DNA of 64,000 nt, from the NCBI RefSeq assembly GCF_016613535.2, contig NZ_CP071518.1, positions 3,472,001 through 3,536,000 of the forward strand, given 5' to 3'. This stretch comes from Lysobacter solisilvae. GTDB taxonomy: Bacteria; Pseudomonadota; Gammaproteobacteria; Xanthomonadales; Xanthomonadaceae. How positions within the stretch are numbered: the stretch's first letter is position 1; the number at the start of each line of letters is the position of its first letter. This document shows positions 1-64,000 of this stretch, one piece after another. The notes under the pieces were generated by a model, which saw nothing but the letters and a program-made list of their open reading frames with translations, was not told the DNA's origin and searched no databases. The translations under genes were made by a program, and so were the position numbers.

Positions 1-150
1 TGCGCGGCAGACCCGGGCAGTGAATCAGGACGCGGGTGGAAGCGGCGTTGTCGAGGCGGCCACTACCGGGCCTACGTCGAGACCGATCCTGCGCCACATC
101 CGCGACGCCGTGCCGGCGTGCCCGCGTGCATCCCGCAGACGCGGGCCGAC

Positions 151-588
151 TCAGCGCGGCTTCGGGTACCACAGCGCGTTGACGATGATCCAGCGGTCGC
201 CGAACCTGCCCACGTGGAAGAAGTCCACGAACCACGGGGTTTCCGCGCGGACCACCGCGGCATTGCCGGCGACGTCCAGCACGCGGCACGAGCGATCCCA
301 CTGTTCCTTCGGCGTCTTCAAGGCCCCCTGCCGCGTGAGCTCGACCAACTCCTCCTTGCCCATGCGACGCAGACCCAGGCGTTCGTCGGGGGTATCGCCC
401 AGCACGGCCCGCTTGGCCAGGTCGGGGTGCAGCGCGCGTGCGACCCGCGCGGCGTCGCCCTCCAGTTGCCCGTCCAGATAGTCGAAACAGGTCGCTTCGA
501 TCGCCGTGCGGGTGGCCGGTTCGATCGCCGCGGGCGATGCGGCGGTCGTGGCGGCGACGGCGGCGAACACCAGGCTCATTACGGACAC
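151..588 (-). CDS. NTF2-like (putative lumazine-binding family) secreted protein
   Basis: The 145-residue protein has a short hydrophobic N-terminus (MSVMSLVFAAVAATTAASPA) that looks like a signal peptide ending in an Ala-rich stretch. The rest resembles the small cone-shaped NTF2-like fold of the putative lumazine-binding family: an early helix around CFDYLDGQLEGDA, a conserved His-Pro-Asp motif (ALHPDLAKR) and a C-terminal strand pair ending in WIIVNALWYPK. Members of this family are usually annotated without a proven ligand, so the enzymatic or binding role is unknown. It stands alone on the minus strand. The 150 bases before it hold no gene I can support, and the 235 bases after its start are non-coding. 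Confidence 0.7.
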   Translation of the reverse strand: MSVMSLVFAAVAATTAASPAAIEPATRTAIEATCFDYLDGQLEGDAARVARALHPDLAKRAVLGDTPDERLGLRRMGKEELVELTRQGALKTPKEQWDRSCRVLDVAGNAAVVRAETPWFVDFFHVGRFGDRWIIVNALWYPKPR

Positions 589-823
589 GGTGACTCCTTG
601 CAGTCGGATTGTGGAACGGCCGCCAGCCTAACGTCTCCCGACCCCGGCCGGGCAGGCGGACGCTGGCGCTTTCCCTCTCCAGGCGGACGATCGACGTAAC
701 TGGTGGTGTTCACTGCGCAGGCCGACACGGCTGCCCGAACGACGCACCGGCACCGGCGCCGGCACCGGTACCGCGAATGACCGTTCCGATGGGAACCATC
801 ATCCGCCGCCGGCGTGCGTGGGG

Positions 824-1576
824 CTACTTGCCGAGTTCATACACCACATCGAGGCTGAGACCGAGGACATTCTCGCCGGGCGCGATCGGCGCGCTCGCAT
901 TGCCGGCCGCCGCCTGCTCCATCATCACGGCGCGCGCGTACACCGGACCAGGCGCATTCCGCCCCCCGGTTTCATCGACGCTGATGACGCGGCGGACGCG
1001 CAGCCCCAGCCGCTTCGCATAGCCCTCGGCGCGGGCGCGGGCCTTGTCCAGCGCCTTGCCGCGCGCTTCGTCCAACACCGCGTCCTTGTCCTCGATGTCG
1101 AACGTGGGCCCGTTGATCTGGTTGGCGCCGGTCGCCACGAGCGCGTCCAAGATGCCGCCCAGGCGGCCGATGTCCCGCACCGTCACGTTGACCGTGTTGG
1201 ACGCGTAATAGCCCTTGATGCGCGGCGGCCGGTTCGCCAGGTACTGGTAATCCGGGTTGAGACTGACCCCGCTGGTCTGCACATCCTTGGCCGCGATGCC
1301 CGCGGCGCGGATGGCGGCCACGACGCGGGTCATCTGCTCCGCGTTGCGGCGGATCGCGCCATTCGCATCCGGGGCCAGCGTGAGCACGCCGGTCGACAGC
1401 GTCGCGATATCGGGCGCGCGCCGGGCCTCGGCGGCGGCCGACACCGTCACCAGGGTGACGCGGCGGGACTCACTCTCGGCGGCGTCCTGGCGGCTGCAGG
1501 CGGTGTTGGCGAGGAGGGCAAGGCCCAGCAGGGATGCCGCTGCGGTACGGGAGAGAAGCTGGACTCGGGTGGCCAT
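824..1576 (-). CDS. SIMPL domain (DUF541/YggE-like) lipoprotein-like protein
   Basis: The product is a 250-residue envelope protein of the SIMPL/DUF541 family, related to E. coli YggE, which is linked to oxidative-stress tolerance. I chose the start at MATRVQLLSRTAAASLLG, not an upstream in-frame Met, because it opens directly into a signal sequence. The signal ends at NTAC, so Cys could be the lipidated residue, although the -3 position is Asn and not the usual Leu. The family pattern is visible in VSAAAEARRAPDIATLSTGV, the NAEQMTRVVAAIRAAGI helix and the QTSGVSLNPDYQY strand. The protein ends in LDVVYELGK. It is monocistronic. Biochemical function is not established for the family. Confidence 0.85.
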   Translation of the reverse strand: MATRVQLLSRTAAASLLGLALLANTACSRQDAAESESRRVTLVTVSAAAEARRAPDIATLSTGVLTLAPDANGAIRRNAEQMTRVVAAIRAAGIAAKDVQTSGVSLNPDYQYLANRPPRIKGYYASNTVNVTVRDIGRLGGILDALVATGANQINGPTFDIEDKDAVLDEARGKALDKARARAEGYAKRLGLRVRRVISVDETGGRNAPGPVYARAVMMEQAAAGNASAPIAPGENVLGLSLDVVYELGK

Positions 1577-1710
1577 GGGGATTCCGTGGAAGGCGGTAGA
1601 CGTCTTCAACGGCGCAGGCCCAGGCACGGGGTTACGCGGCGGGCGGCGGGCGCCCGCCGTTCACGGACGCGCGTGCTGTGCGAACCGCGGCCGAAGCCGG
1701 CTGGGACATG

Positions 1711-1865
1711 GGGCGGGTCTCGACCCGCCGCCGTCCGATCCGGGTGAGGTGATGCTTGCCCCGCGGCTGTGGCATGGCGATGGCGGGTCGAGACCCGCCC
1801 TATGCGTGACGTGGGTCGAAAAGGTTCGCGAAAGGCTCAGGCCATAGGGCGGGTCTCGACCCGCC
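1711..1865. repeat. Three copies of a palindromic REP-like element
   Basis: A near-perfect palindrome, GGCGGGTCTCGACCCGCC, occurs three times in the 308-base gap between two genes: at about 1711-1730, 1782-1800 (with the central bases inverted) and 1847-1865. Each copy can form an 8-bp GC stem. The copies sit between a minus-strand start (1576) and a minus-strand stop (1885). They could be REP elements or protein-binding sites. There is no T-tract, so they are not classical terminators. Confidence 0.7.
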
Positions 1866-1884
1866 GCCTACCGTCAGCGCGCGC

Positions 1885-2382
1885 TCAGCGCGCCCGCATC
1901 TCCAGTTCGGTCAGGTACAGCCGCGTATCGAACTCCAGCTGGTGGTAATCCGGCTCGATGTGCGCGCACAGCCGGTAGAAGTCCTTGTTGTGCTCGGCTT
2001 CCTTCAGGTGCGCCAGCTCGTGCACCACGATCATCTTCAGGAACCCGGCGGGCGCATCGCGGAACACGGTGGCGATGCGGATCTCGCGGCTGGCCTTGAG
2101 CCGGTCGCCCTGCACCCGGGAGATGCTGGTGTGGGTGCCCAGCGCGTGCTTCATCACCTGCAGCTTGCCGTCGTAGAGCACCTTGCCCAGCGGCACCGAC
2201 TTGCGCAGGTGCCGGTCCTTGAGCGCCTGGACGTAGTCGTACAGCTGGGCGTCGTTGCGCACGGCGTGCAGCTGGCCGTAGCGCTCGTTCAGCATCGCGC
2301 CCAGCCGACCCTCCTCGATCAGCGCATGCACCCGCGCCAGCACGTGGGGCGGGTATCCGGCGAGGTATTTCAGCGGTTGCAT
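1885..2382 (-). CDS. YgjP/WLM-type M48-like metallopeptidase-fold protein
   Basis: This 165-residue protein belongs to the YgjP (DUF45) metal-dependent hydrolase family. The zinc-binding signature is intact in VVHELAHLKEAEHNKDFY, where HExxH is followed by the family's HNKxFY block with the third His. The start is set at MQPLKYLAGYP because the upstream in-frame extension is a shadow of the divergently placed DUF2058 gene. The C-terminus carries the typical aromatic helix DTRLYLTELEMRAR. E. coli YgjP has been annotated as a UTP pyrophosphatase despite its protease-like fold, so the substrate here is uncertain. It is divergent from the next gene, with 75 bases between starts holding both promoters. 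Confidence 0.85.
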   Translation of the reverse strand: MQPLKYLAGYPPHVLARVHALIEEGRLGAMLNERYGQLHAVRNDAQLYDYVQALKDRHLRKSVPLGKVLYDGKLQVMKHALGTHTSISRVQGDRLKASREIRIATVFRDAPAGFLKMIVVHELAHLKEAEHNKDFYRLCAHIEPDYHQLEFDTRLYLTELEMRAR

Positions 2383-2457
2383 GGGCAGCGGGGGACGGGA
2401 GGCCGGCGGAGGACGGGAGGTATGATGGGCCCGAATTCCCCCATACGAAACCGCGAC

Positions 2458-3009
2458 ATGGCCAAGGCGAACCCGCTCCAGGAACAGCTGCTCAAGGCCG
2501 GCCTGGTCAAGAAGTCCAAGGTGGCCGAGGTGGCGCGCGAGCAGGTCAAGGCGCGGCACGGCAAGGGCGCGCCGGAACTTACCGAAATCCAGCGCGAGGC
2601 CGAACGCGCCCGGGCCGAGAAGGCCGAACGCGACCGCGCGCTGGCCGCCGAGCAGAAGGCCAAAGTGCGCGCGAACGAACTGCGCGCCCAGGCGCGGCAG
2701 ATCATCCAGGACAAGAAGGTGCCGCGCGCAGGCGAGAGCGAATACCGCTTTACCGCCGACGGCGCCATCCGCACGGTGCTGGTCAACGACGAGCTGCGCC
2801 GGCAACTGTCCTCCGGCGCGCTGGTGATCGCGCGCCTGGGCGACCGCTACGAGCTGCTGCCGCGCGTGGCCGGCGACAAGGTCCGCGAACGCGACGCCAG
2901 CATGATCGTGCTCGACCACGGCCAGCAGGACGCCGCGCCCACCGCCGGCACGTCCGAGGACGACGCCTACTACGCGCAGTTCCAGGTGCCCGACGACCTG
3001 GTCTGGTAG
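2458..3009 (+). CDS. DUF2058 domain-containing protein (YaiL-like)
   Basis: This 183-residue protein matches the DUF2058 (YaiL) family of gammaproteobacteria. The N-terminus MAKANPLQEQLLKAGLVKK is the family hallmark, followed by a long charged helix (residues about 35-85, rich in Glu, Lys, Arg and Ala) that is probably a coiled coil. The globular C-terminal part contains YRFTADGAIRTVLVNDELR and RYELLPRVAGDKVRERD. The tail has acidic and aromatic residues, DDAYYAQFQVPDDLVW. E. coli YaiL has been found with ribosomes, but the role is not settled. The start is the first ATG of the family consensus. Confidence 0.9.
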   Translation: MAKANPLQEQLLKAGLVKKSKVAEVAREQVKARHGKGAPELTEIQREAERARAEKAERDRALAAEQKAKVRANELRAQARQIIQDKKVPRAGESEYRFTADGAIRTVLVNDELRRQLSSGALVIARLGDRYELLPRVAGDKVRERDASMIVLDHGQQDAAPTAGTSEDDAYYAQFQVPDDLVW

Positions 3010-3022
3010 TCGCGCCCGCTAT

Positions 3023-3197
3023 AGCCCCTTCCCCCGCTTCGCGGGGGGTGAGAGGACGCGCTTGCGGACCACTGGTCCGCGCGTCATCGAACGCCAGCAG
3101 GCTGTGCCTGCTGGCCGGGACGGTTGGGATGGGGGCCGCAGATCGCCGCGCTCCAGACCCCGCGTAGTAGCCCGGGGCTTTCAACAGCGAAGCTGGT
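3023..3197. repeat. Intergenic hairpin and dispersed repeat before the kinase gene
   Basis: The 245-base gap after the DUF2058 gene carries two repeats. The first is a GC hairpin at about 3031-3047 (CCCCCGC, loop TTC, GCGGGGG), of the type also found in the 60-bp tandem repeat near 28.9 kb. The second is an inverted copy of a dispersed element at 3169-3197. Its core, read on the minus strand as ACCAGCTTCGCTGTTGAAAG, recurs near 39.09 kb and, in composite form, at four more places. No gene is visible here. Confidence 0.6.
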
Positions 3198-3254
3198 AAA
3201 GCGCCAGCGCACTCGGGGCTCTTCGACCATCGCCGACATCAACTCGCGGCGCCA

Positions 3255-4371
3255 TCAGCTCCGCGGCAGATGCAGCCGGAAGCTCGTCTTGCCCTTGTTC
3301 GACTCGGCGCTGATCGTGCCCGCATGCGCCTGGGCGATCTGGCTCACGATGAACAGGCCCAGGCCTAGGCTGGCCTGCTCCAGTTCCCCGCCGGAGACGC
3401 CGCCGCGCCGCAGCGGCTCGAACATCAGGTCCAGGGTCTCGCGGGGGATGGCCTCGCCGGGGTTGTCCACGACGATTTCTGCGCTGCCGCCTTCCTCGCG
3501 CAGTTCGACCAGGATCTCGCCGCCGCGCGTCCCGTACTTGAAGGCGTTGATCACCAGGTTGGCGAGCGCTTCGCGGATGCGGGCGGCGTCGAACATGCCG
3601 CGCACCGCCGCAGGCGACTGGAAACGGATGCGAAGGTCGGGCATCGAGGTCTGCAGCAGGTCGATTTCCTCCCGGCACGCCTGCACCAGGTCGATGTCGC
3701 GCCGCTTGACCTCGAAGCCCATGCCCATCTGCGCGCGGTTGTACACCAGCAGCTTGTCCAGCAGCTCGCGCATGCGCTCGCCGCTGCGGATGAGCCGCTG
3801 CGCGGCGGCGGCGATCGGCGCATCGACCGCCATTTGGGCGATGGTTTCGGAAGTCATCACGATCGCGCTGAGCGGGCTGCGCAGGTCGTGGCCCAGCACG
3901 CCCAGGAAGATGTTGCGCCAGCGTTCCACTTCCACCGCGTAATGGCTGACCGACTCGGCGATGGCCTCGTCGATCGCCTCGTTGAACCGGGTGACGTCAT
4001 CGGCCGAGGCAACATGGCCCGGCGCATCCGCCCACAGCCGCAGCACCGACGCGCGCAGGGCGCGGTATTCGGAGACCAGGGTGCGAGATGCTGTAACCGC
4101 TGTGGGCGCGATGCAGGGCGTGCGTGCCTGCCGCCGAGCGGGTGCTGCCGACCGCCGACACCGCGCGGCCGTGCGACTTCTCGATTTCCTCGGCACGCGT
4201 CTGCGGCCTGCGCAAATCCGCCACGATCGCCTCGACGATGTCGGGCAGGTGGTCGCGCAGGGCGACGTCGTCCAGCGGCGTGCCGACCTCCACCGACCGG
4301 GCGAAGGTGATCGCGTCATCGATGATCGTTTCGGCGTGTCCTTCGATGAAGTCCGCCAGCCCGCTGCCCAT
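3255..4371 (-). CDS. Sensor histidine kinase 1 with RsbRD-like N-terminus (one +1 frameshift)
   Basis: A probable cytoplasmic sensor histidine kinase of about 371 residues when one extra base is removed. The N-terminal ~65 residues (GLADFIEGHAETIIDDAITF) resemble the RsbRD-type kinase sensor domain. After a linker ending THALHRAHSGYS comes a second helical region, then the H-box GVLGHDLRSPL (phospho-acceptor His near residue 160), the N-box NLVINAFKYGTRGG and the G-box LGLGLFIVSQIAQAH. The frame breaks at GGG 4079-4081, where the paralogue at 9.7-11.0 kb has two bases. This fits the window-wide +1 pattern and is probably an assembly error. There is no membrane segment and no adjacent response regulator, so it is an orphan kinase. 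Confidence 0.8.
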
Positions 4372-4474
4372 GTGCGTCCATCCGGTTCGCCGGGAAATCC
4401 CTCGAGCATCCTAGGCCATTCCCCCTGGCCCGGCCGGCGGGCATCGGCCAGGGCCCGGCTGACTGGCGCCCACC

Positions 4475-5956
4475 TCAGGCCGGAAACACCCGCTCGCCCC
4501 GCTCGTAGGCATCGCGGAAGCGCGACATGCCGTGCGTGCCGCCGTTGACGCACTTGCGGGCCTTCTCCAGGTTCCGTTCGGCCAGCGCCGCGCGCGCGCG
4601 GCCTTCGCAGTTCTTGAGGAACTGGCCGAGGATGCGCCCCGCCAGTGCACTGTCGTTGGCGCGCTCCGGGTCGTCGAGCAGGTTCACGCCCAGCTGGCCG
4701 CCGACGCGCCGGTAGTTGTCGCGGCCGGTCAGCTGGACGAAGCCGCGGCCCTTGAAGCGCGCGCCATCCCCCGGCTGGGTGTTGCCCAGGATGCGGGCGA
4801 CGTTGGTGCCCGGGTCGTACAGGTCGAAGGGATGCGTGCGCGTGTTGAAGCCGCTGCGACCTTCGGAGATCGGGCGGAAGCCCTCGGTCTCGGCGCGGAT
4901 GGTGGCCAGCGCCATCAGCACCATGTCGCGATCGCCCAGGCCCGCCGCGCGCAGGCCGGCGAGCACGGACGGCAGGTGGGTGGTGATGTTCGACTTGCCG
5001 GTGTTGGGGAACATGCGCGACACCAGCGCGGGGGTGACATCGCCGGTGATGTCCGCGCGGCCGCCGACGATCACCACGCCCACGCCGCCGCCCGCATCGG
5101 GCTGCACCGGCGTCGGCGCCTGGTCGAGCGGGCGCAGGAACGACAGGCTCATGAAGCCGTCGGCCAGGCCGTCGCCGATGAAGTCGACCTGCGCCCAGCC
5201 GTTCTCGCGACGCAGCACGTTCACCTGCGTGCCCGCCGGCACGACGCGCTTGATGTCGCTGTCGGCCGACGGTCCGCTGCGCAGGCGCAGGCCGTCGCGG
5301 GCGATCACCACGTGCGGGTCGAACACCGCCGGCGCGACCGGCACGGTGACCGGTTCGACCACCGGCAACGGTTCGCCGCCGGTGGCCCGCAGCGCAAGCA
5401 GGTAGGCCTCCAGGCCGGGCACGGTCGCCGGATCCAGCCCCGCCGCCAGTTCCTGCGGCGAGACGTCCAGCTCGAAATGCATGCAGTCCTTGACCGAATT
5501 CCAGCTGCCGCCCCACTCGAAGATCGGCCGGCCCTCGCGGGTGCGGATGTTGCGCACGTCGGCGATCATCGCCTCGGTCATGTCGGTGTCGGCGTGGTGC
5601 GCCTTGACGTCCAGCGCCCGCTCGTCCTGCGTGTCCTTGTCGGAGAAGCGCACCGCGCGCGTGCCCTCGTGGTCGCGGTATGGATTGGTCGTCCAGTTCA
5701 CGTCCAGCGCGATGCCGTAGGCATGCAGGCTCTTGCCCGAGCCGCCGGTGATCTTGCGGCAGTTGTAGCTGTCGGTGTCCTTGGGGCGGATCTCGTAGCC
5801 GTGGTGGTGCATCACCGCGGCCAGCGCCTCGAAGGCTTCCGCCGCCGGCGGCACCACCCGGATCTTGTCCGGCCCGAAGGGGATGAGCATCATCGAGTCC
5901 TCGTCGCACTCGAACTCTTTCCAGGCGCTACGCAGTTGGGGCGTGGTCTTCGACAT
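4475..5956 (-). CDS. Three-domain peptidoglycan hydrolase: M15 peptidase, SH3, GH19-like
   Basis: This 493-residue protein has three modules. Residues about 1-190 are an M15_4-type peptidase with zinc-ligand motifs SLHAYGIALDVN and MHFEL, expected to cut peptide bonds in peptidoglycan. Residues about 245-305 are a bacterial SH3 domain (IARDGLRLRSGPSADSD), a cell-wall binder. Residues about 325-490 resemble a GH19 chitinase/lysozyme, with the acidic motif ATIRAETEGFRPISE and FKGRGFVQLTGRDNYRR. The start at MSKTTPQ follows a good ribosome-binding site (AAGGAAG). There is no signal peptide, so export would need a holin, a dedicated secretion system or lysis. It could be a phage endolysin relative or a bacteriolytic enzyme of a predatory bacterium. 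Confidence 0.85.
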   Translation of the reverse strand: MSKTTPQLRSAWKEFECDEDSMMLIPFGPDKIRVVPPAAEAFEALAAVMHHHGYEIRPKDTDSYNCRKITGGSGKSLHAYGIALDVNWTTNPYRDHEGTRAVRFSDKDTQDERALDVKAHHADTDMTEAMIADVRNIRTREGRPIFEWGGSWNSVKDCMHFELDVSPQELAAGLDPATVPGLEAYLLALRATGGEPLPVVEPVTVPVAPAVFDPHVVIARDGLRLRSGPSADSDIKRVVPAGTQVNVLRRENGWAQVDFIGDGLADGFMSLSFLRPLDQAPTPVQPDAGGGVGVVIVGGRADITGDVTPALVSRMFPNTGKSNITTHLPSVLAGLRAAGLGDRDMVLMALATIRAETEGFRPISEGRSGFNTRTHPFDLYDPGTNVARILGNTQPGDGARFKGRGFVQLTGRDNYRRVGGQLGVNLLDDPERANDSALAGRILGQFLKNCEGRARAALAERNLEKARKCVNGGTHGMSRFRDAYERGERVFPA

Positions 5957-6225
5957 GGCACGGCTTCCTTTTCGGCGATCGAAGCGGTGGCCGGCGAAAC
6001 CGGGGTGGACACAGTGCGGCGGCCCTATCTGGGAAGAACGCCGGGGTCGAAGGATTGCGGCCGGTTCGCGTTGAAATGGCCGACGAACGGGCGCGCGGGC
6101 GGGCGCAACTTCCGCCCAGTGCTGGGGGCGGCCGTCGTGATCAGGCGCATGTGGTGGCCGGACGCAGCGAGTCAGGCCCGTCGCGCACGCCCGCGCCCTG
6201 GAGGCAAGGGCTGCGTCAGAAACAG

Positions 6226-6252
6226 GAAAGGGCCGCATCTGCGGCCCTTCCG
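6226..6252 (-). terminator. Probable hairpin terminator
   Basis: A 10-bp stem (AAGGGCCGCA paired with TGCGGCCCTT) with a 2-base loop spans 6229-6250. Read on the minus strand it is followed by a pyrimidine-rich CCTTTCCTGTTTCT stretch. It lies just after the minus-strand ORF ending at 6319, so it could terminate that transcript. The rest of 5957-6318 has no gene I can support. Confidence 0.5.
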
Positions 6253-6318
6253 GCTGGCGGGTAGCGCGGCGGCGATCGCACTGCTGCCGACGCTCGCCCT
6301 GCGTGCAACACAGCCACG

Positions 6319-6816
6319 TCATCCCGACGCGGAGTGCTCTCCGATCACGGGGACGACGGCCGGTTCGCCTTCCAGCGTGTCCGCGTCCGTGTCCGCGACG
6401 TCCCCGGCGCGCAGCGTCAGGCCGGTGTCCTGCCCCGGCTGGTCGGAGTAATCCCCGGGCTTGCGCAACTCGCCTCGTCCGAGGGGGTGAAAGGCATTTC
6501 CATGGAGTGTGCTCATGAGCTTGGGCCTGAAAAGTGGCGGCAGGGGTGAAGCCGCCTGGGTGAAGGGTGGCGTCAGCGTGCCGTAATGAAGTTGTCCGGC
6601 TTCCAGCAGGACCAGCCCCAGGACTTCGGGCACGCAGGCGAAGGGCTGCGATTCCCACTCGGACCAGATGCGCGACCAGATGTCCGACGGCATGAGGTGG
6701 GAGTGGATGGTGCCTTCGAAAGTCAGCGGTCCGTATTCGGCGGCGGCCTGCGACGGTTCGACGCGGACCGGCACGACCACCCACGACGCGAGGCTGGAGT
6801 AAAGCGAGACAAGCAT
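6319..6816 (-). CDS. Hypothetical protein
   Basis: This is a 165-residue ORF with protein-like composition but no family I recognise. I prefer the start at MLVSLYSSLASWVVVPVRVE, which gives a hydrophobic N-terminal stretch that might be a membrane anchor or an ordinary strand. The middle is Trp-rich (SDIWSRIWSEWES). The C-terminal third is polar and acidic (DTDADTLEGEPAVV), probably disordered. A terminator-like hairpin follows it. It lies between the peptidoglycan hydrolase gene and another small minus-strand ORF, so the three may be one small accessory group, but nothing shows a shared function. Whether it is a real gene is moderately uncertain. Confidence 0.45.
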   Translation of the reverse strand: MLVSLYSSLASWVVVPVRVEPSQAAAEYGPLTFEGTIHSHLMPSDIWSRIWSEWESQPFACVPEVLGLVLLEAGQLHYGTLTPPFTQAASPLPPLFRPKLMSTLHGNAFHPLGRGELRKPGDYSDQPGQDTGLTLRAGDVADTDADTLEGEPAVVPVIGEHSASG

Positions 6817-6977
6817 GGGAATGAACCTCGGCAGCGGAGTGAGCTGCACGGAGGCCCGCAAGAGCACGACGAAAAGCGGACATCGCCGAGTGCAGGTTCC
6901 AGTATTCGCGCGCCTGCATCAGCGCAGGATGAAAGGTCCGCGTACATCAAGCGGGCGCGATGCGTCGGCATGGTGTA

Positions 6978-7010
6978 TCAGCGCGGTCTGTCAGCGCGGT
7001 CTGTCAGCGC
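6978..7010. repeat. Short tandem repeat (13 bp, about 2.5 copies)
   Basis: The 13-bp unit TCAGCGCGGTCTG is repeated about 2.5 times in the non-coding stretch between two minus-strand small ORFs. No function is apparent. The surrounding 6817-7117 has no supported gene. Confidence 0.6.
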
Positions 7011-7117
7011 GAATCGTCTGCAACGCCGACTCGTGCGCAGGCAGCGCCGGCCACTCCGCTGCGGGCGGAGAGCGGACTGAGCGCCTGGAAATACCCGGCG
7101 GGCCGGGCTGTCGCTGC

Positions 7118-7324
7118 CTACTGGACGCAGAGCAGCGTTACTTTCTCGACGGGTTCCGCACCCAGCGTATGACGGGGCCTCAGGCCTTCGGCGACCTCGC
7201 CACGCGGTGGATCCGCAGGCCAGCCTTCATTCTCGGCCGACTCGATCGCCGAGACAGGTTGATCGTTGTGCCACCCGCCGATGACGCCCAGGCGGACCGT
7301 GCGATGGAGCTTGATGGGATTCAT
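7118..7324 (-). CDS. Small hypothetical protein
   Basis: This is a 68-residue ORF starting MNPIKLHRTVRLGVIGG and ending VEKVTLLCVQ. It has a plausible ribosome-binding site (AGGGGA about 8 bases before ATG). The N-terminal strand-like VRLGVIGGWHNDQP and the acidic middle look like a folded small protein. I do not recognise a family. It is convergent with nothing and stands 300 bases before the next minus-strand ORF. The support is the ribosome site and codon-like composition only. Confidence 0.4.
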   Translation of the reverse strand: MNPIKLHRTVRLGVIGGWHNDQPVSAIESAENEGWPADPPRGEVAEGLRPRHTLGAEPVEKVTLLCVQ

Positions 7325-7711
7325 GGCGTCCCCTGGCCGTATACCGGGAGCTCCCGCGAAAGGGTTGCATCGCAGCCCTGGAAGCTCCCAGCCAAGCTAG
7401 CACCGATCTCCGCCTGCCCCGCCCCTCCCGGACCGGCGGTCGCACCGCCCCCCTGTGCGGCATCCACGGCAATCCACAACACCGCGTGACGACGTGCGCG
7501 TTCCGCGCGCCGTGGATAACACGCAACTAACAAGTCAAAGCGCACTCTGCCCCGGCACTACGACGCACAGTCGTAACGGCCACTCAGCCGCGCTGTACTT
7601 CCCCCCTTTCCTCTCCGCACTGAGCCCCGCGTTCCTGCCACCGGCAGGGCCACGGCTTCGGCCGCTCTCGATTTCGCAATCTGCGGATCGCATCAAAAGG
7701 CATCAAATTCC
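7325..7711. other. Non-coding gap upstream of the fasciclin gene
   Basis: This 387-base stretch holds no gene. It separates a minus-strand ORF from the plus-strand fasciclin gene, so both promoters should lie here. Its right part is relatively AT-rich (around 7520-7560 and 7670-7705). I could not assign promoter boxes with confidence. Confidence 0.5.
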
Positions 7712-8158
7712 ATGGACACCGTCACCCGCACCCCGAGCCCGACCAAGACCATCCTCGACAACGCCGCCGCCAACGGGTCGTTCAAGACCTTCGGCAAGGC
7801 GATCGAACGCGCTGGCATGGGCGAGACCCTGCGCGGCGCAGGCCCGTTCACCATCTTCGCCCCGACCGATGCCGCTTTCGACAAGCTGCCGGCCGGCCGC
7901 CTGGACAACCTGCTCAAGCCCGAGAACAAGGAAGAACTCGTTGCGCTGCTGAACTACCACGTGGTCAGCGGAAACACGACGGTCGCCGCCGTCGGCAAGT
8001 GGGATACCGCCAAGACCATGAACGGTCAGTCGGCACCGATCAAGCTCAACGGTGACAAGGTCAGCATCGGCGACGCGAAGGTCACCTTGGCCGACATCGC
8101 CTCCAGCAACGGCGTCATCCACGGCATCGACACGGTCAACATCCCGACCAAGCAGTAA
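7712..8158 (+). CDS. Fasciclin (FAS1) domain protein
   Basis: This 148-residue protein is a single FAS1 domain. The two conserved family boxes are present: GPFTIFAPTDAAFDKLP (H1 box) and LLNYHVVSG followed by the C-terminal ADIASSNGVIHGIDTV (H2 region). Bacterial FAS1 proteins of this size are usually adhesion or matrix proteins. Here I see no signal peptide, since the N-terminus MDTVTRTPSPTKTILDNAA is polar, so it may be cytoplasmic or exported in another way. It is monocistronic, with a strong terminator 40 bases after the stop. Confidence 0.92.
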   Translation: MDTVTRTPSPTKTILDNAAANGSFKTFGKAIERAGMGETLRGAGPFTIFAPTDAAFDKLPAGRLDNLLKPENKEELVALLNYHVVSGNTTVAAVGKWDTAKTMNGQSAPIKLNGDKVSIGDAKVTLADIASSNGVIHGIDTVNIPTKQ

Positions 8159-8197
8159 CGGTCAGCGGTAACAGTCGCTGCGGCGCAAGCAGCGAAG

Positions 8198-8226
8198 CGG
8201 CGGGGCGAAAGCCCCGCCGTTTTTTT
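8198..8226 (+). terminator. Rho-independent terminator of the fasciclin gene
   Basis: A 9-bp GC stem with a GAAA tetraloop (GGCGGGGC / GCCCCGCC) is followed directly by seven T residues. It lies 40 bases after the fasciclin stop codon. The minus-strand kinase gene ends 75 bases further on. Confidence 0.92.
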
Positions 8227-8300
8227 GTGCGGCGGTCGATCGCGACGTGTTGCGACTAATGCGACGCACTGCTCGACCGCATCACCCGCCCTGCGTCGCG

Positions 8301-9474
8301 CTACGCGACGATCGCCTCCAGCTCGCCTTCCTCCGGCTCCGTGCCCGGCAGCCAGTGGCGCGGCAGGTCCAGGCTGAAGACGCAGCCCAAGCCAGGCAGG
8401 TTGCGCACACCCAGCGTGCCCAGGTTGGCCTCGGCGCAGCGGCGGGCGATCGTCAGGCCCAGGCCGAGACCGCTGGTGTCCTCGCCCGCCTGCGTGAAGG
8501 GCGTGAAGAATCGCTCCGCGTCACCTGGAGGCAGGCCGCCGCAGCGATCCTCGACGTCGATCAGGATCCGGTCGGCCGCGGCATACGCGTTGAGGGAGAT
8601 CTCGCTGTGCGGGTGCGAGAACTTGAAGGCGTTCTGCAGCAGGTTGCCCACCGCGGACAGCAACAGGTCGCGGTCCGCATCGACCGCCAGCGAGGGATCC
8701 ACGTTCGATACCGCCAGCGTGCATTCCCGCACCCCGGCCTCGAGCGAGGCGGAAAGCTTGACCTCGGCGATGAAGTCCGCCAGCGAGAACAGCCGATGCT
8801 GCACCGGCATGCCGGCGGACGTACGGACTTCAGCCAGGGACCGGTCGATCAGGTTGGCCAGGCCCACCAGGGCCCGGTCCAGCACGCCGCCCGTGGCGCC
8901 GTTGACGCCGACGTCGCCCAGCTTGATGACGGACAGCGCGAGCGTCGCCGTCGAGAGCAGGTTGCGCAGTTCGTGCGCGAAGAAGCCCAGCCTGCGGTTC
9001 AAATCGGCCGCATGCACGCCCGCCATGGCGAAGTCATGCTGGTAGCCGAACTCCGTCACGGCATTGGCGATGGCATTGTCCAGGCATCGGTTGAGCGTGC
9101 GGAACTCGCTGGCCTCGATCTGAACGCCGCGCTCGAACGCCAGGTCCGTGATCGCCTTGGCACACGTCGCCGTAATCGTGGACGACCTCTTCGATCGTGT
9201 AGCCCCGCTGCAGCAGTTCACGGCCATGCTGGGAGGCCGATTCGCCGATCTCCGACAGCGCCGGCTTGCCTCCGCCCGCCGCGCCGGAAACCTTGCGGCT
9301 TTCCGACGGGTGCGAGGTCTGTTCCATCCGCAGGGTGCGGATCAACTGCTCCAGGAACACCGTGACCCCGTGTTCGAGTTCTTCCTCGCCCACGCCGGCG
9401 GCCCGTCGCGCCACCTTGGCCCTGCAGCGTGCGATCAGTTCTTCCTGGTTGTTGGTAAGGAACTCGTGCAACAT
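8301..9474 (-). CDS. Sensor histidine kinase 3 (one +1 frameshift)
   Basis: A probable cytoplasmic histidine kinase of about 390 residues after removal of one base. The N-terminus MLHEFLTNNQEELIARCRAK opens a helical sensor domain of the type found in soluble xanthomonad kinases. The H-box is FFAHELRNLLS (His near residue 167), the N-box GNLLQNAFKFS and the G-boxes DRCGGLPPG and SGLGLGLTIARR. The start at 9474 follows a strong ribosome-binding site (GAGGGG). The frame changes within VVHDYGDVCQ/AITDLAFERG, at CC 9155-9156 on the plus strand, where one C appears expected. It follows kinase 2 in the same direction with a 245-base gap, and no response regulator is near. Confidence 0.8.
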
Positions 9475-9719
9475 CCCCTCACCATACGCCGATTCAGCTG
9501 GATAGCGCCTCCTCCGGCCGGAGTCGCGGCGAGCCGTACAGGCGCCGCGTGGGCGAGCAAGCGCGTTCACGCCGCGAAGATCCACCGACCGCCATGCGCG
9601 AACCATGCATTCGTCGCCTGCCAGCCAAGTGAATGCGTGTATTCGCGCACGGCTGGTTGATTTCGGCGACGCGATCGAGCGGCTGCGTTCTCGCGCCTCG
9701 GCAGCTCAGGTCGCCCGCA

Positions 9720-10957
9720 TCAACCGCGCGGCAGGCGCAGCTGAAAGGTCGTCCTGCCCCCCTGACGATTCCGCGCGGATGGTCCCCTGGTGGGCCTGCG
9801 CGATCTGGCTGACGATGAACAGTCCCAAGCCCAGGCTGGCCTGCTCCAGGTCGCCGCTGGATACGCCGCCGCGCCGGAGCGGTTCGAACATCAGCTCGAG
9901 CGTTTCCGGGGCGATCGGGTCGCCCTCGTTGGTAACGTCCAGCGCGACGCCGCCGTCGTCGTTGCGCAGCACGACGCGGATCTCGCCGCCGCGCTGGCCG
10001 TATTTGTGCGCGTTCACCACCAGGTTGGCCAGGGCCTGGCGGATGCTCACGGCATCGAACTGCCCGCGCACCGATTCGGGGGAGTGGAACTGGATGCGCG
10101 CTTCGGGCGTCGAGGCGCGCAGCAGTTCGATCTCTTCGCGGCACGCGGTGACGAGGTCGACGTCCTCCTTCTGGATCTCGAAACCCAGCCCCATCTGCGC
10201 CCGGTTGTACACCAGCAGCTTGTCCAGCAGCTCGCGCATGCGCTGGCCACTGCGGATGAGCCGCTGCGCGGCGGTCGCCGTCGTGGCCTCGCCCGTGGTG
10301 CGCGCGATCAGCTCGGAGGTCAGGACGATGGCGCCCCAGGGGATTGCGCAGGTCATGGCTGAGCACGCCCAGGAAGATGTTGCGCCAGCGGTCCATCTCC
10401 TCCGCGTAGTACGCCACCGACTCGGCGACCGCTTCGTCGATCGCTTCGTTGAACCGGGTCACCTCATCGGGCACGGCCGGCGCCTTGTCGGGCGCGGAGG
10501 CCCACAGGCGCAACACCGATGCGCGCAGGGCGCGGTATTCCGACACCAGGTGGGAGACGCTGTAACCGCTGTGGGCGCGATGCAGCGCGTGCGTGCCCGC
10601 GGCCGACCTTGTCCGGCCCTCCTTCGCGCGGCTCTCCGACCTGTCGGCTTCCCCGGTTCGGCCCTGGGACCTGTCGGCCTTCTGCGCACCGCCCAGGGAT
10701 TTGTCGCCATCCTCCCCACCGCCCCCGGAAAAATCGTCGCCCTCCTCCGCGCGGCCCTCGGACTTCTCGACTTCCTCCGCGCGGGTCTGCGTCGTGCGCA
10801 TGTCCGCCACGATCGTCTTGATGATCTCGGGCAGGTGATCGCGCAGCGTCACCTCGTCCAGCGGCGCCCCGACATCCACGGTCCTGGCGAACGTGATGGC
10901 GTGCTCGACGATGGTTTCAATCTCACGCTCGATGAAGTCCGCCAGCCCGCTTTGCAT
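9720..10957 (-). CDS. Sensor histidine kinase 2, paralogue of kinase 1 (two +1 frameshifts)
   Basis: This close paralogue of kinase 1 has about 411 residues when two extra bases are removed. It shares the RsbRD-like N-terminus (GLADFIEREIETIVEHAITF), the H-box GVLSHDLRNPL (His near residue 200), the N-box NLVVNAHKYGQRGG and the G-box LGLGLFIVSQIAQAHQ. A hydrophilic linker of about 48 residues (66-114, rich in Gly, Asp, Ser and Arg) is absent from kinase 1. The first break is in CCCC/GGGG at 10334-10342. The second is in the C6 run 9757-9762, and removing one base there gives the C-terminus GRTTFQLRLPRG, matching kinase 1. Start MQSG (10957) or MNGMQSG (10966) are both possible. Confidence 0.8.
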
Positions 10958-11343
10958 GCCGTTCATCCGGTTCGGGGAATCCCCGCCCAATCCTAGGCGA
11001 TCGCCCGGGTAGGGCTTGCGAAGACGGCATCGCTGCGCTGACATCCCGCCCGGCGCACCTGCCGTGCAGCCGGTGATCCGGGATGGGTCGGACGCGTTCA
11101 CGCAGGCTCAAACTGGCGCTGGCACTCCCCGAGCTACTGCGCCGACGCGCGAGGCGACGGCGAGCCATGTGCGAAGGTCATGTTCAGTCGCGCCAGGCTT
11201 CAAAGACATTTTTTCACTCGGCCTGGAGGGTGTGGGCCGCAGTCCTCGACTGGTCCCTGAGGAGCCCCCAGATCCGGGCGGTTGACTTGCTGGTCAAACT
11301 GACGTCCTCTCACACGACCACGCATCATTACGCAAGAGGGAAG
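10958..11343. other. Divergent non-coding region
   Basis: A gap of about 385 bases separates the kinase 2 start (minus) from the serine hydrolase start (plus). No ORF in it looks genuine. It should hold both promoters. A purine-rich GCAAGAGGGAAG stretch immediately before 11344 is the hydrolase ribosome-binding site. Confidence 0.5.
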
Positions 11344-13188
11344 ATGAGCTTCGTACGGCAGCACCGCCACGAGTCGCGTAAGGCTCTCGTCCCCAGCCTT
11401 CTCTGTTGTTCAATCGCGGTGCTTGCGACCAGTGCGGCTGTCGCCTGCCCGGCCCCACCGGCGCGTGCCGGCGGCGCCGTCAATGCGCATACCCGCTTCG
11501 TCGAGCAGAACCTGTTTCCCGCCGTGATGGAGGCTGGCGCCAAGCCGCTGAGCCTGTCCAATCGCATGCAGGCGTACGGCGTCCCGGGCGTCAGCGTGGC
11601 CGTGATCCACAAGGGCAAGGTGGATTGGGCGCGAGGCTGGGGTGTTCGTGACGCGACCCGATGCAAGCCGGTGACCGCGGACACGGCCTTCCAGGCGGCT
11701 TCGATCAGCAAGGTCGTGACGGCGGTCCTCGCCCTGCGGATGGTCGAGCAGGGCAGGATCGGTCTCGATCGCGATATCAATGCCTACCTGCGTTCATGGC
11801 AGCTGCCGGACGCTGGCACCACGTCGGCCGCACCCGTCACTCTGCGTCGATTGCTCAGCCATACCGCCGGCCTCAATGTCCACGGATTTCCCGGTTATCA
11901 GGCCGGCGCAGCCGTCCCGACTGCCGTCCAGGTGTTGAACGGGCAGCCTCCCGCGAACACCGAGGCTGTCCGGGTGATTTCCCCGCCCGATCCCGAATGG
12001 CGCTATTCCGGCGGTGGGTACGTCATCGCACAGGTCGCGCTGGAAGATGTCGCGCGGACGCCGTTCGCGCGCCTGGCCGAAAACGAAATTTTCCGGCGCG
12101 TCGACATGCCACACAGCGCCTTCTCCCAGCCGCCGTCCCCTGCCATTGCCGCGAACGCTGCCAGTGGGCACATCGATGGCAAGGTCGTCGCCAACGGCTA
12201 TCACGTCTACCCGGAACTCGGCCCGGCCGGTCTGTGGACCACAGCGGAGGACCTCGCCCACATGCTGCTGGACCTGCAGGCCGCGGCCGATGCGCGGCCC
12301 GCGCGCCTGCTCTCGCCTGCCATGGCGAAGGCCATGTTGACGCCGGTAAAGGGCCAGTGGGGCCTTGGCCCCGCGCTGTCCGGAACGGGCGCCGGCCGGC
12401 GCTTTGGTCACGACGGCGTCAATGAGGGCTTCCAGTCGACGATGGTGGCCTATGTCGAAAAGGGCGAAGGGGTGGTTGTCCTGACGAATGGTGCGGGCAA
12501 GCGCCTGGCCGACGAGATCGTTCGCGCCGTCGCCACCGACTATGGCTGGACCGAACTGGCCAGCAAGCCAACGATCGAAGCGCATCTGCCCACGGCGGCA
12601 CTCGCGGCGCTCGCGGGAAGATACGAGGGTGGGGGCCTTTCCGTTTACCTGGACCTGCGCGACTCCCGCCTGTATGCCAATACCGGAGGCCCAGAGCCGG
12701 AGCGCCTGATCGCGCTCTCCGCGGATCGTTTCAGGACATCTGCGAGCGGGATAGTAGTGGAGTTCGACAGAGCGCCCGACGGAAGCCCACTCGGCTTCAG
12801 GATCGTCGAAGGCGGACCTCCCATTAGCCTGGCGAGGAGCGCGGCGCCCACGTCGGACCCGCTGGCGCAGCCTCTCTTCATTCGTGGCTCGATGAACGAC
12901 TGGGGTACGTCGGCGCCGCTCATCAAGACGGCGGACGGCCAGCTGATGGCGGACCTTTCCCTCGGCGCCGGCGAGCATCAGCTGAAGATTGGATCGGGTG
13001 ACTGGCAGACGGCCGATTTCGGCCTCGTGGGCGCCACTGCGGTGCAGGAGCCCTTCGGTGTCCTGCCTCTGGTTCCACGCGGTGGAAACATCCGCTTGCA
13101 GCTTGCCGCGCCAGGCACGATCCGATTTCAGCTGAAGCAGGCTCCCACCGGATTGGTCCTCGAGATCCGCCGGTTGGAAGGAGACTGA
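11344..13188 (+). CDS. Secreted serine hydrolase (beta-lactamase class C fold) with C-terminal Ig-like domain
   Basis: This 614-residue exported protein belongs to the class C beta-lactamase/PBP-like family. After a signal peptide (hydrophobic about residues 20-35, AVACPAPPARA) comes the catalytic domain, with the SxxK nucleophile in QAASISKVVTA, the Tyr motif RYSGGGY and the third motif RFGHDGVNEGFQ. Residues about 415-505 form a linker or lipocalin-like region (ALAGRYEGGGLSVYLDL). The last ~100 residues (IRGSMNDWGTSAPL, AGEHQLKIGSGDWQ) look like an early-set or glycogen-binding-like beta domain, as in some esterases of this family. The likely activity is D-aminopeptidase, esterase or peptidase, and true beta-lactamase activity is not implied. 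Confidence 0.88.
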   Translation: MSFVRQHRHESRKALVPSLLCCSIAVLATSAAVACPAPPARAGGAVNAHTRFVEQNLFPAVMEAGAKPLSLSNRMQAYGVPGVSVAVIHKGKVDWARGWGVRDATRCKPVTADTAFQAASISKVVTAVLALRMVEQGRIGLDRDINAYLRSWQLPDAGTTSAAPVTLRRLLSHTAGLNVHGFPGYQAGAAVPTAVQVLNGQPPANTEAVRVISPPDPEWRYSGGGYVIAQVALEDVARTPFARLAENEIFRRVDMPHSAFSQPPSPAIAANAASGHIDGKVVANGYHVYPELGPAGLWTTAEDLAHMLLDLQAAADARPARLLSPAMAKAMLTPVKGQWGLGPALSGTGAGRRFGHDGVNEGFQSTMVAYVEKGEGVVVLTNGAGKRLADEIVRAVATDYGWTELASKPTIEAHLPTAALAALAGRYEGGGLSVYLDLRDSRLYANTGGPEPERLIALSADRFRTSASGIVVEFDRAPDGSPLGFRIVEGGPPISLARSAAPTSDPLAQPLFIRGSMNDWGTSAPLIKTADGQLMADLSLGAGEHQLKIGSGDWQTADFGLVGATAVQEPFGVLPLVPRGGNIRLQLAAPGTIRFQLKQAPTGLVLEIRRLEGD

Positions 13189-13290
13189 CCGGCACAGCGT
13201 CCGCGTGGGGGCGGGAGCGGCCGACATTGGCCACGGCGAACGCCTGCCGCCCCGTACGCAATCCCGCCCGCCCGGCACGCCGCACCCGCC

Positions 13291-13322
13291 AAAAAGAAAA
13301 GGGCCTGCTTGCGCAGGCCCTT
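13291..13322 (-). terminator. Rho-independent terminator of tRNA-Ala
   Basis: On the minus strand a 10-bp stem, AAGGGCCTGC with loop GCAA and GCAGGCCCTT, is followed by TTCTTTTT. It lies 9 bases downstream of the tRNA-Ala 3' end. The plus strand side has no T-run. Confidence 0.93.
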
Positions 13323-13330
13323 CGGATACG

Positions 13331-13406
13331 TGGTGGAGCGGAGGGGGATCGAACCCCTGACCTTCGCGATGCGAACGCGACGCTCTCCCAGCTGAGCTAC
13401 CGCCCC
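13331..13406 (-). tRNA. tRNA-Ala(CGC)
   Basis: This is a 76-nt tRNA on the minus strand with encoded CCA. The acceptor stem is GGGGCGG with CCGCTCC, the D-arm is GCTCAGCTGGGAGAGC, the anticodon stem TCGCG/CGCGA encloses the loop TTCGCAT (anticodon CGC, reading GCG), and the T-arm contains GGTTCGATCC. It has its own terminator and no adjacent tRNAs. I saw no duplicate 3' end that would mark an integrated element. Confidence 0.96.
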
Positions 13407-13525
13407 ACGTAGGGGCGCAAGTTTAACGGGGTTGGCCGGGGGATGCCAGCCGGGCCGCGGCACCTCCCCCGCCCCAGCCCAGCGCTCCGGGAGGCCGTCT
13501 TCCGCGCGAAGGCCGGAAGCGAGGT

Positions 13526-13702
13526 TCAAACGCAGTTGGCCATCCAGGGATATTGGGCTGGCTCCGCCAGGTCCTGGTCGGCGCAGGTCAGCGTCGTGGC
13601 TTCGCCGCCCGCCATCGGGAGCAGGTGGAGCTTCGCACCGCTGTTGTCGCGAGGGGACAGGAAAGCCAGCGTGCTTCCGTCCGCTGCCATGAAGGCCAGC
13701 AT
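13526..13702 (-). pseudogene. Remnant of an S9-type peptidase beta-propeller blade
   Basis: About 58 residues on the minus strand, reading AADGSTLAFLSPRDNSGAKL then HLLPMAGGEATTLT, resemble one blade of the TolB/WD40-like propeller of S9 prolyl oligopeptidases (family pattern SPDGxxLAFLS..D..G..QLxLLPxxGGEAxxLT). There is no catalytic domain and no plausible start close to the similarity. It lies in a 530-base gap after tRNA-Ala. I read it as a decayed fragment. The alternative is a short unrelated ORF. Confidence 0.4.
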
Positions 13703-13937
13703 GCGTCGAAGTCGACGCTGGAAGCAGCGCTGTGCACGAGTGCAATCACCTCGCAGGCAAGCATTCGCATGGAGCGTTCCCACGTGTTTTCTCCACGCAG
13801 CATTCAGCTTCCGTCGTTGCTGCCATGGAACGACACGAAGTGAATGGGGCTATGGCGCTACCTCACCGCAGTGTCATTGCCGCCCGCGTAGCGTCAGCGA
13901 ACCGGCGACCTGTCGGAACATATTTGGAGAAACAGAA

Positions 13938-14261
13938 ATGGGTAACAACCAGAATCAGCAAGGCGCCGGCAGCCAGACCGAACGTAAGGAAGGCGGCAAC
14001 CAGATGCAGGACCAGAAGGGCGGAAGCCAGGCTGTCAATGCTGCTGGTCAGACCGACAAGCAGGAAGGCCGCAGCGCCGCCGGACAGAATGAAAAGCAGG
14101 ACAGCCGCAGCGGCGGCCAGAACGAAAAGCAGGAAGGCCGCAGCGCTGGACAGACGGACAAGCAGTCCGCCAGCAGCGATGCCAAGACCGAGCAGAAGCC
14201 GGCCCGTAGTGGCCAGAGCGATCGCCAGGACACCCGCGGCGGGCAGAACGCCCAAGCGTAA
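13938..14261 (+). CDS. Low-complexity Gln/Lys/Gly/Ser-rich hydrophilic repeat protein
   Basis: This 107-residue protein has almost no hydrophobic residues. It is made of variants of a short unit such as QNEKQEGRSAGQ and QTDKQEGRSAAGQ, repeated about six times from residue 40 to 90, and it is certainly disordered in isolation. The start has a ribosome-binding site (GGAGA, 8 bases before ATG), and a strong terminator follows the stop, so it is a discrete transcription unit, not a chance ORF. Composition recalls hydrophilins and other stress-protective disordered proteins. That is a guess from composition, and no family is recognised. Confidence 0.7.
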   Translation: MGNNQNQQGAGSQTERKEGGNQMQDQKGGSQAVNAAGQTDKQEGRSAAGQNEKQDSRSGGQNEKQEGRSAGQTDKQSASSDAKTEQKPARSGQSDRQDTRGGQNAQA

Positions 14262-14295
14262 TTTTGTCGGGCTGCAAGGCCTTTGACTCCCTGGG

Positions 14296-14323
14296 AAGGG
14301 AGGGCTCATGCCCTCCCTTTTTT
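14296..14323 (+). terminator. Rho-independent terminator after the repeat protein
   Basis: An 8-bp stem GGGAGGGC / GCCCTCCC with a TCAT loop is followed by six T residues. It begins 35 bases after the stop codon of the hydrophilic repeat protein. Confidence 0.93.
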
Positions 14324-14535
14324 GTTGTGGCCGCCGCGCGGCTGGGCGGGCTGATATGTGGCACGCCAGCCCGCGTGCTGTCGGAACCGTGGTGGGAACC
14401 TCACGCCGGGCTGCGCGACCCAGGGCGCGAAAATTGCATCCGTTGCAGCGCAAGCCGCTGGTCGCCTACCCCGCCGGCGATGCCGCGCCGCTGGACGCCG
14501 CGCGTAAAATGCGACCACGGGTACGAGGTCGCGCC

Positions 14536-14740
14536 ATGAACATGCCGCAGGGAACGGATCCCGGGCTGATCAACCTGTTCGCCGCACTGGCCCAGGCACC
14601 GGCTCATGCTCGCGCCGTGGGAAGAAGTCGAACCCGACCTTGAACAGGGCTGGACGGAACTGGCGAACGGCTCCCCGCCCTGGGACCGGGTGGCCGAACT
14701 GATCCGGCAGGCCGCGACATCGAAGACCCGTGAGGGCTGA
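14536..14740 (+). CDS. Possible small protein, 67 residues if one extra base is removed
   Basis: Two overlapping frames suggest one small gene. The first reads MNMPQGTDPGLINLFAALAQ. The second, one base out of phase, reads MLAPWEEVEPDLEQGWTELA and continues ELIRQAATSKTREG to a stop at 14738. Removing one base around 14598-14606 joins them into 67 residues with consistent amphipathic, acidic character. Neither half alone is convincing. No family is recognised. The evidence is the same +1 pattern seen in known genes of this window. Confidence 0.35.
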
Positions 14741-15079
14741 CAACCGGTGCGACGACCGGGCGCCCGCGCACATGCGGCAGGTCCGGAGCGGCGGCGATCA
14801 TCGCCCGCCCGGAATCGACGGCGCGGCGCCGCTACGCCGACTCGGCGTATTTCCTGCCGCCCACCCCGTCCGGGTCGGCCCGCTTTCTCCGTATCCCTCT
14901 TTCAACGCAGATCGTGGCGGTGCCCCGCGCACCGACCCAGACCCACCCGCGGTCTGCGTTGCTTCGCTGTTTGCCGACGCATTTCGGTAGATGAGCAGTT
15001 ACGCCGCACGGACCGCGGCGAAGCATGGACATCCGGCCAAACCCGGACTTGCAGATGGACAACCACGGAAGACACGCAG

Positions 15080-15550
15080 ATGCAGAATTTGATTTCAATC
15101 ACCCTGACCGACCAGGACCTGGCCGACTTCGACGAGGCCCTCGCCACCCTGCGCCGGCTGATGGCGCCAATGGTGTCGCTCCAGGCCGCCGACCGCCGGG
15201 AACTGAGCAAGATGGGCCCCAAGTCAGAGGCCTTCTGCAGCCAGACCCTCGCGGTCCTGGCCAACAACCCCGGCATGGTCCCGCCCAACCTCGGCTTCCC
15301 CGAGGCGCAGGCGGACTACAAGACCCTGCAACAGCTCCGCCCCCGCTTCGCCCTCCTCCGCCAGCTGGCCGAAAAGTCCGACGACAGCGAACTGGCCCTG
15401 GGCAGCGACCTCATGGCCTGCTGCCTGGAGGGCTACCGCCTGATGTCCGGCGCCGGCCAGGCCGAGTCCCTGAAGGCCGCCCGCCGCGCGCTGTCGCAGC
15501 GCTTCGCCCGAAGGGCGGGCGCCGGGGAGCCGGAGGTGCCGCAGTCCTAG
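15080..15550 (+). CDS. Conserved hypothetical all-alpha protein
   Basis: This 156-residue protein starts MQNLISITLTDQDLADFDEA and appears entirely helical. It resembles a widely scattered uncharacterised family whose members share an N-terminal ISVTLT strand, an ELSKMGPKSEAFC block, a PPNLGF element and a C-terminal helix LMACCLEGYRLMSGAGQAES. No function is known to me. The start is the first Met matching this pattern, and upstream in-frame codons are Pro/Arg-rich non-coding shadow. A series of short direct repeats, a REP element and a strong terminator follow it. Confidence 0.75.
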   Translation: MQNLISITLTDQDLADFDEALATLRRLMAPMVSLQAADRRELSKMGPKSEAFCSQTLAVLANNPGMVPPNLGFPEAQADYKTLQQLRPRFALLRQLAEKSDDSELALGSDLMACCLEGYRLMSGAGQAESLKAARRALSQRFARRAGAGEPEVPQS

Positions 15551-15562
15551 TCGTGGTTCCGT

Positions 15563-15660
15563 CTGATCGCCTTTCACTCCTGATCGTCTTTCAGTCCTGA
15601 TCGTCGTTCAGTCCTGATCGTCATTTCAGCCCTGATCGTCATTTCAGCCCTGATCGTCAT
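15563..15660. repeat. Six tandem copies of a 17-19 bp repeat
   Basis: The unit TCCTGATCGTCNTTTCAG is repeated about six times right after the stop codon at 15550, with single-base and one-base-length variation between copies. The last copy runs into a REP-like element (CATCCCCGCGAACGCGGGGATCC, positions about 15658-15680). Both are upstream of the terminator at 15702. Confidence 0.8.
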
Positions 15661-15701
15661 CCCCGCGAACGCGGGGATCCAGTGACTTTGCAGTCCCAGT
15701 G

Positions 15702-15747
15702 AGCCCGGCGGATCGGCCAAGCGCCTGATCCGCCGGGCTTTTTTATT
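15702..15747 (+). terminator. Strong rho-independent terminator
   Basis: A perfect 13-bp stem, AGCCCGGCGGATC at 15702-15714 with GATCCGCCGGGCT at 15727-15739, is followed by TTTTTTATT. It ends transcription from the upstream conserved hypothetical gene and insulates the 21-bp array that starts a few bases later. Confidence 0.92.
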
Positions 15748-15750
15748 GCG

Positions 15751-16086
15751 CCGAGCTCGGAGCTCGGCCCGTGGGGATAAGTGCTCGGCCCGTGGGGATA
15801 AGTGCTCGGCGGGTGGGGATAAGTGCTCGGCGGGCCGAGCGAAAAGCTCGGGGCGCCGAGTAAATTGCTCGGGCTGCCGAGCGAATTGCTCGGGGGGCGG
15901 AGCTTTTTGCTCGGGAGGCCGAGCGAAAGGCTCGGGGTGCCGAGCTCAGAAGGCGGGGGGCCGAGCGATTTGCTCGGGGCGCGGGAAGTTTTGCTCGGGG
16001 CGCCGAGTAAAAAGGGCGGCGGTCGGGAATTTGAGCTCGGGGGGCCGAGCACTTATCCCCAACAGTGCAGAAGTTATCCCCACGGG
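15751..16086. repeat. 21-bp periodic hairpin array with DnaA-box-like ends
   Basis: The hexamer GCTCGG recurs at exact 21-bp steps: 15762, 15783, 15804, 15825, 15846, 15867, 15888, 15909, 15930, (15951 diverged), 15972, 15993, (16014 diverged), 16035. Between hexamers most units carry CCGAG(C) and a short variable AT-rich core (GAAAA, TAAATT, GAATT, TTTTT, GATTT, GTTTT), so each unit can fold as CCGAGC-core-GCTCGG. The three leftmost units carry TGGGGATAAGT instead. Two inverted copies (TTATCCCCA) close the right end at about 16053-16061 and 16073-16081. Because 21 bp is seven codons, several spurious ORFs run through it. It lies between a terminator and hsdR. Confidence 0.9.
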
Positions 16087-16242
16087 CGAATCCGCAGCCC
16101 AAGTTGCACGCCGATCAGACTGAAGCACTCACTTTGCCCAATCAGTCCCGCCGGTAGCTCCCCGCCTCCAGTACCCAGAGCGGCTCGCGCGCCGCGGCGC
16201 CGGCAGGCATGATCAGCGTCCAGCACTGCGAGGGGGACGCAG

Positions 16243-18648
16243 ATGACCGTGGCCGGCATCGCGGGAAACCAGATCGACAAGAAGTCACTATCGGAGCGTG
16301 ACATCTGCACGCAGTTCATCGTGCCGGCTCTCAACCGGGCGGGATGGGACTTCGAGCTCCAGGTCCGTGAAGAGGTCTCGTTCACTAAGGGCCGCATCAT
16401 CGTCCGCGGCAAGCTGCATACCAGGGGCGAGGCCAGGCGCGCCGATTTCGTCCTGTACCACCGGCCCAATCTGCCCCTCGCCGTGATCGAGGCGAAGGAC
16501 AACAAACATTCGGTCGGCTCGGGCATGCAACAGGCCCTAGGCTATGCAGACGACCTGCAAGTGCCCTTCGTGTTCTCCAGCAATGGCGACGGGTTCCAGT
16601 TCCACGACCGCACGGGCCTCTCCGATCCGGTCGAGCAAGAGCTGACGCTGGACCAGTTCCCAACCCCGCAGGAACTGTGGCGGCGTTACTGCCAATGGAA
16701 AGGACTGGCTGACGGCGCGGCCGAGCGAGTCGAGGCGCCGTACTACGACGACGGGTCCGGCCGCAGCCCCCGTTACTACCAGGTCAACGCCATCAACCGG
16801 ACCGTCGAGGCAGTTGCCCGCGGCCAGGATCGCATCCTGCTGGTCATGGCCACTGGCACGGGCAAGACCTACACCGCCTTCCAGATCATCTGGCGACTTT
16901 GGAAGTCCAGGCAGAAGAAGCGCATTCTGTTTCTGGCCGACCGCAACATCCTCGTCGACCAGACGCGCAACAACGACTTCAAGCCGTTCGGCGCGCCAAT
17001 GACCAAGATCGCCAAGCGCCAGATCGACACCTCCTACGAGATCTACCTGTCGCTTTATCAGGCGGTCACGGGCAACGAGGAGGAGAAAAACATATACCGG
17101 CAGTTCTCGCGGGACTTCTTCGACCTGGTCGTCGTGGACGAGTGTCATCGCGGCAGCGCGGCCGAGGATTCAGCTTGGCGCGAGGTGCTGGAATACTTCT
17201 CCGGTGCGACCCATATAGGCCTCACGGCCACGCCCAAGGAAACCCGCGAAGTCTCCAGCACGCTCTATTTTGGCGATCCAGTCTACAGCTACAGCCTCAA
17301 ACAGGGCATTGAGGACGGCTTCCTGGCGCCCTACAAGGTCGTGCGCATCGACTTCGACCGCGACCTGCAGGGCTGGCGGCCGCCCAAGGGCATGAAGGAC
17401 AAGCACGGCAACGAGATCGAGGACCGCATCTACAACCTGAGCGACATGGACCGGAACCTGGTCCTGGAGGCGCGTACCCATGCCGTTGCCCAGAAGGTCA
17501 CCGAATACCTGGCCACCGATCCCTACCAGAAGACCATCATCTTCTGCGACGACATCGACCATGCCGAGCGCATGCGCCAGGCGCTGGTCAATCTCAACCC
17601 GGAACGCGTCCGCGAAAACCGCAAGTACGTCATGCGCATCACCGGAGACGACAAGGAAGGCAAGGCCGAGCTGGATAACTTCATCAACCCGGAAGAACGG
17701 TATCCGGTCATCGCCACCACCAGCAAGCTGATGACCACGGGGGTCGATGCACAGACCTGCAAGCTCATCGTGCTCGACCAGCACATCAAATCGATGACCG
17801 AGTTCAAGCAGATAATCGGCCGTGGCACCCGCATCAACGAGGACTACGGCAAATACTGGTTCACGATCATGGATTTCAAGAAGGCGACCGAGCTGTTCGC
17901 CGATCCCGCCTTCGATGGCGATCCAGTGCAGATCTACAGTCCCGGCCCTGGCCAATCGCCTGTCCCGCCGGATGAGGGCGTTGAAGTGGATGGAGGTACG
18001 GGCAGTGCGGACGTGGAAGGTGGCGTGGACGCGGATGGCCGGCGCGGCGAACCGCGCATCCGCTACGTGGTCGACAACCTCCCCGTCACCGTCGTAGCCG
18101 AGCGCGTCCAGTATTACGGGCCGGATGGCCGTCTCATCACCGAATCGCTCAAGGACTACACCCGCGAGCGGGTCCGGCGCCAGTTCGCCTCGCTCGACGA
18201 GTTCCTGCGCCGGTGGTCCGATGCAGCGCAGAAAAAGGCCATCATTCAGGAGCTGGCCGAACAGGGCGTGCTGTGGGAGGCGCTGTCGGAAGAGGTGGAA
18301 GTCAAGCTTGGCAAGCAGCTAGACCCGTTCGACCTGGTCTGCCATGTCGCCTTCGACCAGCCCCCGTTGTCGCGCAGGGAACGCGCGGACAACGTGCGAA
18401 AGCGCAACTACTTCGCCCGATATGGTGGCGCCGCGCGCCAGGTGCTGGAAGGCCTGCTCGACAAGTATGCCGATACGGGAGTCGAGCACATCGAAGACAT
18501 CCGCATCCTGCAGCTGGATCCTTTCCGCCGGCTGGGTGCACCAATGGAACTGGTGTCCAGCCTTGGCGGGCGTGACGGCTACCTGCAGGCGGTGCGTGAC
18601 CTTGAAGACCAGCTGTACACCGCGAGCAATGACGGCGCCGCAGCCTGA
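16243..18648 (+). CDS. hsdR: Type I restriction enzyme, R (motor and nuclease) subunit
   Basis: This 801-residue HsdR is the translocase and endonuclease subunit of a type I restriction-modification complex. The N-terminal nuclease motif is present (Asp68 in ADFVLYH, then Glu83-x-Lys85 in AVIEAKD), followed by helicase motif [13 protein letters not shown] (about residues 203-214), motif [11 protein letters not shown] (about 296-304) and motif [13 protein letters not shown]. The C-terminal ~200 residues match the EcoEI-type R C-terminal domain, suggesting a type IB-like enzyme. It starts after a strong ribosome-binding site (GAGGGGGA). The gene is intact. hsdM follows after 73 bases. Confidence 0.96.
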
Positions 18649-18721
18649 TCATTCCGCAGAATTTTCTCATCCCTGACCATCGCGCGGTGACCAAATCCCG
18701 CGCCCAGAAGAAGAAGACCGC

Positions 18722-20191
18722 ATGTCTATCGGCTCCACCATCAAATCCATCCAGGACATCATGCGCAAGGATGTCGGCGTCGACGGCGACGCCCAGCGCA
18801 TCGGCCAGCTGGTCTGGATGCTGTTCCTCAAAATTCTTGACGACCGCGAGCAGGAATGGGAGTTGCTCAACGAGGATTACCGCTCGCCATTGCCGCAGCG
18901 GTTGCGCTGGCGGACTTGGGCAGCCGACCCGGAAGGCATCACCGGCGACGAACTGAAGGAGTTCATCGACAACGACCTGTTCCCGTCGCTGCGTGAGCTG
19001 GCGCCGCGCCAGAACAAGCCGCTGGGCTACGTCGTACGGGACGTGTTCCAGGACGCCTACAACTACATGAAGTCAGGCCAACTGCTGCGCCAGGTCGTCA
19101 ACAAGATCCAGGCCGGTGTGGACTTCAACAAGGCGCAGGAACGCCATGCCTTCGGCGATATGTACGAGCAGTTACTGCGTGACCTTCAGGCGGCCGGCAA
19201 TGCAGGTGAGTTCTACACGCCGCGCCCGGTCACCGAGTTCATGGTGCGCATGGTCGACCCAAAGCTGCACGAAACGGTGATGGATCCGGCCTGCGGCACC
19301 GGCGGCTTCCTGACCTGCACTATCGAACACAAGCGCAAGAATTACGTCCGAACCGCCGAGGACGAACAGGTTTTGCAGGCCAGCATCCTGGGCGTCGAGA
19401 AAAAGCCGCTGCCGCACCTGCTGGCCACCACCAACATGGTCCTGCACGGGATCGAGGTGCCCAGCCAGGTCCGGCACGACAACACCCTGTCCCGACCGTT
19501 GACGAGTTGGGGACCGGGCGAGCGGGTGGACTGCGTGGTCGCCAATCCCCCGTTCGGCGGCATGGAGGAAGACGGCATCGAGAACAACTTCCCGTCGGCC
19601 TTCCGCACGCGCGAAACGGCCGACCTGTTCCTCGTTCTGATCATGCAGGTGCTCAAGTCGGGCGGTCGCGCGGCGGTGGTCCTGCCCGACGGTTTCCTAT
19701 TCGGCGAGGGCATCAAGAGTCGGATCAAGGAAAAGCTGCTAACGGAGTGCAACCTGCACACCGTCGTCCGCCTACCCAACGGCGTGTTCAACCCCTACAC
19801 CGGCATCAAGACCAACCTCCTTTTCTTCACCAAGGGCACACCGACCCGCGAGGTGTGGTTCTACGAGCACCAGTATCCTGCCGGCACGAAGAGCTATTCC
19901 AAGACAAAGCCCATGCGCGTCGAGGAGTTTGCGGTCGAGGCAGCTTGGTGGGGTAGCGAGACCGACGGCTACGCCGCGCGGGTGGAGAACGCATTCGCTT
20001 GGAAGGTCGGTGTCGATGATCTTAAGGCGCGGAACTGGAATCTGGACTGCAAGAACCCGCACGTGGGTGAACAAATTAGTCACGATCCCGACGAACTCCT
20101 CTGCCAGTATGAAAAGCTGCAGGGCCAAGTCAGCGAGCTGCGTAATCAGCTCCGGACCATGCTGGCCGAAGCGCTGGAGCGAGGCCAATGA
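18722..20191 (+). CDS. hsdM: Type I restriction-modification, DNA adenine methyltransferase subunit
   Basis: This 489-residue HsdM methylates the N6 of adenine within the site chosen by HsdS. An N-terminal helical bundle (IQDIMRKDVGVDGDAQRIGQ) is followed by the methyltransferase core, with AdoMet motif I DPACGTGGFL (about residue 188) and the catalytic motif NPPFGG (Asn275). The length is normal for the family. Its stop overlaps the hsdS start by four bases (ATGA), indicating translational coupling so that M and S are made together. A purine-rich AGAAGAAGAAG ribosome site precedes the ATG. Confidence 0.97.
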   Translation: MSIGSTIKSIQDIMRKDVGVDGDAQRIGQLVWMLFLKILDDREQEWELLNEDYRSPLPQRLRWRTWAADPEGITGDELKEFIDNDLFPSLRELAPRQNKPLGYVVRDVFQDAYNYMKSGQLLRQVVNKIQAGVDFNKAQERHAFGDMYEQLLRDLQAAGNAGEFYTPRPVTEFMVRMVDPKLHETVMDPACGTGGFLTCTIEHKRKNYVRTAEDEQVLQASILGVEKKPLPHLLATTNMVLHGIEVPSQVRHDNTLSRPLTSWGPGERVDCVVANPPFGGMEEDGIENNFPSAFRTRETADLFLVLIMQVLKSGGRAAVVLPDGFLFGEGIKSRIKEKLLTECNLHTVVRLPNGVFNPYTGIKTNLLFFTKGTPTREVWFYEHQYPAGTKSYSKTKPMRVEEFAVEAAWWGSETDGYAARVENAFAWKVGVDDLKARNWNLDCKNPHVGEQISHDPDELLCQYEKLQGQVSELRNQLRTMLAEALERGQ

Positions 20192-21870
20192 CTGCGCAGC
20201 TCGTCGAGAATATGCCGCTGCTGGCGGGCGCCCCCAATGGCATTCAAAGGCTCCGTGAGTTAATTCTTGAGCTGGCAGCGCGCGGGAAGTTGGTGCCGCA
20301 AGACCCGAGGGATGCACCGGCTCGTGAGTTGCTGAGGGATATTTCCAAAGAAAGATCGAAGCTGATGGCGGAGGGAAAGATCCGCAAGCAGAAGGCCCAA
20401 GCAGAAATCAATGATGAGGGGAAGCCGTACGAGTTGCCTGCTGGATGGCAATGGACGCGACTTGCAGAGGTTGGTCATGATTGGGGGCAGAAAACTCCGA
20501 ATCGGGATTTCACCTATATCGACGTCGGCTCCATTGACAACGCCGCCGGCGTGATCAAAGACCCACAGATTTTGACGGCAAAGTCGGCACCTTCGCGGGC
20601 ACGAAAGCTCGTCAGGCGTGGAACGGTCATCTACTCAACGATCCGTCCGTATCTTCTGAATGTGGCGGTCATTGATCAAGATTATGCGCAAGAGCCCATC
20701 GCGAGCACTGCGTTTGCAGTTGTTCACCCCTATCTGGCCATGCCGTCAAGGTACTTCTTTTGGTACCTGCGGAGCCCTGTTTTTGTTCGTTACGTTGAAT
20801 CAGTACAGATGGGCATTGCCTATCCGGCAATCAACGATGGCCAATTCTTCAGCGGGCTGATTCCGCTCCCTCCCCTCGCCGAGCAACACCGCATCGTCGA
20901 CAAAGTCGATGAGCTCATGGCGCTATGCGACAGACTGGAAGCCCGCCAGGAAGGTGCCGAAAGCGTGCACGCGCAACTGGTTCGTGCGCTGCTCGACAGC
21001 CTGACTCAAGCCGTCGATGCCGAAGACTTCGCTGCTAGCTGGCAGCGTTTGGCCGAACACTTCCACACCCTGTTCACCACCGAATCCAGCGTCGACGCTC
21101 TCAAGCAGGCAGTGCTGCAATTGGCCGTGATGGGCAAGCTGGTTCCGCAAGATCAAGGCGATGAACCAGCTAGTGAGTTGCTCGAGCGAATTTCTCAGAG
21201 AAAGGCGCAACTAGTGGCTGAGGGGAAGGTTAGAAAGCAAACCGCATTGCCCGAGGTTGAGACTAATGAGTGGCCCTACGTACTGCCATCGAGCTGGAGA
21301 TGGGTACGGTTTGGCTCGATCTCAGAAACACGCCTCGGAAAGATGCTCGATAGCGCAAAGAACAAGGGGACGCTGCGGCCTTACCTCCGAAACACCAATG
21401 TTCAGTGGTTTACGTTTGAACTCGATGACCTCAAGAAGATGCGATTTGAAGACCAAGAGCGTCATGAGTACCGGGTTAGTCCGGGAGACCTGGTTATTTG
21501 CGAAGGGGGGGAGCCGGGGAGGTGTGCTGTCTGGCAGAGCGACGTTGAAGAAATGTTTATTCAGAAGGCTCTACATCGCGCTCGCCCTTGGCTGGGCGTT
21601 TCACCATTCTTTATTCAGTTTTGCTTGAAGGTAGGCGCTCAATCAGGGTTGCTTGATCGGTACTTCACTGGGGCAACCATCAAGCATTTGTCTGGCGAGA
21701 AGCTGGCGCGGTATCCCATACAGCTTCCCCCAGTAGCTGAACAACATCGAATCGTTGCCAAAGTGAATCAACTGATGGCCCTCTGCGACCAACTCAACGC
21801 CCGCCTGAGTCAGGCCCGCCAGATGCAAGAGCATCTGGCCAACGCCTTGGTCGAGCAGGCCGTAGCCTGA
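20188..21870 (+). CDS. hsdS: Type I restriction-modification, specificity subunit
   Basis: This 560-residue HsdS has two target-recognition domains and two-fold sequence symmetry. The conserved spacer blocks occur twice: LAARGKLVPQDPRD at about 30 and LAVMGKLVPQDQGD at about 315, then PPLAEQHRIVDKVDELMALC and PPVAEQHRIVAKVNQLMALC. Each recognition domain lies between these repeats and should read one half of a bipartite target. The target cannot be read from sequence. Base composition of the recognition domains (around 20.4-20.8 and 21.3-21.7 kb) is noticeably lower in GC than the neighbours, as expected for recombining specificity genes. No inverted partial hsdS copy is present, so phase variation is not indicated. 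Confidence 0.96.
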   Translation: MTAQLVENMPLLAGAPNGIQRLRELILELAARGKLVPQDPRDAPARELLRDISKERSKLMAEGKIRKQKAQAEINDEGKPYELPAGWQWTRLAEVGHDWGQKTPNRDFTYIDVGSIDNAAGVIKDPQILTAKSAPSRARKLVRRGTVIYSTIRPYLLNVAVIDQDYAQEPIASTAFAVVHPYLAMPSRYFFWYLRSPVFVRYVESVQMGIAYPAINDGQFFSGLIPLPPLAEQHRIVDKVDELMALCDRLEARQEGAESVHAQLVRALLDSLTQAVDAEDFAASWQRLAEHFHTLFTTESSVDALKQAVLQLAVMGKLVPQDQGDEPASELLERISQRKAQLVAEGKVRKQTALPEVETNEWPYVLPSSWRWVRFGSISETRLGKMLDSAKNKGTLRPYLRNTNVQWFTFELDDLKKMRFEDQERHEYRVSPGDLVICEGGEPGRCAVWQSDVEEMFIQKALHRARPWLGVSPFFIQFCLKVGAQSGLLDRYFTGATIKHLSGEKLARYPIQLPPVAEQHRIVAKVNQLMALCDQLNARLSQARQMQEHLANALVEQAVA

Positions 21871-21944
21871 CCGAGTTTGCTGATGCCCATCCGCACCCAG
21901 ATCTTGACCGTCGCCGCTCAGCCGGCTTACCCATACCACTGGAG

Positions 21945-22169
21945 ATGATTCGCCAGGCCATTTGGGAGGGGTCCGATGAGGAGGGCTGGGCGCAACTCGG
22001 CGCCGCCGGTCATTACCTCAACAAGATTCGTCCGGACTTCGACCCGCGCCTGTACGGGCAGAAGAAGCTCAGGCACCTGTTACGCGAGCATCCTCGACAT
22101 TTTACCTTGGAAGAACGCATCCCGCCGGGTGCCACAGGGAAGACCCTTTATGTGCGCGCACTCGAATAA
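21945..22169 (+). CDS. Orphan OST-HTH/LOTUS domain, possibly a truncated NYN-LOTUS protein
   Basis: This is a 74-residue ORF, MIRQAIWEGSDEEGWAQLGA followed by YLNKIRPDFDPRLYGQKKLR, which resembles the OST-HTH/LOTUS domain, a winged-helix RNA-binding module. In most bacterial proteins this domain follows an NYN ribonuclease domain. Here the frame stays open upstream without a start (residues LPIPLE precede Met), but the sequence there is the end of hsdS in another frame, so an NYN part is missing. It could be the tail of a gene cut by arrival of the hsd operon, or a stand-alone small protein read through from hsdS. It sits 74 bases after hsdS. Confidence 0.6.
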   Translation: MIRQAIWEGSDEEGWAQLGAAGHYLNKIRPDFDPRLYGQKKLRHLLREHPRHFTLEERIPPGATGKTLYVRALE

Positions 22170-22281
22170 GCGGCACATAGACGGATATGCAGCCTCCGGC
22201 CCAAATTCGTATTGCTGATCCGGGAATCGGCCGGCAAATCAAGGCCGATCTACAAGACTCACCAAATCCACAGGGGATTCC

Positions 22282-22704
22282 ATGAAGAAGTTCGCATTGG
22301 CGGCAATGTCCATCGCTGCGCTTACCGCCTGCACTGCCGTGCAGGTCAAGCCGGTCACCGGCGTGGCGGAGCTCAAGAAGGTCTGCGTCGTCAGCAACCC
22401 GAAGGTGATCGTCGAGGACTTCGTGGATGTGGTGCGGGACGGGTTCAGCCGTCATAGCATCGCGACGGACGTGGTGAGTAGCGAGGCGGCTGGTGGTTGC
22501 GATGTCACCCTGACGTATACGGCACTCAGGTCCTGGGATATGGCGCCGTATCTGTCGCATGCGGAGTTGCGCTTGTGGCGGGGTGGCATGCAGATCGGGT
22601 ACGCGGAGTACCACCTTCGCGGGAAGGGTGGGTTTGCGCTGACGAAGTGGCAGGGGACGAAGGCGAAGATGGATCCGGTGATTGATCAGTTGTTGGCGCA
22701 GTGA
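22282..22704 (+). CDS. Sbal_3080-type lipoprotein
   Basis: This 140-residue lipoprotein has the signal MKKFALAAMSIAALTAC, with lipobox LTAC and Cys17 as the lipidation site. The mature part (VTGVAELKKVCVVSNPKVIV, then CDVTLTYTALRSWD, LWRGGMQIGYAEYHL) matches the Sbal_3080 family of small proteobacterial lipoproteins, whose function is unknown. Position +2 after Cys is Thr, so outer-membrane sorting is expected. It starts 112 bases after the LOTUS ORF and is followed by REP-like repeats. Confidence 0.85.
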   Translation: MKKFALAAMSIAALTACTAVQVKPVTGVAELKKVCVVSNPKVIVEDFVDVVRDGFSRHSIATDVVSSEAAGGCDVTLTYTALRSWDMAPYLSHAELRLWRGGMQIGYAEYHLRGKGGFALTKWQGTKAKMDPVIDQLLAQ

Positions 22705-22723
22705 GGTAGGCGCTGGGCGGAAG

Positions 22724-22900
22724 TCGCTGGATCCCCGCGTTCGCGGGGATGACGAGGCTGGGGGGGGGACGGGCCTTTTCGTGGACAAGGCGGACGTCCA
22801 TGGACGACCAGCTTCGCGAGGCGCTTCCCGCCTTCGCGGGGATGACTAGCCTCAAGAATGACGCGCCTCCCCGCCTCGCGGGGATGACGGCGGTAGGTGG
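22724..22900. repeat. REP-like elements
   Basis: Several palindromic units of the family GGATCCCCGCGTTCGCGGGG followed by ATGACG occur here: one complete unit at about 22727-22753, then shortened variants to 22890. One of them carries GACCAGCTTCGCGAGGCGCT in its middle, a relative of the composite element seen at 23.58, 25.06, 31.89 and 32.59 kb. Confidence 0.75.
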
Positions 22901-22933
22901 GGCACCGGGCTGGGAATCGGAGGGGGCGCGGGG

Positions 22934-23548
22934 ATGGGAAGCTGGATCGATGTGCATCGCTGGATGCTGGTCATGCTTGCTCGGCTTACCTTCAACCCGG
23001 TGAAGGAGGCCTGGTATCCCGTCGATCGCTCGGGGCGGCCGGATCTGCGGTACTACCGCGATGACTTGGCCCACTACGTGCGCTTGTACGAGATGTATCT
23101 CGATGCGTTGCGGGAGCGGCGCTCGCAGGGGCGTCGGTTGTGGACGTTGCGGACGCATGCGCAGTGGGGACTGATCGCCAAGGGCCCGGCGGCGGCGGGG
23201 TATGCGGCGGCGCTGTTGCGGCATGCCGAGGCTTCTGCGCGTGAGGATGGTGCTGCGATTCTCGGGGCGCTGGTGGGCGATGACGCGGCGGTGGACGTGC
23301 TGGTGGGGGCGTTGCAGGTGGAGCAGGACCTCGAGGCGCGCGATGCGATCGTGGTGGCGTTGGGGCGGTTGCGGAATCGGCGTGCCCTGCCCGCGCTTGC
23401 TGCGCTGGTTGAGGATGAGGACGGCGACGGGGATACGCGGTGGACGGCGGTGGAGAGCGTGGGGCTTATCGCGAGGCGGCGGTTTATTGGGCAGGTGGAT
23501 CCGGTGGGGGCTGCGCGGGAGTGGTTGCGGGGGCGTGAGGTGCGGTAG
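22934..23548 (+). CDS. HEAT-repeat domain protein
   Basis: This 204-residue soluble protein has paired helices in its C-terminal half: ADILGALVGDDAAVDVLVGA-like units at about residues 108-130, 135-158 (ARDAIVVALGRLRNRRALPA) and 160-185 (WTAVESVGLIARR). These are HEAT or PBS-lyase-type repeats, usually protein-binding scaffolds. The N-terminal 90 residues are aromatic and basic (WYPVDRSGRPDLRYYRDD) and I do not recognise them. It is flanked by REP elements on both sides. Its binding partner is unknown. Confidence 0.7.
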   Translation: MGSWIDVHRWMLVMLARLTFNPVKEAWYPVDRSGRPDLRYYRDDLAHYVRLYEMYLDALRERRSQGRRLWTLRTHAQWGLIAKGPAAAGYAAALLRHAEASAREDGAAILGALVGDDAAVDVLVGALQVEQDLEARDAIVVALGRLRNRRALPALAALVEDEDGDGDTRWTAVESVGLIARRRFIGQVDPVGAAREWLRGREVR

Positions 23549-23580
23549 CTTCGCTGTGGTCGCTGCGGAGAGCGAAAGTC

Positions 23581-23637
23581 GCTGGATGACCAGCTTCGCT
23601 GTTGAAAGGCGCTTCCCGCGTGCGCGGGGATGACGAG
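23581..23637. repeat. Composite REP element (with 26-bp internal segment)
   Basis: This REP-like hairpin unit is interrupted by the segment GACCAGCTTCGCTGTTGAAA then GGCGCTT, before the usual CCCGCGTGCGCGGGGATGAC. The same composite occurs at 25.06, 31.89 and 32.59 kb. Confidence 0.75.
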
Positions 23638-23709
23638 GTTGGTGGAGGCGGCTCTTAGCGCCTTCCGTGAAGTCGCTATGACATTGCCAAGAAGAGGAGG
23701 TCACTAACC

Positions 23710-24198
23710 ATGCCCGCAAAGGCTACAAGGAAGCCCAGTGCGCCCGAGACCACTCATGAACTACGTGCGAAGGCTGTTTTCAACGCCCACTTGAAAACGC
23801 CCGGGCTCGTGGATTGGCGAAGGTTCGTAAAATCTCCGCACTTCGAATTGCTGGCAGCGTCGGCTACGGACCACTACAAGCAACACGGGGACTCTACCCT
23901 GATTGCGCGGCTCGTGAAGCCACTTCAAAGCAACCTCGCTTACAAACCTGTTCTCTTGTGGTTTCTTGACAGCTGCCAATTGGAAAGTGAGTTTGTTGGA
24001 CTCGACTTGCGCCTGCGGCGAACCTCGGCACCCCGCGCGCTCGAAGGCAACTTGGCGCACTACCTGCGTTCTTACCGGGGAACCGCGACTGCGATGGGCG
24101 CCAAGCAGGACAAGGCTCCTACACCAGACCCAGAGCGTGGCCGAGGTGGCAATCCCTTCTTGCAGGGCGGCGCACCAGGCTTAGGTAAGAGGAGCTAA
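23710..24198 (+). CDS. Hypothetical protein
   Basis: This is a 162-residue protein that I cannot assign. The N-terminal 20 residues are basic and polar. The centre (residues about 20-125) looks like a compact helical domain, with HFELLAASATDHYKQHGDST and LVKPLQSNLAYKPVLLWFLD. The C-terminal 30 residues are Gly/Pro/Arg-rich and probably disordered. A good ribosome-binding site (AGAGGAGG) precedes the ATG. GC content is lower than in the flanking genes, which hints at horizontal origin. It is bordered by REP elements. Confidence 0.65.
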   Translation: MPAKATRKPSAPETTHELRAKAVFNAHLKTPGLVDWRRFVKSPHFELLAASATDHYKQHGDSTLIARLVKPLQSNLAYKPVLLWFLDSCQLESEFVGLDLRLRRTSAPRALEGNLAHYLRSYRGTATAMGAKQDKAPTPDPERGRGGNPFLQGGAPGLGKRS

Positions 24199-24278
24199 GG
24201 GTCCGACGGGACTCCTGACTTGGATCGCGATCGCGACCGACGCTCCCAGCATGAGCAAACCAGGGCCCGGCCCCGCAG

Positions 24279-24629
24279 TCACAGCTCGGTGTACTTCGTG
24301 ATCCTGCCTTTTGCCTTTTCGACCGGGTATTTGGCGGCGTTCTTGGCGAGCTTGTCCCTCGCTGCGGCCATGATGTCGACGTCGAGCTTGTCGGCCAGGC
24401 GGATCAGGTAGAAGAGGACGTCGGCGATTTCGTCGCCGACGGCTTGGCGCTTGGCGTCGGTGAGGGACCAGCTTTGTTCCTCGGTGAGCCACTGGAAGTG
24501 TTCGAGGATTTCGGAGGCTTCTACGGCGAGTGCGGAGGCCAGGTTCTTGGGGGTGTGGAACTGGTCCCATTCGCGCTCTGCTGCGAAGGTGCGGAGGGTG
24601 GATTTCAGGGATTCGATGTCGGTGGGCAT
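24279..24629 (-). CDS. MazG-like nucleotide pyrophosphohydrolase (dCTPase-type)
   Basis: This 116-residue all-alpha NTP pyrophosphohydrolase belongs to the MazG/RS21-C6 group. The metal-binding signature is complete: EASEILEHFQW (ExxE) and GDEIADVLFYLIRLAD (E..D) coordinate magnesium. The opening WDQFHTPKNLASALAVEA is typical of the dCTP pyrophosphatase-like branch, so house-cleaning of non-canonical or excess pyrimidine nucleotides is likely. It is a single-gene unit on the minus strand. The exact substrate cannot be read from sequence. Confidence 0.9.
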   Translation of the reverse strand: MPTDIESLKSTLRTFAAEREWDQFHTPKNLASALAVEASEILEHFQWLTEEQSWSLTDAKRQAVGDEIADVLFYLIRLADKLDVDIMAAARDKLAKNAAKYPVEKAKGRITKYTEL

Positions 24630-24734
24630 GGGTGGCTCCGTGGGGCTGGGGGAATGCTACATGCCGTTGCAGGGGCGTCGCTTGGGTGCGCCTTGCTTGC
24701 CCAGGGGCCACAAGTCCGTTGGTTGTGGTGGAAA

Positions 24735-25200
24735 GCGGAAGTCGCTGGATCCCCGCGTGCGCGGGGATGACGGGGGTGGGGGATTGCGAAGGCTTCGGGG
24801 ACGGGACGAGAGCGGAAGTCGCTGATTGCGAAGGCTTCGGGGACGGCGCGGGGAGCGGAAGTCGCTGGATCCCCGCGTGCGCGGGGATGACGGGCTGGGG
24901 GATCACGAAGGCTTCGGGGAGGGACTGGAGCTAACGTCCATGGATCCCCGCCTTCGCGGGGATGACGGGCTGGGGATTACGAAGGCTTCGGGGGGACGGC
25001 ACTAGAGCGGAAGTTGCTGGATCCCCGCGTGCGCGGGGATGACGAACTCGGTGATCTGTATGACCAGCTTCGCTGTTGAGAGGCGCTTCCCGCGTGAGCG
25101 GGGATGACGGACTGGGGGGTGCACGAAGTCTTCGTCGACTGCACAAGGCTAGCGTCCATGGATCCCCGCCTTCGCGGGGATGACGGACGTGGTGCCTTCG
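24735..25200. repeat. Cluster of REP-like elements
   Basis: At least five palindromic units (GGATCCCCGCGTGCGCGGGG plus ATGACG and close variants) lie at about 24745, 24864, 24940, 25019 and 25156. A composite version with the GACCAGCTTCGCTGTTGAGA segment lies at 25059-25110. Between them is a repeated phrase GCGAAGGCTTCGGGGACGG. No gene is visible from 24630 to 25308. Confidence 0.8.
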
Positions 25201-25308
25201 CGGGGATGAGTAGGGCTTGCGCAGGGATTGACGTGCGGCGGTGCGTGGATCACGAGCGAGGCGTCAGCGCTTGTAGACGAAGCAGGCGCGTACGAGGTCC
25301 TCGTGTCG

Positions 25309-28300
25309 CTAGATCACCGCAGCCGCCCCCTCCCCCACCCGGCCCCTATCCAGCTCCAACTCGAACGCCCCCGCCGACAGCGGGCGGGCGAACAGGAAGC
25401 CCTGCATGTTGCGGCAGCCCATGTCGCTCAGCGCGCCGGCCTGCGCCTCCGTCTCTACGCCCTCCGCCACGACCGAGCACTCCAGTGATTCGGCGATGCC
25501 CAGGATCGCCTGGATCACGGCGCGGCCTTCGTTCTCGTCGGGGAGGCCGTGGACGAAAGCGCGGTCGATCTTGATGGTGTCGAAGCGGAAGTCGGCGAGG
25601 TAGCTGAGGCTGGAGTAGCCGGTGCCGAAGTCGTCTACCGCAAGACGCACGCCGAGGGCGCGGATGCGGTCGACGAGTTGGCGGGAGCGGACGTTCTGGC
25701 CGAGCATCTGGCTTTCGGTGAACTCCACTTCCAGCAGCGATGCGGGCAGGTGGGCGTCGGCGAGGGCGCGTTCGATGTTGTGGACGAGGCGGTCGACGTC
25801 GGCGCGGGCCAGGGACATGTTCACGGCGACGGGGACGGGCTTGAGGCCGGCTTCGTGCCAGGCGCCGACCTGGCGGCAGGCTTCGCGCAGGACCCATTCG
25901 TCGATCGCCATGACCAGGCCGGTTTCTTCCGCCACGGGGATGAAATCACCCGGCGGGATGTCCATGCCGCGCGGATGGTGCCAGCGGACCAGGGCTTCCA
26001 TGCCGACCAGGTCGCGTTCGGGGTAGCGGACCTTGGGCTGGTATTCCAGGAACAGCTGGCCTTCCTTGATCGCGGTGCGCAGTTCGGTCTCCAGGCGCAG
26101 GCGCTGGTCGGCGCGTTCGCCCATGGCGGCGGTGTACAAGCTGAAGCGGCCGCGGCCGGCCTGCTTGGCGTGGTAGAGCGCGGTGTCGGCCTGCTTGATC
26201 AGCAGCTTGGGGTCGGTGCCGTTCTCGGGGAACACGGTGATGCCCACGCTGGCGGAAACGTGCAGCGTGCGCTTGCCGTATTGCAGGGGCTGTTCGATGG
26301 TGCGGATGAGCTGTTCGGCGGTGCGCTCGAGCTGTTCCTGGCCGGCCACGCGCGGCAGCAGCAGGACGAACTCGTCGCCGCCCTGCCGGCTCACGACATC
26401 GGTTTCGCCGACCGCGCGCTCGAGGCGGTCGGCGACCTTGCGCAGCACCCAGTCGCCGGCGTGGTGGCCCAGCGAGTCGTTGATGTGCTTGAACAGGTCC
26501 AGGTCGACGAACAGCAGGGCGCCGTTGCAGACCTCTATGGCCTTTTCGCAACTGAGCAGCCATTCGGCCAGGCGCTCCTGCAGCAGGCGGCTGTTGGGCA
26601 GGCCGGTCAGGTGGTCGTGCTGCGCCAGGTAGGCCATGCGCTGCGCCATCGCGTGCGTCTGGCTGATGTCGCGCACCACCATCACGCCGCCGATGACCTG
26701 GCCGTCGTCGTCGCGCAGCGGGGCATCGGAGACTTCGACCTGCAGGCTCTCCTGGCCGGGGCGCCGCAGCAGCAGGTCGGCCTCGTAGATGTCGTCGCCC
26801 GGGCCGCGCCGGGATTCGATGTGCACCGCTTCGGCGCCCGCCTCGTCGGAATCGTAGAGGCGCACGATCTGCTCCAGCGGTTTGCCGACGGCTTCGGTGC
26901 TGGACCAGCCGGTGATGTCCTCGGCGACGCGGTTGAGCGAGGTGACGGCGAGCGCGATGTCGTAGGTCAGCACCGCATCGCCGATCGACTGCAGGGTCAC
27001 GCGTGCCTGCTCGCGCTCACGGCGCAGGTCGTCCTCGGCCTGCTGGCGCCGGCTGACATCGCGGATGCCCGCCACCACCTGCGAGGAGGCGGCGCCGGCG
27101 AGCCGGCTCAGCACCACTTCCACCGGGAACCCGCGGCCATCGGGCCGGCGGCCTTGGAAGGCCAGCACGTCCCAGGTGCGTCCATCCGGGTCACTTTCAT
27201 GCGTGGCGGCCATCGCCTCGGCGAGGCGTTCGGGATCGTCGATGAAACGGCCGATCGGCTCGCCCAGCATGGCGTCGCGCGACACGCCGAAGATGCGTTC
27301 GGCCTGTTCGTTGACCAGCACGATGTGCCGGGTCGGCACGTCCACCACGACCATGGCGTCGGGCGCGGACTCCAGCAGGTTGCGGAAGCGGCGGTCGGCC
27401 TCGTGGCGCCAGGTGACGTCATGGCCGAGGACCAGCACGCTGCCGGCGCTGGGCAGCGGTTCGTACACCGCTTCGAGCAGCGTGCCGTCGCCCATGGTGA
27501 CGTCGAAGCGTTGCGGGTGGCCTTCCAGCGCGCGCTCCAGGTGGGGCTGGATCTGTTCGGCCACCTGGTCGCCCAGCAGGTCGCGCGGACGCTTGCCGAT
27601 GATGGCTTCCGGCGGCAGGCCGTAGGTGGCCTGGTATTTCGCGTTGACGAAGCGGTAGCGCAGGTCCTTGCCGATTTCCGCGACGAACGCAGGCATCGCG
27701 TCGGTGAGGATGCGCACGCGTTCGCCGGCGCGGATGGCGCGATAGCGCTCGCGGTTGCGCTGGCTGCTCATGAACGCGACCAGCAGCGGGCCCACGGCGC
27801 AGATGCAGCTCGACAGCCACATGTCGACCAGCGCCACGCCCTCGCCGGCCGCGCGCAGCACAGGCAGGTAGCCGCGATGGTGGGCGTCGACCACGAACAG
27901 CACACTGGCGATCATCAGGGCGTTGCACAGCGCGGTGCCGAGCACGCCGGTGCGCACCGCCACCATCAGCAGCGGCAGCGAAATCAGCACGAACGGATGG
28001 CGCGCGTAGACCAGGCTGGCAATCACCACCAGCACCGTCATCGTCGCCAGGGACCAGAACTCGGGCGCCTGGGGGCCGATGGTCAGCCGTTTCAACTTCG
28101 TTCGGTCCAGCGCCCAGAGCAGCGGCAGGCCGACGAACATGCCGAAGGCGTCCGCGCGCCACCAGTCGACCCACAGCCGCGTCCAGGGCACGTCGGTCAC
28201 CAGCCAGCGGGTCCAGGCGCCAAAGGCCGCCGCGAAGGCAGGCACGACGAGCACGCACAGCACGAGGAAGGCGAACACGTCGCGGTCGGCCAGCGGCTTG

Positions 28301-28623
28301 CCCGGGCGCAGGCCGAGGCGCCGGATCACCGCGCAGACGGCGTAGATCTCGAAGGCGCTGGTCAGGCCGCCGAGGAAGGCCAGGTCCACCCGGCGCTGGA
28401 GCGCCACGCCGTTGAGCGTCACCGCGAGCACGACCGCCGCCAGCAGCCACGGCAGGCGGACATGGGGGCGATGCACGGCGTAGCCGATGACCAGCGCGTT
28501 GGCGATCCAGATCGACGCGACGCCCCCGCTGGCCAGCTCGATCTGGAACGTCGACCACGCGACCACCCAGTAGCAGGCCGTAACGATCGCAAACCGCATC
28601 AGCTGCTGCATGCCGGCCGCCAT
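25309..28623 (-). CDS. Membrane sensor diguanylate cyclase/phosphodiesterase (MASE1-PAS-PAS-PAS-GGDEF-EAL)
   Basis: This is a 1104-residue cyclic-di-GMP enzyme. The first ~290 residues are a MASE1-like sensor with about eight membrane segments. Then come three PAS-type domains (about 310-420, 425-540, 555-665), a GGDEF domain (about 670-835) with intact signature RQGGDEF, and an EAL domain (about 850-1095) with MEALVRW, the NMSLARAD Asn, DDFGTGYSSL, the IKIDRAF Lys and EGVETEAQ. Both active sites look complete. The inhibitory RxxD site five residues before GGDEF reads GETD, so product inhibition is probably lost. It could make or degrade c-di-GMP depending on signal. Start MAAGMQQ or the internal MQQLM are both possible. 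Confidence 0.93.
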   Translation of the reverse strand: MAAGMQQLMRFAIVTACYWVVAWSTFQIELASGGVASIWIANALVIGYAVHRPHVRLPWLLAAVVLAVTLNGVALQRRVDLAFLGGLTSAFEIYAVCAVIRRLGLRPGKPLADRDVFAFLVLCVLVVPAFAAAFGAWTRWLVTDVPWTRLWVDWWRADAFGMFVGLPLLWALDRTKLKRLTIGPQAPEFWSLATMTVLVVIASLVYARHPFVLISLPLLMVAVRTGVLGTALCNALMIASVLFVVDAHHRGYLPVLRAAGEGVALVDMWLSSCICAVGPLLVAFMSSQRNRERYRAIRAGERVRILTDAMPAFVAEIGKDLRYRFVNAKYQATYGLPPEAIIGKRPRDLLGDQVAEQIQPHLERALEGHPQRFDVTMGDGTLLEAVYEPLPSAGSVLVLGHDVTWRHEADRRFRNLLESAPDAMVVVDVPTRHIVLVNEQAERIFGVSRDAMLGEPIGRFIDDPERLAEAMAATHESDPDGRTWDVLAFQGRRPDGRGFPVEVVLSRLAGAASSQVVAGIRDVSRRQQAEDDLRREREQARVTLQSIGDAVLTYDIALAVTSLNRVAEDITGWSSTEAVGKPLEQIVRLYDSDEAGAEAVHIESRRGPGDDIYEADLLLRRPGQESLQVEVSDAPLRDDDGQVIGGVMVVRDISQTHAMAQRMAYLAQHDHLTGLPNSRLLQERLAEWLLSCEKAIEVCNGALLFVDLDLFKHINDSLGHHAGDWVLRKVADRLERAVGETDVVSRQGGDEFVLLLPRVAGQEQLERTAEQLIRTIEQPLQYGKRTLHVSASVGITVFPENGTDPKLLIKQADTALYHAKQAGRGRFSLYTAAMGERADQRLRLETELRTAIKEGQLFLEYQPKVRYPERDLVGMEALVRWHHPRGMDIPPGDFIPVAEETGLVMAIDEWVLREACRQVGAWHEAGLKPVPVAVNMSLARADVDRLVHNIERALADAHLPASLLEVEFTESQMLGQNVRSRQLVDRIRALGVRLAVDDFGTGYSSLSYLADFRFDTIKIDRAFVHGLPDENEGRAVIQAILGIAESLECSVVAEGVETEAQAGALSDMGCRNMQGFLFARPLSAGAFELELDRGRVGEGAAAVI

Positions 28624-28820
28624 CCCAGGGAGGGGGTCCAGCGGAGGAGTGTGCCGGGCTTACTGTTGTGAAGGTGTCGTTGGGGGGCGAGCTCCCTCCC
28701 CCGCTCTGCGGGGGAGGGTTGGGGTTGGGGCCGCAGGTCGCGGTGCTCCTGTTGCGTGCGACATATTGATTCACCCAGATGCGGTAGCTGCCGTTGCCCG
28801 GGCTACGAACAGGTGGCGCG

Positions 28821-29062
28821 GTTCGCGGCGATCGTCTGCCCCCATCCCAACCTTCCCCCGCGAAGCGGGGGAAGGGGCTGATGCGCGGCGATCGTTGGCC
28901 CCCATCCCAACCTTCCCCCGCGAAGCGGGGGAAGGGGCTGATGCGCGGCGATCGTTGGCCCCCATCCCAACCTTCCCCCGCGAAGCGGGGGAAGGGGCTG
29001 ATGCGCGGCGATCGTTGGCCCCCATCCCAACCTTCCCCCGCGGAGCGGGGGAAGGGGCCAAG
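28821..29062. repeat. 60-bp tandem repeat, about four copies
   Basis: A 60-bp unit repeats head to tail with almost no variation: positions 28861-28920, 28921-28980 and 28981-29040 are identical except near the ends, with diverged copies on each side. Each unit contains the hairpin CCTTCCCCCGC-GAA-GCGGGGGAAGG. Related single hairpins occur at 3031 and 28695. The array is 85 bases before mrfA and downstream of nothing on that strand, so it could affect mrfA transcription. The ORFs through it are artefacts of the period. The rest of 28624-29144 has no gene. Confidence 0.92.
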
Positions 29063-29144
29063 CGCAAGCGGGGGAAGGGTCACGCCCAGTCGCAGCCGAT
29101 GAGACGCCCTCGCCCTACATAGAGCGCTCCTGCTGGAGCCCGCG

Positions 29145-31574
29145 ATGTCGTCCGCACTGAGTCTGTTCGCCCCGCCGCCCCTGCCCGCGCCCAAGGCCGA
29201 TGGCGGTGCGCTCGCCACGCGCCTGGCCGGCAAGCACGCCGGGCTGGTCACCGGCCATTTCGTGCTGCCGGGGCGCGAGGGCGTCTACGCCGACCTGCCC
29301 GCGGACCTGCCGGAGGCGCTTGCCGCGGCCCTGAGGGCCCGGGGGGTCGGCCGGCTCTATGCCCACCAGGCCCAGGCCTGGGACGCCGTGCAGCGCGGCG
29401 GGCACGTCGTCATCGCCACGCCCACGGCCTCGGGAAAGTCGCTGTGCTACACGCTGCCGGTGGTGGCCGGGGCGATGACGCGGCAGGCCAAAGCGCTTTA
29501 CCTGTTCCCGACCAAGGCCCTCGCCCAGGACCAGGTCGCCGAGCTGCTGGAACTCAACCGCGCGGGCAACCTGGGCCTGCGGCCGGCGACCTTCGACGGC
29601 GATACGCCCGGCGACCAGCGGCAGGCGATCCGGCTCAATGGCGACATCGTGGTGAGCAACCCGGACATGCTGCACCAGGGGATCCTGCCGCACCACACGA
29701 AGTGGGCGCAGTTCTTCGAAGGCCTGCAGTACGTCGTGATCGACGAGATCCACAGCTATCGCGGCGTGTTCGGCTCGCACCTGGCCAACGTGCTGCGGCG
29801 CCTGCGGCGGGTGTGCGCGTTCTACGGGGCGTCGCCGCAGTTCATCCTGTGCTCGGCGACGATCGGCAATCCGCAGGCGCATGCGGAGGCCCTGCTGGAA
29901 GGCGAGGTCACCGCGATCACCGAATCCGGCGCGCCGACCGGGGACAAGCACGTGCTGCTGTGGAACCCGCCGGTGGTGAACCCGGACCTGGGGCTGCGGG
30001 CGTCGGCGCGCTCGCAGAGCAACAAGATCGCGCGCACGGCGATCCGCGCGGGCCTGAAGACGCTGGTGTTCGCGCAGTCGCGCACGATGGTCGAGGTGCT
30101 GACCAAGTACCTGAAGGACGTCTTCGACAGCGACCCGCGCAAGCCGGCGCGCATCCGCGCCTATCGCGGCGGCTACCTGCCCACGGAGCGGCGCGAGGCC
30201 GAACGCGCGATGCGGGCCGGCACGATCGACGGGATCGTGTCGACCTCGGCGCTGGAGCTGGGCGTGGACATCGGCAGTCTCGATGTCGTCGTGCTCAACG
30301 GGTATCCGGGCTCGGTCGCGGCGACCTGGCAGCGCTTCGGGCGTGCGGGCCGGCGGCAGCAGGCTTCCGTGGGCGTGCTGGTGGCCAGTTCCGATCCGCT
30401 GGACCAGTACGTGGTGCGGCATCCGGAGTTCTTCAGCGCCGCCACGCCGGAGCAGGCGCGCATCGCGCCGGACCAGCCGGTGATCCTGCTCGACCACATC
30501 CGCTGCGCGGCCTTCGAACTGCCCTTCCTGAAGGGCGAGCGCTTCGGGCCGGCGGCGCCTTGCGGGGTCGACCCCACGGTGTACCTGGAACTGCTGGCGC
30601 AGGACGGCGTGGTGCATGGCGAGGGCGACCGCTGGGAGTGGATCGCCGACAGCTATCCGGCCAATGCGGTGAGCCTGCGCTCGGTGGCGGACGGCAACTT
30701 CGTGGTGGTGGACCGCACCGATGGGCGGCAGGTGATCATCGCCGAGGTGGATTTCTCGTCAGCGCCGCTGATGCTGTACGAGGGCGCGATCCACATGGTG
30801 CAGTCCACGCCCTACCAGGTGGAACGGCTGGACTGGGAAGGCCGCAAGGCCTACGTCACGCGCACGCACGTGGACTACTACACCGACGCGATCGACTACA
30901 CCAAGCTCAAGGTGCTGGAGCGATTCGACGGCGGCATCGCCGGCGCGGGCACCTGCCACCACGGCGAGGTGCATGTGGTGCGGCGTGTGGCCGGGTACAA
31001 GAAGATCCGCTACTACACGCACGAGAACATCGGCTACGGGCCGGTCACCCTGCCCGACCAGGAGATGCACACCAGTGCGCTGTGGTGGCAGCTGCCGCAG
31101 GGCGAGCTGGATGCGCGCTTCGCGTCCCGGCAGGACGCGCTCGACGGCTTCCTGGGCGCGGCGTACGCGCTGCACGTGGTGGCCAAGGTGGCGGTGATGG
31201 CCGACGCCGCCGACCTGCAGAAGGCGGTGGGCAGCGGCGATGGCGCGTGGTCGGCGCATACCGACCGCAACGGCCGCGGCCAGCTGCGCGCCACGGATGG
31301 ACAGGCGATGGAGCTGGCGGGGATCGACGCGCAGGAGCGCTTCGTGCCGACGGTGTACCTCTACGACAACTACCCCGGCGGCGTGGGCCAGAGCGAACCG
31401 CTGTGGCATCGCCAGCACGAGCTGATCGTGCGCGCGCGCGAGCTGGTGGAGCGCTGCGACTGCAAGGCGGGCTGCCCCGCCTGCGTGGGTCCGGTGCTGG
31501 CGGCGCAGGAGGATGTGGAGACGACGCCGCGGGCGCTGGCGTTGCGGGTGTTGTCGGCGTTGGAGGGGGCGTGA
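29145..31574 (+). CDS. MrfA/YprA-like DEAD/DEAH-box DNA repair helicase
   Basis: This 809-residue SF2 helicase belongs to the YprA/MrfA family. Motif I is TPTASGKSLCYTLP (about residue 92), motif II VIDEIHSYRG (about 200), and motif VI is in RFGRAGRRQQ (about 398). The C-terminal DUF1998 region ends with the four-Cys zinc motif CDCKAGCPACVG. In Bacillus subtilis, MrfA with the exonuclease MrfB repairs mitomycin C lesions independently of UvrABC. Here a MrfB-like gene lies 1.1 kb downstream on the same strand with only repeats between. Length agrees with the family. Confidence 0.92.
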   Translation: MSSALSLFAPPPLPAPKADGGALATRLAGKHAGLVTGHFVLPGREGVYADLPADLPEALAAALRARGVGRLYAHQAQAWDAVQRGGHVVIATPTASGKSLCYTLPVVAGAMTRQAKALYLFPTKALAQDQVAELLELNRAGNLGLRPATFDGDTPGDQRQAIRLNGDIVVSNPDMLHQGILPHHTKWAQFFEGLQYVVIDEIHSYRGVFGSHLANVLRRLRRVCAFYGASPQFILCSATIGNPQAHAEALLEGEVTAITESGAPTGDKHVLLWNPPVVNPDLGLRASARSQSNKIARTAIRAGLKTLVFAQSRTMVEVLTKYLKDVFDSDPRKPARIRAYRGGYLPTERREAERAMRAGTIDGIVSTSALELGVDIGSLDVVVLNGYPGSVAATWQRFGRAGRRQQASVGVLVASSDPLDQYVVRHPEFFSAATPEQARIAPDQPVILLDHIRCAAFELPFLKGERFGPAAPCGVDPTVYLELLAQDGVVHGEGDRWEWIADSYPANAVSLRSVADGNFVVVDRTDGRQVIIAEVDFSSAPLMLYEGAIHMVQSTPYQVERLDWEGRKAYVTRTHVDYYTDAIDYTKLKVLERFDGGIAGAGTCHHGEVHVVRRVAGYKKIRYYTHENIGYGPVTLPDQEMHTSALWWQLPQGELDARFASRQDALDGFLGAAYALHVVAKVAVMADAADLQKAVGSGDGAWSAHTDRNGRGQLRATDGQAMELAGIDAQERFVPTVYLYDNYPGGVGQSEPLWHRQHELIVRARELVERCDCKAGCPACVGPVLAAQEDVETTPRALALRVLSALEGA

Positions 31575-31598
31575 GGGCCAGGCGAGAGAGCCCAGGAC

Positions 31599-32690
31599 AT
31601 TCCGTAATGCCCGCGCAGGCGGGCATCCATGGACGTAGGTTTTTCGGGAGGAGAAACGCGTGGGCTCAGACATCTCGTCATGCCCGCGCAGGCGGGCATC
31701 CATGGACATGGGGGTTTGCTGGAAGGAAAACGAGTGGGCTGACACCCCTCGTCATGCCCGCGTACGCGGGCATCCAGTGGCGTGGCTCTTCGGGGCCCAC
31801 GCAAAAGTCACTGGATCCCCGCGTTCGCGGGGATGACGACCAAGAAGCGTTCGCCTACGCGGGGACGACCAGCAGAACAACGTCCATGGATGACCAGCTT
31901 CGCTGTTGAGAAGCGCTTCCCGCCTGCGCGGGGATGACGAGCAAAGGGACGTAGGTTTGCGAGGGAAGCGAGCGGGCCTAAACCTCCCGTCATGCCCGCG
32001 AAGGCGGGCATCCATGGACGTAGGTTTTTTCTGGAATAGAAGCGGGTGGCTCAGACATCTCGTCATGCCCGCGAACGCGGGCATCCAGTGGCGTGGCTCT
32101 TCGGGGCCCACGCAAAAGTCACTGGATCCCCGCGTACGCGGGGATGACGACCAAGAAGCGTTCGCCTACGCGGGGATGACCGGCAGAACAACGTCCATGG
32201 ATCCCCGCCTGCGCGGGGATGACGAGCAAAGGGGCGTAGGTTTGCGAGGGAAGCGAGCGGGCCTAAACCTCCCGTCATGCCCGCGAAGGCGGGCATCCAT
32301 GGACGTAGGTTTTTTCTGGAAGAGAAGCGGGTGGGCTTAGACATCTCGTCATGCCCGCGAACGCGGGCATTCAAACGGCTCGTCATGCCCGCGCAGGCGG
32401 GCGTCCAAATGGCTCGTCATCCCCGCGAAGGCGGGCATCCATGGACGTGGGGGTTTGCTGGAAGGAAAACGAGTGGGCTTACACCCCTCGTCATGCCCGC
32501 GAACGCGGGCATCCAGTGGCGTGGCTCTTCGGGGCCACGCAAAAGTCACTGGATCCCCGCGTACGCGGGGATGACGAGCAAGAACAACGTCCATGGATGA
32601 CCAGCTTCGCTGTTGAGAAGCGCTTCCCGCCTGCGCGGGGATGACGAGCAAATACAACGCCCCGCCTGCGCGGGAATGACGAATACGAGG
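31599..32690. repeat. Repeat-filled intergenic region with a ~300-bp segmental duplication
   Basis: No gene is visible from 31575 to 32703. The stretch holds about 15 REP-like units of two subtypes, TGCCCGCGNANGCGGGCAT and TCCCCGCGTNCGCGGGGA, in alternating orientation. About 31751-32060 is repeated as 32062-32346 with few changes. The first copy is 26 bp longer because one REP (31884-31940) contains the segment GACCAGCTTCGCTGTTGAGA. A third partial copy runs from about 32430 to 32650. Confidence 0.9.
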
Positions 32691-32703
32691 TAACGCGCAC
32701 CGC

Positions 32704-33666
32704 ATGACACTCACCCTCGCCAAGCTCCAGCAACTCAAGCGCCAGGCCGGTGGAATGGCGGGGGCAGTGGGCGGGCCTGCGCCGAGCGAAGTGACGCCGG
32801 TGACGGCAATCTCCCCGTTCGACTCGCTGCCAACGGCACCGGCCCCGACCACCCCGCCCCTGCTCGGCCTCGACAACCTGCGCCAGTTGCTGCGCCTGCG
32901 CACGCCGGCGCCGTTGCGCGTGCGCGTGCCGCAGGACCGCTCGCTGCCGGGGGAGGAGATCGCGCCGGGCCTCCATCTCACCCAGGCCACGCTGCCCGAG
33001 GACGCCCTGCCCGCGCACCTCGACGGCAGCTTCGACCGCAAGGAGCCGATCGCCACCGCCCACCTGCTGTTCTTCGACACCGAGACCACCGGCCTGGCCG
33101 GCGGCACCGGCACGCGGGCTTTCATGATCGGGGCGTCCGACTGGCACCAGGGCGCGCTGCGCATCCGCCAGCTCACCATCGCCAACACCTCGGCCGAGCG
33201 CGCGATGCTCGAGGTGTTCCGCACCTGGCTGACACCCGACACGGTGCTGTGCAGCTACAACGGCAAGTGCTTTGATGCGCCGCTGCTGGCCACGCGCTAC
33301 CGGCTGGCGCGCATGCGCAATCCGCTCGCCGACCTGCCTCACGTCGACCTGCTCTATCCGACGCGGCGGCGCTACCGCGGCGTCTACGAGAACTGCCGGC
33401 TGGCCACCATCGAACGCCAGGTGCTGCGCGTGGTGCGCGAGGACGACCTGCCCGGTTCGCAGGCGCCGGCCGCGTGGCTGGACTACCTGCGCGGGGGCGG
33501 CAGCGGGATGCTGCGGCGCGTGCTGGCGCACAACCACCAGGACGTGGTGTCGCTGGCGGCGCTGCTGCGCCATCTCAGTGCGGCGACGGTGGCCGACGCG
33601 CTGGCGGCCGCGGCAGCGGCAGAGGCGGAGGCGGGCATGCAGGATGCCGGGGCGTTGCGACTGTGA
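32704..33666 (+). CDS. MrfB/YprB-like RNase H-fold exonuclease
   Basis: This 320-residue protein has an RNase H-like (DnaQ-type) nuclease domain in residues about 110-300. The metal-binding residues are visible in LLFFDTETTGLAGGTG (Asp, Glu), LCSYNGKCFDAPLL (Asp) and LAHNHQDVVSLAALL (Asp). The first 100 residues are Pro/Ala-rich with a conserved-looking LDNLRQLLRLRTPAPLRV element. This is the MrfB/YprB architecture, whose B. subtilis member is an exonuclease acting with MrfA on mitomycin C adducts. Placement downstream of a MrfA-like helicase supports the assignment. The start follows a GAGG-type ribosome site. Confidence 0.88.
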   Translation: MTLTLAKLQQLKRQAGGMAGAVGGPAPSEVTPVTAISPFDSLPTAPAPTTPPLLGLDNLRQLLRLRTPAPLRVRVPQDRSLPGEEIAPGLHLTQATLPEDALPAHLDGSFDRKEPIATAHLLFFDTETTGLAGGTGTRAFMIGASDWHQGALRIRQLTIANTSAERAMLEVFRTWLTPDTVLCSYNGKCFDAPLLATRYRLARMRNPLADLPHVDLLYPTRRRYRGVYENCRLATIERQVLRVVREDDLPGSQAPAAWLDYLRGGGSGMLRRVLAHNHQDVVSLAALLRHLSAATVADALAAAAAAEAEAGMQDAGALRL

Positions 33667-33818
33667 ATGGGGGGTTCCTGCGGGCTTGGGTTGCATCCAG
33701 GGCTCGGTGGCGTCGTGGTTTGCCTTCGTCGCGCGTTGCGACGCGTTTGGGCTACTCGTTGCTGTGTTTTCATCGGGGCGCGCTACCATCTTCTCAGGCC
33801 CCCGCCGGCATCTCCCCC

Positions 33819-34775
33819 ATGTGCTATTCGGCCCGGATCGAAGCGGACTACCACGAGTACACGCGGCTGTATGGCGCGGACATCTCGATCGGTGACTTCG
33901 TCAAGCTGTACTGGAACCGCAAGGAAGGCGCGAAGCTGCGCATCCCCAAGGCGGTCGACGCCGCCTTCGCGCGCGACGGCTCGCAGGAGGCGCGGCAGGT
34001 GCGCGAATGGATCGCGCAATACGACGCGCAGCAGGCGACGAAACTGGAGCAGGACCTGTTCAAGCAGCGCAAGCGCCTGGCCGACGCGCAGCGCACGCTG
34101 CAGGTGAAGACCACCAAGGCCGCGCAGGAAAGCCAGCGCATCGCCACCGACAAGATCGCCTGGACGCTGGGCAAGCTGGCCGACCTGCGCCGCACCGCGT
34201 TGACGGGCGAGGACGCACGCATCTTCCCGGGCTGGTACGCGCCGGTGCTGGTGGTCGAGAACGGGCGGCGCGTGGTCAAGCCGATGCGCTACCAGTGCCG
34301 GCCCGCCGGCAAGCCGGCCTTCTACGACAGCAAGTATCCCGGCTGCTACAACGCGCGCCGCGACAACCTGCGCGGCTTCTGGAAGGAACAGTTCGGCCAT
34401 ACGCACGGCCTGGTGGTGATGGACGCGTTCTACGAGAACGTGAGCCGGCACGCGGTGGAGCGCCGGGAACTGCGCGCGGGCGAGACGGAGGAGAACGTGA
34501 TCCTCGAGTTCAGCCCCACTCCGCCGCAACCGATGCTGGTCGCCTGCGTGTGGTCGCACTGGCGCCAGGGCGATGAGGAACTGCTGTCATTCGCCGCCAT
34601 CACCGACGACCCGCCGCCGGAGATCGCCGCCGCCGGACACGACCGCTGCGTGATCCCCATCAAGCCGGCGAACATCGACGCGTGGCTGAATCCCGACCCG
34701 GCGAACCTCGATGCGGCGCTGGCGATCCTGGACGACCGCGAGAGGCCGTATTACGAGCATCGGCTGGCGGCGTAA
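33819..34775 (+). CDS. SRAP-domain abasic-site processing protein (YedK/HMCES family), enlarged
   Basis: This 318-residue SRAP protein starts MCYSARIEADY, so Cys2 becomes the N-terminal catalytic residue that forms a thiazolidine cross-link with abasic sites in single-stranded DNA. Other family elements are FPGWYAPVLVVENG, YNARRDNLRGFWKEQF, LVVMDAFYENV and the active-site His in GHDRCVIPIKPANIDAWLNP. Standard YedK has about 220 residues. The extra length is largely a charged helical insert at residues about 45-110, probably a coiled coil (QDLFKQRKRLADAQRTL). It sits 150 bases after the MrfB-like gene on the same strand. The start is fixed by the required Met-Cys. Confidence 0.92.
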   Translation: MCYSARIEADYHEYTRLYGADISIGDFVKLYWNRKEGAKLRIPKAVDAAFARDGSQEARQVREWIAQYDAQQATKLEQDLFKQRKRLADAQRTLQVKTTKAAQESQRIATDKIAWTLGKLADLRRTALTGEDARIFPGWYAPVLVVENGRRVVKPMRYQCRPAGKPAFYDSKYPGCYNARRDNLRGFWKEQFGHTHGLVVMDAFYENVSRHAVERRELRAGETEENVILEFSPTPPQPMLVACVWSHWRQGDEELLSFAAITDDPPPEIAAAGHDRCVIPIKPANIDAWLNPDPANLDAALAILDDRERPYYEHRLAA

Positions 34776-35011
34776 AGACCGCGGGACGCAGACTGATCCC
34801 GCGCGACGTCCGCCAGACCCTCCCTGCCTTGCTGCCGTGCGAGCACCGACGATCATTCCAGGGCGCGGGGGTGAGTGCCGGACAAGGTGCATCGTCCAGG
34901 ATCACAAGGACCATCCACGGCAAGAATCTGCTTTTCCCGCTGAGGGAAATTGCTAGAGTAATCGCCGACCGCGGCATGTGGTCGACCAACCTACACAAGG
35001 AAAAATGGATT

Positions 35012-35803
35012 ATGTGGATTCGTGTTGTACTGGGATGCATCCTGCTCGCCGCCAGCTTCGGGGCATCCGCCAAGACCATCAATTGCTCGGCCTGCACTTC
35101 CGTCCAGCGCATGACCAAGGCCAAGCAGGCCGGGCCTCGCACGCATTACATGTTCGACCTGGCCAAGCCGTCCAACACTTTCAAGGTGACGGTTACAAAC
35201 GTCTGTGAAGTCCAGTGGGACGGCAGGCGCGTTTGCCACCTGGAAACCTGGTTCGCGGCTCCCGAGCCGGCTGTACGCGATTATTTCAACCGAATCGCAC
35301 AGGGTTCCGAGCGCTACGTGTCGATCAACGGGAATCTGTTTCCGCAGGACGGATACGAGATGCTCGAGTTTCCTCAGCTGCAATCGAACATCAACCTGTA
35401 TCTGAGAGATTCGGGCACCATCTATTTCGCGGACATGTGGAATTTCGTGACTTCCGTCGCGCCGTTCGACCTGGAGATCCAGAAGACGGTCCTCTGGACG
35501 ATGCCAGACGGCAGTACTTCGCTGTATGTCTATGACAAGGCAACAATGACCTGGAAGCTGGTTCCGGAAACCACCAAGGATTCGGAGGGGAATCGCATTC
35601 CGGACACTCTGCAGTCTGTTGCAGGCGGCGCGGGATCAACGATGATCTACACCTTCCAGGACCCCAACAACTGGCGCAATTTCACGGTTCGCATCGTCGA
35701 CCTTGGAGCAAGCGTTCAGGGCACCGTTACCGTCGGCCGCATAATCACGGTTTCTTGCAGCCAGACCACTCAGGGAATCATCTGCACGATCAAGCAGTCC
35801 TGA
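35012..35803 (+). CDS. Secreted protein of unknown function
   Basis: This 263-residue protein has a clear signal peptide (MWIRVVLGCILLAASFGASA) and a mature part that begins with a close Cys pair, KTINCSACTSVQ, and has two further Cys near the C-terminus (VSCSQTTQGIICTIKQS). The rest is rich in aromatic and beta-forming segments (YFADMWNFVTSVAPFDLEIQ). GC content is lower than in the flanking DNA. I recognise no family. The start is chosen for the signal peptide and the upstream AAGGA. A strong hairpin follows the stop, so it is a single-gene unit. Confidence 0.75.
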   Translation: MWIRVVLGCILLAASFGASAKTINCSACTSVQRMTKAKQAGPRTHYMFDLAKPSNTFKVTVTNVCEVQWDGRRVCHLETWFAAPEPAVRDYFNRIAQGSERYVSINGNLFPQDGYEMLEFPQLQSNINLYLRDSGTIYFADMWNFVTSVAPFDLEIQKTVLWTMPDGSTSLYVYDKATMTWKLVPETTKDSEGNRIPDTLQSVAGGAGSTMIYTFQDPNNWRNFTVRIVDLGASVQGTVTVGRIITVSCSQTTQGIICTIKQS

Positions 35804-35823
35804 CGGTCGCCTGGACCTGACCT

Positions 35824-35864
35824 TCGGACGCTGGGTTGACGGAGCCAACCCAGCGTCCGATTTC
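35824..35864 (+). terminator. Hairpin terminator after the secreted protein gene
   Basis: A stem of about 15 bp, TCGGACGCTGGGTTG paired with CAACCCAGCGTCCGA, is followed by TTTCG. It begins 21 bases after the stop codon at 35803. The T-run is short, so efficiency is uncertain. The rest of 35865-36027 has no gene. Confidence 0.7.
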
Positions 35865-36027
35865 GACAAGCGCCAGGCATCGCAACATGGTTCCCTTCTG
35901 CTGGCTGTCCAAGTCAGCACGGCAGAACCTTCGTCGAGGCGCGGCGATTGCCCTGCCCCCTCCCCAGCCCTTCCCTGCGAGCGGGGTAGCCGATGCGGGA
36001 GAAGGAGCTACTCCTCCGGTCTGATCG

Positions 36028-36693
36028 TCAAGCCGGCTCCGCCACCGGCGCCGCCGCCACGATCGCGCTGCCCTGCTTCCAGAACGCCTGCAGCTGCTCC
36101 GCCGTGCCGTTGAACTGGTCGCGGTCGCAGCGCCCCACGCCGGGCACTTCATACGGGCCGCTGCCGGCGGCGCCGTCGGTGTACTGCCACAGGGTCCAGC
36201 TGCTCCAGGCCTTGGCCACCAGCGGTGCGGTCGCGTACTGCGCCACCCACAGCCAGCACTTGGACAGCTCGGTCTGCGCGGGGCTGGTGATGCCCGCGGC
36301 GGTGAGCGCCTGCTTGATCGTGGCGCCGGAATACAGGCCCGGATAGCGTCCGGTGGCCTGGTGGATGTGGTGCACGAACTGTTCGGCTTCATCCAGCGTC
36401 ATGCTGCCGCCCTGCGGGTTGGACTCGAAGTCCAGCACCAGCAGCGCGTCCTTGCCGGCGACCGACAGCAGGTGTTCGGCCTGCGCATCCGCGTCGCCCG
36501 CGGTGCCGAAATGGTAGGCGCCGAACAGCAGGCCGGCATCGAGGATGCGCGTGCGGTTCTGGGCGAAGGTCGGATCCACGTAACCGGGGCCCTGGGTGGC
36601 CTTGTGGAACACGCCGAGGATGCCGGCCTGTCGCACGGTGTCGAAGCTGGACACCTGGTTGTGGTGCGAGATGTCGATGACGGCGTTGAGCAT
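36028..36693 (-). CDS. GH25-family lysozyme
   Basis: This 221-residue protein is a glycoside hydrolase family 25 lysozyme (muramidase). Family motifs are in order: AVIDISHHNQVSSFD near the start (catalytic Asp), FHKATQGPGYVDPTF, FGAYHFGTAGDADAQAEHLL, LLVLDFESNPQGG with the acidic pair, RYPGLYSGATIK and LWQYTDG near the C-terminus. The start at MLNAVID is set by an excellent ribosome-binding site (AAGGAGG). There is no signal peptide, as in many phage or prophage GH25 lysins. No other phage genes are adjacent. Confidence 0.92.
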   Translation of the reverse strand: MLNAVIDISHHNQVSSFDTVRQAGILGVFHKATQGPGYVDPTFAQNRTRILDAGLLFGAYHFGTAGDADAQAEHLLSVAGKDALLVLDFESNPQGGSMTLDEAEQFVHHIHQATGRYPGLYSGATIKQALTAAGITSPAQTELSKCWLWVAQYATAPLVAKAWSSWTLWQYTDGAAGSGPYEVPGVGRCDRDQFNGTAEQLQAFWKQGSAIVAAAPVAEPA

Positions 36694-36820
36694 GTGCGCC
36701 TCCTTGCGATGGTGGATGTGGGGCCCTGTGTCCTGCGCCATCCCTGGGCCGTGCGTCTTTGTAGCACCGGGACGTGGCGGGCGGAATGGTGGCGTCGACG
36801 CGGGCTGGGTCGTGGATGCG

Positions 36821-38015
36821 ATGGAGGTTCGAACGCAGCGCCCTCCCCTGCCTCAACGCGCCACGCGGCACGCCGTGAACCCGGCGCGACAGGCGGCTTT
36901 CATCCGCGCACCGCGCCGGGTGCGCTATATCGGAGCCTCCCCGGCCCTGGACGAACGTCGACGCGTGCACCCTGCCCCGCTCCCCGCGGACACCCGTGGC
37001 CAGCACGCCGCAACGCGGCTGCCCGGGCTGACGATCGACAACTGCAACCTGACGGTGCGCGATCCCGACAGCGGCGGCTTCCTGGGCGACCGGGCGAGCC
37101 AGACCGCCTTCCGCGAGCTGCTGGCGCAGGCCCGCCAGCAATGCACCGGGCCCGACCCGTTCGGCGATACGCCCAGCGAGGAGATCCCGAAGAAGACCCT
37201 GGACCTGGTGCTGGTCGGCGGCGACGCCGATGCGGCGCACCTTGGTCCACGTGGCGGTGGAACGCTACGCGATGCGGCTGGCGGAGGTGACACGTGGCTT
37301 CCTCGCGCAACCCGAATGGCACGGGGTCAGCGCGATCGTGCTGGGCGGCGGTTTCGTGGAGAGCCGCTTCGGCGGGCTCGCGATCCGGCGTACCGCCTGC
37401 CTGCTCGCGCAGGACGGTGCGGGCGTGACGCTGCGCATCCTCCAGCACGACGCGGACGAGGCGGGCCTGCTCGGCTGGGTGCACCTGCTGCCCCAGGGCC
37501 TGCACGACGCGCACGAGGCGTTCCTGGCGGTCGACGTGGGCGGCACCAACCTGCGTTGCGGCATCATCGAGCACGGGCTGCGCGATGCCCCCGACGGCTC
37601 GGCCGCGCGCGTGCTCGAGCACATGCAGTGGCGCCACGTGGAAGACGAACCGCGGCGCGACGAGGCCGTGCTGCGGCTGGCCGGCATGCTCAACGGCCTG
37701 GCCGCGCAGGCGCGCACCCTCGGCATCGGCCTGGCGCCCTTCATCGGCATCGCCTGCCCCGGCATGATGCAGCCCGACGGCCGCATCGCCCACGGCGCGC
37801 AGAACCTGCCCGGCGACTGGGAGTCGCCCTTCAGCCTGCCCGAGGCGCTGGATGCGCGCCTGGATGCGATCGGGGGCGAGCGTGCGTCGGTGGTGATGCA
37901 CAACGACGCGGTCGTGCAGGGCCTGAGCGAACGCGCACGCATGCAGGGCGCCCGCCGCTGGGCCGTGCTGACGATCGGCACGGGATTGGGGAATGCGAGT
38001 TATACGACGGGGTGA
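36821..38015 (+). CDS. ROK-family sugar kinase with apparently permuted lobes (one +1 frameshift)
   Basis: About 397 residues when one base is removed at TT 37242-37243, a likely assembly error. The C-terminal half carries the ROK kinase core: FLAVDVGGTNLRCGII (phosphate motif, about 235), GIACPGMMQPDG (about 309), MHNDAVVQGL (about 360) and TIGTGLGNASYT at the very end. The N-terminal half (about 90-225) carries what is normally the C-terminal lobe: GFLGDRASQTAFRELL, the AIVLGGGFVES strand and DADEAGLLGWVHLL. In usual ROK proteins the order is the reverse, so this looks circularly permuted. Substrate is unknown (glucose-like sugars are typical). The start ATG is uncertain. Confidence 0.7.
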
Positions 38016-38086
38016 GGGTGGCCGAGCCAATTCCCCGCCTTGCGGGGAGGGAGTTCATGGCCCGCCGCCGACATGCGCCCCACTTC

Positions 38087-38884
38087 TCACACCAGCCGGA
38101 ACGCATCCCCGTCCAGCATCGCGGGGAAACGCGCGCGGTGTTCGAGCAGCGGCGCGGCCTGCAGCAGCATGGTGGAGACGACTTCCTCGTCGGTGGCTTC
38201 GGTCAGCGGGTGGCCGAGGAAGTCGATGATCGCGCTGTCGCCGGAGTACTCCAGGCCGTTGCCGTCGGTGCCCACGCGGTTGACGCCGGCGACGAAGCAC
38301 AGGTTCTCGATGGCGCGCGCGCGCAGCAGGGTCTTCCAGGGATAACTGCGCGCGGCCGGCCAGTTGGCGACGAAGATCAGCAGGTCGTAGTCGAGACCGT
38401 TCTCGACCTCGACGTTGTAGCGGTTGCGAGCGAATACGGGGAAGCGCAGGTCGTAGCAGACCAGCGGGCAGATGCGCCAGCCTTTCCACTCCACGGTCAG
38501 GCGCTCCTGGCCGGCGGCGTAGCGCTCGTGTTCCTTGGCGTAGCGGAACAGGTGGCGCTTGTCGTAGTGCGTGAGCTCGCCGTCGGGCTTCACGAACAGC
38601 AGGCGGTTGTAGACGCCCTGCGCGGTGCGCAGCTGCACGCTGCCGCAGATCGCCGCGTCGATGCTGGCGGCGCGTTCGCGCAGCCAGTCGACGGTGGGGC
38701 CTTCCATCGTTTCGGCGCTGTCGATCGCCTCGTTGGAAAAGCCGCTGGTGAAGGTCTCCGGGAGGATGACCAGGTCGGTGAGGTTGTGCAGCGGCTCGAT
38801 CAGCCGCGCGTAGTAGTCGCGGTTGCCGGCGGGATCGTGCCAGCGGGTCTGGCCCTGGACGAGGGATACGCGGAGGTTCTTCAT
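38087..38884 (-). CDS. Nitrilase-superfamily amidohydrolase (omega-amidase/YafV-like)
   Basis: This 265-residue enzyme of the nitrilase superfamily has the Glu-Lys-Cys triad: Glu in LVILPETFTSGFS (about 44), Lys in YDKRHLFRYAKEHERY (about 110) and Cys in PLVCYDLRFPVF (about 144). The FTSGFS and KRHLFRYA patterns are typical of the YafV/omega-amidase branch, which hydrolyses alpha-ketoglutaramate or alpha-ketosuccinamate formed by glutamine-dependent transaminases. A methionine-type aminotransferase is encoded elsewhere in this window (60.5-61.6 kb), a biochemically plausible partner though not a neighbour. It is cytoplasmic and monocistronic. Confidence 0.9.
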   Translation of the reverse strand: MKNLRVSLVQGQTRWHDPAGNRDYYARLIEPLHNLTDLVILPETFTSGFSNEAIDSAETMEGPTVDWLRERAASIDAAICGSVQLRTAQGVYNRLLFVKPDGELTHYDKRHLFRYAKEHERYAAGQERLTVEWKGWRICPLVCYDLRFPVFARNRYNVEVENGLDYDLLIFVANWPAARSYPWKTLLRARAIENLCFVAGVNRVGTDGNGLEYSGDSAIIDFLGHPLTEATDEEVVSTMLLQAAPLLEHRARFPAMLDGDAFRLV

Positions 38885-39190
38885 GGGGCAACTCTAGCGC
38901 CGTCGCGTGAAAGCGTCATGGGGTGCTTCCATGACGTTGCGTTCTTTTACCGCGCCGCCGGCAACCAAGGGCTCTTCGGACAGATCGCCGTCGGTGAGGT
39001 CGGCCTGTCCGGAAGGTCGCAGCGCGCCGCGGCGCGTTCAAGGCTCCCGCGGGCCCGGGTTCCCCGGAGGCGCGATGCGCTATCGCTGGACCAGCTTCGC
39101 TGTTGAAAGCCCCGGGCTGCGGGGCTGGCCCCGAAACGCAGCGGGCGCCCCATGGGGCGCCCGGCGTGGTCTGGCTGTGCGGGGCGCGGA
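38885..39190. repeat. Intergenic repeats at the end of the nuo operon
   Basis: This 306-base gap has no gene. It holds a copy of the dispersed element (GGACCAGCTTCGCTGTTGAA, about 39089-39118, same extended sequence as the inverted copy at 3169-3197) and a perfect GC hairpin, GGGCGCCCC-AT-GGGGCGCCC at 39143-39162. The hairpin lies 28 bases after the nuoN stop on the minus strand and may end the nuo transcript, although no T-run follows. Confidence 0.6.
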
Positions 39191-40633
39191 TCAGGCGCCG
39201 AAGGCGTACTTGCACCAGGCCATGATCGGGCTCCAGGTGAAGCCCAGGGCCAGCAGGGCCAGCGCGTTGACGCCGAACACGACGGCCAGCGGGCGGTCGC
39301 TGTTGGCCGGCCGCGCGTCGCCCTGCGGCTCGTCGAAGTACATCGCCTTGACCACGCGCAGGTAGTAGAAGGCGCCGACGACGGCGAACACCAGGCCGAC
39401 GATGGCCAGCCACCACAGGCCGCCCTCGAAGGCCGCGCGCAGGACCGCCAGCTTGGCCCAGAAGCCCAGGAACGGCGGCACGCCGGCCAGGGAGGCCATC
39501 ACGCACAGGATCAGGCCGGCCAGCCACGGGTTGCGGGCATTGAGGCCCTTGTAGTCGTCGATGTTGTCGGCCTCGAAGTCCTTGCCCGCCAGCATCACGA
39601 TCGCGCCGAAGGCCGCGGCCGACATCACCGCGTAGCTGATCGCGTAGAACAGCGCCGCCGCCATGCCCTGCGGGCCGCCACCGGCCAGGCCCATGAACAG
39701 GAAACCGACGTGCGAGACGGTCGAGTACGCCAGCAGGCGCTTGAGGTTGGTCTGCACCAGCGCGCTCAGGTTGCCGATGACCAGCGAGGCCACGGCCAGG
39801 GCGGCCAGCATCAGGCGCCAGCGGTCGTCGAGCGGGCCGGCGCCGGTTTCCAGCAGGCGGTACGCCATGCCGAAGTACGCCAGCTTGGGCGCCGAACCGA
39901 TGAACAGCGTGATCGGCGTCGGGGCGCCGTGGTAGACGTCGGGCAGCCACATGTGGAACGGCGCCGCGCCGAACTTGAAGGCCAGGCCGGCCAGGGCGAA
40001 CACGACGCCGGTGATCAGCATCGCGCCCTGCGTGGTCGCGTGAGCCGAGGCACCGATCGTGGCCAGGTCGAGCGAACCGGTGGCGCCGTAGATCAGCGAC
40101 ATGCCGTAGAGGATCAGGCCCGAGGCCAGCGAACCCAGCACGAAGTACTTGATCGCCGCTTCCGACGCGATCGGGCTGTCGCGGTCCAGCGCCACCAGCG
40201 CGTACGAGCACAGCGCCAGCATCTCCAGGCCCAGGTAGATCATCACCAGGTTGCCGGCCGACACCAGCAGCATCATGCCGCCGACCGCGAACAGCATCAG
40301 CACCGCGATCTCGCCCTGGTACAGGTTGCGCTGGCGCAGCCAGGGCCAGCTGTAGATCAGGGCGAAGATGCTGGTGATGCAGATCGCCAGCTTCATCACG
40401 TCCGCGGCCGTGTCGCGGATGAACATGCCGGACAGGACGGTGCCCTGCCCGCCGATGCCCATGCCGATCATCACCACCACCGCGCCGAGCGTGGCGATGG
40501 CCGCCACGTGGGTGACGATGCGGTGGCGCGCGTCGAGGAACAGGTCGAGCATCAGCCAGACGAAGGCGGCGCCCACGAGCACCAGCTCGGGGAGCAGCGG
40601 CATCAGTTCGGCGGCGGTGGGCATGTTCATCAT
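39191..40633 (-). CDS. nuoN: NADH-quinone oxidoreductase subunit N
   Basis: This 480-residue antiporter-like membrane subunit of complex I has about 14 helices and is part of the proton-pumping arm. It contains the family segments MIYLGLEMLALCSYALVALD, SVEAAIKYFVLGSLASGLIL-like helix (here SEAAIKYFVLGSLASGLIL), the conserved Lys in FKFGAAPFHMWLPDVYHGAP and the broken helix TNLKRLLAYSTVSHVGF. Length is standard. It is the last gene of the operon, 59 bases after nuoM. Confidence 0.97.
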   Translation of the reverse strand: MMNMPTAAELMPLLPELVLVGAAFVWLMLDLFLDARHRIVTHVAAIATLGAVVVMIGMGIGGQGTVLSGMFIRDTAADVMKLAICITSIFALIYSWPWLRQRNLYQGEIAVLMLFAVGGMMLLVSAGNLVMIYLGLEMLALCSYALVALDRDSPIASEAAIKYFVLGSLASGLILYGMSLIYGATGSLDLATIGASAHATTQGAMLITGVVFALAGLAFKFGAAPFHMWLPDVYHGAPTPITLFIGSAPKLAYFGMAYRLLETGAGPLDDRWRLMLAALAVASLVIGNLSALVQTNLKRLLAYSTVSHVGFLFMGLAGGGPQGMAAALFYAISYAVMSAAAFGAIVMLAGKDFEADNIDDYKGLNARNPWLAGLILCVMASLAGVPPFLGFWAKLAVLRAAFEGGLWWLAIVGLVFAVVGAFYYLRVVKAMYFDEPQGDARPANSDRPLAVVFGVNALALLALGFTWSPIMAWCKYAFGA

Positions 40634-40692
40634 CAGGCGGTCTCGGGCGGCAGGAGCGCGGTGGTGCGTTCGGCCTCAGCGGCCGACGCGTC

Positions 40693-42204
40693 CTACAGCT
40701 TGGAAGTGGCGATTTGGGTGGCGAGGTTGGCGATCGACGGTTCCATCAGGTCGGTCAGCGGCTTGGGCCAGATGCCCAGCGCCAGCACGCCTGCGGCGAA
40801 CACGCCCAGCACGATCGCCTCGCGGAAATTGATGTCCTCCATCTCGGCGACGTGGGCATTGCCCACCTCGCCCCAGATCACGCGCTTGACCAGCCACAGC
40901 GTGTAGCCGGCGCCGACGATCAGGGTGATGGCGGCGGCGAAGGCGATCAGCGGGTGCTTCTGGAAGCTCGACAGGATGACCATGAACTCGCCGACGAAGC
41001 CCGACGTGCCCGGCAGGCCGGAGTTGGCCATCGCGAACAGCACGAAGAACGTGGCGAACCACGGCATGACGTTCACCACGCCGCCGTAGTCGCGGATCAT
41101 GCGGCTGTGCATGCGGTCGTAGAGCACGCCCACGCAGGTGAACATCGCGCCGGAGATGAAGCCGTGGCTGATCATCTGCACCATCGCGCCCTGCAGGCCG
41201 AGGCGGGCGGCGTCGGCGTTGCCGAAATCGCGCACCAGGGCGAAGGAGATGAAGATGCCCAGGGTCACGAAGCCCATGTGCGAGACCGACGAATAGGCGA
41301 TCAGCTTCTTCATGTCGTCCTGCACCAGGGCAACCAGGCCGACGTACACGACGGCGATCAGGCTCAGCGCGATCACCAGGCCGGCGTACTCGGCGCCGGC
41401 GTCGGGGACGATCGGCAGGGTGAAGCGCAGGAAGCCGTACCCGCCGATCTTCAGCATGATGGCGGCCAGGATCACCGAGCCCGCGGTCGGCGCTTCCACG
41501 TGCGCGTCCGGCAACCAGGTGTGCACCGGGAACATCGGCACCTTCACCGCGAAGGCCGCCAGGAACCCGAAGAAGATCCACATCTGCTCGGTTGCGGTGA
41601 GCTGCAGCGCGTACATGTCCGTGAGCTGCCAGCTGCCGCCCTTGAGGTACATGTAGATCAGCGCGGCCAGCATGAAGACCGAGCCGAGGAAGGTGTACAG
41701 GAAGAACTTCACCGCCGCGTACACGCGCCGCGGGCCGCCCCAGACGCCGATGATCAGGAACATCGGGATCAGCATGGCCTCGAAGAACACGTAGAACAGC
41801 ATGGCGTCGAGCGCGCAGAACACGCCCACCATCAGGCCTTCCAGGATCAGGAACGCGGCGTAGTACTGGCTGACGCGCTTGTCGACCGAGCCCCAGGCCG
41901 AGATCAGCACCAGCAGCGAGGTCAGCGTGGTCAGGCCGATCAGTGCGATCGAGATGCCGTCCACGCCCAGGGCGTAGCGGATGTCGTAGGCGGCGATCCA
42001 GCTGTGTTCCTCGGCGAACTGCATGCCGGGGAAGGTCATGTCGACGCCGGTGAACAGGGGGATGCTGAGCAGCAGCGTGGCGGCGGCCACGGCGATACCG
42101 AACCAGCGCGCCGCGTTGGGGCGTTCGTTGCCGAAGGCGAGGGTCAGCAGGCCGCCGACGATCGGCAGCCAGATGAGCAGGCTAAGCAAGGGCCAGGAAG
42201 TCAC
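40693..42204 (-). CDS. nuoM: NADH-quinone oxidoreductase subunit M
   Basis: This 503-residue proton-translocating membrane subunit belongs to the same antiporter fold as NuoN and NuoL. Key elements are LYVFFEAMLIPMFLIIGVWG-type helix 5 with the essential Glu (FYVFFEAMLIPMFLI), AFAVKVPMFPVHTWLPDAH with the conserved Lys, DDMKKLIAYSSVSHMGF and GLPGTSGFVGEFM. The length is normal and the frame intact. It follows nuoL with 13 bases between stop and start. Confidence 0.97.
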   Translation of the reverse strand: MTSWPLLSLLIWLPIVGGLLTLAFGNERPNAARWFGIAVAAATLLLSIPLFTGVDMTFPGMQFAEEHSWIAAYDIRYALGVDGISIALIGLTTLTSLLVLISAWGSVDKRVSQYYAAFLILEGLMVGVFCALDAMLFYVFFEAMLIPMFLIIGVWGGPRRVYAAVKFFLYTFLGSVFMLAALIYMYLKGGSWQLTDMYALQLTATEQMWIFFGFLAAFAVKVPMFPVHTWLPDAHVEAPTAGSVILAAIMLKIGGYGFLRFTLPIVPDAGAEYAGLVIALSLIAVVYVGLVALVQDDMKKLIAYSSVSHMGFVTLGIFISFALVRDFGNADAARLGLQGAMVQMISHGFISGAMFTCVGVLYDRMHSRMIRDYGGVVNVMPWFATFFVLFAMANSGLPGTSGFVGEFMVILSSFQKHPLIAFAAAITLIVGAGYTLWLVKRVIWGEVGNAHVAEMEDINFREAIVLGVFAAGVLALGIWPKPLTDLMEPSIANLATQIATSKL

Positions 42205-42217
42205 GTTGCGAGGTCCT

Positions 42218-44413
42218 TTAGCGCCAGTAACGAATGAGCACGGCCAGCAGGGCGATCAGGCCGAGCAGCATCGCGAATGCATAGTGGTAGAGGTAGCCGG
42301 TCTGCAGGCGGCGCACCAGGCCCGCCGACAGTTCGGTGACGCGGGCGCTGGCGTTGACCAGGCCATCGACGATGTAGGTGTCGAACCAGCGCGAGGCGCG
42401 GCCGACGGCCACGCCGCCACCGGCGAAGCCGCCGATCCACAGCGCGTCCATGCCGTACTTCTCTTCGAGCACGCGCACCGGCAGCGACAGCGTGCGGCGG
42501 ATCTTGCCCGACAGGCCCGGCCTGAGCAGGTACAGGAAGGTCGCCAGGGCGAAGCCGCCGAAGGCCAGCCAGAAGGCCGGTGCCTGGAAGCCGTGCAGTG
42601 CGAACGCAATGGGGCCGTGCCACTCCTCCTTGCCCACCGCGGCGATCGTGTCCTTGGCCGGGGCCAGGTCGATCGCGCCCAGGAAGAACGGCAGCTGCGG
42701 GTGGTGGCCCATCATGTCGGTGCCGAACAGCATCGGGCCGATGGTCAGGAAGCCGATCACGATCGAGGGGATCGCCAGCAGGATCAGCGGCAGGGTCACC
42801 ACCCACGGCGACTCATGCGGTGTGTGCGCGTGGCCGTGGTCGTCGTGGCCATGCGCATCGTGCGCGTGGTCGTCGTGTCCGTGCTCGCCATGGGCGTGCA
42901 CGTCATGGGCAGCCGGTGCGTGGTGCTCGTGCGCCAGTGCCTGCTCGTGCTCGGTCGAGTCCGCTTCCGGGGCGACGTAATGGTCCGGAATCGGGTCGTG
43001 GAAGTGTTCCTTGCCGTGGAAGGTCATGTACAGCAGGCGGAAGCTGTAGAACGAGGTCACGAAGGCGCCCAGCAGCACCGCCCAGTAGCCGTACGTGGCC
43101 ACCCAGTTATGCGCCTCGTGCGCGTGGTGCGCGGCGGCCTCGATGATCGTGTCCTTCGAGTAGAAGCCGCTGAAGAACGGCGTGCCGACCAGGGCCAGCG
43201 TGCCGATCACCATCGTGATGTAGGTGATGGGCATGTACTTGCGCAGGCCGCCCATGCGGCGCATGTCCTGCTCGTGGTGCATGCCGATGATCACCGAGCC
43301 GGCGCCCAGGAACAGCAGCGCCTTGAAGAAGGCGTGGGTCATCAGGTGGAAGACGGCGGCGGAGTATGCCGACACGCCCAGCGCCACGGTCATGTAGCCC
43401 AGCTGCGACAGCGTGGAGTACGCGACGACGCGCTTGATGTCGTTCTGCACGATGCCGATCAGGCCGGTGAAGAAGGCCGTGGTCGCGCCGATGAACAGGA
43501 CGAAGTTCAGCGCCGTCTCGCTCATCTGGAACAGCGGCGACATGCGCGCGACCATGAAGATGCCGGCGGTCACCATCGTCGCGGCGTGGATCAGCGCCGA
43601 GATCGGGGTCGGGCCTTCCATCGAGTCGGGCAGCCACACGTGCAGCGGCACCTGCGCCGACTTGCCCATGGCGCCGATGAACAGGCAGATGCAGATGGTG
43701 GTGGCGATGGACCACGTCCAGGGCGAGGACAGCGAGAGGCTGCCCAGCGTGCCCGACCACACGGTCATGTCCTTGCCGGCGATGGTCGGCGCGTTGGCGA
43801 AGACGGTGCCGTAGTCCAGCGAGCCGAAGAACATCAGCACGGCGGCGATGCCCAGCAGGAAGCCGAAGTCGCCCACGCGGTTGACCAGGAAGGCCTTGAG
43901 GTTGGCGAACACCGCGGTCGGACGCTTGAACCAGAAACCGATCAGCAGGTACGACACCAGGCCCACTGCTTCCCAGCCGAAGAACAGCTGCAGGAAGTTG
44001 TTGCTCATCACCAGCATGAGCATGGAGAAGGTGAACAGCGAGATGTAGCTGAAGAACCGCTGGTAACCCGGGTCCTCGTGCATGTAGCCGATGGTGTAGA
44101 CGTGCACCAGCAGCGAGACGAAGGTCACCACGACCATCATCATCGCGCTGAGCTTGTCGATCATGAAGCCGACATGCGCGTCCAGCCCGGCCACCTGGAA
44201 CCAGGTGTAGACGTTCTCGTTGAACGGCGCGGCGCCCTGGGACACCAGCTGCCAGAGCACGTACATCGACAGCGCGCAGCTCACCGCCACGCCGCCGATG
44301 GTCACGCTGTGCGCGCCGACGCGGCCGATGCGGCGGCCGAACAGGCCGGCCAGGATCGCGCCCAGCAGGGGCGCGAGCACGATGATCAGCAGATGGGTTT
44401 TGGACAGTGCCAT
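42218..44413 (-). CDS. nuoL: NADH-quinone oxidoreductase subunit L, with a His-rich loop
   Basis: This 731-residue largest antiporter-like subunit of complex I, with the long lateral helix at its C-terminus, is expected at the distal end of the membrane arm. Conserved segments include LFFGWEAVGLVSYLLIGFWF, MGKSAQVPLHVWLPDSMEGP and QNDIKRVVAYSTLSQLGYM. I use the Met at MALSKTHLL because the longer reading starts in the intergenic space. An unusual segment at residues about 487-533 has 17 His in 46 residues with many Asp (HGHDDHAHDAHGHDDHGHAH). It lies between transmembrane helices and enlarges the protein beyond the common ~615 residues. Confidence 0.97.
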   Translation of the reverse strand: MALSKTHLLIIVLAPLLGAILAGLFGRRIGRVGAHSVTIGGVAVSCALSMYVLWQLVSQGAAPFNENVYTWFQVAGLDAHVGFMIDKLSAMMMVVVTFVSLLVHVYTIGYMHEDPGYQRFFSYISLFTFSMLMLVMSNNFLQLFFGWEAVGLVSYLLIGFWFKRPTAVFANLKAFLVNRVGDFGFLLGIAAVLMFFGSLDYGTVFANAPTIAGKDMTVWSGTLGSLSLSSPWTWSIATTICICLFIGAMGKSAQVPLHVWLPDSMEGPTPISALIHAATMVTAGIFMVARMSPLFQMSETALNFVLFIGATTAFFTGLIGIVQNDIKRVVAYSTLSQLGYMTVALGVSAYSAAVFHLMTHAFFKALLFLGAGSVIIGMHHEQDMRRMGGLRKYMPITYITMVIGTLALVGTPFFSGFYSKDTIIEAAAHHAHEAHNWVATYGYWAVLLGAFVTSFYSFRLLYMTFHGKEHFHDPIPDHYVAPEADSTEHEQALAHEHHAPAAHDVHAHGEHGHDDHAHDAHGHDDHGHAHTPHESPWVVTLPLILLAIPSIVIGFLTIGPMLFGTDMMGHHPQLPFFLGAIDLAPAKDTIAAVGKEEWHGPIAFALHGFQAPAFWLAFGGFALATFLYLLRPGLSGKIRRTLSLPVRVLEEKYGMDALWIGGFAGGGVAVGRASRWFDTYIVDGLVNASARVTELSAGLVRRLQTGYLYHYAFAMLLGLIALLAVLIRYWR

Positions 44414-44501
44414 CGGTTTTCCAATGCTTGCATTGCGACCAGCCGCGCCGCTGCCGGCGCGCATCCGTCGTGGAGCGAAAGTGCGTGCCGGGCCTTGCGG
44501 C

Positions 44502-44831
44502 TCAGCCCTTCAGCGTGTCGATCTGGCCCACGTTGATCGTGCGTCGGTTGCGGAACAGCGTGACCAGGATCGCCAGGCCGATCGCCGATTCGGCGGCGGC
44601 CACGGTCAGGATGAAGAACACGAACACCTGCCCGGCGGGATCGCCCAGCTGGCGCGAGAACGCGACGAAGTTGATGTTGACGGCGAGCAGCATCAGCTCG
44701 ATCGACATCAGCAGCACGATCACGTTCTTCCGGTTGAGCACGATGCCGGCGACGCTGATGCAGAACATCACGGCGCCCAGCGCGAGGTAATGGCCCAGGG
44801 CCACGCCTCCAATCACGCTTTCAGGGGTCAC
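44502..44831 (-). CDS. nuoK: NADH-quinone oxidoreductase subunit K
   Basis: This 109-residue subunit has three transmembrane helices and is homologous to MrpC. It carries the two conserved membrane glutamates ([19 protein letters not shown] and [14 protein letters not shown]). The first four bases of the gene overlap the end of nuoJ, so the two are translationally coupled. The N-terminus [13 protein letters not shown] is a few residues longer than in E. coli. nuoL starts 88 bases further on, the largest gap in this part of the operon. Confidence 0.97.
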
Positions 44832-45451
44832 GGCAGCGTCTCCTCACCGGCGGCCGGGGCCGGCGGCTTCACGGCGTCCATCTGGACGATGCGGATGCGG
44901 TCGGAGGCGCGCACGCGGGCCTGGGCCGACGGATCCTGGTGGCGCGCGCCGACGCGGCGGCGCAGGGTAAGCATGACGGCCGCGATCACCGCGATGGTCA
45001 GGATCACCGCCGCGACCTCGAAGGGCAGCATGAAATCGGTGAACAGCGCCTGCGCCAGCCATTTCGTGTTCGGGATGCTGCCCGCGTCGGCGAACGGCAC
45101 GGTGATGGCCGCCTTGACGCCGATCAGGGTGAGCATCTGCGCCAGCATCACCACCGCCACGATCAGGCCGAACGGCAGGTAGCGGACGAAGCCCTCGCGC
45201 AGCGGCGCGACGTCGATGTCGAGCATCATCACCACGAACAGGAACAGCACCATCACCGCGCCGACGTAGACCAGCACCAGGGCGATGCCCAGGAACTCGG
45301 CGCCGGAGATTATCCAGGTGCAGGCCACGGAGAAGAAGGTCAGCACCAGGCACAGCGCGGCGTGGACCGGGTTGCGCACGGTGATCGTGCCCAGGGCCGC
45401 CATGGTGGCGACGGCGGCGAAGGCCAGGAAGGCGAATTTCACGAAGTCCAT
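44828..45451 (-). CDS. nuoJ: NADH-quinone oxidoreductase subunit J
   Basis: This 207-residue subunit has five transmembrane helices, including the strongly conserved [21 protein letters not shown] helix that undergoes the pi-bulge rearrangement in complex I coupling. The C-terminal ~40 residues are a polar, Arg-rich then Pro/Ala-rich tail ([13 protein letters not shown]) that is longer than in E. coli. It overlaps nuoK by four bases and begins seven bases after nuoI ends. Confidence 0.96.
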
Positions 45452-45458
45452 GGCGGCC

Positions 45459-45947
45459 TCAGCGGAACGCGGCGTCGGTGGCGCGGCGCTCGGCGATCTC
45501 GGCTTCGAGCCGGTCTCCGATCGCCAGCAGCTGCGTCTTGGTCACGATGTTCTGGCCCCGCTTGTCGAAGTGGTACTCGTGGATGTGGGTTTCCACGATC
45601 GAGTCGACGGGGCAGGATTCCTCGCAGAACCCGCAGAAGATGCACTTGAACAGGTCGATGTCGTAACGCGTGGTGCGGCGCGTGCCGTCCTCGCGCTTTT
45701 CCGAGTCGATGGTGATCGCCAGCGCGGGGCACACGGCCTCGCACAGCTTGCAGGCGATGCAGCGCTCCTCGCCATTGGGATAGCGGCGCAGCGCGTGGAT
45801 GCCGCGGAAACGCGGCGACTGCGGCGTCTTCTCCATCGGGTACATCAGCGTGTACTTGGGCTTGAACAGGTACTTGAGCGTCAGCCCAAGGCCCTGCAGC
45901 AGCTCGATGAGCAGCAGGCTTTTGAAGTAGGAAACGATGCGGTTCAT
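45459..45947 (-). CDS. nuoI: NADH-quinone oxidoreductase subunit I
   Basis: This 162-residue ferredoxin-like subunit carries two [4Fe-4S] clusters (N6a, N6b) between the peripheral and membrane arms. Both cluster motifs are complete: [12 protein letters not shown] and [12 protein letters not shown]. The N-terminal amphipathic helix ([20 protein letters not shown]) attaches it to the membrane. The Met at 45947 is chosen over an upstream in-frame one because it begins the conserved family sequence and leaves a 20-base gap after nuoH. Confidence 0.97.
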
Positions 45948-45967
45948 AGGGTTCTCGGCGTTCCCGG

Positions 45968-47035
45968 TCAGACGTTCGGCAGGAACACTTCGTAGTACGC
46001 CAGCAGCGCAGTGACGCAGATCCACGCGATGGTGATCGGAATGAACACCTTCCAGCCCAGGCGCATGATCTGGTCATAGCGGTAGCGCGGGAACGAGGCG
46101 CGGAACCAGATGAAGCAGCTGGCGAAGAAGAACACCTTGACCAGCAGCCACCACCAGCCGTCGACCGACAGCAGCGGGATGCCCAGGCCCTCGAACGGGC
46201 TCAGCCAGCCGCCGACGAAGAACAGCGAGACCAGGAAGCTGATCAGGATCATGTTCGCGTATTCGGCCAGGAAGAACAGCGCGAACGCCGACCCCGAATA
46301 CTCGACCATGTGGCCGGCCACGATTTCCGACTCGCCTTCCACCACGTCGAACGGCGCGCGGTTGGTCTCGGCGACGCCGGAGATGAAATACACCACGAAC
46401 AGCGGCAGCAGCGGCCACATGAACCATTCGAAGGCGCCGGCATTGCCGGCCTGCGCCATCACGATGTCGGTCAGGTTGAGGCTGCCGGCGGCGATCAGCA
46501 CGCCAACCATCGCGAAGCCCATCGCGATCTCGTAGCTCACCATCTGCGCCGCGGCGCGCATGGCGCCCAAGAACGCGTACTTCGAGTTCGAAGCCCAGCC
46601 GGCGAGGATGATGCCGTACACGCCCATCGAGGTCATCGCCAGCAGGTACAGCAGGCCGGCGTTGGCGTTGGACAGCACCAGCTTCGCATCGAAGGGAACG
46701 ACGGCCCAGGCCGCGAAGGCCGGCGCCAGCGCCAGCAACGGCGCGAACTTGAACAGGAAGGGCGCGGCCCGCGTGGGCTGGATGACTTCCTTGAACAGCA
46801 GCTTGAACACGTCGGCGAAGGCCTGCAGCACGCCGCGGCCGACATACATCGGCCCCCGGCGGACATGCATCCAGCCGATCAGCTTGCGCTCCCACACCAC
46901 GTAGAACGCCACGGTGATGATCACCGGCATGGCGATCAGCAGAATCTTCAGGATGATCCAGCCCACGCTGCCGGCGACGCCCAGGCCGAGCATCCAGTCG
47001 CGGAAACCATCCACGCCATTGGCAAGGAATTCCAT
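45968..47035 (-). CDS. nuoH: NADH-quinone oxidoreductase subunit H
   Basis: This 355-residue membrane subunit helps build the quinone-binding channel. It has eight transmembrane helices and the conserved loops [40 protein letters not shown], and the acidic loop [20 protein letters not shown] that faces the quinone site. The start is the Met of [14 protein letters not shown], two bases after the nuoG stop. The frame is intact. Confidence 0.97.
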
Positions 47036-47037
47036 GC

Positions 47038-49273
47038 TCACGCCCTCCCCGCCTGCACGCGACCGGCGCCCAGCGGCGTGGTCGCGCCGTGGCCGGTCTC
47101 GATCCACACCGCGCCGCGCGCGACCTTGTCGCTGACCACGACGGGCAGCGTCGCGGTGCCGGCGGCGGCGGTGAACCTGCCGACCATGCCCTCCTCCAGG
47201 CCCAGCGACTGCGCGTCGGCCGGATGCAGGATGGCGCGCGCCTGCGCGTTGAGCGGATGGGACTGCAGGTTGGCGGCACGGCGCACGGTGGCGTCGCTGC
47301 GGTAGACACCGACGCTCAGCGCCAGCTCCAGGCCTTCGTTGCCGGCGACAGGCGCCGTCGAGGCCGCGGTCGCGGCCGCGTCGCGCGGCTGCAGGCCGGC
47401 ACGCAGGCCCCCCAGGTCGGTGAACTCGAAACCATCGGCGCCCAGCTGACCACCCAGTGCACGCAGGACGCGCCAGCCGGCACGCGCGTCGCCAGGCAGC
47501 TTGCCGCCGGCGATGGCGGCCTGGTCCAGGCCTTCCAGGTTGGTCAGGGTGGCGTCGATCTCGGGCAGCAGGCCGATCGGCAGGATGACGTCGGCGACCG
47601 CGCGCGTGGAGCGGCAGGCGTAGTGGCTGAAGGCCACGACCTGCGCCGACTTCAGCGCCTGGTTGGCCGCGGCGGTATCGGCGAAATCCAGGCCCGGTTC
47701 GATGCCGTAGAGGACATACGCCGAGCGCGGCTGCGCCAGCATGGCCTGCGCGCCGCGCGTGCCGGGCAGCACGCCGTGGCGGGCCAGGCCCACCGCGTTG
47801 GCGCCCTGCGGGATGCGGCAGACGCGGGCGTTGGTGGCCTGTGCGAAGTCGGCCGCGGCCTGGCGGATGGCCGAGGCGTGCACGCTGTTCTCGGCGACGC
47901 CGCCGACGATCACCACCGCACGGGTGGCGTCCTTGAGTGCTTCGCGCAGGCCGGCGTCGGCGAGGGCGCCGGCCAGCTGCGACGGCGCGACGATGCGCGC
48001 ACTCGCCGCGGTGAATGCGAAGTCGAAATCGACCGGATTCACCACGTGCACCTTGGCGCCACGCGTCCAGGCCTTGCGAACGCGGGCATGCAGCAGCGGC
48101 ACTTCGTGGCGCAGGTTGCTGCCGACGATGACGATGACGTCAGCCTTGTCCAATTCGGCGACCGGCATGGCAAAGGGCTGCGCGACCGCGCCATCGGCGA
48201 GGTCGTGCTGACCGATGCGGTGGTCGATGTTGGCGGTGCCCAGCGCCTGGGCCAGGCGGGCCAGCAGCGCGCCCTCCTCGTTCGAGGTGGCCGGGTGGAC
48301 GAGCACGCCCAGGTTGTCGGCGGCGTTCTCGCGCAGGATGTGCGCGGCCTTGGCCAGCGCTTCCTCCCACGAGGCCTCGCGGAAGTCTTCACCGTCCCGG
48401 ATCAGCGGATGGGTCGCGCGGTCCTGCGCATACAGGCCCTGGTGCGAATAGCGGTCGCGATCGGACAGCCAGCACTCGTTGACCGCTTCGTTCTCGCGCG
48501 GGACGGTGCGCAGCACTTCGCCGCGACGAACATGGAGGAACAGGTTGCTGCCCAGCGCGTCGTGGTAGCCCAGCGATTCACGGGCGGTGAGCTCCCACGG
48601 GCGCGCCTTGAACTGGAACACCTTGTTGGTCAGCGCGCCCACCGGGCAGACGTCGATGACGTTGCCGGACAGTTCGGTGGTCAGCGGCTTGCCGTCGTAG
48701 GTGCCGATCTGCAGGTTCTCGCCGCGGTACATGCCGCCCAGCTCATACGTGCCGGCGACTTCCGCGGTGAAGCGCACGCAGCGCGTGCACTGGATGCAGC
48801 GGGTCATCTCGGTGGCGACCAGCGGACCGATGTCCTCGTCAGGCACCACGCGCTTGCGCTCGGCGAAGCGGCTGACCGAGCGGCCGTAGCCCAGCGACAG
48901 GTCCTGCAGTTCGCACTCGCCGCCCTGGTCGCAGATCGGGCAGTCGAGCGGATGGTTGATCAGCAGGAACTCCATCACGTTGCGCTGCGACTTCAGGGCC
49001 TTTTTCGCTGCGCGTGGTGACCTTCATGCCATCCATCACCGGCGTGGCGCAGGCCGGCGCGGGCTTGGGCATCTTCTCCACTTCGACCAGGCACATGCGG
49101 CAGTTGGCCGCGATGCTCAGCTTGTCGTGGTAGCAGAAGCGCGGGATCGCGATGCCGGCCTTGTCGGCCGCACTGATGATCATCGAGCCCTTGGGCGCGG
49201 CGCACTCGACACCGTCGATGAAGACGGTGACGTGGTCGGGCGGAAGATTCGGATTGATGGGCTGTGCGCTCAT
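47038..49273 (-). CDS. nuoG: NADH-quinone oxidoreductase subunit G (one +1 frameshift)
   Basis: This is the molybdopterin-oxidoreductase-like subunit of complex I, 744 residues after one base is removed. The N-terminal ferredoxin domain has [20 protein letters not shown] and the His/Cys cluster ligands continue in [18 protein letters not shown] third cluster motif is in [11 protein letters not shown]. The large C-terminal domain ([11 protein letters not shown] onward) lacks a working molybdenum site, as usual. The frame breaks at the T5 run 49001-49005 (four expected), between TTRSEK and the restored [13 protein letters not shown]. Since this gene belongs to an otherwise intact essential-type operon, I treat the break as sequence error. 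Confidence 0.93.
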
Positions 49274-49274
49274 G

Positions 49275-50625
49275 TTATGCGGCGACCTTTTCCACGACGG
49301 TGCCGGCGCGCTGGTCGTCGACCAGGAAGCGGCGATTCACGATCGCGTATTCGAACTCATCCCAGAAATGGCGCAGGAAGCCCTGCACCGGCCATGCGGC
49401 GGCTTCGCCGAAGGCGCAGATGGTGTGGCCTTCGATCTGGCCGGCCGCGGCGCGCAGCATGTGCAGGTCGTCCAGCGTCGCGGTCTTCTCGACGATGCGG
49501 GTCAGCATGCGGTACATCCAGCCGGTGCCTTCGCGGCACGGCGTGCACTGGCCGCAGCTTTCCTTGAAGTAGAAGCGCGCGATGCGCTGGCAGGCGCGCA
49601 CCATGCAGGTGGTCTCGTCCATCACGATGACCGCGCCCGAACCCAGGGCCGGAACCGGCCTTCTGGATCGAGTCGTAGTCCATCGTCAGGGCCATCATCA
49701 CCTCGCCCGGCAGCACCGGCATCGAGGAGCCACCCGGGATCACGCCCTTGATCTTCCGCCCATGGCGCATGCCGCCGGCCAGGTGCAGCAGGTCCGCGAA
49801 CGAGGTCCCCAGGCGGATTTCATAGTTGCCCGGACGCGCGACATGGCCGGAGACCGAGAAGATCTTCGGGCCGCCGTTGTTGGGCTTGCCCAGGTTGAGG
49901 AACCACTCCGCGCCGTTGCGGATGATCGCCGGCACCGAGGCGTAGGTCTCGGTGTTGTTGATCGTGGTCGGCTTGCCGTACAGGCCGAAGTTGGCCGGGA
50001 ACGGCGGCTTGTAGCGCGGCTGGCCCTTCTTGCCTTCCAGCGACTCCATCAGTGCGGTTTCTTCGCCGCAGATGTAGGCGCCCGCGCCGAGCGCGTTGTA
50101 CATGTCGACGTCCACGCCCGAACCCAGGATGTCCTTGCCCAGCCAGCCGTTCTTGTAGGCCTCGGCCAGGGCTTCTTCCAGGTGCTCGAAGGGCTCGTGG
50201 TGGAACTCGCCGCGCAGGTAGTTGTAGGCCACGGTCGAACCGGTGGCGTAGCAGGCGATCGCCATGCCCTCGATCACCGAGTGCGGGTTGTAGCGCAGGA
50301 TGTCGCGGTCCTTGGCGGTGCCCGGCTCGGATTCGTCCGAGTTGCACAGGATGTACTTCTGCGTGCCCGAGCCCTTGGGCATGAAACTCCATTTCAGGCC
50401 GGTCGGGAAGCCCGCGCCGCCACGGCCGCGCAGGCCGGACTGCTTGACCATCTCGATGACCGCGGCCGGATCCATCTTCTCGGTCAGGATCTTGCGCCAG
50501 GCGCTGTAGCCGCCGGTCTTGAGGTAGTTCTCGTACGACCAGGGCTTGTCGAAGTGCAGCGTCGTGTAGACGACGCTGTGCTCCTGCGGAGCAGGACCGA
50601 CCGGGCCGGAATGTTCGTGTGCCAT
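49275..50625 (-). CDS. nuoF: NADH-quinone oxidoreductase subunit F (one +1 frameshift)
   Basis: This is the NADH- and FMN-binding subunit, 449 residues when corrected. FMN/NADH motifs are [17 protein letters not shown] and [18 protein letters not shown], and the N3 cluster ligands are in [12 protein letters not shown]. The frame breaks at GGG 49646-49648 (two expected) within [18 protein letters not shown] once restored. The start is the Met of [10 protein letters not shown], 11 bases after the nuoE stop. The stop is one base from the nuoG start. Confidence 0.93.
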
Positions 50626-50636
50626 CGCGTCCGGCC

Positions 50637-51164
50637 TCACTTGAGCTCGTCGAGCAGCTCGTCAACGCGCTGGGCGTCGAGCTTCTCGTGGTAGTGGCCG
50701 TTGATCACCACGACCGGGGCGCCGCAGCAGGCGGCCACGCACTCTTCCTCGCGCTTGAGATAGATGCGCCCGTCGGCGGTGGACTCGCCCAGGCGGCAGC
50801 CGAGCTTCTTCTCGGCGTGCGCGACCAGGTCCTCGGCGCCGTTGAGCCAGCAGCTGATGTTGGTGCAGAAGGCGACGTTGTGGCGGCCGACCTGCTGGGT
50901 CTCGAACATCGAGTAGAACGAGGCGACCTCGTAGGCCCACACCGGCGGCAGGTCCAGGTACTTGGCCACCGCGGCGATCAGTTCGTCGCTCAGCCAGCCG
51001 CCGTTCTGTTCCTGTGCGGCATGCAGGCCCTGCAGCACGGCCGAGCGCTTGCGGTCCGGCGGGAACTTGGTCAGCCAGTGGTCGATGTGGGCGCGCGTCT
51101 TGTCGCTGAGCACGACCAGCGGGTCGACGTTGCGCGCGTTTTCGAAATTGCCAGTGGCTTTCAT
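50637..51164 (-). CDS. nuoE: NADH-quinone oxidoreductase subunit E
   Basis: This 175-residue thioredoxin-fold subunit carries the [2Fe-2S] cluster N1a. The four ligand Cys are visible in [15 protein letters not shown] and [15 protein letters not shown]. It has the usual helical N-terminal part ([20 protein letters not shown], then [16 protein letters not shown]). Its start overlaps the nuoD stop by four bases. Confidence 0.97.
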
Positions 51165-52483
51165 CGATCGATCTCACCAAACACGATGTCGTAGGTGCCG
51201 ATCATCGCCACCACGTCGGCCAGCATGTGGCCCTTGACGATCTCATCCATGGACGACAGGTGCGCGAAGCCCGGCGCGCGCAGCTTCACGCGGAACGGCT
51301 TGTTGGCGCCGTCGGACACCAGGTAGCAGCCGAACTCGCCCTTGGGCGCTTCGACCGCGGCGTAGGTCTCGCCGGCGGGGACGCAATAACCTTCGGAGAA
51401 GAGCTTGAAGTGGTGGATCAGGGCTTCCATGTCGTCCTTCATCTCTTCACGGCGCGGCGGCGCGACCTTGAAGTTGTCGACGATCACGGGGCCGGGATTG
51501 GCCTTCAGCCACTTCACGCACTGCTGGATGATGCGGTTGGACTGGCGCATCTCCTCGACGCGGACCAGGTAACGGTCGTAGCAGTCGCCGCCCACGCCCA
51601 CCGGGATGTCGAAGTCGACCTCGGCGTACTTGGCGTAGGGCTGCTTCTTGCGCAGGTCCCAGGCAATGCCCGAGCCGCGGATCATCGGGCCGGTCATGCC
51701 CCACGCCAGCGCCTGCTCCGGCGTCACCACGCCGATGCCGACGGTGCGCTGCTTCCAGATGCGGTTGTCGGTCAGCAGCGTCTCGTACTCGTCGACGCGC
51801 TTGGGGAAGTCTTCCGTGAAGCGCTCCAGGTAGTCCAGCAGCGAACCTTCGCGCCATTCGTTGAAGCGCTTGAGCTGCGCGCCCTTCTTCCAGGGCGATT
51901 CCTTGTACTTGGACATGCGCTCGGGCAGGTCGCGGTACACGCCGCCCGGGCGGTAGTAGGTCGCATGCATGCGCGCGCCGGAGACCGCTTCGTAGCAGTC
52001 CATCAGCTCCTCGCGCTCGCGGAACGCGTACAGGAACACGGCCATCGCGCCGAGGTCCAGCGCGTTGGAGCCCACCCACATCAGGTGGTTCAGGATGCGC
52101 GTGATCTCGTCGAACATCGTGCGGATCCACTGCGCGCGTTCCGGCGCCTGGATGCCCAGCAGTCGTTCGATGGCCAGCACGTAGGCGTGCTCGTTGCACA
52201 TCATCGAGACGTAATCCAGGCGATCCATGTAACCGATCGACTGGTTGAACGGCTTGGATTCGGCCAGCTTCTCGGTGCCGCGGTGCAGCAGGCCGATATG
52301 CGGGTCGGCGCGCTGGACGATCTCGCCGTCCATCTCGAGGATGAGGCGCAGCACGCCGTGCGCGGCCGGATGCTGCGGGCCGAAGTTCAGCGTGTAGTTG
52401 CGGATCTCGGCGTTGAGCACGCCCGAGCCGGCCGAGTCCCTGTGCAGGCTGGTGGCGCGCATGTCGGAGGCAGTGCTGCTCAC
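51161..52483 (-). CDS. nuoD: NADH-quinone oxidoreductase subunit D
   Basis: This 440-residue 49-kDa-type subunit is related to NiFe hydrogenase large subunits and forms the quinone site with NuoB. Conserved segments include [20 protein letters not shown] with the quinone-site His, [34 protein letters not shown] with the quinone-site Tyr and [20 protein letters not shown]. The N-terminus has two possible Met starts, MSSTASD and MRATSLH. The first overlaps nuoC by four bases and is preferred for coupling. Confidence 0.97.
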
Positions 52484-53224
52484 TTCTTCACCTCGTTGCG
52501 CTGGGCCGTCTCGCCCGCCGCGGTCTCGTAGCGCGCGTCGTCGCGGATCACGCGCGGCACGAGCACGCGCGGCTCGATCGAGACCGGTTCGTACACCACG
52601 CGCTTCTTTTCGGCGTCATAGCGCACTTCGACGTTGCCGATCAGCGGGAAGTCCTTGCGGAACGGGTAACCGACGAAGCCGTAGTCGGTCAGGATCCGGC
52701 GCAGGTCGGGATGGCCTTCGAAGACGATGCCGTACAGGTCGAAGGCTTCGCGTTCGAACCAGTTCACACCCGGCCACACCGACGTCAGCGACGCCACGAC
52801 CGGGAGCTCGTCGTCGGCGGCGAACGTGCGCAGGCGAACGCGCTGGTTGTGCTGGTAGGACAGCAGGTGGGCGACGGCGGCAAACCGGCGCTGGGGCGTT
52901 GCGGCGACGCCGTTGGGCGATTCGCCCCCAGGCGAAGCGGCCGGCGCCCTTGCCTTCCACGCCGCGGGAGAAGCCCTCGGAGGACACGTCGGTGTCCCAT
53001 TCGTCGCTGCCGAAGCTCAGGTAGTCGACGCCGCTGACGTCCACGCACTGCTCGAAACCGAAATCGTCGTGCAGCGCGTTGGCGGCCGCTAGCCACTGGT
53101 CGGGGGCGACCTCGAGGGTCACCTCGCCGCGCGGCTGGGCGACCGTGACGGCGGCATCGCCGAAGCGCGCCTGCAGGCGCGCGACCAGGTCGGAAACGGA
53201 CATGTTGCTGGAAGTGGCGACCAT
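52480..53224 (-). CDS. nuoC: NADH-quinone oxidoreductase subunit C (one +1 frameshift)
   Basis: This is the 30-kDa-type peripheral subunit, 247 residues when corrected. The N-terminal half reads [20 protein letters not shown] and [12 protein letters not shown]. The C-terminal half has the signature [20 protein letters not shown] and [20 protein letters not shown]. The frame breaks at the C5 run 52925-52929 (four expected), restoring [19 protein letters not shown]. The start is uncertain between MVATSSN and MSVSDLV. It overlaps nuoD by four bases and is one base from nuoB. Confidence 0.92.
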
Positions 53225-53225
53225 G

Positions 53226-53798
53226 TCAGCGCACGCCCTGCTTGTTGTCGCCGAAATTGGTGCCGCGACGGATCTTCTTCTGCAGCTGCAGGATGCCGTA
53301 GACCAGCGCCTCGGCCGTCGGCGGGCAGCCCGGCACGTAGATGTCGACCGGCACGATGCGGTCGCAACCGCGGACCACCGCGTAGGAATAGTGGTAATAA
53401 CCGCCGCCGTTCGCGCAGCTGCCCATCGAGATGACCCACTTCGGGTCGGGCATCTGGTCGTAGACCTTGCGCAGCGCCGGGGCCATCTTGTTGACCAGGG
53501 TACCGGCCACGATCATCACGTCGGACTGGCGCGGCGACGGACGGAACACCACGCCGTAACGGTCCAGGTCCAGGCGCGCGGCGCCGGCGTGCATCATCTC
53601 GACGGCGCAGCAGGCCAGGCCGAAGGTCATCGGCCACATCGAGCCGGTGCGCGCCCAGTTCCACAGGGTGTCGAGGTTGGTGGTGACGAAGCCCTGCTGC
53701 ATCACCGGGTTCTGGTCCTCGGGCAGCAGCAGGTCGTCGAGCCGCCCTTCCGGCAGCGGGTTGTGCATCAGGCCCGAAACAGTCTGAAGAATGCTCAC
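53226..53798 (-). CDS. nuoB: NADH-quinone oxidoreductase subunit B
   Basis: This 190-residue subunit holds the terminal [4Fe-4S] cluster N2 next to the quinone. The ligand pattern is intact: the adjacent Cys pair in [12 protein letters not shown], then [18 protein letters not shown] and [15 protein letters not shown]. Upstream residues about 1-35 are the usual variable extension. The length is typical of xanthomonads. It is separated from nuoA by only four bases. Confidence 0.97.
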
Positions 53799-53802
53799 AG
53801 AC

Positions 53803-54159
53803 TCACTCCCATTCCAGCGCGCCCTTCTTCCAGACGTAGACGAAACCGATCACCAGCAGCGCGAGGAACACGCCCATCTCCACCAGGCCGAACACGCCCA
53901 GCTCCCGGAACACCAGCGCCCAGGGGAAGACGAAGGCGATTTCCAGGTCGAAGACGATGAACAGGATGGCGATGAGGTAGTAGCGCACGTCGAACTGCAT
54001 GCGCGCGTCTTCGAACGCGGCAAAACCGCACTCGTAGGGCGACAGCTTCTCGACAGTAGGGCGCTGCGGACCGAGCAGACGGCCCACTACCAGCAGGGCG
54101 ACGCCGATGCCGCCGGCGACGATCAGGAACAGCAGGGTCGGCAGGTATTCGGCCAGCAC
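53803..54159 (-). CDS. nuoA: NADH-quinone oxidoreductase subunit A
   Basis: This 118-residue subunit has three transmembrane helices and the quinone-region loop [20 protein letters not shown] with its conserved Cys. I choose a GTG start ([12 protein letters not shown]), which gives the normal length and removes a non-homologous basic leader, in place of the distant upstream ATG. A GAGAGA ribosome-like stretch lies before it. It is the first gene of the 14-gene nuo operon, so the promoter should lie in 54160-54376 or upstream of tRNA-Leu. Confidence 0.92.
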
Positions 54160-54274
54160 TCGCGTTCTCTCGCTTGAAGGCAGGCGTGAGCGGAGAGGCG
54201 TGAAAGCAAGGAGAGGCAAGGCCCCGCCCCGATCTTTCGACCTACCGCCTTGAACCTGCGCTTTGGCTCAAAAG

Positions 54275-54366
54275 CAAGGAGCGAGTGAAGAGCAGTAGGA
54301 AAAGAGAGGAAGCACGAACAGATGTTCCGCTCTTTCTCTTTTCTTACTCCTCTCCACTCACTCCTG
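54275..54366 (-). promoter_or_regulatory. Long imperfect inverted repeat between tRNA-Leu and nuoA
   Basis: Two arms of about 36 bases, starting CAAGGAGCGAGTGAAGAG at 54275 and ending CTCCACTCACTCCTG at 54366, are imperfect inverted copies separated by about 20 bases. On the minus strand the hairpin would form in RNA between tRNA-Leu and nuoA and is followed by GCTTTTG. It may be the tRNA terminator, a nuo leader structure, or processing site. The arms are unusually purine-rich on one strand. Confidence 0.6.
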
Positions 54367-54376
54367 TCGGTTTTTT

Positions 54377-54461
54377 TGGTGCCCAAGGGGGGACTCGAAC
54401 CCCCACGACCTAAGTCGCTACCACCTCAAGGTAGTGCGTCTACCAATTCCGCCACCTGGGC
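54377..54461 (-). tRNA. tRNA-Leu(GAG)
   Basis: This is an 85-nt class II tRNA on the minus strand with encoded CCA. Acceptor strands are GCCCAGG and CTTGGGC. The anticodon stem CTACC/GGTAG holds the loop TTGAGGT, anticodon GAG (reads CUC/CUU). A long variable arm follows (AGCGACTTAGGTCGT), and the T-loop is GTTCGAGTC. It lies between secG and nuoA, all on the minus strand, an arrangement familiar from Xanthomonas-type genomes. Confidence 0.96.
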
Positions 54462-54604
54462 TGAAACTCTGTAGCCATCCTGGCGGCCTTCCCGTTCGTG
54501 AAGACCGGGACTGCCTGCGGACCCCGCCGACGCGTCGGCGCTGCCCGTCACCCGACATCCGTGCCGGGCTGGAAAAGACTGCTAATGGTACCGCGTTTGC
54601 GCCG

Positions 54605-55087
54605 TCAGCCCTGCGGGGGCGTCGTCGCCGGAGCGTCCTGGGAAGCCGGAGCCGGTTGCGCCGCGGGGGCGGGAGCGCCTTCACCGACCGGGGCCGAAGG
54701 CACCGTCGCCGGCGCGCTCGCCGGGACTGCGGGCGCGGCTGCGGGCGCCGTGGCCGGTGCCGAAGGCACGGCCGAACCGCTCGCCGGCTGCGCCGGAGCG
54801 GCCGGGATTTCCGACATCAGGCCACCGGCGGGCTTGGCGCCGGCCTGCGGGCGGTTGCCCACGCTGGCCTGCCAGGCCATGAAGAGGCTGATGGTGAAAA
54901 ACGCGATGGCCAGCCACTTGGTGGACTTGGACAGGAAGTTCGACGCGCCGCGCGCGCCGAACACCGTGCCGGACGCACCGCTGCCGAAGCCGGAACCGGC
55001 CTGGGCGCCAGCGCCGCGCTGCATCAGGATCAGCGCGATCATCGCGATTGCGATCAGCACGTAGATAACGTTGAGGAACAACATCAT
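54605..55087 (-). CDS. secG: Preprotein translocase subunit SecG
   Basis: This 160-residue SecG assists SecYEG-dependent protein export. Two transmembrane helices flank the family signature: LNVIYVLIAIAMIALILMQR, then GAGAQAGSGFGSGASGTVFG and LAIAFFTISLFMAWQAS. The last ~75 residues are a Pro/Ala-rich tail (APATAPAAAPAVPASAPATV), much longer than in E. coli (110 residues total) and probably disordered in the periplasm or cytoplasm. It follows tpiA with 17 bases between. Confidence 0.95.
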   Translation of the reverse strand: MMLFLNVIYVLIAIAMIALILMQRGAGAQAGSGFGSGASGTVFGARGASNFLSKSTKWLAIAFFTISLFMAWQASVGNRPQAGAKPAGGLMSEIPAAPAQPASGSAVPSAPATAPAAAPAVPASAPATVPSAPVGEGAPAPAAQPAPASQDAPATTPPQG

Positions 55088-55104
55088 CGCTTGGGAACTC
55101 GAAG

Positions 55105-55854
55105 TTATGCCGCCGCAGCGGTAATGGCATTGAAGTAGGCGGCCACCAGGGAGGCTCCGCCGATCAGGCCGCCATCGACGTCGGGCTGGGAAAACAGCGC
55201 AGCGGCGTTGTCGGCGTTGACACTGCCGCCATACAGGATGGGCAGCAAGCCAGCGATTCTAGCATCGTGCTGGGCGATTTCGCCACGGATGAATGCGTGG
55301 ACCTCCTGCGCCTGCTCCGGCGTGGCGGTTTTGCCGGTGCCGATGGCCCATACCGGCTCGTAGGCCAGGATGGCTCCGTCGAACGCCTGCGCCCCGCCCT
55401 GCTCGAACACCGGGGCCAGTTGTTCCTGAATGCGCCAGGAGGTCTGTCCGTTGTCGCGCTCGCGCAGGGTCTCGCCGATGCACAGGATCGGCGTCAGCCC
55501 CGCCTCCTTGGCGGCGAAGAACTTCCGGGCGACCAGCTCGCTGGTCTCGCGGTGGTACTGGCGGCGTTCCGAATGGCCCACCAGGCCGTATTTGGCCCCC
55601 ACGTCGACCAGCATGGCGGCCGACACCTCGCCCGTGTAGGCGCCCTTCTGGTTGGCGCTGACGTCCTGCGCGCCGAACTGGAGCCCCTTGTCGCCGTAGC
55701 GATCCACCAGCTCGCCCAGGTAGGTCAGCGGCGGCAGGATGATCCGCTCCACGCCAGGGGCGGCCGGCGCCGCGATCAGCGCGTCGAGCAGCTCGCGGGC
55801 AAAGGCGCGGTTGCCATGCAGCTTCCAGTTTCCGGCAGCGATCTTGCGGCGCAT
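55105..55854 (-). CDS. tpiA: Triosephosphate isomerase
   Basis: This 249-residue TIM-barrel enzyme interconverts dihydroxyacetone phosphate and glyceraldehyde 3-phosphate. Active-site elements are complete: AAGNWKLHGN (Asn, Lys), GHSERRQY (His, about 94), AYEPVWAIGTGKTATPEQ (Glu and the flexible lid loop) and GGSVNADNAAALF for phosphate binding. The start is the Met of MRRKIAAGNW, not the longer in-frame extension. It is the first gene before secG. Confidence 0.97.
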   Translation of the reverse strand: MRRKIAAGNWKLHGNRAFARELLDALIAAPAAPGVERIILPPLTYLGELVDRYGDKGLQFGAQDVSANQKGAYTGEVSAAMLVDVGAKYGLVGHSERRQYHRETSELVARKFFAAKEAGLTPILCIGETLRERDNGQTSWRIQEQLAPVFEQGGAQAFDGAILAYEPVWAIGTGKTATPEQAQEVHAFIRGEIAQHDARIAGLLPILYGGSVNADNAAALFSQPDVDGGLIGGASLVAAYFNAITAAAA

Positions 55855-55987
55855 GGGGCGGTCCCGGTGGGGTTCGAAGGGCGCGCAGTTTATCAGTGGT
55901 CCTGCGCGGCGAGGAGCGGTGCGCCGCCGAACATGCCGCCAGGCACGGTTGTCCCGCATGGCGGCGCGCGCGGCGGCCGGGAAAGGC

Positions 55988-56941
55988 CTACTTCAGCTTG
56001 ATTTCCGCCAGGCGCTCTTCCAGGTAGCCGTGCGCGGTGATCGGCTCCGGATAGCGGCTGGGATTGTCCGGCGTGATGCACGAAGGCAGCACGTCGATCA
56101 GGAAGTCGGGGTTGGGATGCAGGAAAAAGGGCGTCGAGTAGCGCGGCAGGCGTGCCTTTTCGCCCGGCGGGTTGACCACGCGATGCGTCGTCGACGGGTA
56201 CACGTGGTTGGTCAGGCGCTGCAGCATGTCGCCGATGTTGACCACGATGGTGTCGGCATCGGCGGTGAACGGCACCCAGTCGCCCTTGCGCGACTTCACT
56301 TCCAGGCCTTCCGAGCTCGCACCGACCAGCAACGTGATCAGGTTGATGTCCTCATGCGCGCCGGCGCGGACATTGGGAATGTCGTCGGCGGTGATCGGCG
56401 GGTAGTGGATCGGCCGCAGGATCGAGTTTCCCGAGTCGGTCTTGTCGGCGAAGTAGTCCTCCGGCAAGCCGATGTGCAGCGCCAGCGCCGCCAGCACCTG
56501 CGAACCCAGGTGGTCCAGCGCGTCGTACAGGCCGTAGGCCATCTCGCGGAAATGCGGGACTTCCGTCGGCCACAGGTTGGGCGGCATCACGTCGGCGTAC
56601 TTCGAATCCCGCGGGATCTCGCGCCCGACGTGCCAGAACTCCTTGAGGTCGAAGTACTTGGAATCCTTCGCCGTCTCGATGCCGAACGGCGTGTAGCCGC
56701 GTGCACCGCCGCCGCCGGCGACGTGGTACTTGCGCTTGGTCTCGTCGGGCAGCGCGAAGAACTGCTTGAACACATCGTAGGAACCGTCGATCAGCGACTG
56801 CCCGATGCCATGGTGGCGGATGCCGGCAAAGCCCCATTCGCGATAGGCCGCGCCCAGTTCGGCGATGAAGGCCTCACGGTCGGCGCGGCTGGACGGATGG
56901 GTGAAACGGCGGATGTCGAGGGTCGGGATCTGCGACGCCAT
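55988..56941 (-). CDS. 2-oxoglutarate/Fe(II)-dependent oxygenase (isopenicillin N synthase family)
   Basis: This 317-residue enzyme has a non-haem iron double-stranded beta-helix. The DIOX_N region is IPTLDIRRFTHP and WGFAGIRHHGIG. Iron ligands are His and Asp in RAGAHEDINLITLLVG and the second His in YPSTTHRVVNPP, with the 2-oxoglutarate Arg in ARLPRYSTPFFLHP. Bacterial members of this family oxidise various small molecules and some act in ethylene or antibiotic pathways, so no substrate can be named here. The start is the Met of MASQIPTLD, 38 bases after glmM. Confidence 0.9.
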   Translation of the reverse strand: MASQIPTLDIRRFTHPSSRADREAFIAELGAAYREWGFAGIRHHGIGQSLIDGSYDVFKQFFALPDETKRKYHVAGGGGARGYTPFGIETAKDSKYFDLKEFWHVGREIPRDSKYADVMPPNLWPTEVPHFREMAYGLYDALDHLGSQVLAALALHIGLPEDYFADKTDSGNSILRPIHYPPITADDIPNVRAGAHEDINLITLLVGASSEGLEVKSRKGDWVPFTADADTIVVNIGDMLQRLTNHVYPSTTHRVVNPPGEKARLPRYSTPFFLHPNPDFLIDVLPSCITPDNPSRYPEPITAHGYLEERLAEIKLK

Positions 56942-56979
56942 GGGGTTCTCTTTCGTAATGCCGGTTGCGTTGGGAAAAA

Positions 56980-58341
56980 TCATTGCGCCGCGTCGCGCAC
57001 GGCCTGGGCCAGCGCGTCCAGCGTGTTCTGCATCAGGGCGTCGTCATCGGCCTCGACGGTCACGCGGACCACCGGCTCGGTGCCGGAAGGACGCAGGAAG
57101 GCGCGGCCGCGGCCGGCCACGGCGGCCTGCGCGGCGTTCAGCGCGGCCAGCACCGAAGGCGCTTCGGCCGGCTGCACCGCACCCACGGCATAGCGCACGT
57201 TGACGGTCTTCTGCGGCACGCGGTCCAGGCCTTGCAGGGCTTCGCCCAGGCCGATGCCGCGGCGGCGCAATACTTCGAGCACCTGCAGCGCGCTGACGAT
57301 GCCGTCGCCGGTACCGGTACGGTCCAGGCACAGCATGTGGCCCGAGGCCTCCCCGCCCAGGACGCCGCCGTGGGCGACCAGCTGCTGGTGCACGTAGCGG
57401 TCGCCGACCTTGGCGCGCACGAAGCCGATGCCGTCGCGCTCGAGCGCCTGCTCGAGGCCGAAGTTGGTCATCAGCGTGCCGACCACGGGCCCGGCCAGGC
57501 GGCCGGTCTGCTTCCAGTCCCGCGCCAGCACGTAGAGCAGGTCGTCGCCGTCGCGTACCCGGCCCTCGCCGTCGACGAACATCACCCGGTCGCCGTCGCC
57601 GTCGAAGGCGATGCCCAGGTCGGCGCCGGTTTCGCGCACGCGCTGCGCCAGCGCTTCGGGGTGGGTCGAGCCGACGCCGTCATTGATGTTCAAGCCGTTG
57701 GGATCGACACCGATCGCGTCCACGCGCGCGCCCAGTTCGCGCAGTACCAGCGGACCGAGCTGGTAGGTGGCGCCGTTGGCGCAGTCCATCACGATGCGCA
57801 TGCCGCCCAGGTCGAACCCGTGCGGCACGGAATTCTTGCAGGCCTCGATGTAGCGGCCCAGCGCGTCGCGCGTGCGCACGGCCTTGCCCAGCCGCTCGGA
57901 CGCCACGGTGCTGAAGGGCTGCTCCAGCGCGCTCTCGATGGCCAGTTCGGTGGCGTCGTCGAGCTTCTCGCCGTGGGCGGAGAAGAACTTGATGCCGTTG
58001 TCGTAATGCGGGTTGTGCGAGGCGGAGATCACGATGCCGCCGTCGGCGCGCATCGAGCGGGTGAGGTGGGCCACGGCCGGCGTCGGCATCGGGCCCATCA
58101 GCTCCACGTCCACGCCGGCGGCCACCAGCCCGGCTTCCAGCGCCGCCTCGAACATGTAGTTCGAGATCCGCGTGTCCTTGCCGATGATCACGTGCGGCTT
58201 GCGCCAGTCGCGCAGGCCCTCGTAGGCGCGGTGCAGCGCGTAGCCGTAGGCGTTGCCCAGGCGCAGGACGAAGTCGGCCGAGATCGGGCCCTCGCCCACG
58301 CGGCCGCGGATGCCGTCGGTGCCGAAGTATTTGCGGGTCAT
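56980..58341 (-). CDS. glmM: Phosphoglucosamine mutase
   Basis: This 453-residue enzyme converts glucosamine 6-phosphate to glucosamine 1-phosphate for UDP-GlcNAc and cell-wall synthesis. It begins with the GlmM hallmark [14 protein letters not shown]. The phosphoserine loop is [14 protein letters not shown] (Ser108), the metal loop is [12 protein letters not shown], the sugar-recognition loop is GGEASGHML and the phosphate-binding loop [11 protein letters not shown]. The start is the Met of MTRKYFG. Downstream comes the 2OG oxygenase. Confidence 0.97.
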
Positions 58342-58492
58342 GGGCGGGCGAACCAAAGGCGGGAGGGAACGGGGAACACGGAAACGCGCAAGCGGGGGAC
58401 GCGGGACTGCGGGAAGCACGGTCCGGGAGGATCTTCAGCAGACCACGCCGCTTCCACGCTCCCTGCTCCCTGTCCCCGCTTCACCGCAGGCC

Positions 58493-59380
<888 letters not shown>

Positions 59381-59613
59381 GTGTTGCGTCTACCCCTGTT
59401 CAGGCCTTGATGGCGAACGACCAGTTTACCGCGACACGGGGAAAACCCGCTCCTCGGCGATCGTGAGGGGAAAGTGTGGCAAACGTCGCGGAATTCAAGG
59501 TCCGGGGCCATGACCGCCGGGGAGCGTCGAGCGGTCAGAGCAGACCGGCAATCCGGGCGAAGCCCAGGGCGCGGCTGCCCCGAAGCGATCAGCCAGTGCC
59601 CGGCGCGGGGAAA

Positions 59614-60405
59614 TCAGGCGTCCAGCGCCTGCCGCAACTCCCGCAGGAATTCGCCGGCCCGGGCCACCGGGTCCGCTGCGCCGTCCAGCGCGGCCACCAG
59701 GGCGCTGCCGACGACCACCCCGTCGGCCTGGGCGGCCATGGCCTTCGCCGAGGCGGCGTCCTTGATCCCGAACCCGGCCGCGACCGGTACCCGGCTGCGG
59801 GCACGGATGGCTTCCAGGCGGCCTGTGGCGGCGGCCGTGTCCAGGTGGTCGGCGCCGGTCACGCCGGCAAAGCTGACGTAGTAGAGATAGCCGCTCGCCT
59901 GCCCGCACAGCAGGTCCAGGCGGTCGTCGGTGGTGGTCGGCGAAGCCAGCAGGATCAGCGCCAAGCCGTGCTCGGCGAAGGCCTGGCGGAACTCGCCGGC
60001 TTCTTCCGGCGGCAGGTCGACGAGCAGCACGCCGTCCACGCCCGCCTCGACCGCCTCGCGGGCAAACCGCTGGGCGCCGCGGATCTCGATCGGGTTGAGG
60101 TAGCCCATCAGCACCACGGGCGTATCGGCGTCATCGCGGCGGAACGCGCGCACGCTGTCGAGCACGAAACCCAGGCCGGCCCCGCGGGCCAGCGCGCGTT
60201 CGGAGCTGCGCTGGATGGTCGGACCGTCGGCCATCGGGTCGGAAAACGGCACGCCCAGTTCGATCACGTCCGCGCCGGCGGCCGCCAGTGCGTGCATCAC
60301 CGGCACGGTGGCTTCCAGCGAGGGATCGCCCGCGGTGAAGAACGGCACCAGCGCCTTGCGGCCCTGCGCTTTGAGACGGGCGAAGCGGGTGTCGATGCGG
60401 GTCAT
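59614..60405 (-). CDS. trpA: Tryptophan synthase alpha chain
   Basis: This 263-residue TIM-barrel subunit cleaves indole-3-glycerol phosphate. Catalytic Glu is in VIELGVPFSDPMADGPTIQ and catalytic Asp in VDGVLLVDLPPEEAGEF. The phosphate-binding segments are VAAGFGIKDAASAK and GVVVGSALVAALDG. The start is the Met of MTRIDTRFARLKAQG. trpB is not in the window, so in this genome trpA is followed by accD (233 bases on) and is preceded by the aminotransferase gene. Confidence 0.97.
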   Translation of the reverse strand: MTRIDTRFARLKAQGRKALVPFFTAGDPSLEATVPVMHALAAAGADVIELGVPFSDPMADGPTIQRSSERALARGAGLGFVLDSVRAFRRDDADTPVVLMGYLNPIEIRGAQRFAREAVEAGVDGVLLVDLPPEEAGEFRQAFAEHGLALILLASPTTTDDRLDLLCGQASGYLYYVSFAGVTGADHLDTAAATGRLEAIRARSRVPVAAGFGIKDAASAKAMAAQADGVVVGSALVAALDGAADPVARAGEFLRELRQALDA

Positions 60406-60472
60406 GGCTAGGTCCGGAGCCACGCGGGCTCGCGCAGGTGGAATGTGGGAGCGGCAACGCGAACCGCGATGA

Positions 60473-61636
60473 TCAGAGCTTCTGCAGCCGCTCGATCGCC
60501 GCGTCCAGGGTCTGCGCGTTCTTGGCGAAGCACAGCCGCGCCAGGCGCTGGCCGGCCGGCGCGGACTCGTAGAACGGCGACAGCGGGATCGCAGCCACGC
60601 CCTTTTCCACCGTCAGCCAGCGGCAGAAGGCGACGTCGTCCAGGTCGCTGACGTCGGAGTAGTCCACCAGCTGGAAATAGCCGCCCGGCACGGGCAGCGG
60701 CCGCAGGCGCGTGGTCAGCAGCTGCTCGCGGAAGTGGTCGCGCTTGGCCTGGTAGAAGGCGCCCAGCTCGTCGTAGTGGGCCGGCTCGGCCTCGATCATT
60801 TCGGCGAAGGCCCATTGCGCCGGGGCGAACGTGCAGAAGGTGTTGTACTGGTGGACCTTGCGGAACTCGGTGGAAAGCGCCGGCGGGGCGATGCAGTAGC
60901 CGACCTTCCAGCCGGTGCAGTGGTAGGTCTTGCCGAAGCTGGACACCACGAAGGCCCGCTGGCGCAGCTGCGGGTAGCGCAGCACCGATTCATGGCGGGC
61001 GCCGTCGAAGACGATGTGCTCGTAGACCTCGTCGGACAGCAGCCACATGTGGGTGCCTTCCAGCAGCTCGGTGAGCTGCTCGATGTCCTGGCGGGTGAAC
61101 ATGGCGCCGGACGGGTTGTGCGGCGAGTTGATCATCAGCATCCGCGTGCGCGGCGACACCGCGGCGCGGATGGCGGCCCAGTCGGGGGCGAAGGTGGCCG
61201 GATCCAGCGGCACGTGCACGGCGCGGCCGCCGGCCAGGTCGATGGCCGGTTCGTAGCAGTCGTAGCAGGGGTCCAGGACGATGACCTCGTCGCCCGGGCG
61301 GACCACGGCCAGCACCGCGGCGAAGATCGCCTCGCTGGCGCCGGAGGTGACGGTGACCTCGGTGTCGGCGTCGGGCCGGTGGCCGTAGCAGCGCTCGGTC
61401 TTGGCGGCGATGGCCTGGCGCAGTGCGGGGATGCCGGTCATCGGCGCGTACTGGTTCTTGCCCTCGCGCATGGCACGGTCCAGGGCCTGGACCAGCCGCT
61501 GCGGGACATCGAAATCCGGGAAGCCCTGCCCCAGGTTCACCGCGCCGTGCTCCATCGCCAGCTGCGACATGACGGTGAAGATGGTCGTACCGACCTTGGG
61601 GAGCTTGGTTTCCGGGGTCATCGAGGGGGCGGTCAT
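60473..61636 (-). CDS. PLP-dependent aminotransferase, methionine aminotransferase (YbdL)-like
   Basis: This 387-residue fold-type I aminotransferase is closest in pattern to YbdL methionine aminotransferase and glutamine-transaminase K-like enzymes. Signatures: NLGQGFPDFDVPQRLVQALD, QYAPMTGIPALRQAIA, VTSGASEAIFAA, NSPHNPSGAMF, LLSDEVYEHIVFDG, the PLP Lys in SSFGKTYHCTGWKVGYCIAP, and the carboxylate Arg in QRLARLCFAK. Such enzymes pair with an omega-amidase, like the one at 38.1-38.9 kb. Start MTAPSM (61636) or MTPETK (61621). Confidence 0.93.
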   Translation of the reverse strand: MTAPSMTPETKLPKVGTTIFTVMSQLAMEHGAVNLGQGFPDFDVPQRLVQALDRAMREGKNQYAPMTGIPALRQAIAAKTERCYGHRPDADTEVTVTSGASEAIFAAVLAVVRPGDEVIVLDPCYDCYEPAIDLAGGRAVHVPLDPATFAPDWAAIRAAVSPRTRMLMINSPHNPSGAMFTRQDIEQLTELLEGTHMWLLSDEVYEHIVFDGARHESVLRYPQLRQRAFVVSSFGKTYHCTGWKVGYCIAPPALSTEFRKVHQYNTFCTFAPAQWAFAEMIEAEPAHYDELGAFYQAKRDHFREQLLTTRLRPLPVPGGYFQLVDYSDVSDLDDVAFCRWLTVEKGVAAIPLSPFYESAPAGQRLARLCFAKNAQTLDAAIERLQKL

Positions 61637-61717
61637 GGGGGAAAATCCGGAGTGTAAGGAATCGTGCTTCTGCGGCCTAATGACTTCACTGTCATGGACC
61701 GGACTGGAGACTCCCAC

Positions 61718-62191
61718 ATGCGCGCGCTGCGGATCGTCGACGCCCTGGAACTGGCCGCCGCCTACGCGGGGGCCGAATACGCCGTCGTGATGGACGGCGA
61801 CGCCCTGCCCCTGCGTGTGGGCCGCCCCGCCAGCGACCTGGAGGCCTACCTGCCGGCGCGCAGCTACGCCCTCATCACCGCCTGGAACCCGGCGTCCATC
61901 CCGCATTCGGACGCGGCCAACGAATCGGCCAACGCTGCCCTGGTCGCGCGACTGGATGCGGCCGGCATCGCGCGCCAGCCGGCGCAGGGCTACTCCAGCG
62001 ACGGGCAGTGGCGCGAGCCGGGCTGGCTGCTGTTCGATGTCGGCGAGATGGGCCTGGACCTGCTGGCGCGCGAATTCGGCCAGGCGGGCGTGCTGGCCTG
62101 GTCGCATGGCCAGCCGGTGCGCCTGCGCATGCAGCTGTCGCGGCCCGAGCGGGCGGACGAACTGAGCTGCGTGGACTGGGCGCTGGACTGA
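61718..62191 (+). CDS. DUF3293 domain protein
   Basis: This 157-residue protein matches DUF3293, a small family of proteobacteria with no known function. The hallmark is [20 protein letters not shown] followed by [13 protein letters not shown] and a Trp-containing [17 protein letters not shown]. The start at [12 protein letters not shown] is chosen for the ribosome-binding site GGAGA seven bases upstream. A longer form from 61664 is possible. It is divergent from the aminotransferase gene, and 88 bases separate it from ccmA. Confidence 0.85.
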
Positions 62192-62279
62192 TCCAGGGCA
62201 GGTCGTCCGGGGTGGCGATCGCTTAAACTCGCCGGCCTCGCGGCCGTGGCCGCCTGATCGGTGGCCACACGCCCGCGCC

Positions 62280-62969
62280 ATGACCACCCCCGCGCATCGG
62301 TCCGAATCCGCCGCCACCCCGGAACGCGCTGCGTTGCTGGAGGTGCGTGGCCTGCGTTTCAGCCGCAACGACGAACCGGTGTTCGGGCCGCTGGATTTCG
62401 ACGTCGACGCGGGCGAGGCGCTGCTGGTGCAGGGCGACAACGGCGCCGGCAAGACCACCCTGCTGCGCGTGCTGGCCGGCCTGCTCCGGCCCGATGGCGG
62501 CGATATCCGCCTGGGTGGCCATGCGCTGATGGGCCGTGCCCGCGACGCGGCCGAACGGTCCCATGCCATGGCCTACCTGGGCCACCTGCCCGCCCTGAAG
62601 GCCGACCTGAGCGCGCTGGAGAACCTGGAATTCCTGTGCGGCCTGCATGGCCGCCGGCCGACCCAGTCGCCCGAAGCCGCGATGGCGGTGACCGGCCTCG
62701 CCGGCTTCGAGGACGCGCTGGCCCGCCAGCTGTCCGCCGGCCAGAAGAAGCGGCTGTCGCTGGCCCGGCTGTGGCTGTCGCCCGCCCCGCTGTGGCTGCT
62801 CGACGAGCCCTACGCCAACCTCGACCTCGAAGGGATCGAACTGGTCAACCGGATGATCCAGGCCCACCTGCACGAGGGCGGCGCCACCCTGGTCACCACC
62901 CACGGCGCCTACGCCGCGCCGCCGGTGCGCACGAAGATGCTGGTCATGCGCAGGCCCGCCCATGCGTGA
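62280..62969 (+). CDS. ccmA: Haem exporter/cytochrome c maturation ATP-binding protein
   Basis: This 229-residue ABC ATPase of the cytochrome c maturation system powers CcmB/C-dependent haem handling through release of holo-CcmE. Walker A is [11 protein letters not shown] (about residue 57), the Q-loop region is [19 protein letters not shown], the signature is [16 protein letters not shown], Walker B is [12 protein letters not shown] and the switch His is in LVTTHGAY. It opens the ccmABC operon. Confidence 0.95.
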
Positions 62970-63116
62970 GCCGCGGGGTGCCGCCAGCGGTCGGAGCCTC
63001 GTATCCGCGGGCCCTCGGGTGCGTCTCCAGTGCCCCCGACCGCACCACGCGGCTGCGGCGTACCGCGCCGACGACGCCCGCGTCCCGCCCGTTGCCTGCC
63101 GCGCCGGGGCCCATCC

Positions 63117-63809
63117 ATGACGCCCGGCATCGCCCCCACCCTGGCCGGCGCCGCCCGCGCCCTGCTCGTCCGCGATGCCCGCCTGATCTGGCGCCGCCGC
63201 GGTGATGCGCTGCAGCCGGCTCTGTTCGCGTTGCTGGTGGTCACCCTGTTCGCGCTGGCGCTGGGCGGCGAGCGCGAGGCGCTGGGCCGTTCGGCCGGCG
63301 CCGTGCTCTGGCTGGCCGTGCTGCTCGCCGGCCTGCTGGCGCTGGACACCCTGTTCCGCGGCGACGCCGAGGACGGCTCGCTGGAACAATGGATGCTGGC
63401 GCCGGTGCCGCTCCCCTGGCTGGTTGCGGTACGCACGTTCATGCACTGGGCGACCACCGCGCTGCCGCTGCTGATCGCCACGCCCGTGCTGGCGCAGATG
63501 CTGCACCTGCCCGCCGCGCAGCTGCCCGCGGTCATGGTGTCGCTGGCGCTGGGCACGCCGCTGCTGAGCCTGCTGGGCGCGGTGGTCGCCGCGCTGACGG
63601 TCGGAATGCGGCGCTCCGGTATACTTGTGGCCCTGCTGGCGCTGCCGCTGTACGTGCCCGTGCTGGTGTTCGGCGCCGGCAGCGTGGCCGCCTCGGCACA
63701 GGGACTGGATGTCACCGGCGCCTGGCTGATGCTGGGAGCCGGCCTGATCCTCGCCCTCGTGCTGGCGCCGCTGGCCGCGGCGGCGGCGATCCGGATCTCG
63801 CTGAACTGA
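63117..63809 (+). CDS. ccmB: Haem exporter permease CcmB
   Basis: This 230-residue membrane permease has six helices. It contains the family segments DARLIWRRRGDALQPALFAL, LLAGLLALDTLFRGDAEDGS and LEQWMLAPVPLPWLVAVRTF, and the helix LSLLGAVVAALTVGMRRSGI. The start is the Met of MTPGIAPTLAGAAR, 147 bases after ccmA. That gap is larger than usual for ccmAB and contains an in-frame extension with no family similarity, so the stated start is the better choice. Confidence 0.94.
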   Translation: MTPGIAPTLAGAARALLVRDARLIWRRRGDALQPALFALLVVTLFALALGGEREALGRSAGAVLWLAVLLAGLLALDTLFRGDAEDGSLEQWMLAPVPLPWLVAVRTFMHWATTALPLLIATPVLAQMLHLPAAQLPAVMVSLALGTPLLSLLGAVVAALTVGMRRSGILVALLALPLYVPVLVFGAGSVAASAQGLDVTGAWLMLGAGLILALVLAPLAAAAAIRISLN

Positions 63810-63911
63810 CCCAACCACACCCTTCCGCCGGCTGCGCGGCTCCCTGTTCCACCAGGGCCTGGTTCCCGCAGGCCTGATCCTTGAAAGCCCATGGGGCAAC
63901 GCCACGAGCGC

Positions 63912-64000
63912 ATGAATCCGATCGTCCGCTGGTTCCACCAACTCGGCTCGCCCCCGTACTTCGACCGCTTCGCCGCGCGCTGGGCGCCGTGGGCCTACGG
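63912..64000 (+). CDS. ccmC: Haem exporter permease CcmC (5' part only)
   Basis: The first 29 codons (MNPIVRWFHQLGSPPYFDRF, then AARWAPWAY) match the amphipathic N-terminus of CcmC, the membrane protein that delivers haem to CcmE. The gene runs off the right end of the window. It starts 102 bases after ccmB and should continue the ccm operon. Confidence 0.9.
   Translation, partial: MNPIVRWFHQLGSPPYFDRFAARWAPWAY

Follow-up and report, generated by a model that had tools for sequence, protein, structure and literature searches.

What is the function of a run of 21-bp palindromic units that ends just upstream of a type I restriction operon? We analysed a 64,000-nucleotide stretch of the Lysobacter solisilvae genome (the window; contig NZ_CP071518.1, positions 3,472,001 to 3,536,000), in which such a run had been noticed at 15751–16086 from the letters alone. 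The original prediction read the exact spacing as a sign of selection for geometry, and proposed cooperative protein binding, a multi-hairpin transcript or control of the restriction genes. We consider it probable that the array belongs, as the home copy, to class IX of a family of DNA elements dispersed across the genome, that every class has its own paralogue of an undescribed helical protein (~155 aa) as a partner, and that this cognate protein binds its own class.

The window array and its class IX copies

The periodicity proved real. Within 15751–16086 the strongest self-match fell at lag 21 (score 0.648), followed by lags 42 and 63, and none of 1,000 dinucleotide shuffles attained this value (at most 0.407, taking the top of 65 lags). 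GCTCGG occurs 13 times in this stretch, 12 times in a single phase modulo 21. The class IX unit reads CCGAGC-5 nt-GCTCGG-4 nt (6+5+6+4 = 21), and 15 units stand in register from 15751 to 16061; with one extra end box, the home copy occupies 15751..16082 and, like its parts, carries no strand assignment. As predicted, the 5-nt core is AT-rich and differs from unit to unit, neighbouring units being ~65% identical on average. The predicted conservation of the CCGAG partner stood for its phase, which all nine occurrences share, but the exact sequence is present in 9 of the 15 units only and is replaced elsewhere by cgggaa, tgggga or similar.

Beyond what had been described, the array carries inverted boxes at its ends. 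Three left boxes, TGGGGATAAGT, follow each other at 21-bp steps (15772..15824, starting at 15772, 15793 and 15814), and two right boxes, ACTTATCCCCA, inverted relative to the left ones, lie 21 bp apart (16051..16082, starting at 16051 and 16072, the outer one at 16072 with one mismatch). The internal units between them (15825..16050) are dyads of CCGAGC-5 nt-GCTCGG in which one arm is sometimes cgggaa, aggcgg or gggcgg. The predicted terminator on the left could be seen directly as a terminator-like inverted repeat with a T run (15702..15744, + strand, as read in the sequence) between the array and a gene at 15080..15550, and a similar repeat precedes the array at locus L013 of the related genome G002. 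Between gene and terminator lies a separate 17-bp tandem repeat (CTGATCGTCATTTCAGTC, 15563–15660). Elsewhere in the window, at 28824–29058, a 60-bp tandem repeat comprises 3.9 almost identical copies (98% matches).

The genome of the window (G000, one contig of 3.93 Mb) contains five class IX arrays, at ~310, 1067, 2090, 3248 and 3488 kb, the last being the window copy. Inverted boxes bound all five; each side has two to four of them, spaced 21 bp apart, and some carry one or two mismatches. Measured across the innermost left and right boxes, and counting both, four of the five copies span 248 bp, and their pairwise match (six pairs) is 67–76%; the fifth copy (L012) is degenerate and measures 230 bp. 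The number of units thus does not vary freely among class IX copies; the number of outer boxes shows some variation.

Downstream of the window array, hsdR starts at 16243, 160 bases past the last end box, and opens a type I restriction set of hsdR, hsdM and hsdS (Pfam; 16243–21870). This proximity is what had suggested a control region for the operon. However, the four other class IX copies lie at other sites, and 68 other array or paralogue loci (3.3–8 kb, including L089) contain no homologue of hsdR, hsdM or hsdS. In five further genomes, a gene for the helical protein adjoins such arrays instead. We therefore give hsdRMS control hardly any credence, while a local side effect of the array on hsdR is possible. 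In G002, the counterpart array (L089) is followed by a frame of 157 aa that has no Pfam match and by a gene for a Schlafen-group-3-helicase-like protein, and hsdR control as a general role was rejected.

Arrays of the class IX type occur in related bacteria. When 30 array loci were compared with the class IX template, a test that favours in-phase runs by design, 24 yielded in-register runs of 9–19 units, and these 24 span five genera of one family. At L099, L100 and L104 the run continues one base out of register, at L107 two registers compete, and L012, L090, L101, L102, L103 and L105 gave short runs or none. Many arrays alternate an AT core (AAAAA, TTTTT, TATTT) with a TCCGA/TCGGA core, producing a 42-bp repeat in which the strand relation between both cores is variable. 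In L. niastensis (L030) the unit spacing drifts (21–22 bp), with other palindromes interspersed, and in one array of this species the end boxes are direct rather than inverted. Three L. niastensis loci (L101, L102, L105) show GGTGAAA-TTTCACC palindromes together with GTGACTATTTGCTC units. A general reading of the arrays as a coding repeat of seven residues was rejected, since the best lags of other arrays (20, 43, 64, 86) are not multiples of 3.

Searches by pattern and by sequence differed in reach. The end-box pattern matched 13 stretches in a collection of named genomes, among them the one that we read, from Lysobacter niastensis. A search with (GCTC N17)x4 was noisy, matching at least 90 of 395 genomes, and the reversed control also matched many; thus, only places judged by eye were counted as arrays. 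With the window array as BLAST query, matches among 60 relatives were confined to G000 and G002. In the open literature, a passage of PMC6288370 gives the primer GAGGGGATAAGTGCG near a Lysobacter enzymogenes gene.

A helical protein encoded beside the arrays

The gene to the left of the window array (15080..15550, + strand) encodes the proposed cognate protein of 156 aa; its start, MQNLIS, was picked from homologues, and the open frame could begin at 14747. In the five further genomes mentioned above (three genera, counting that of the window), a homologue with 44–55% identity to the window protein directly adjoins a class IX-type array, and the array is always 3' of the gene. In G000 we found 12 gene matches, nine full-length paralogues and three fragments. 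All nine full-length paralogues have an array with a harmonic of ~21 bp within 1.3 kb, with scores of 0.506–0.905; the lowest, that of class VII, is barely above threshold. At L155 ~3936–4378 (G000 C1:313936-314377), ~3.3 kb away from the solo class IX copy at 310 kb, lie two homologue fragments, perhaps a decayed gene.

To pass our array test, a locus needed a self-match score of at least 0.5 and a best lag at a harmonic of ~21 bp. Among homologue loci, 36 of 52 passed (30 of 46 without the six that had first been found via their array), compared with none of 590 random 1.3-kb pieces taken from the window and five related loci, although a gene locus could pass on two sides and a random piece on one. 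In a second set, with loci taken from the gene search and the threshold fixed beforehand, 14 of 21 passed; this set is not fully independent, because it includes orthologues from near relatives and because some of the 38 genomes were picked for their arrays. The failing loci (16 of 52 and 7 of 21) include gene fragments, contig ends and several narrow misses at a harmonic lag. Protein similarity tracked array similarity (Mantel rho 0.33 over 36 pairs, not reached in any of 1,000 permutations, shared ancestry not being removed).

Of the 36 passing loci, 27 have the array 3' of the gene and nine have it 5' (L150-L153, L161, L162, L165, L134 and L136). In one sequence group, formed without a tree (L150-153, L161, L162 and L165), the array is 5' in seven of seven loci. 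Several home arrays come after a terminator-like hairpin. Array and gene did not coincide everywhere: of the 12 genomes in which class-IX-like arrays were recognised by eye, two (G246 and G258) gave no homologue at E 1e-3, and neither did G144, the genome richest in pattern matches, whose putative arrays are known from the pattern only.

What kind of protein is this? A structure model predicts with confidence an all-helical fold with one helix of 52 residues (pLDDT 89, pTM 0.68). The 156-aa protein had no match in Pfam (E up to 10) or NCBIfam and no significant one in the PDB, and the helical model gave no convincing fold match, fold comparison being a weak test for helical models. PADLOC and PHROG searches with the protein or its paralogues returned weak hits at most (best E 0.0052 and 0.03). 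Single paralogues matched Parb-CE (E 0.04) and AAA_31 (E 0.13), with nothing stronger for partition families, and two matched a Cas3 model (E 0.0074 at best). Across 26 divergent paralogues, one F and one G are the only invariant residues, which does not suggest an enzyme. The computed pI is below 7 in 20 of 26 family members, several of which were cut before the basic C-terminus, and the net charge ranges from -5 to +5.

The family is large. Three homologue searches returned 153, 1006 and 407 matches, 1006 being a lower bound (E 1e-3, 8000 candidates scored). Among the best 120 of each search, named entries are 'hypothetical' or 'uncharacterized', bar one automatic FlgN label; Zoogloea, Rhodanobacter, Hydrocarboniphaga and Burkholderiales are among the names in the protein matches listed. 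Among relatives, 24 of 119 genomes including G000 matched, two of them from another family of the order. In the wider phylum, where up to 12 candidates per genome were scored, at least two of 299 genomes matched: G000 and a member of its own family. Collections of plasmids, phages and viral contigs gave no match, the plasmid collection being queried with three family members. The prediction that no described element takes this form held for the libraries and papers searched, in which we found neither the arrays nor the protein family described.

Nine array classes and their solo copies in one chromosome

G000 holds at least 41 arrays, of which nine are home arrays and 32 are solo. They fall into nine classes whose unit sequences are unlike each other (for example AAAGCCAAACGCTGGG, GGACATATGCCCGCATATGTC and GGACGCGCGCGTCC), and all nine have nearly the same spacing of ~21 bp. 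With fragments of the other eight home arrays as BLAST queries, we found at least four solo copies of class I, eight each of classes III and V, seven of class IV and one of class VIII, in addition to the four of class IX; these counts are lower bounds, 40 of 77 candidates having been scored. Classes II, III and VI each gave one weak, short match, and class VII none among the candidates scored. By crude gene calls, 31 of the 32 solo arrays lie outside genes and one within a long open frame. Their contexts are 16 gaps between tandem, 10 between convergent and five between divergent genes; L207 was called tandem and appears convergent by eye. Some solo arrays overlap a gene call, by up to 255 bp (L212).

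With dnaA taken as the origin, the 41 arrays showed no bias towards origin or terminus (KS p 0.75). A further ~21-bp array lies between dnaA and the next gene, which we take to be dnaN (L263:740-1215; G000 C1 ~1031.0–1031.5 kb); a 79-aa piece of this neighbour had no Pfam match. The units of this array resemble AACCTCATCGCCAAGGTTCCG, over 420 bp it scores 0.52 (lag 21), and its 6-mers are nearest to class VI. As to whether the end boxes are DnaA boxes, TTATCCCCA adjoins TGTGGATAA boxes in stretches of related genomes that we took by eye to be oriC (L113, L115 and L116), and the dnaA-side stretch of G000 contains one TGTGGATAA and no TTATCCCCA. Six of the nine class V copies have motifs of the AGCTAC/GTAGCT type, defined post hoc, near their ends at a distance of 204–205 bp, and a stricter motif gives a span of 216 bp in four of nine. 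Special end units may thus extend beyond class IX.

At least one copy has spread as a unit. The class V copies L219 and L220, 613 kb apart, are 90.7% identical over 279 bp and no match extends beyond; on the right side of L219, the match runs into more array units. A match confined in this way indicates that arrays can spread as units. A unique register was clear for this pair (0.920 versus 0.654) and for L216/L217 (0.805 versus 0.693), whereas most class I and IV pairs had no clear unique register. The evidence for whole-array copying as opposed to local re-amplification is therefore mixed.

That most class I pairs favour no register would also fit a neutral minisatellite, in which arrays arise from slippage and the spacing is unselected, as would the one-base slips at L099, L100 and L104 and the homogenised 42-bp higher-order repeats of some arrays (G002). 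We regard this as very improbable. The 248 bp between the boxes has been kept in four of five class IX copies despite their divergence, and ~21 bp recurs in unlike units beside one protein family. Selection for geometry, as originally proposed, gains support from both findings.

We also compared solo sites with 752 kb of G002, where both flanks were found for 8 of the 35 solo or weak sites of G000. One of these (L215) was left out, its flanks being 4.6 kb apart in G002. The array is absent at six of the remaining seven sites, with self-match at background level (0.38–0.43); at the L207 site, just 33 bp separate the matched flanks. The L196 site scored 0.518 at lag 82 and by eye holds another degenerate repeat. 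The empty sites would fit equally an array gained by G000 or one lost from G002. In contrast to these solo sites, the gene-side array is common to several genera. Two more periodic stretches (lags 21 and 64) came up in the 752-kb scan of G002, at C7:172541-172847, which may be coding, and at C6:347682-347973.

Proposed protein binding, possible mobility and known repeat systems

Palindromic units can act as RNA or as DNA. If transcribed, they might serve as repeated terminators, as an RNA sponge or as an RNA resembling a type III antitoxin; the palindromes themselves, T or A runs in some cores and the terminator-like hairpin ahead of several home arrays would suit such a role. Hairpins should leave covariation between their arms. 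In 24 arrays, all of the class IX type, the fraction paired was 0.69 and 0.715 in the two hairpin registers, slightly below shuffles. Moreover, the strand relation of AT to TCCGA cores is not constant, the array stands 5' of the gene in a quarter of the passing loci, and no Rfam match reached gathering scores. We therefore consider the multi-hairpin transcript of the original prediction, and hairpin RNA in general, improbable. Without covariation, each arm would act as an independent half-site, and recognition of double-stranded DNA fits better than hairpins.

Cooperative protein binding, with a candidate binder encoded next door, is our best reading of these data. Each class is a ~200–700-bp run of ~21-bp units (two helical turns), which in most classes consist of inverted half-sites. 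Under this model, each paralogue, encoded beside its home array, would bind its own array class as double-stranded DNA, and dimers on successive units would assemble cooperatively along one helix face; two-turn spacing in nine unlike classes fits proteins that touch along one face. Solo arrays could then serve as extra binding platforms for the cognate protein, most likely so that sites on the chromosome are bridged or marked. Several observations speak against binding: most of the proteins are acidic, no fold match was obtained, and some array genomes have no detectable homologue.

More tentatively, the nine classes may constitute orthogonal address systems, in which each helical paralogue polymerises on its own two-turn-phased array class and ties dispersed sites together, as a fast-evolving layer of chromosome organisation that has spread as mobile arrays. 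Our data suggest a protein-and-DNA-array system of a new kind, dispersed over the genome. The linkage to arrays of unlike sequence but like geometry provides a direct handle on a family of at least 1006 homologues without assigned function in the libraries searched. If pairing means binding, a single genome would offer nine natural pairs of protein and site, with as many as nine sites per pair, in which the evolution of array recognition and bacterial chromosome organisation could be studied.

A rather unlikely alternative, which may nevertheless be compatible with protein-binding arrays, is that the arrays are selfish, non-autonomous mobile elements and that the helical protein, alone or as one component, copies or inserts them, much as the RAYT transposase does for REPINs. 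The inverted end boxes, the sharp limits of the L219/L220 match, the six G002 sites without array and the presence of one gene with several solo arrays in classes I, III, IV, V and IX agree with such mobility. In contrast, neither the window protein nor any of 26 paralogues matched a transposase family (E up to 1 for the paralogues), no shared catalytic set is visible, no target-site duplication was seen by eye, and hairpin pairing is not conserved. If the arrays are mobile, they would form a dispersed-repeat system without a recognisable transposase.

Several known systems resemble parts of this arrangement. In ParB/parS and in plasmid iteron or centromere arrays, a gene stands beside an array of sites, the repeats are helically phased, and the binder is cooperative. 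The gene adjoining the array and the helical phasing are found here as well, but a Pfam scan of ten neighbouring window proteins revealed no ParA/ParB-type family, one chromosome carries nine classes with dispersed solo arrays, and the plasmid collection held no match to the family members queried. Type III toxin-antitoxin systems such as ToxIN combine a protein gene with a short tandem repeat and a terminator between them. The combination of gene, tandem repeat and intervening terminator is shared, but the ToxIN repeat is transcribed as a structured RNA upstream of the toxin gene, whereas our arrays are mostly 3' of the gene, have arms without covariation, occur as solo copies and adjoin a gene whose protein has no Pfam match. 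CRISPR arrays likewise have regularly spaced conserved blocks and variable cores. Their spacers are unique and ~30 bp long, while the cores described here measure 5 bp, many are common to several arrays, the period is 21 bp, and no cas family occurs among the same ten proteins.

Closest in distribution are extragenic palindromic repeats. BIMEs are extragenic arrays of palindromic units, a likeness that extends to tandem REP arrays. As described in passages of PMC3116915 and PMC3733652, genomes with REPIN/RAYT systems contain several classes of repeats, and each class lies near a particular gene; the copies are extragenic, dispersed and palindromic. Dispersed extragenic copies and one gene per repeat class are likewise present in G000. 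However, the Y1/HUH tyrosine transposase that defines RAYT systems is not matched by the cognate protein, and REP doublets form hairpins, whereas the conserved pairing that marks a REPIN is absent from the 24 class IX-type arrays, which are phased at two helical turns with arms that do not covary. Tandem REP arrays of the GI and GIII types have spacings of 112 and 72 bp according to a passage of PMC3116915; the arrays of G000 differ from them by their 21-bp spacing and by one helical-protein gene per class.
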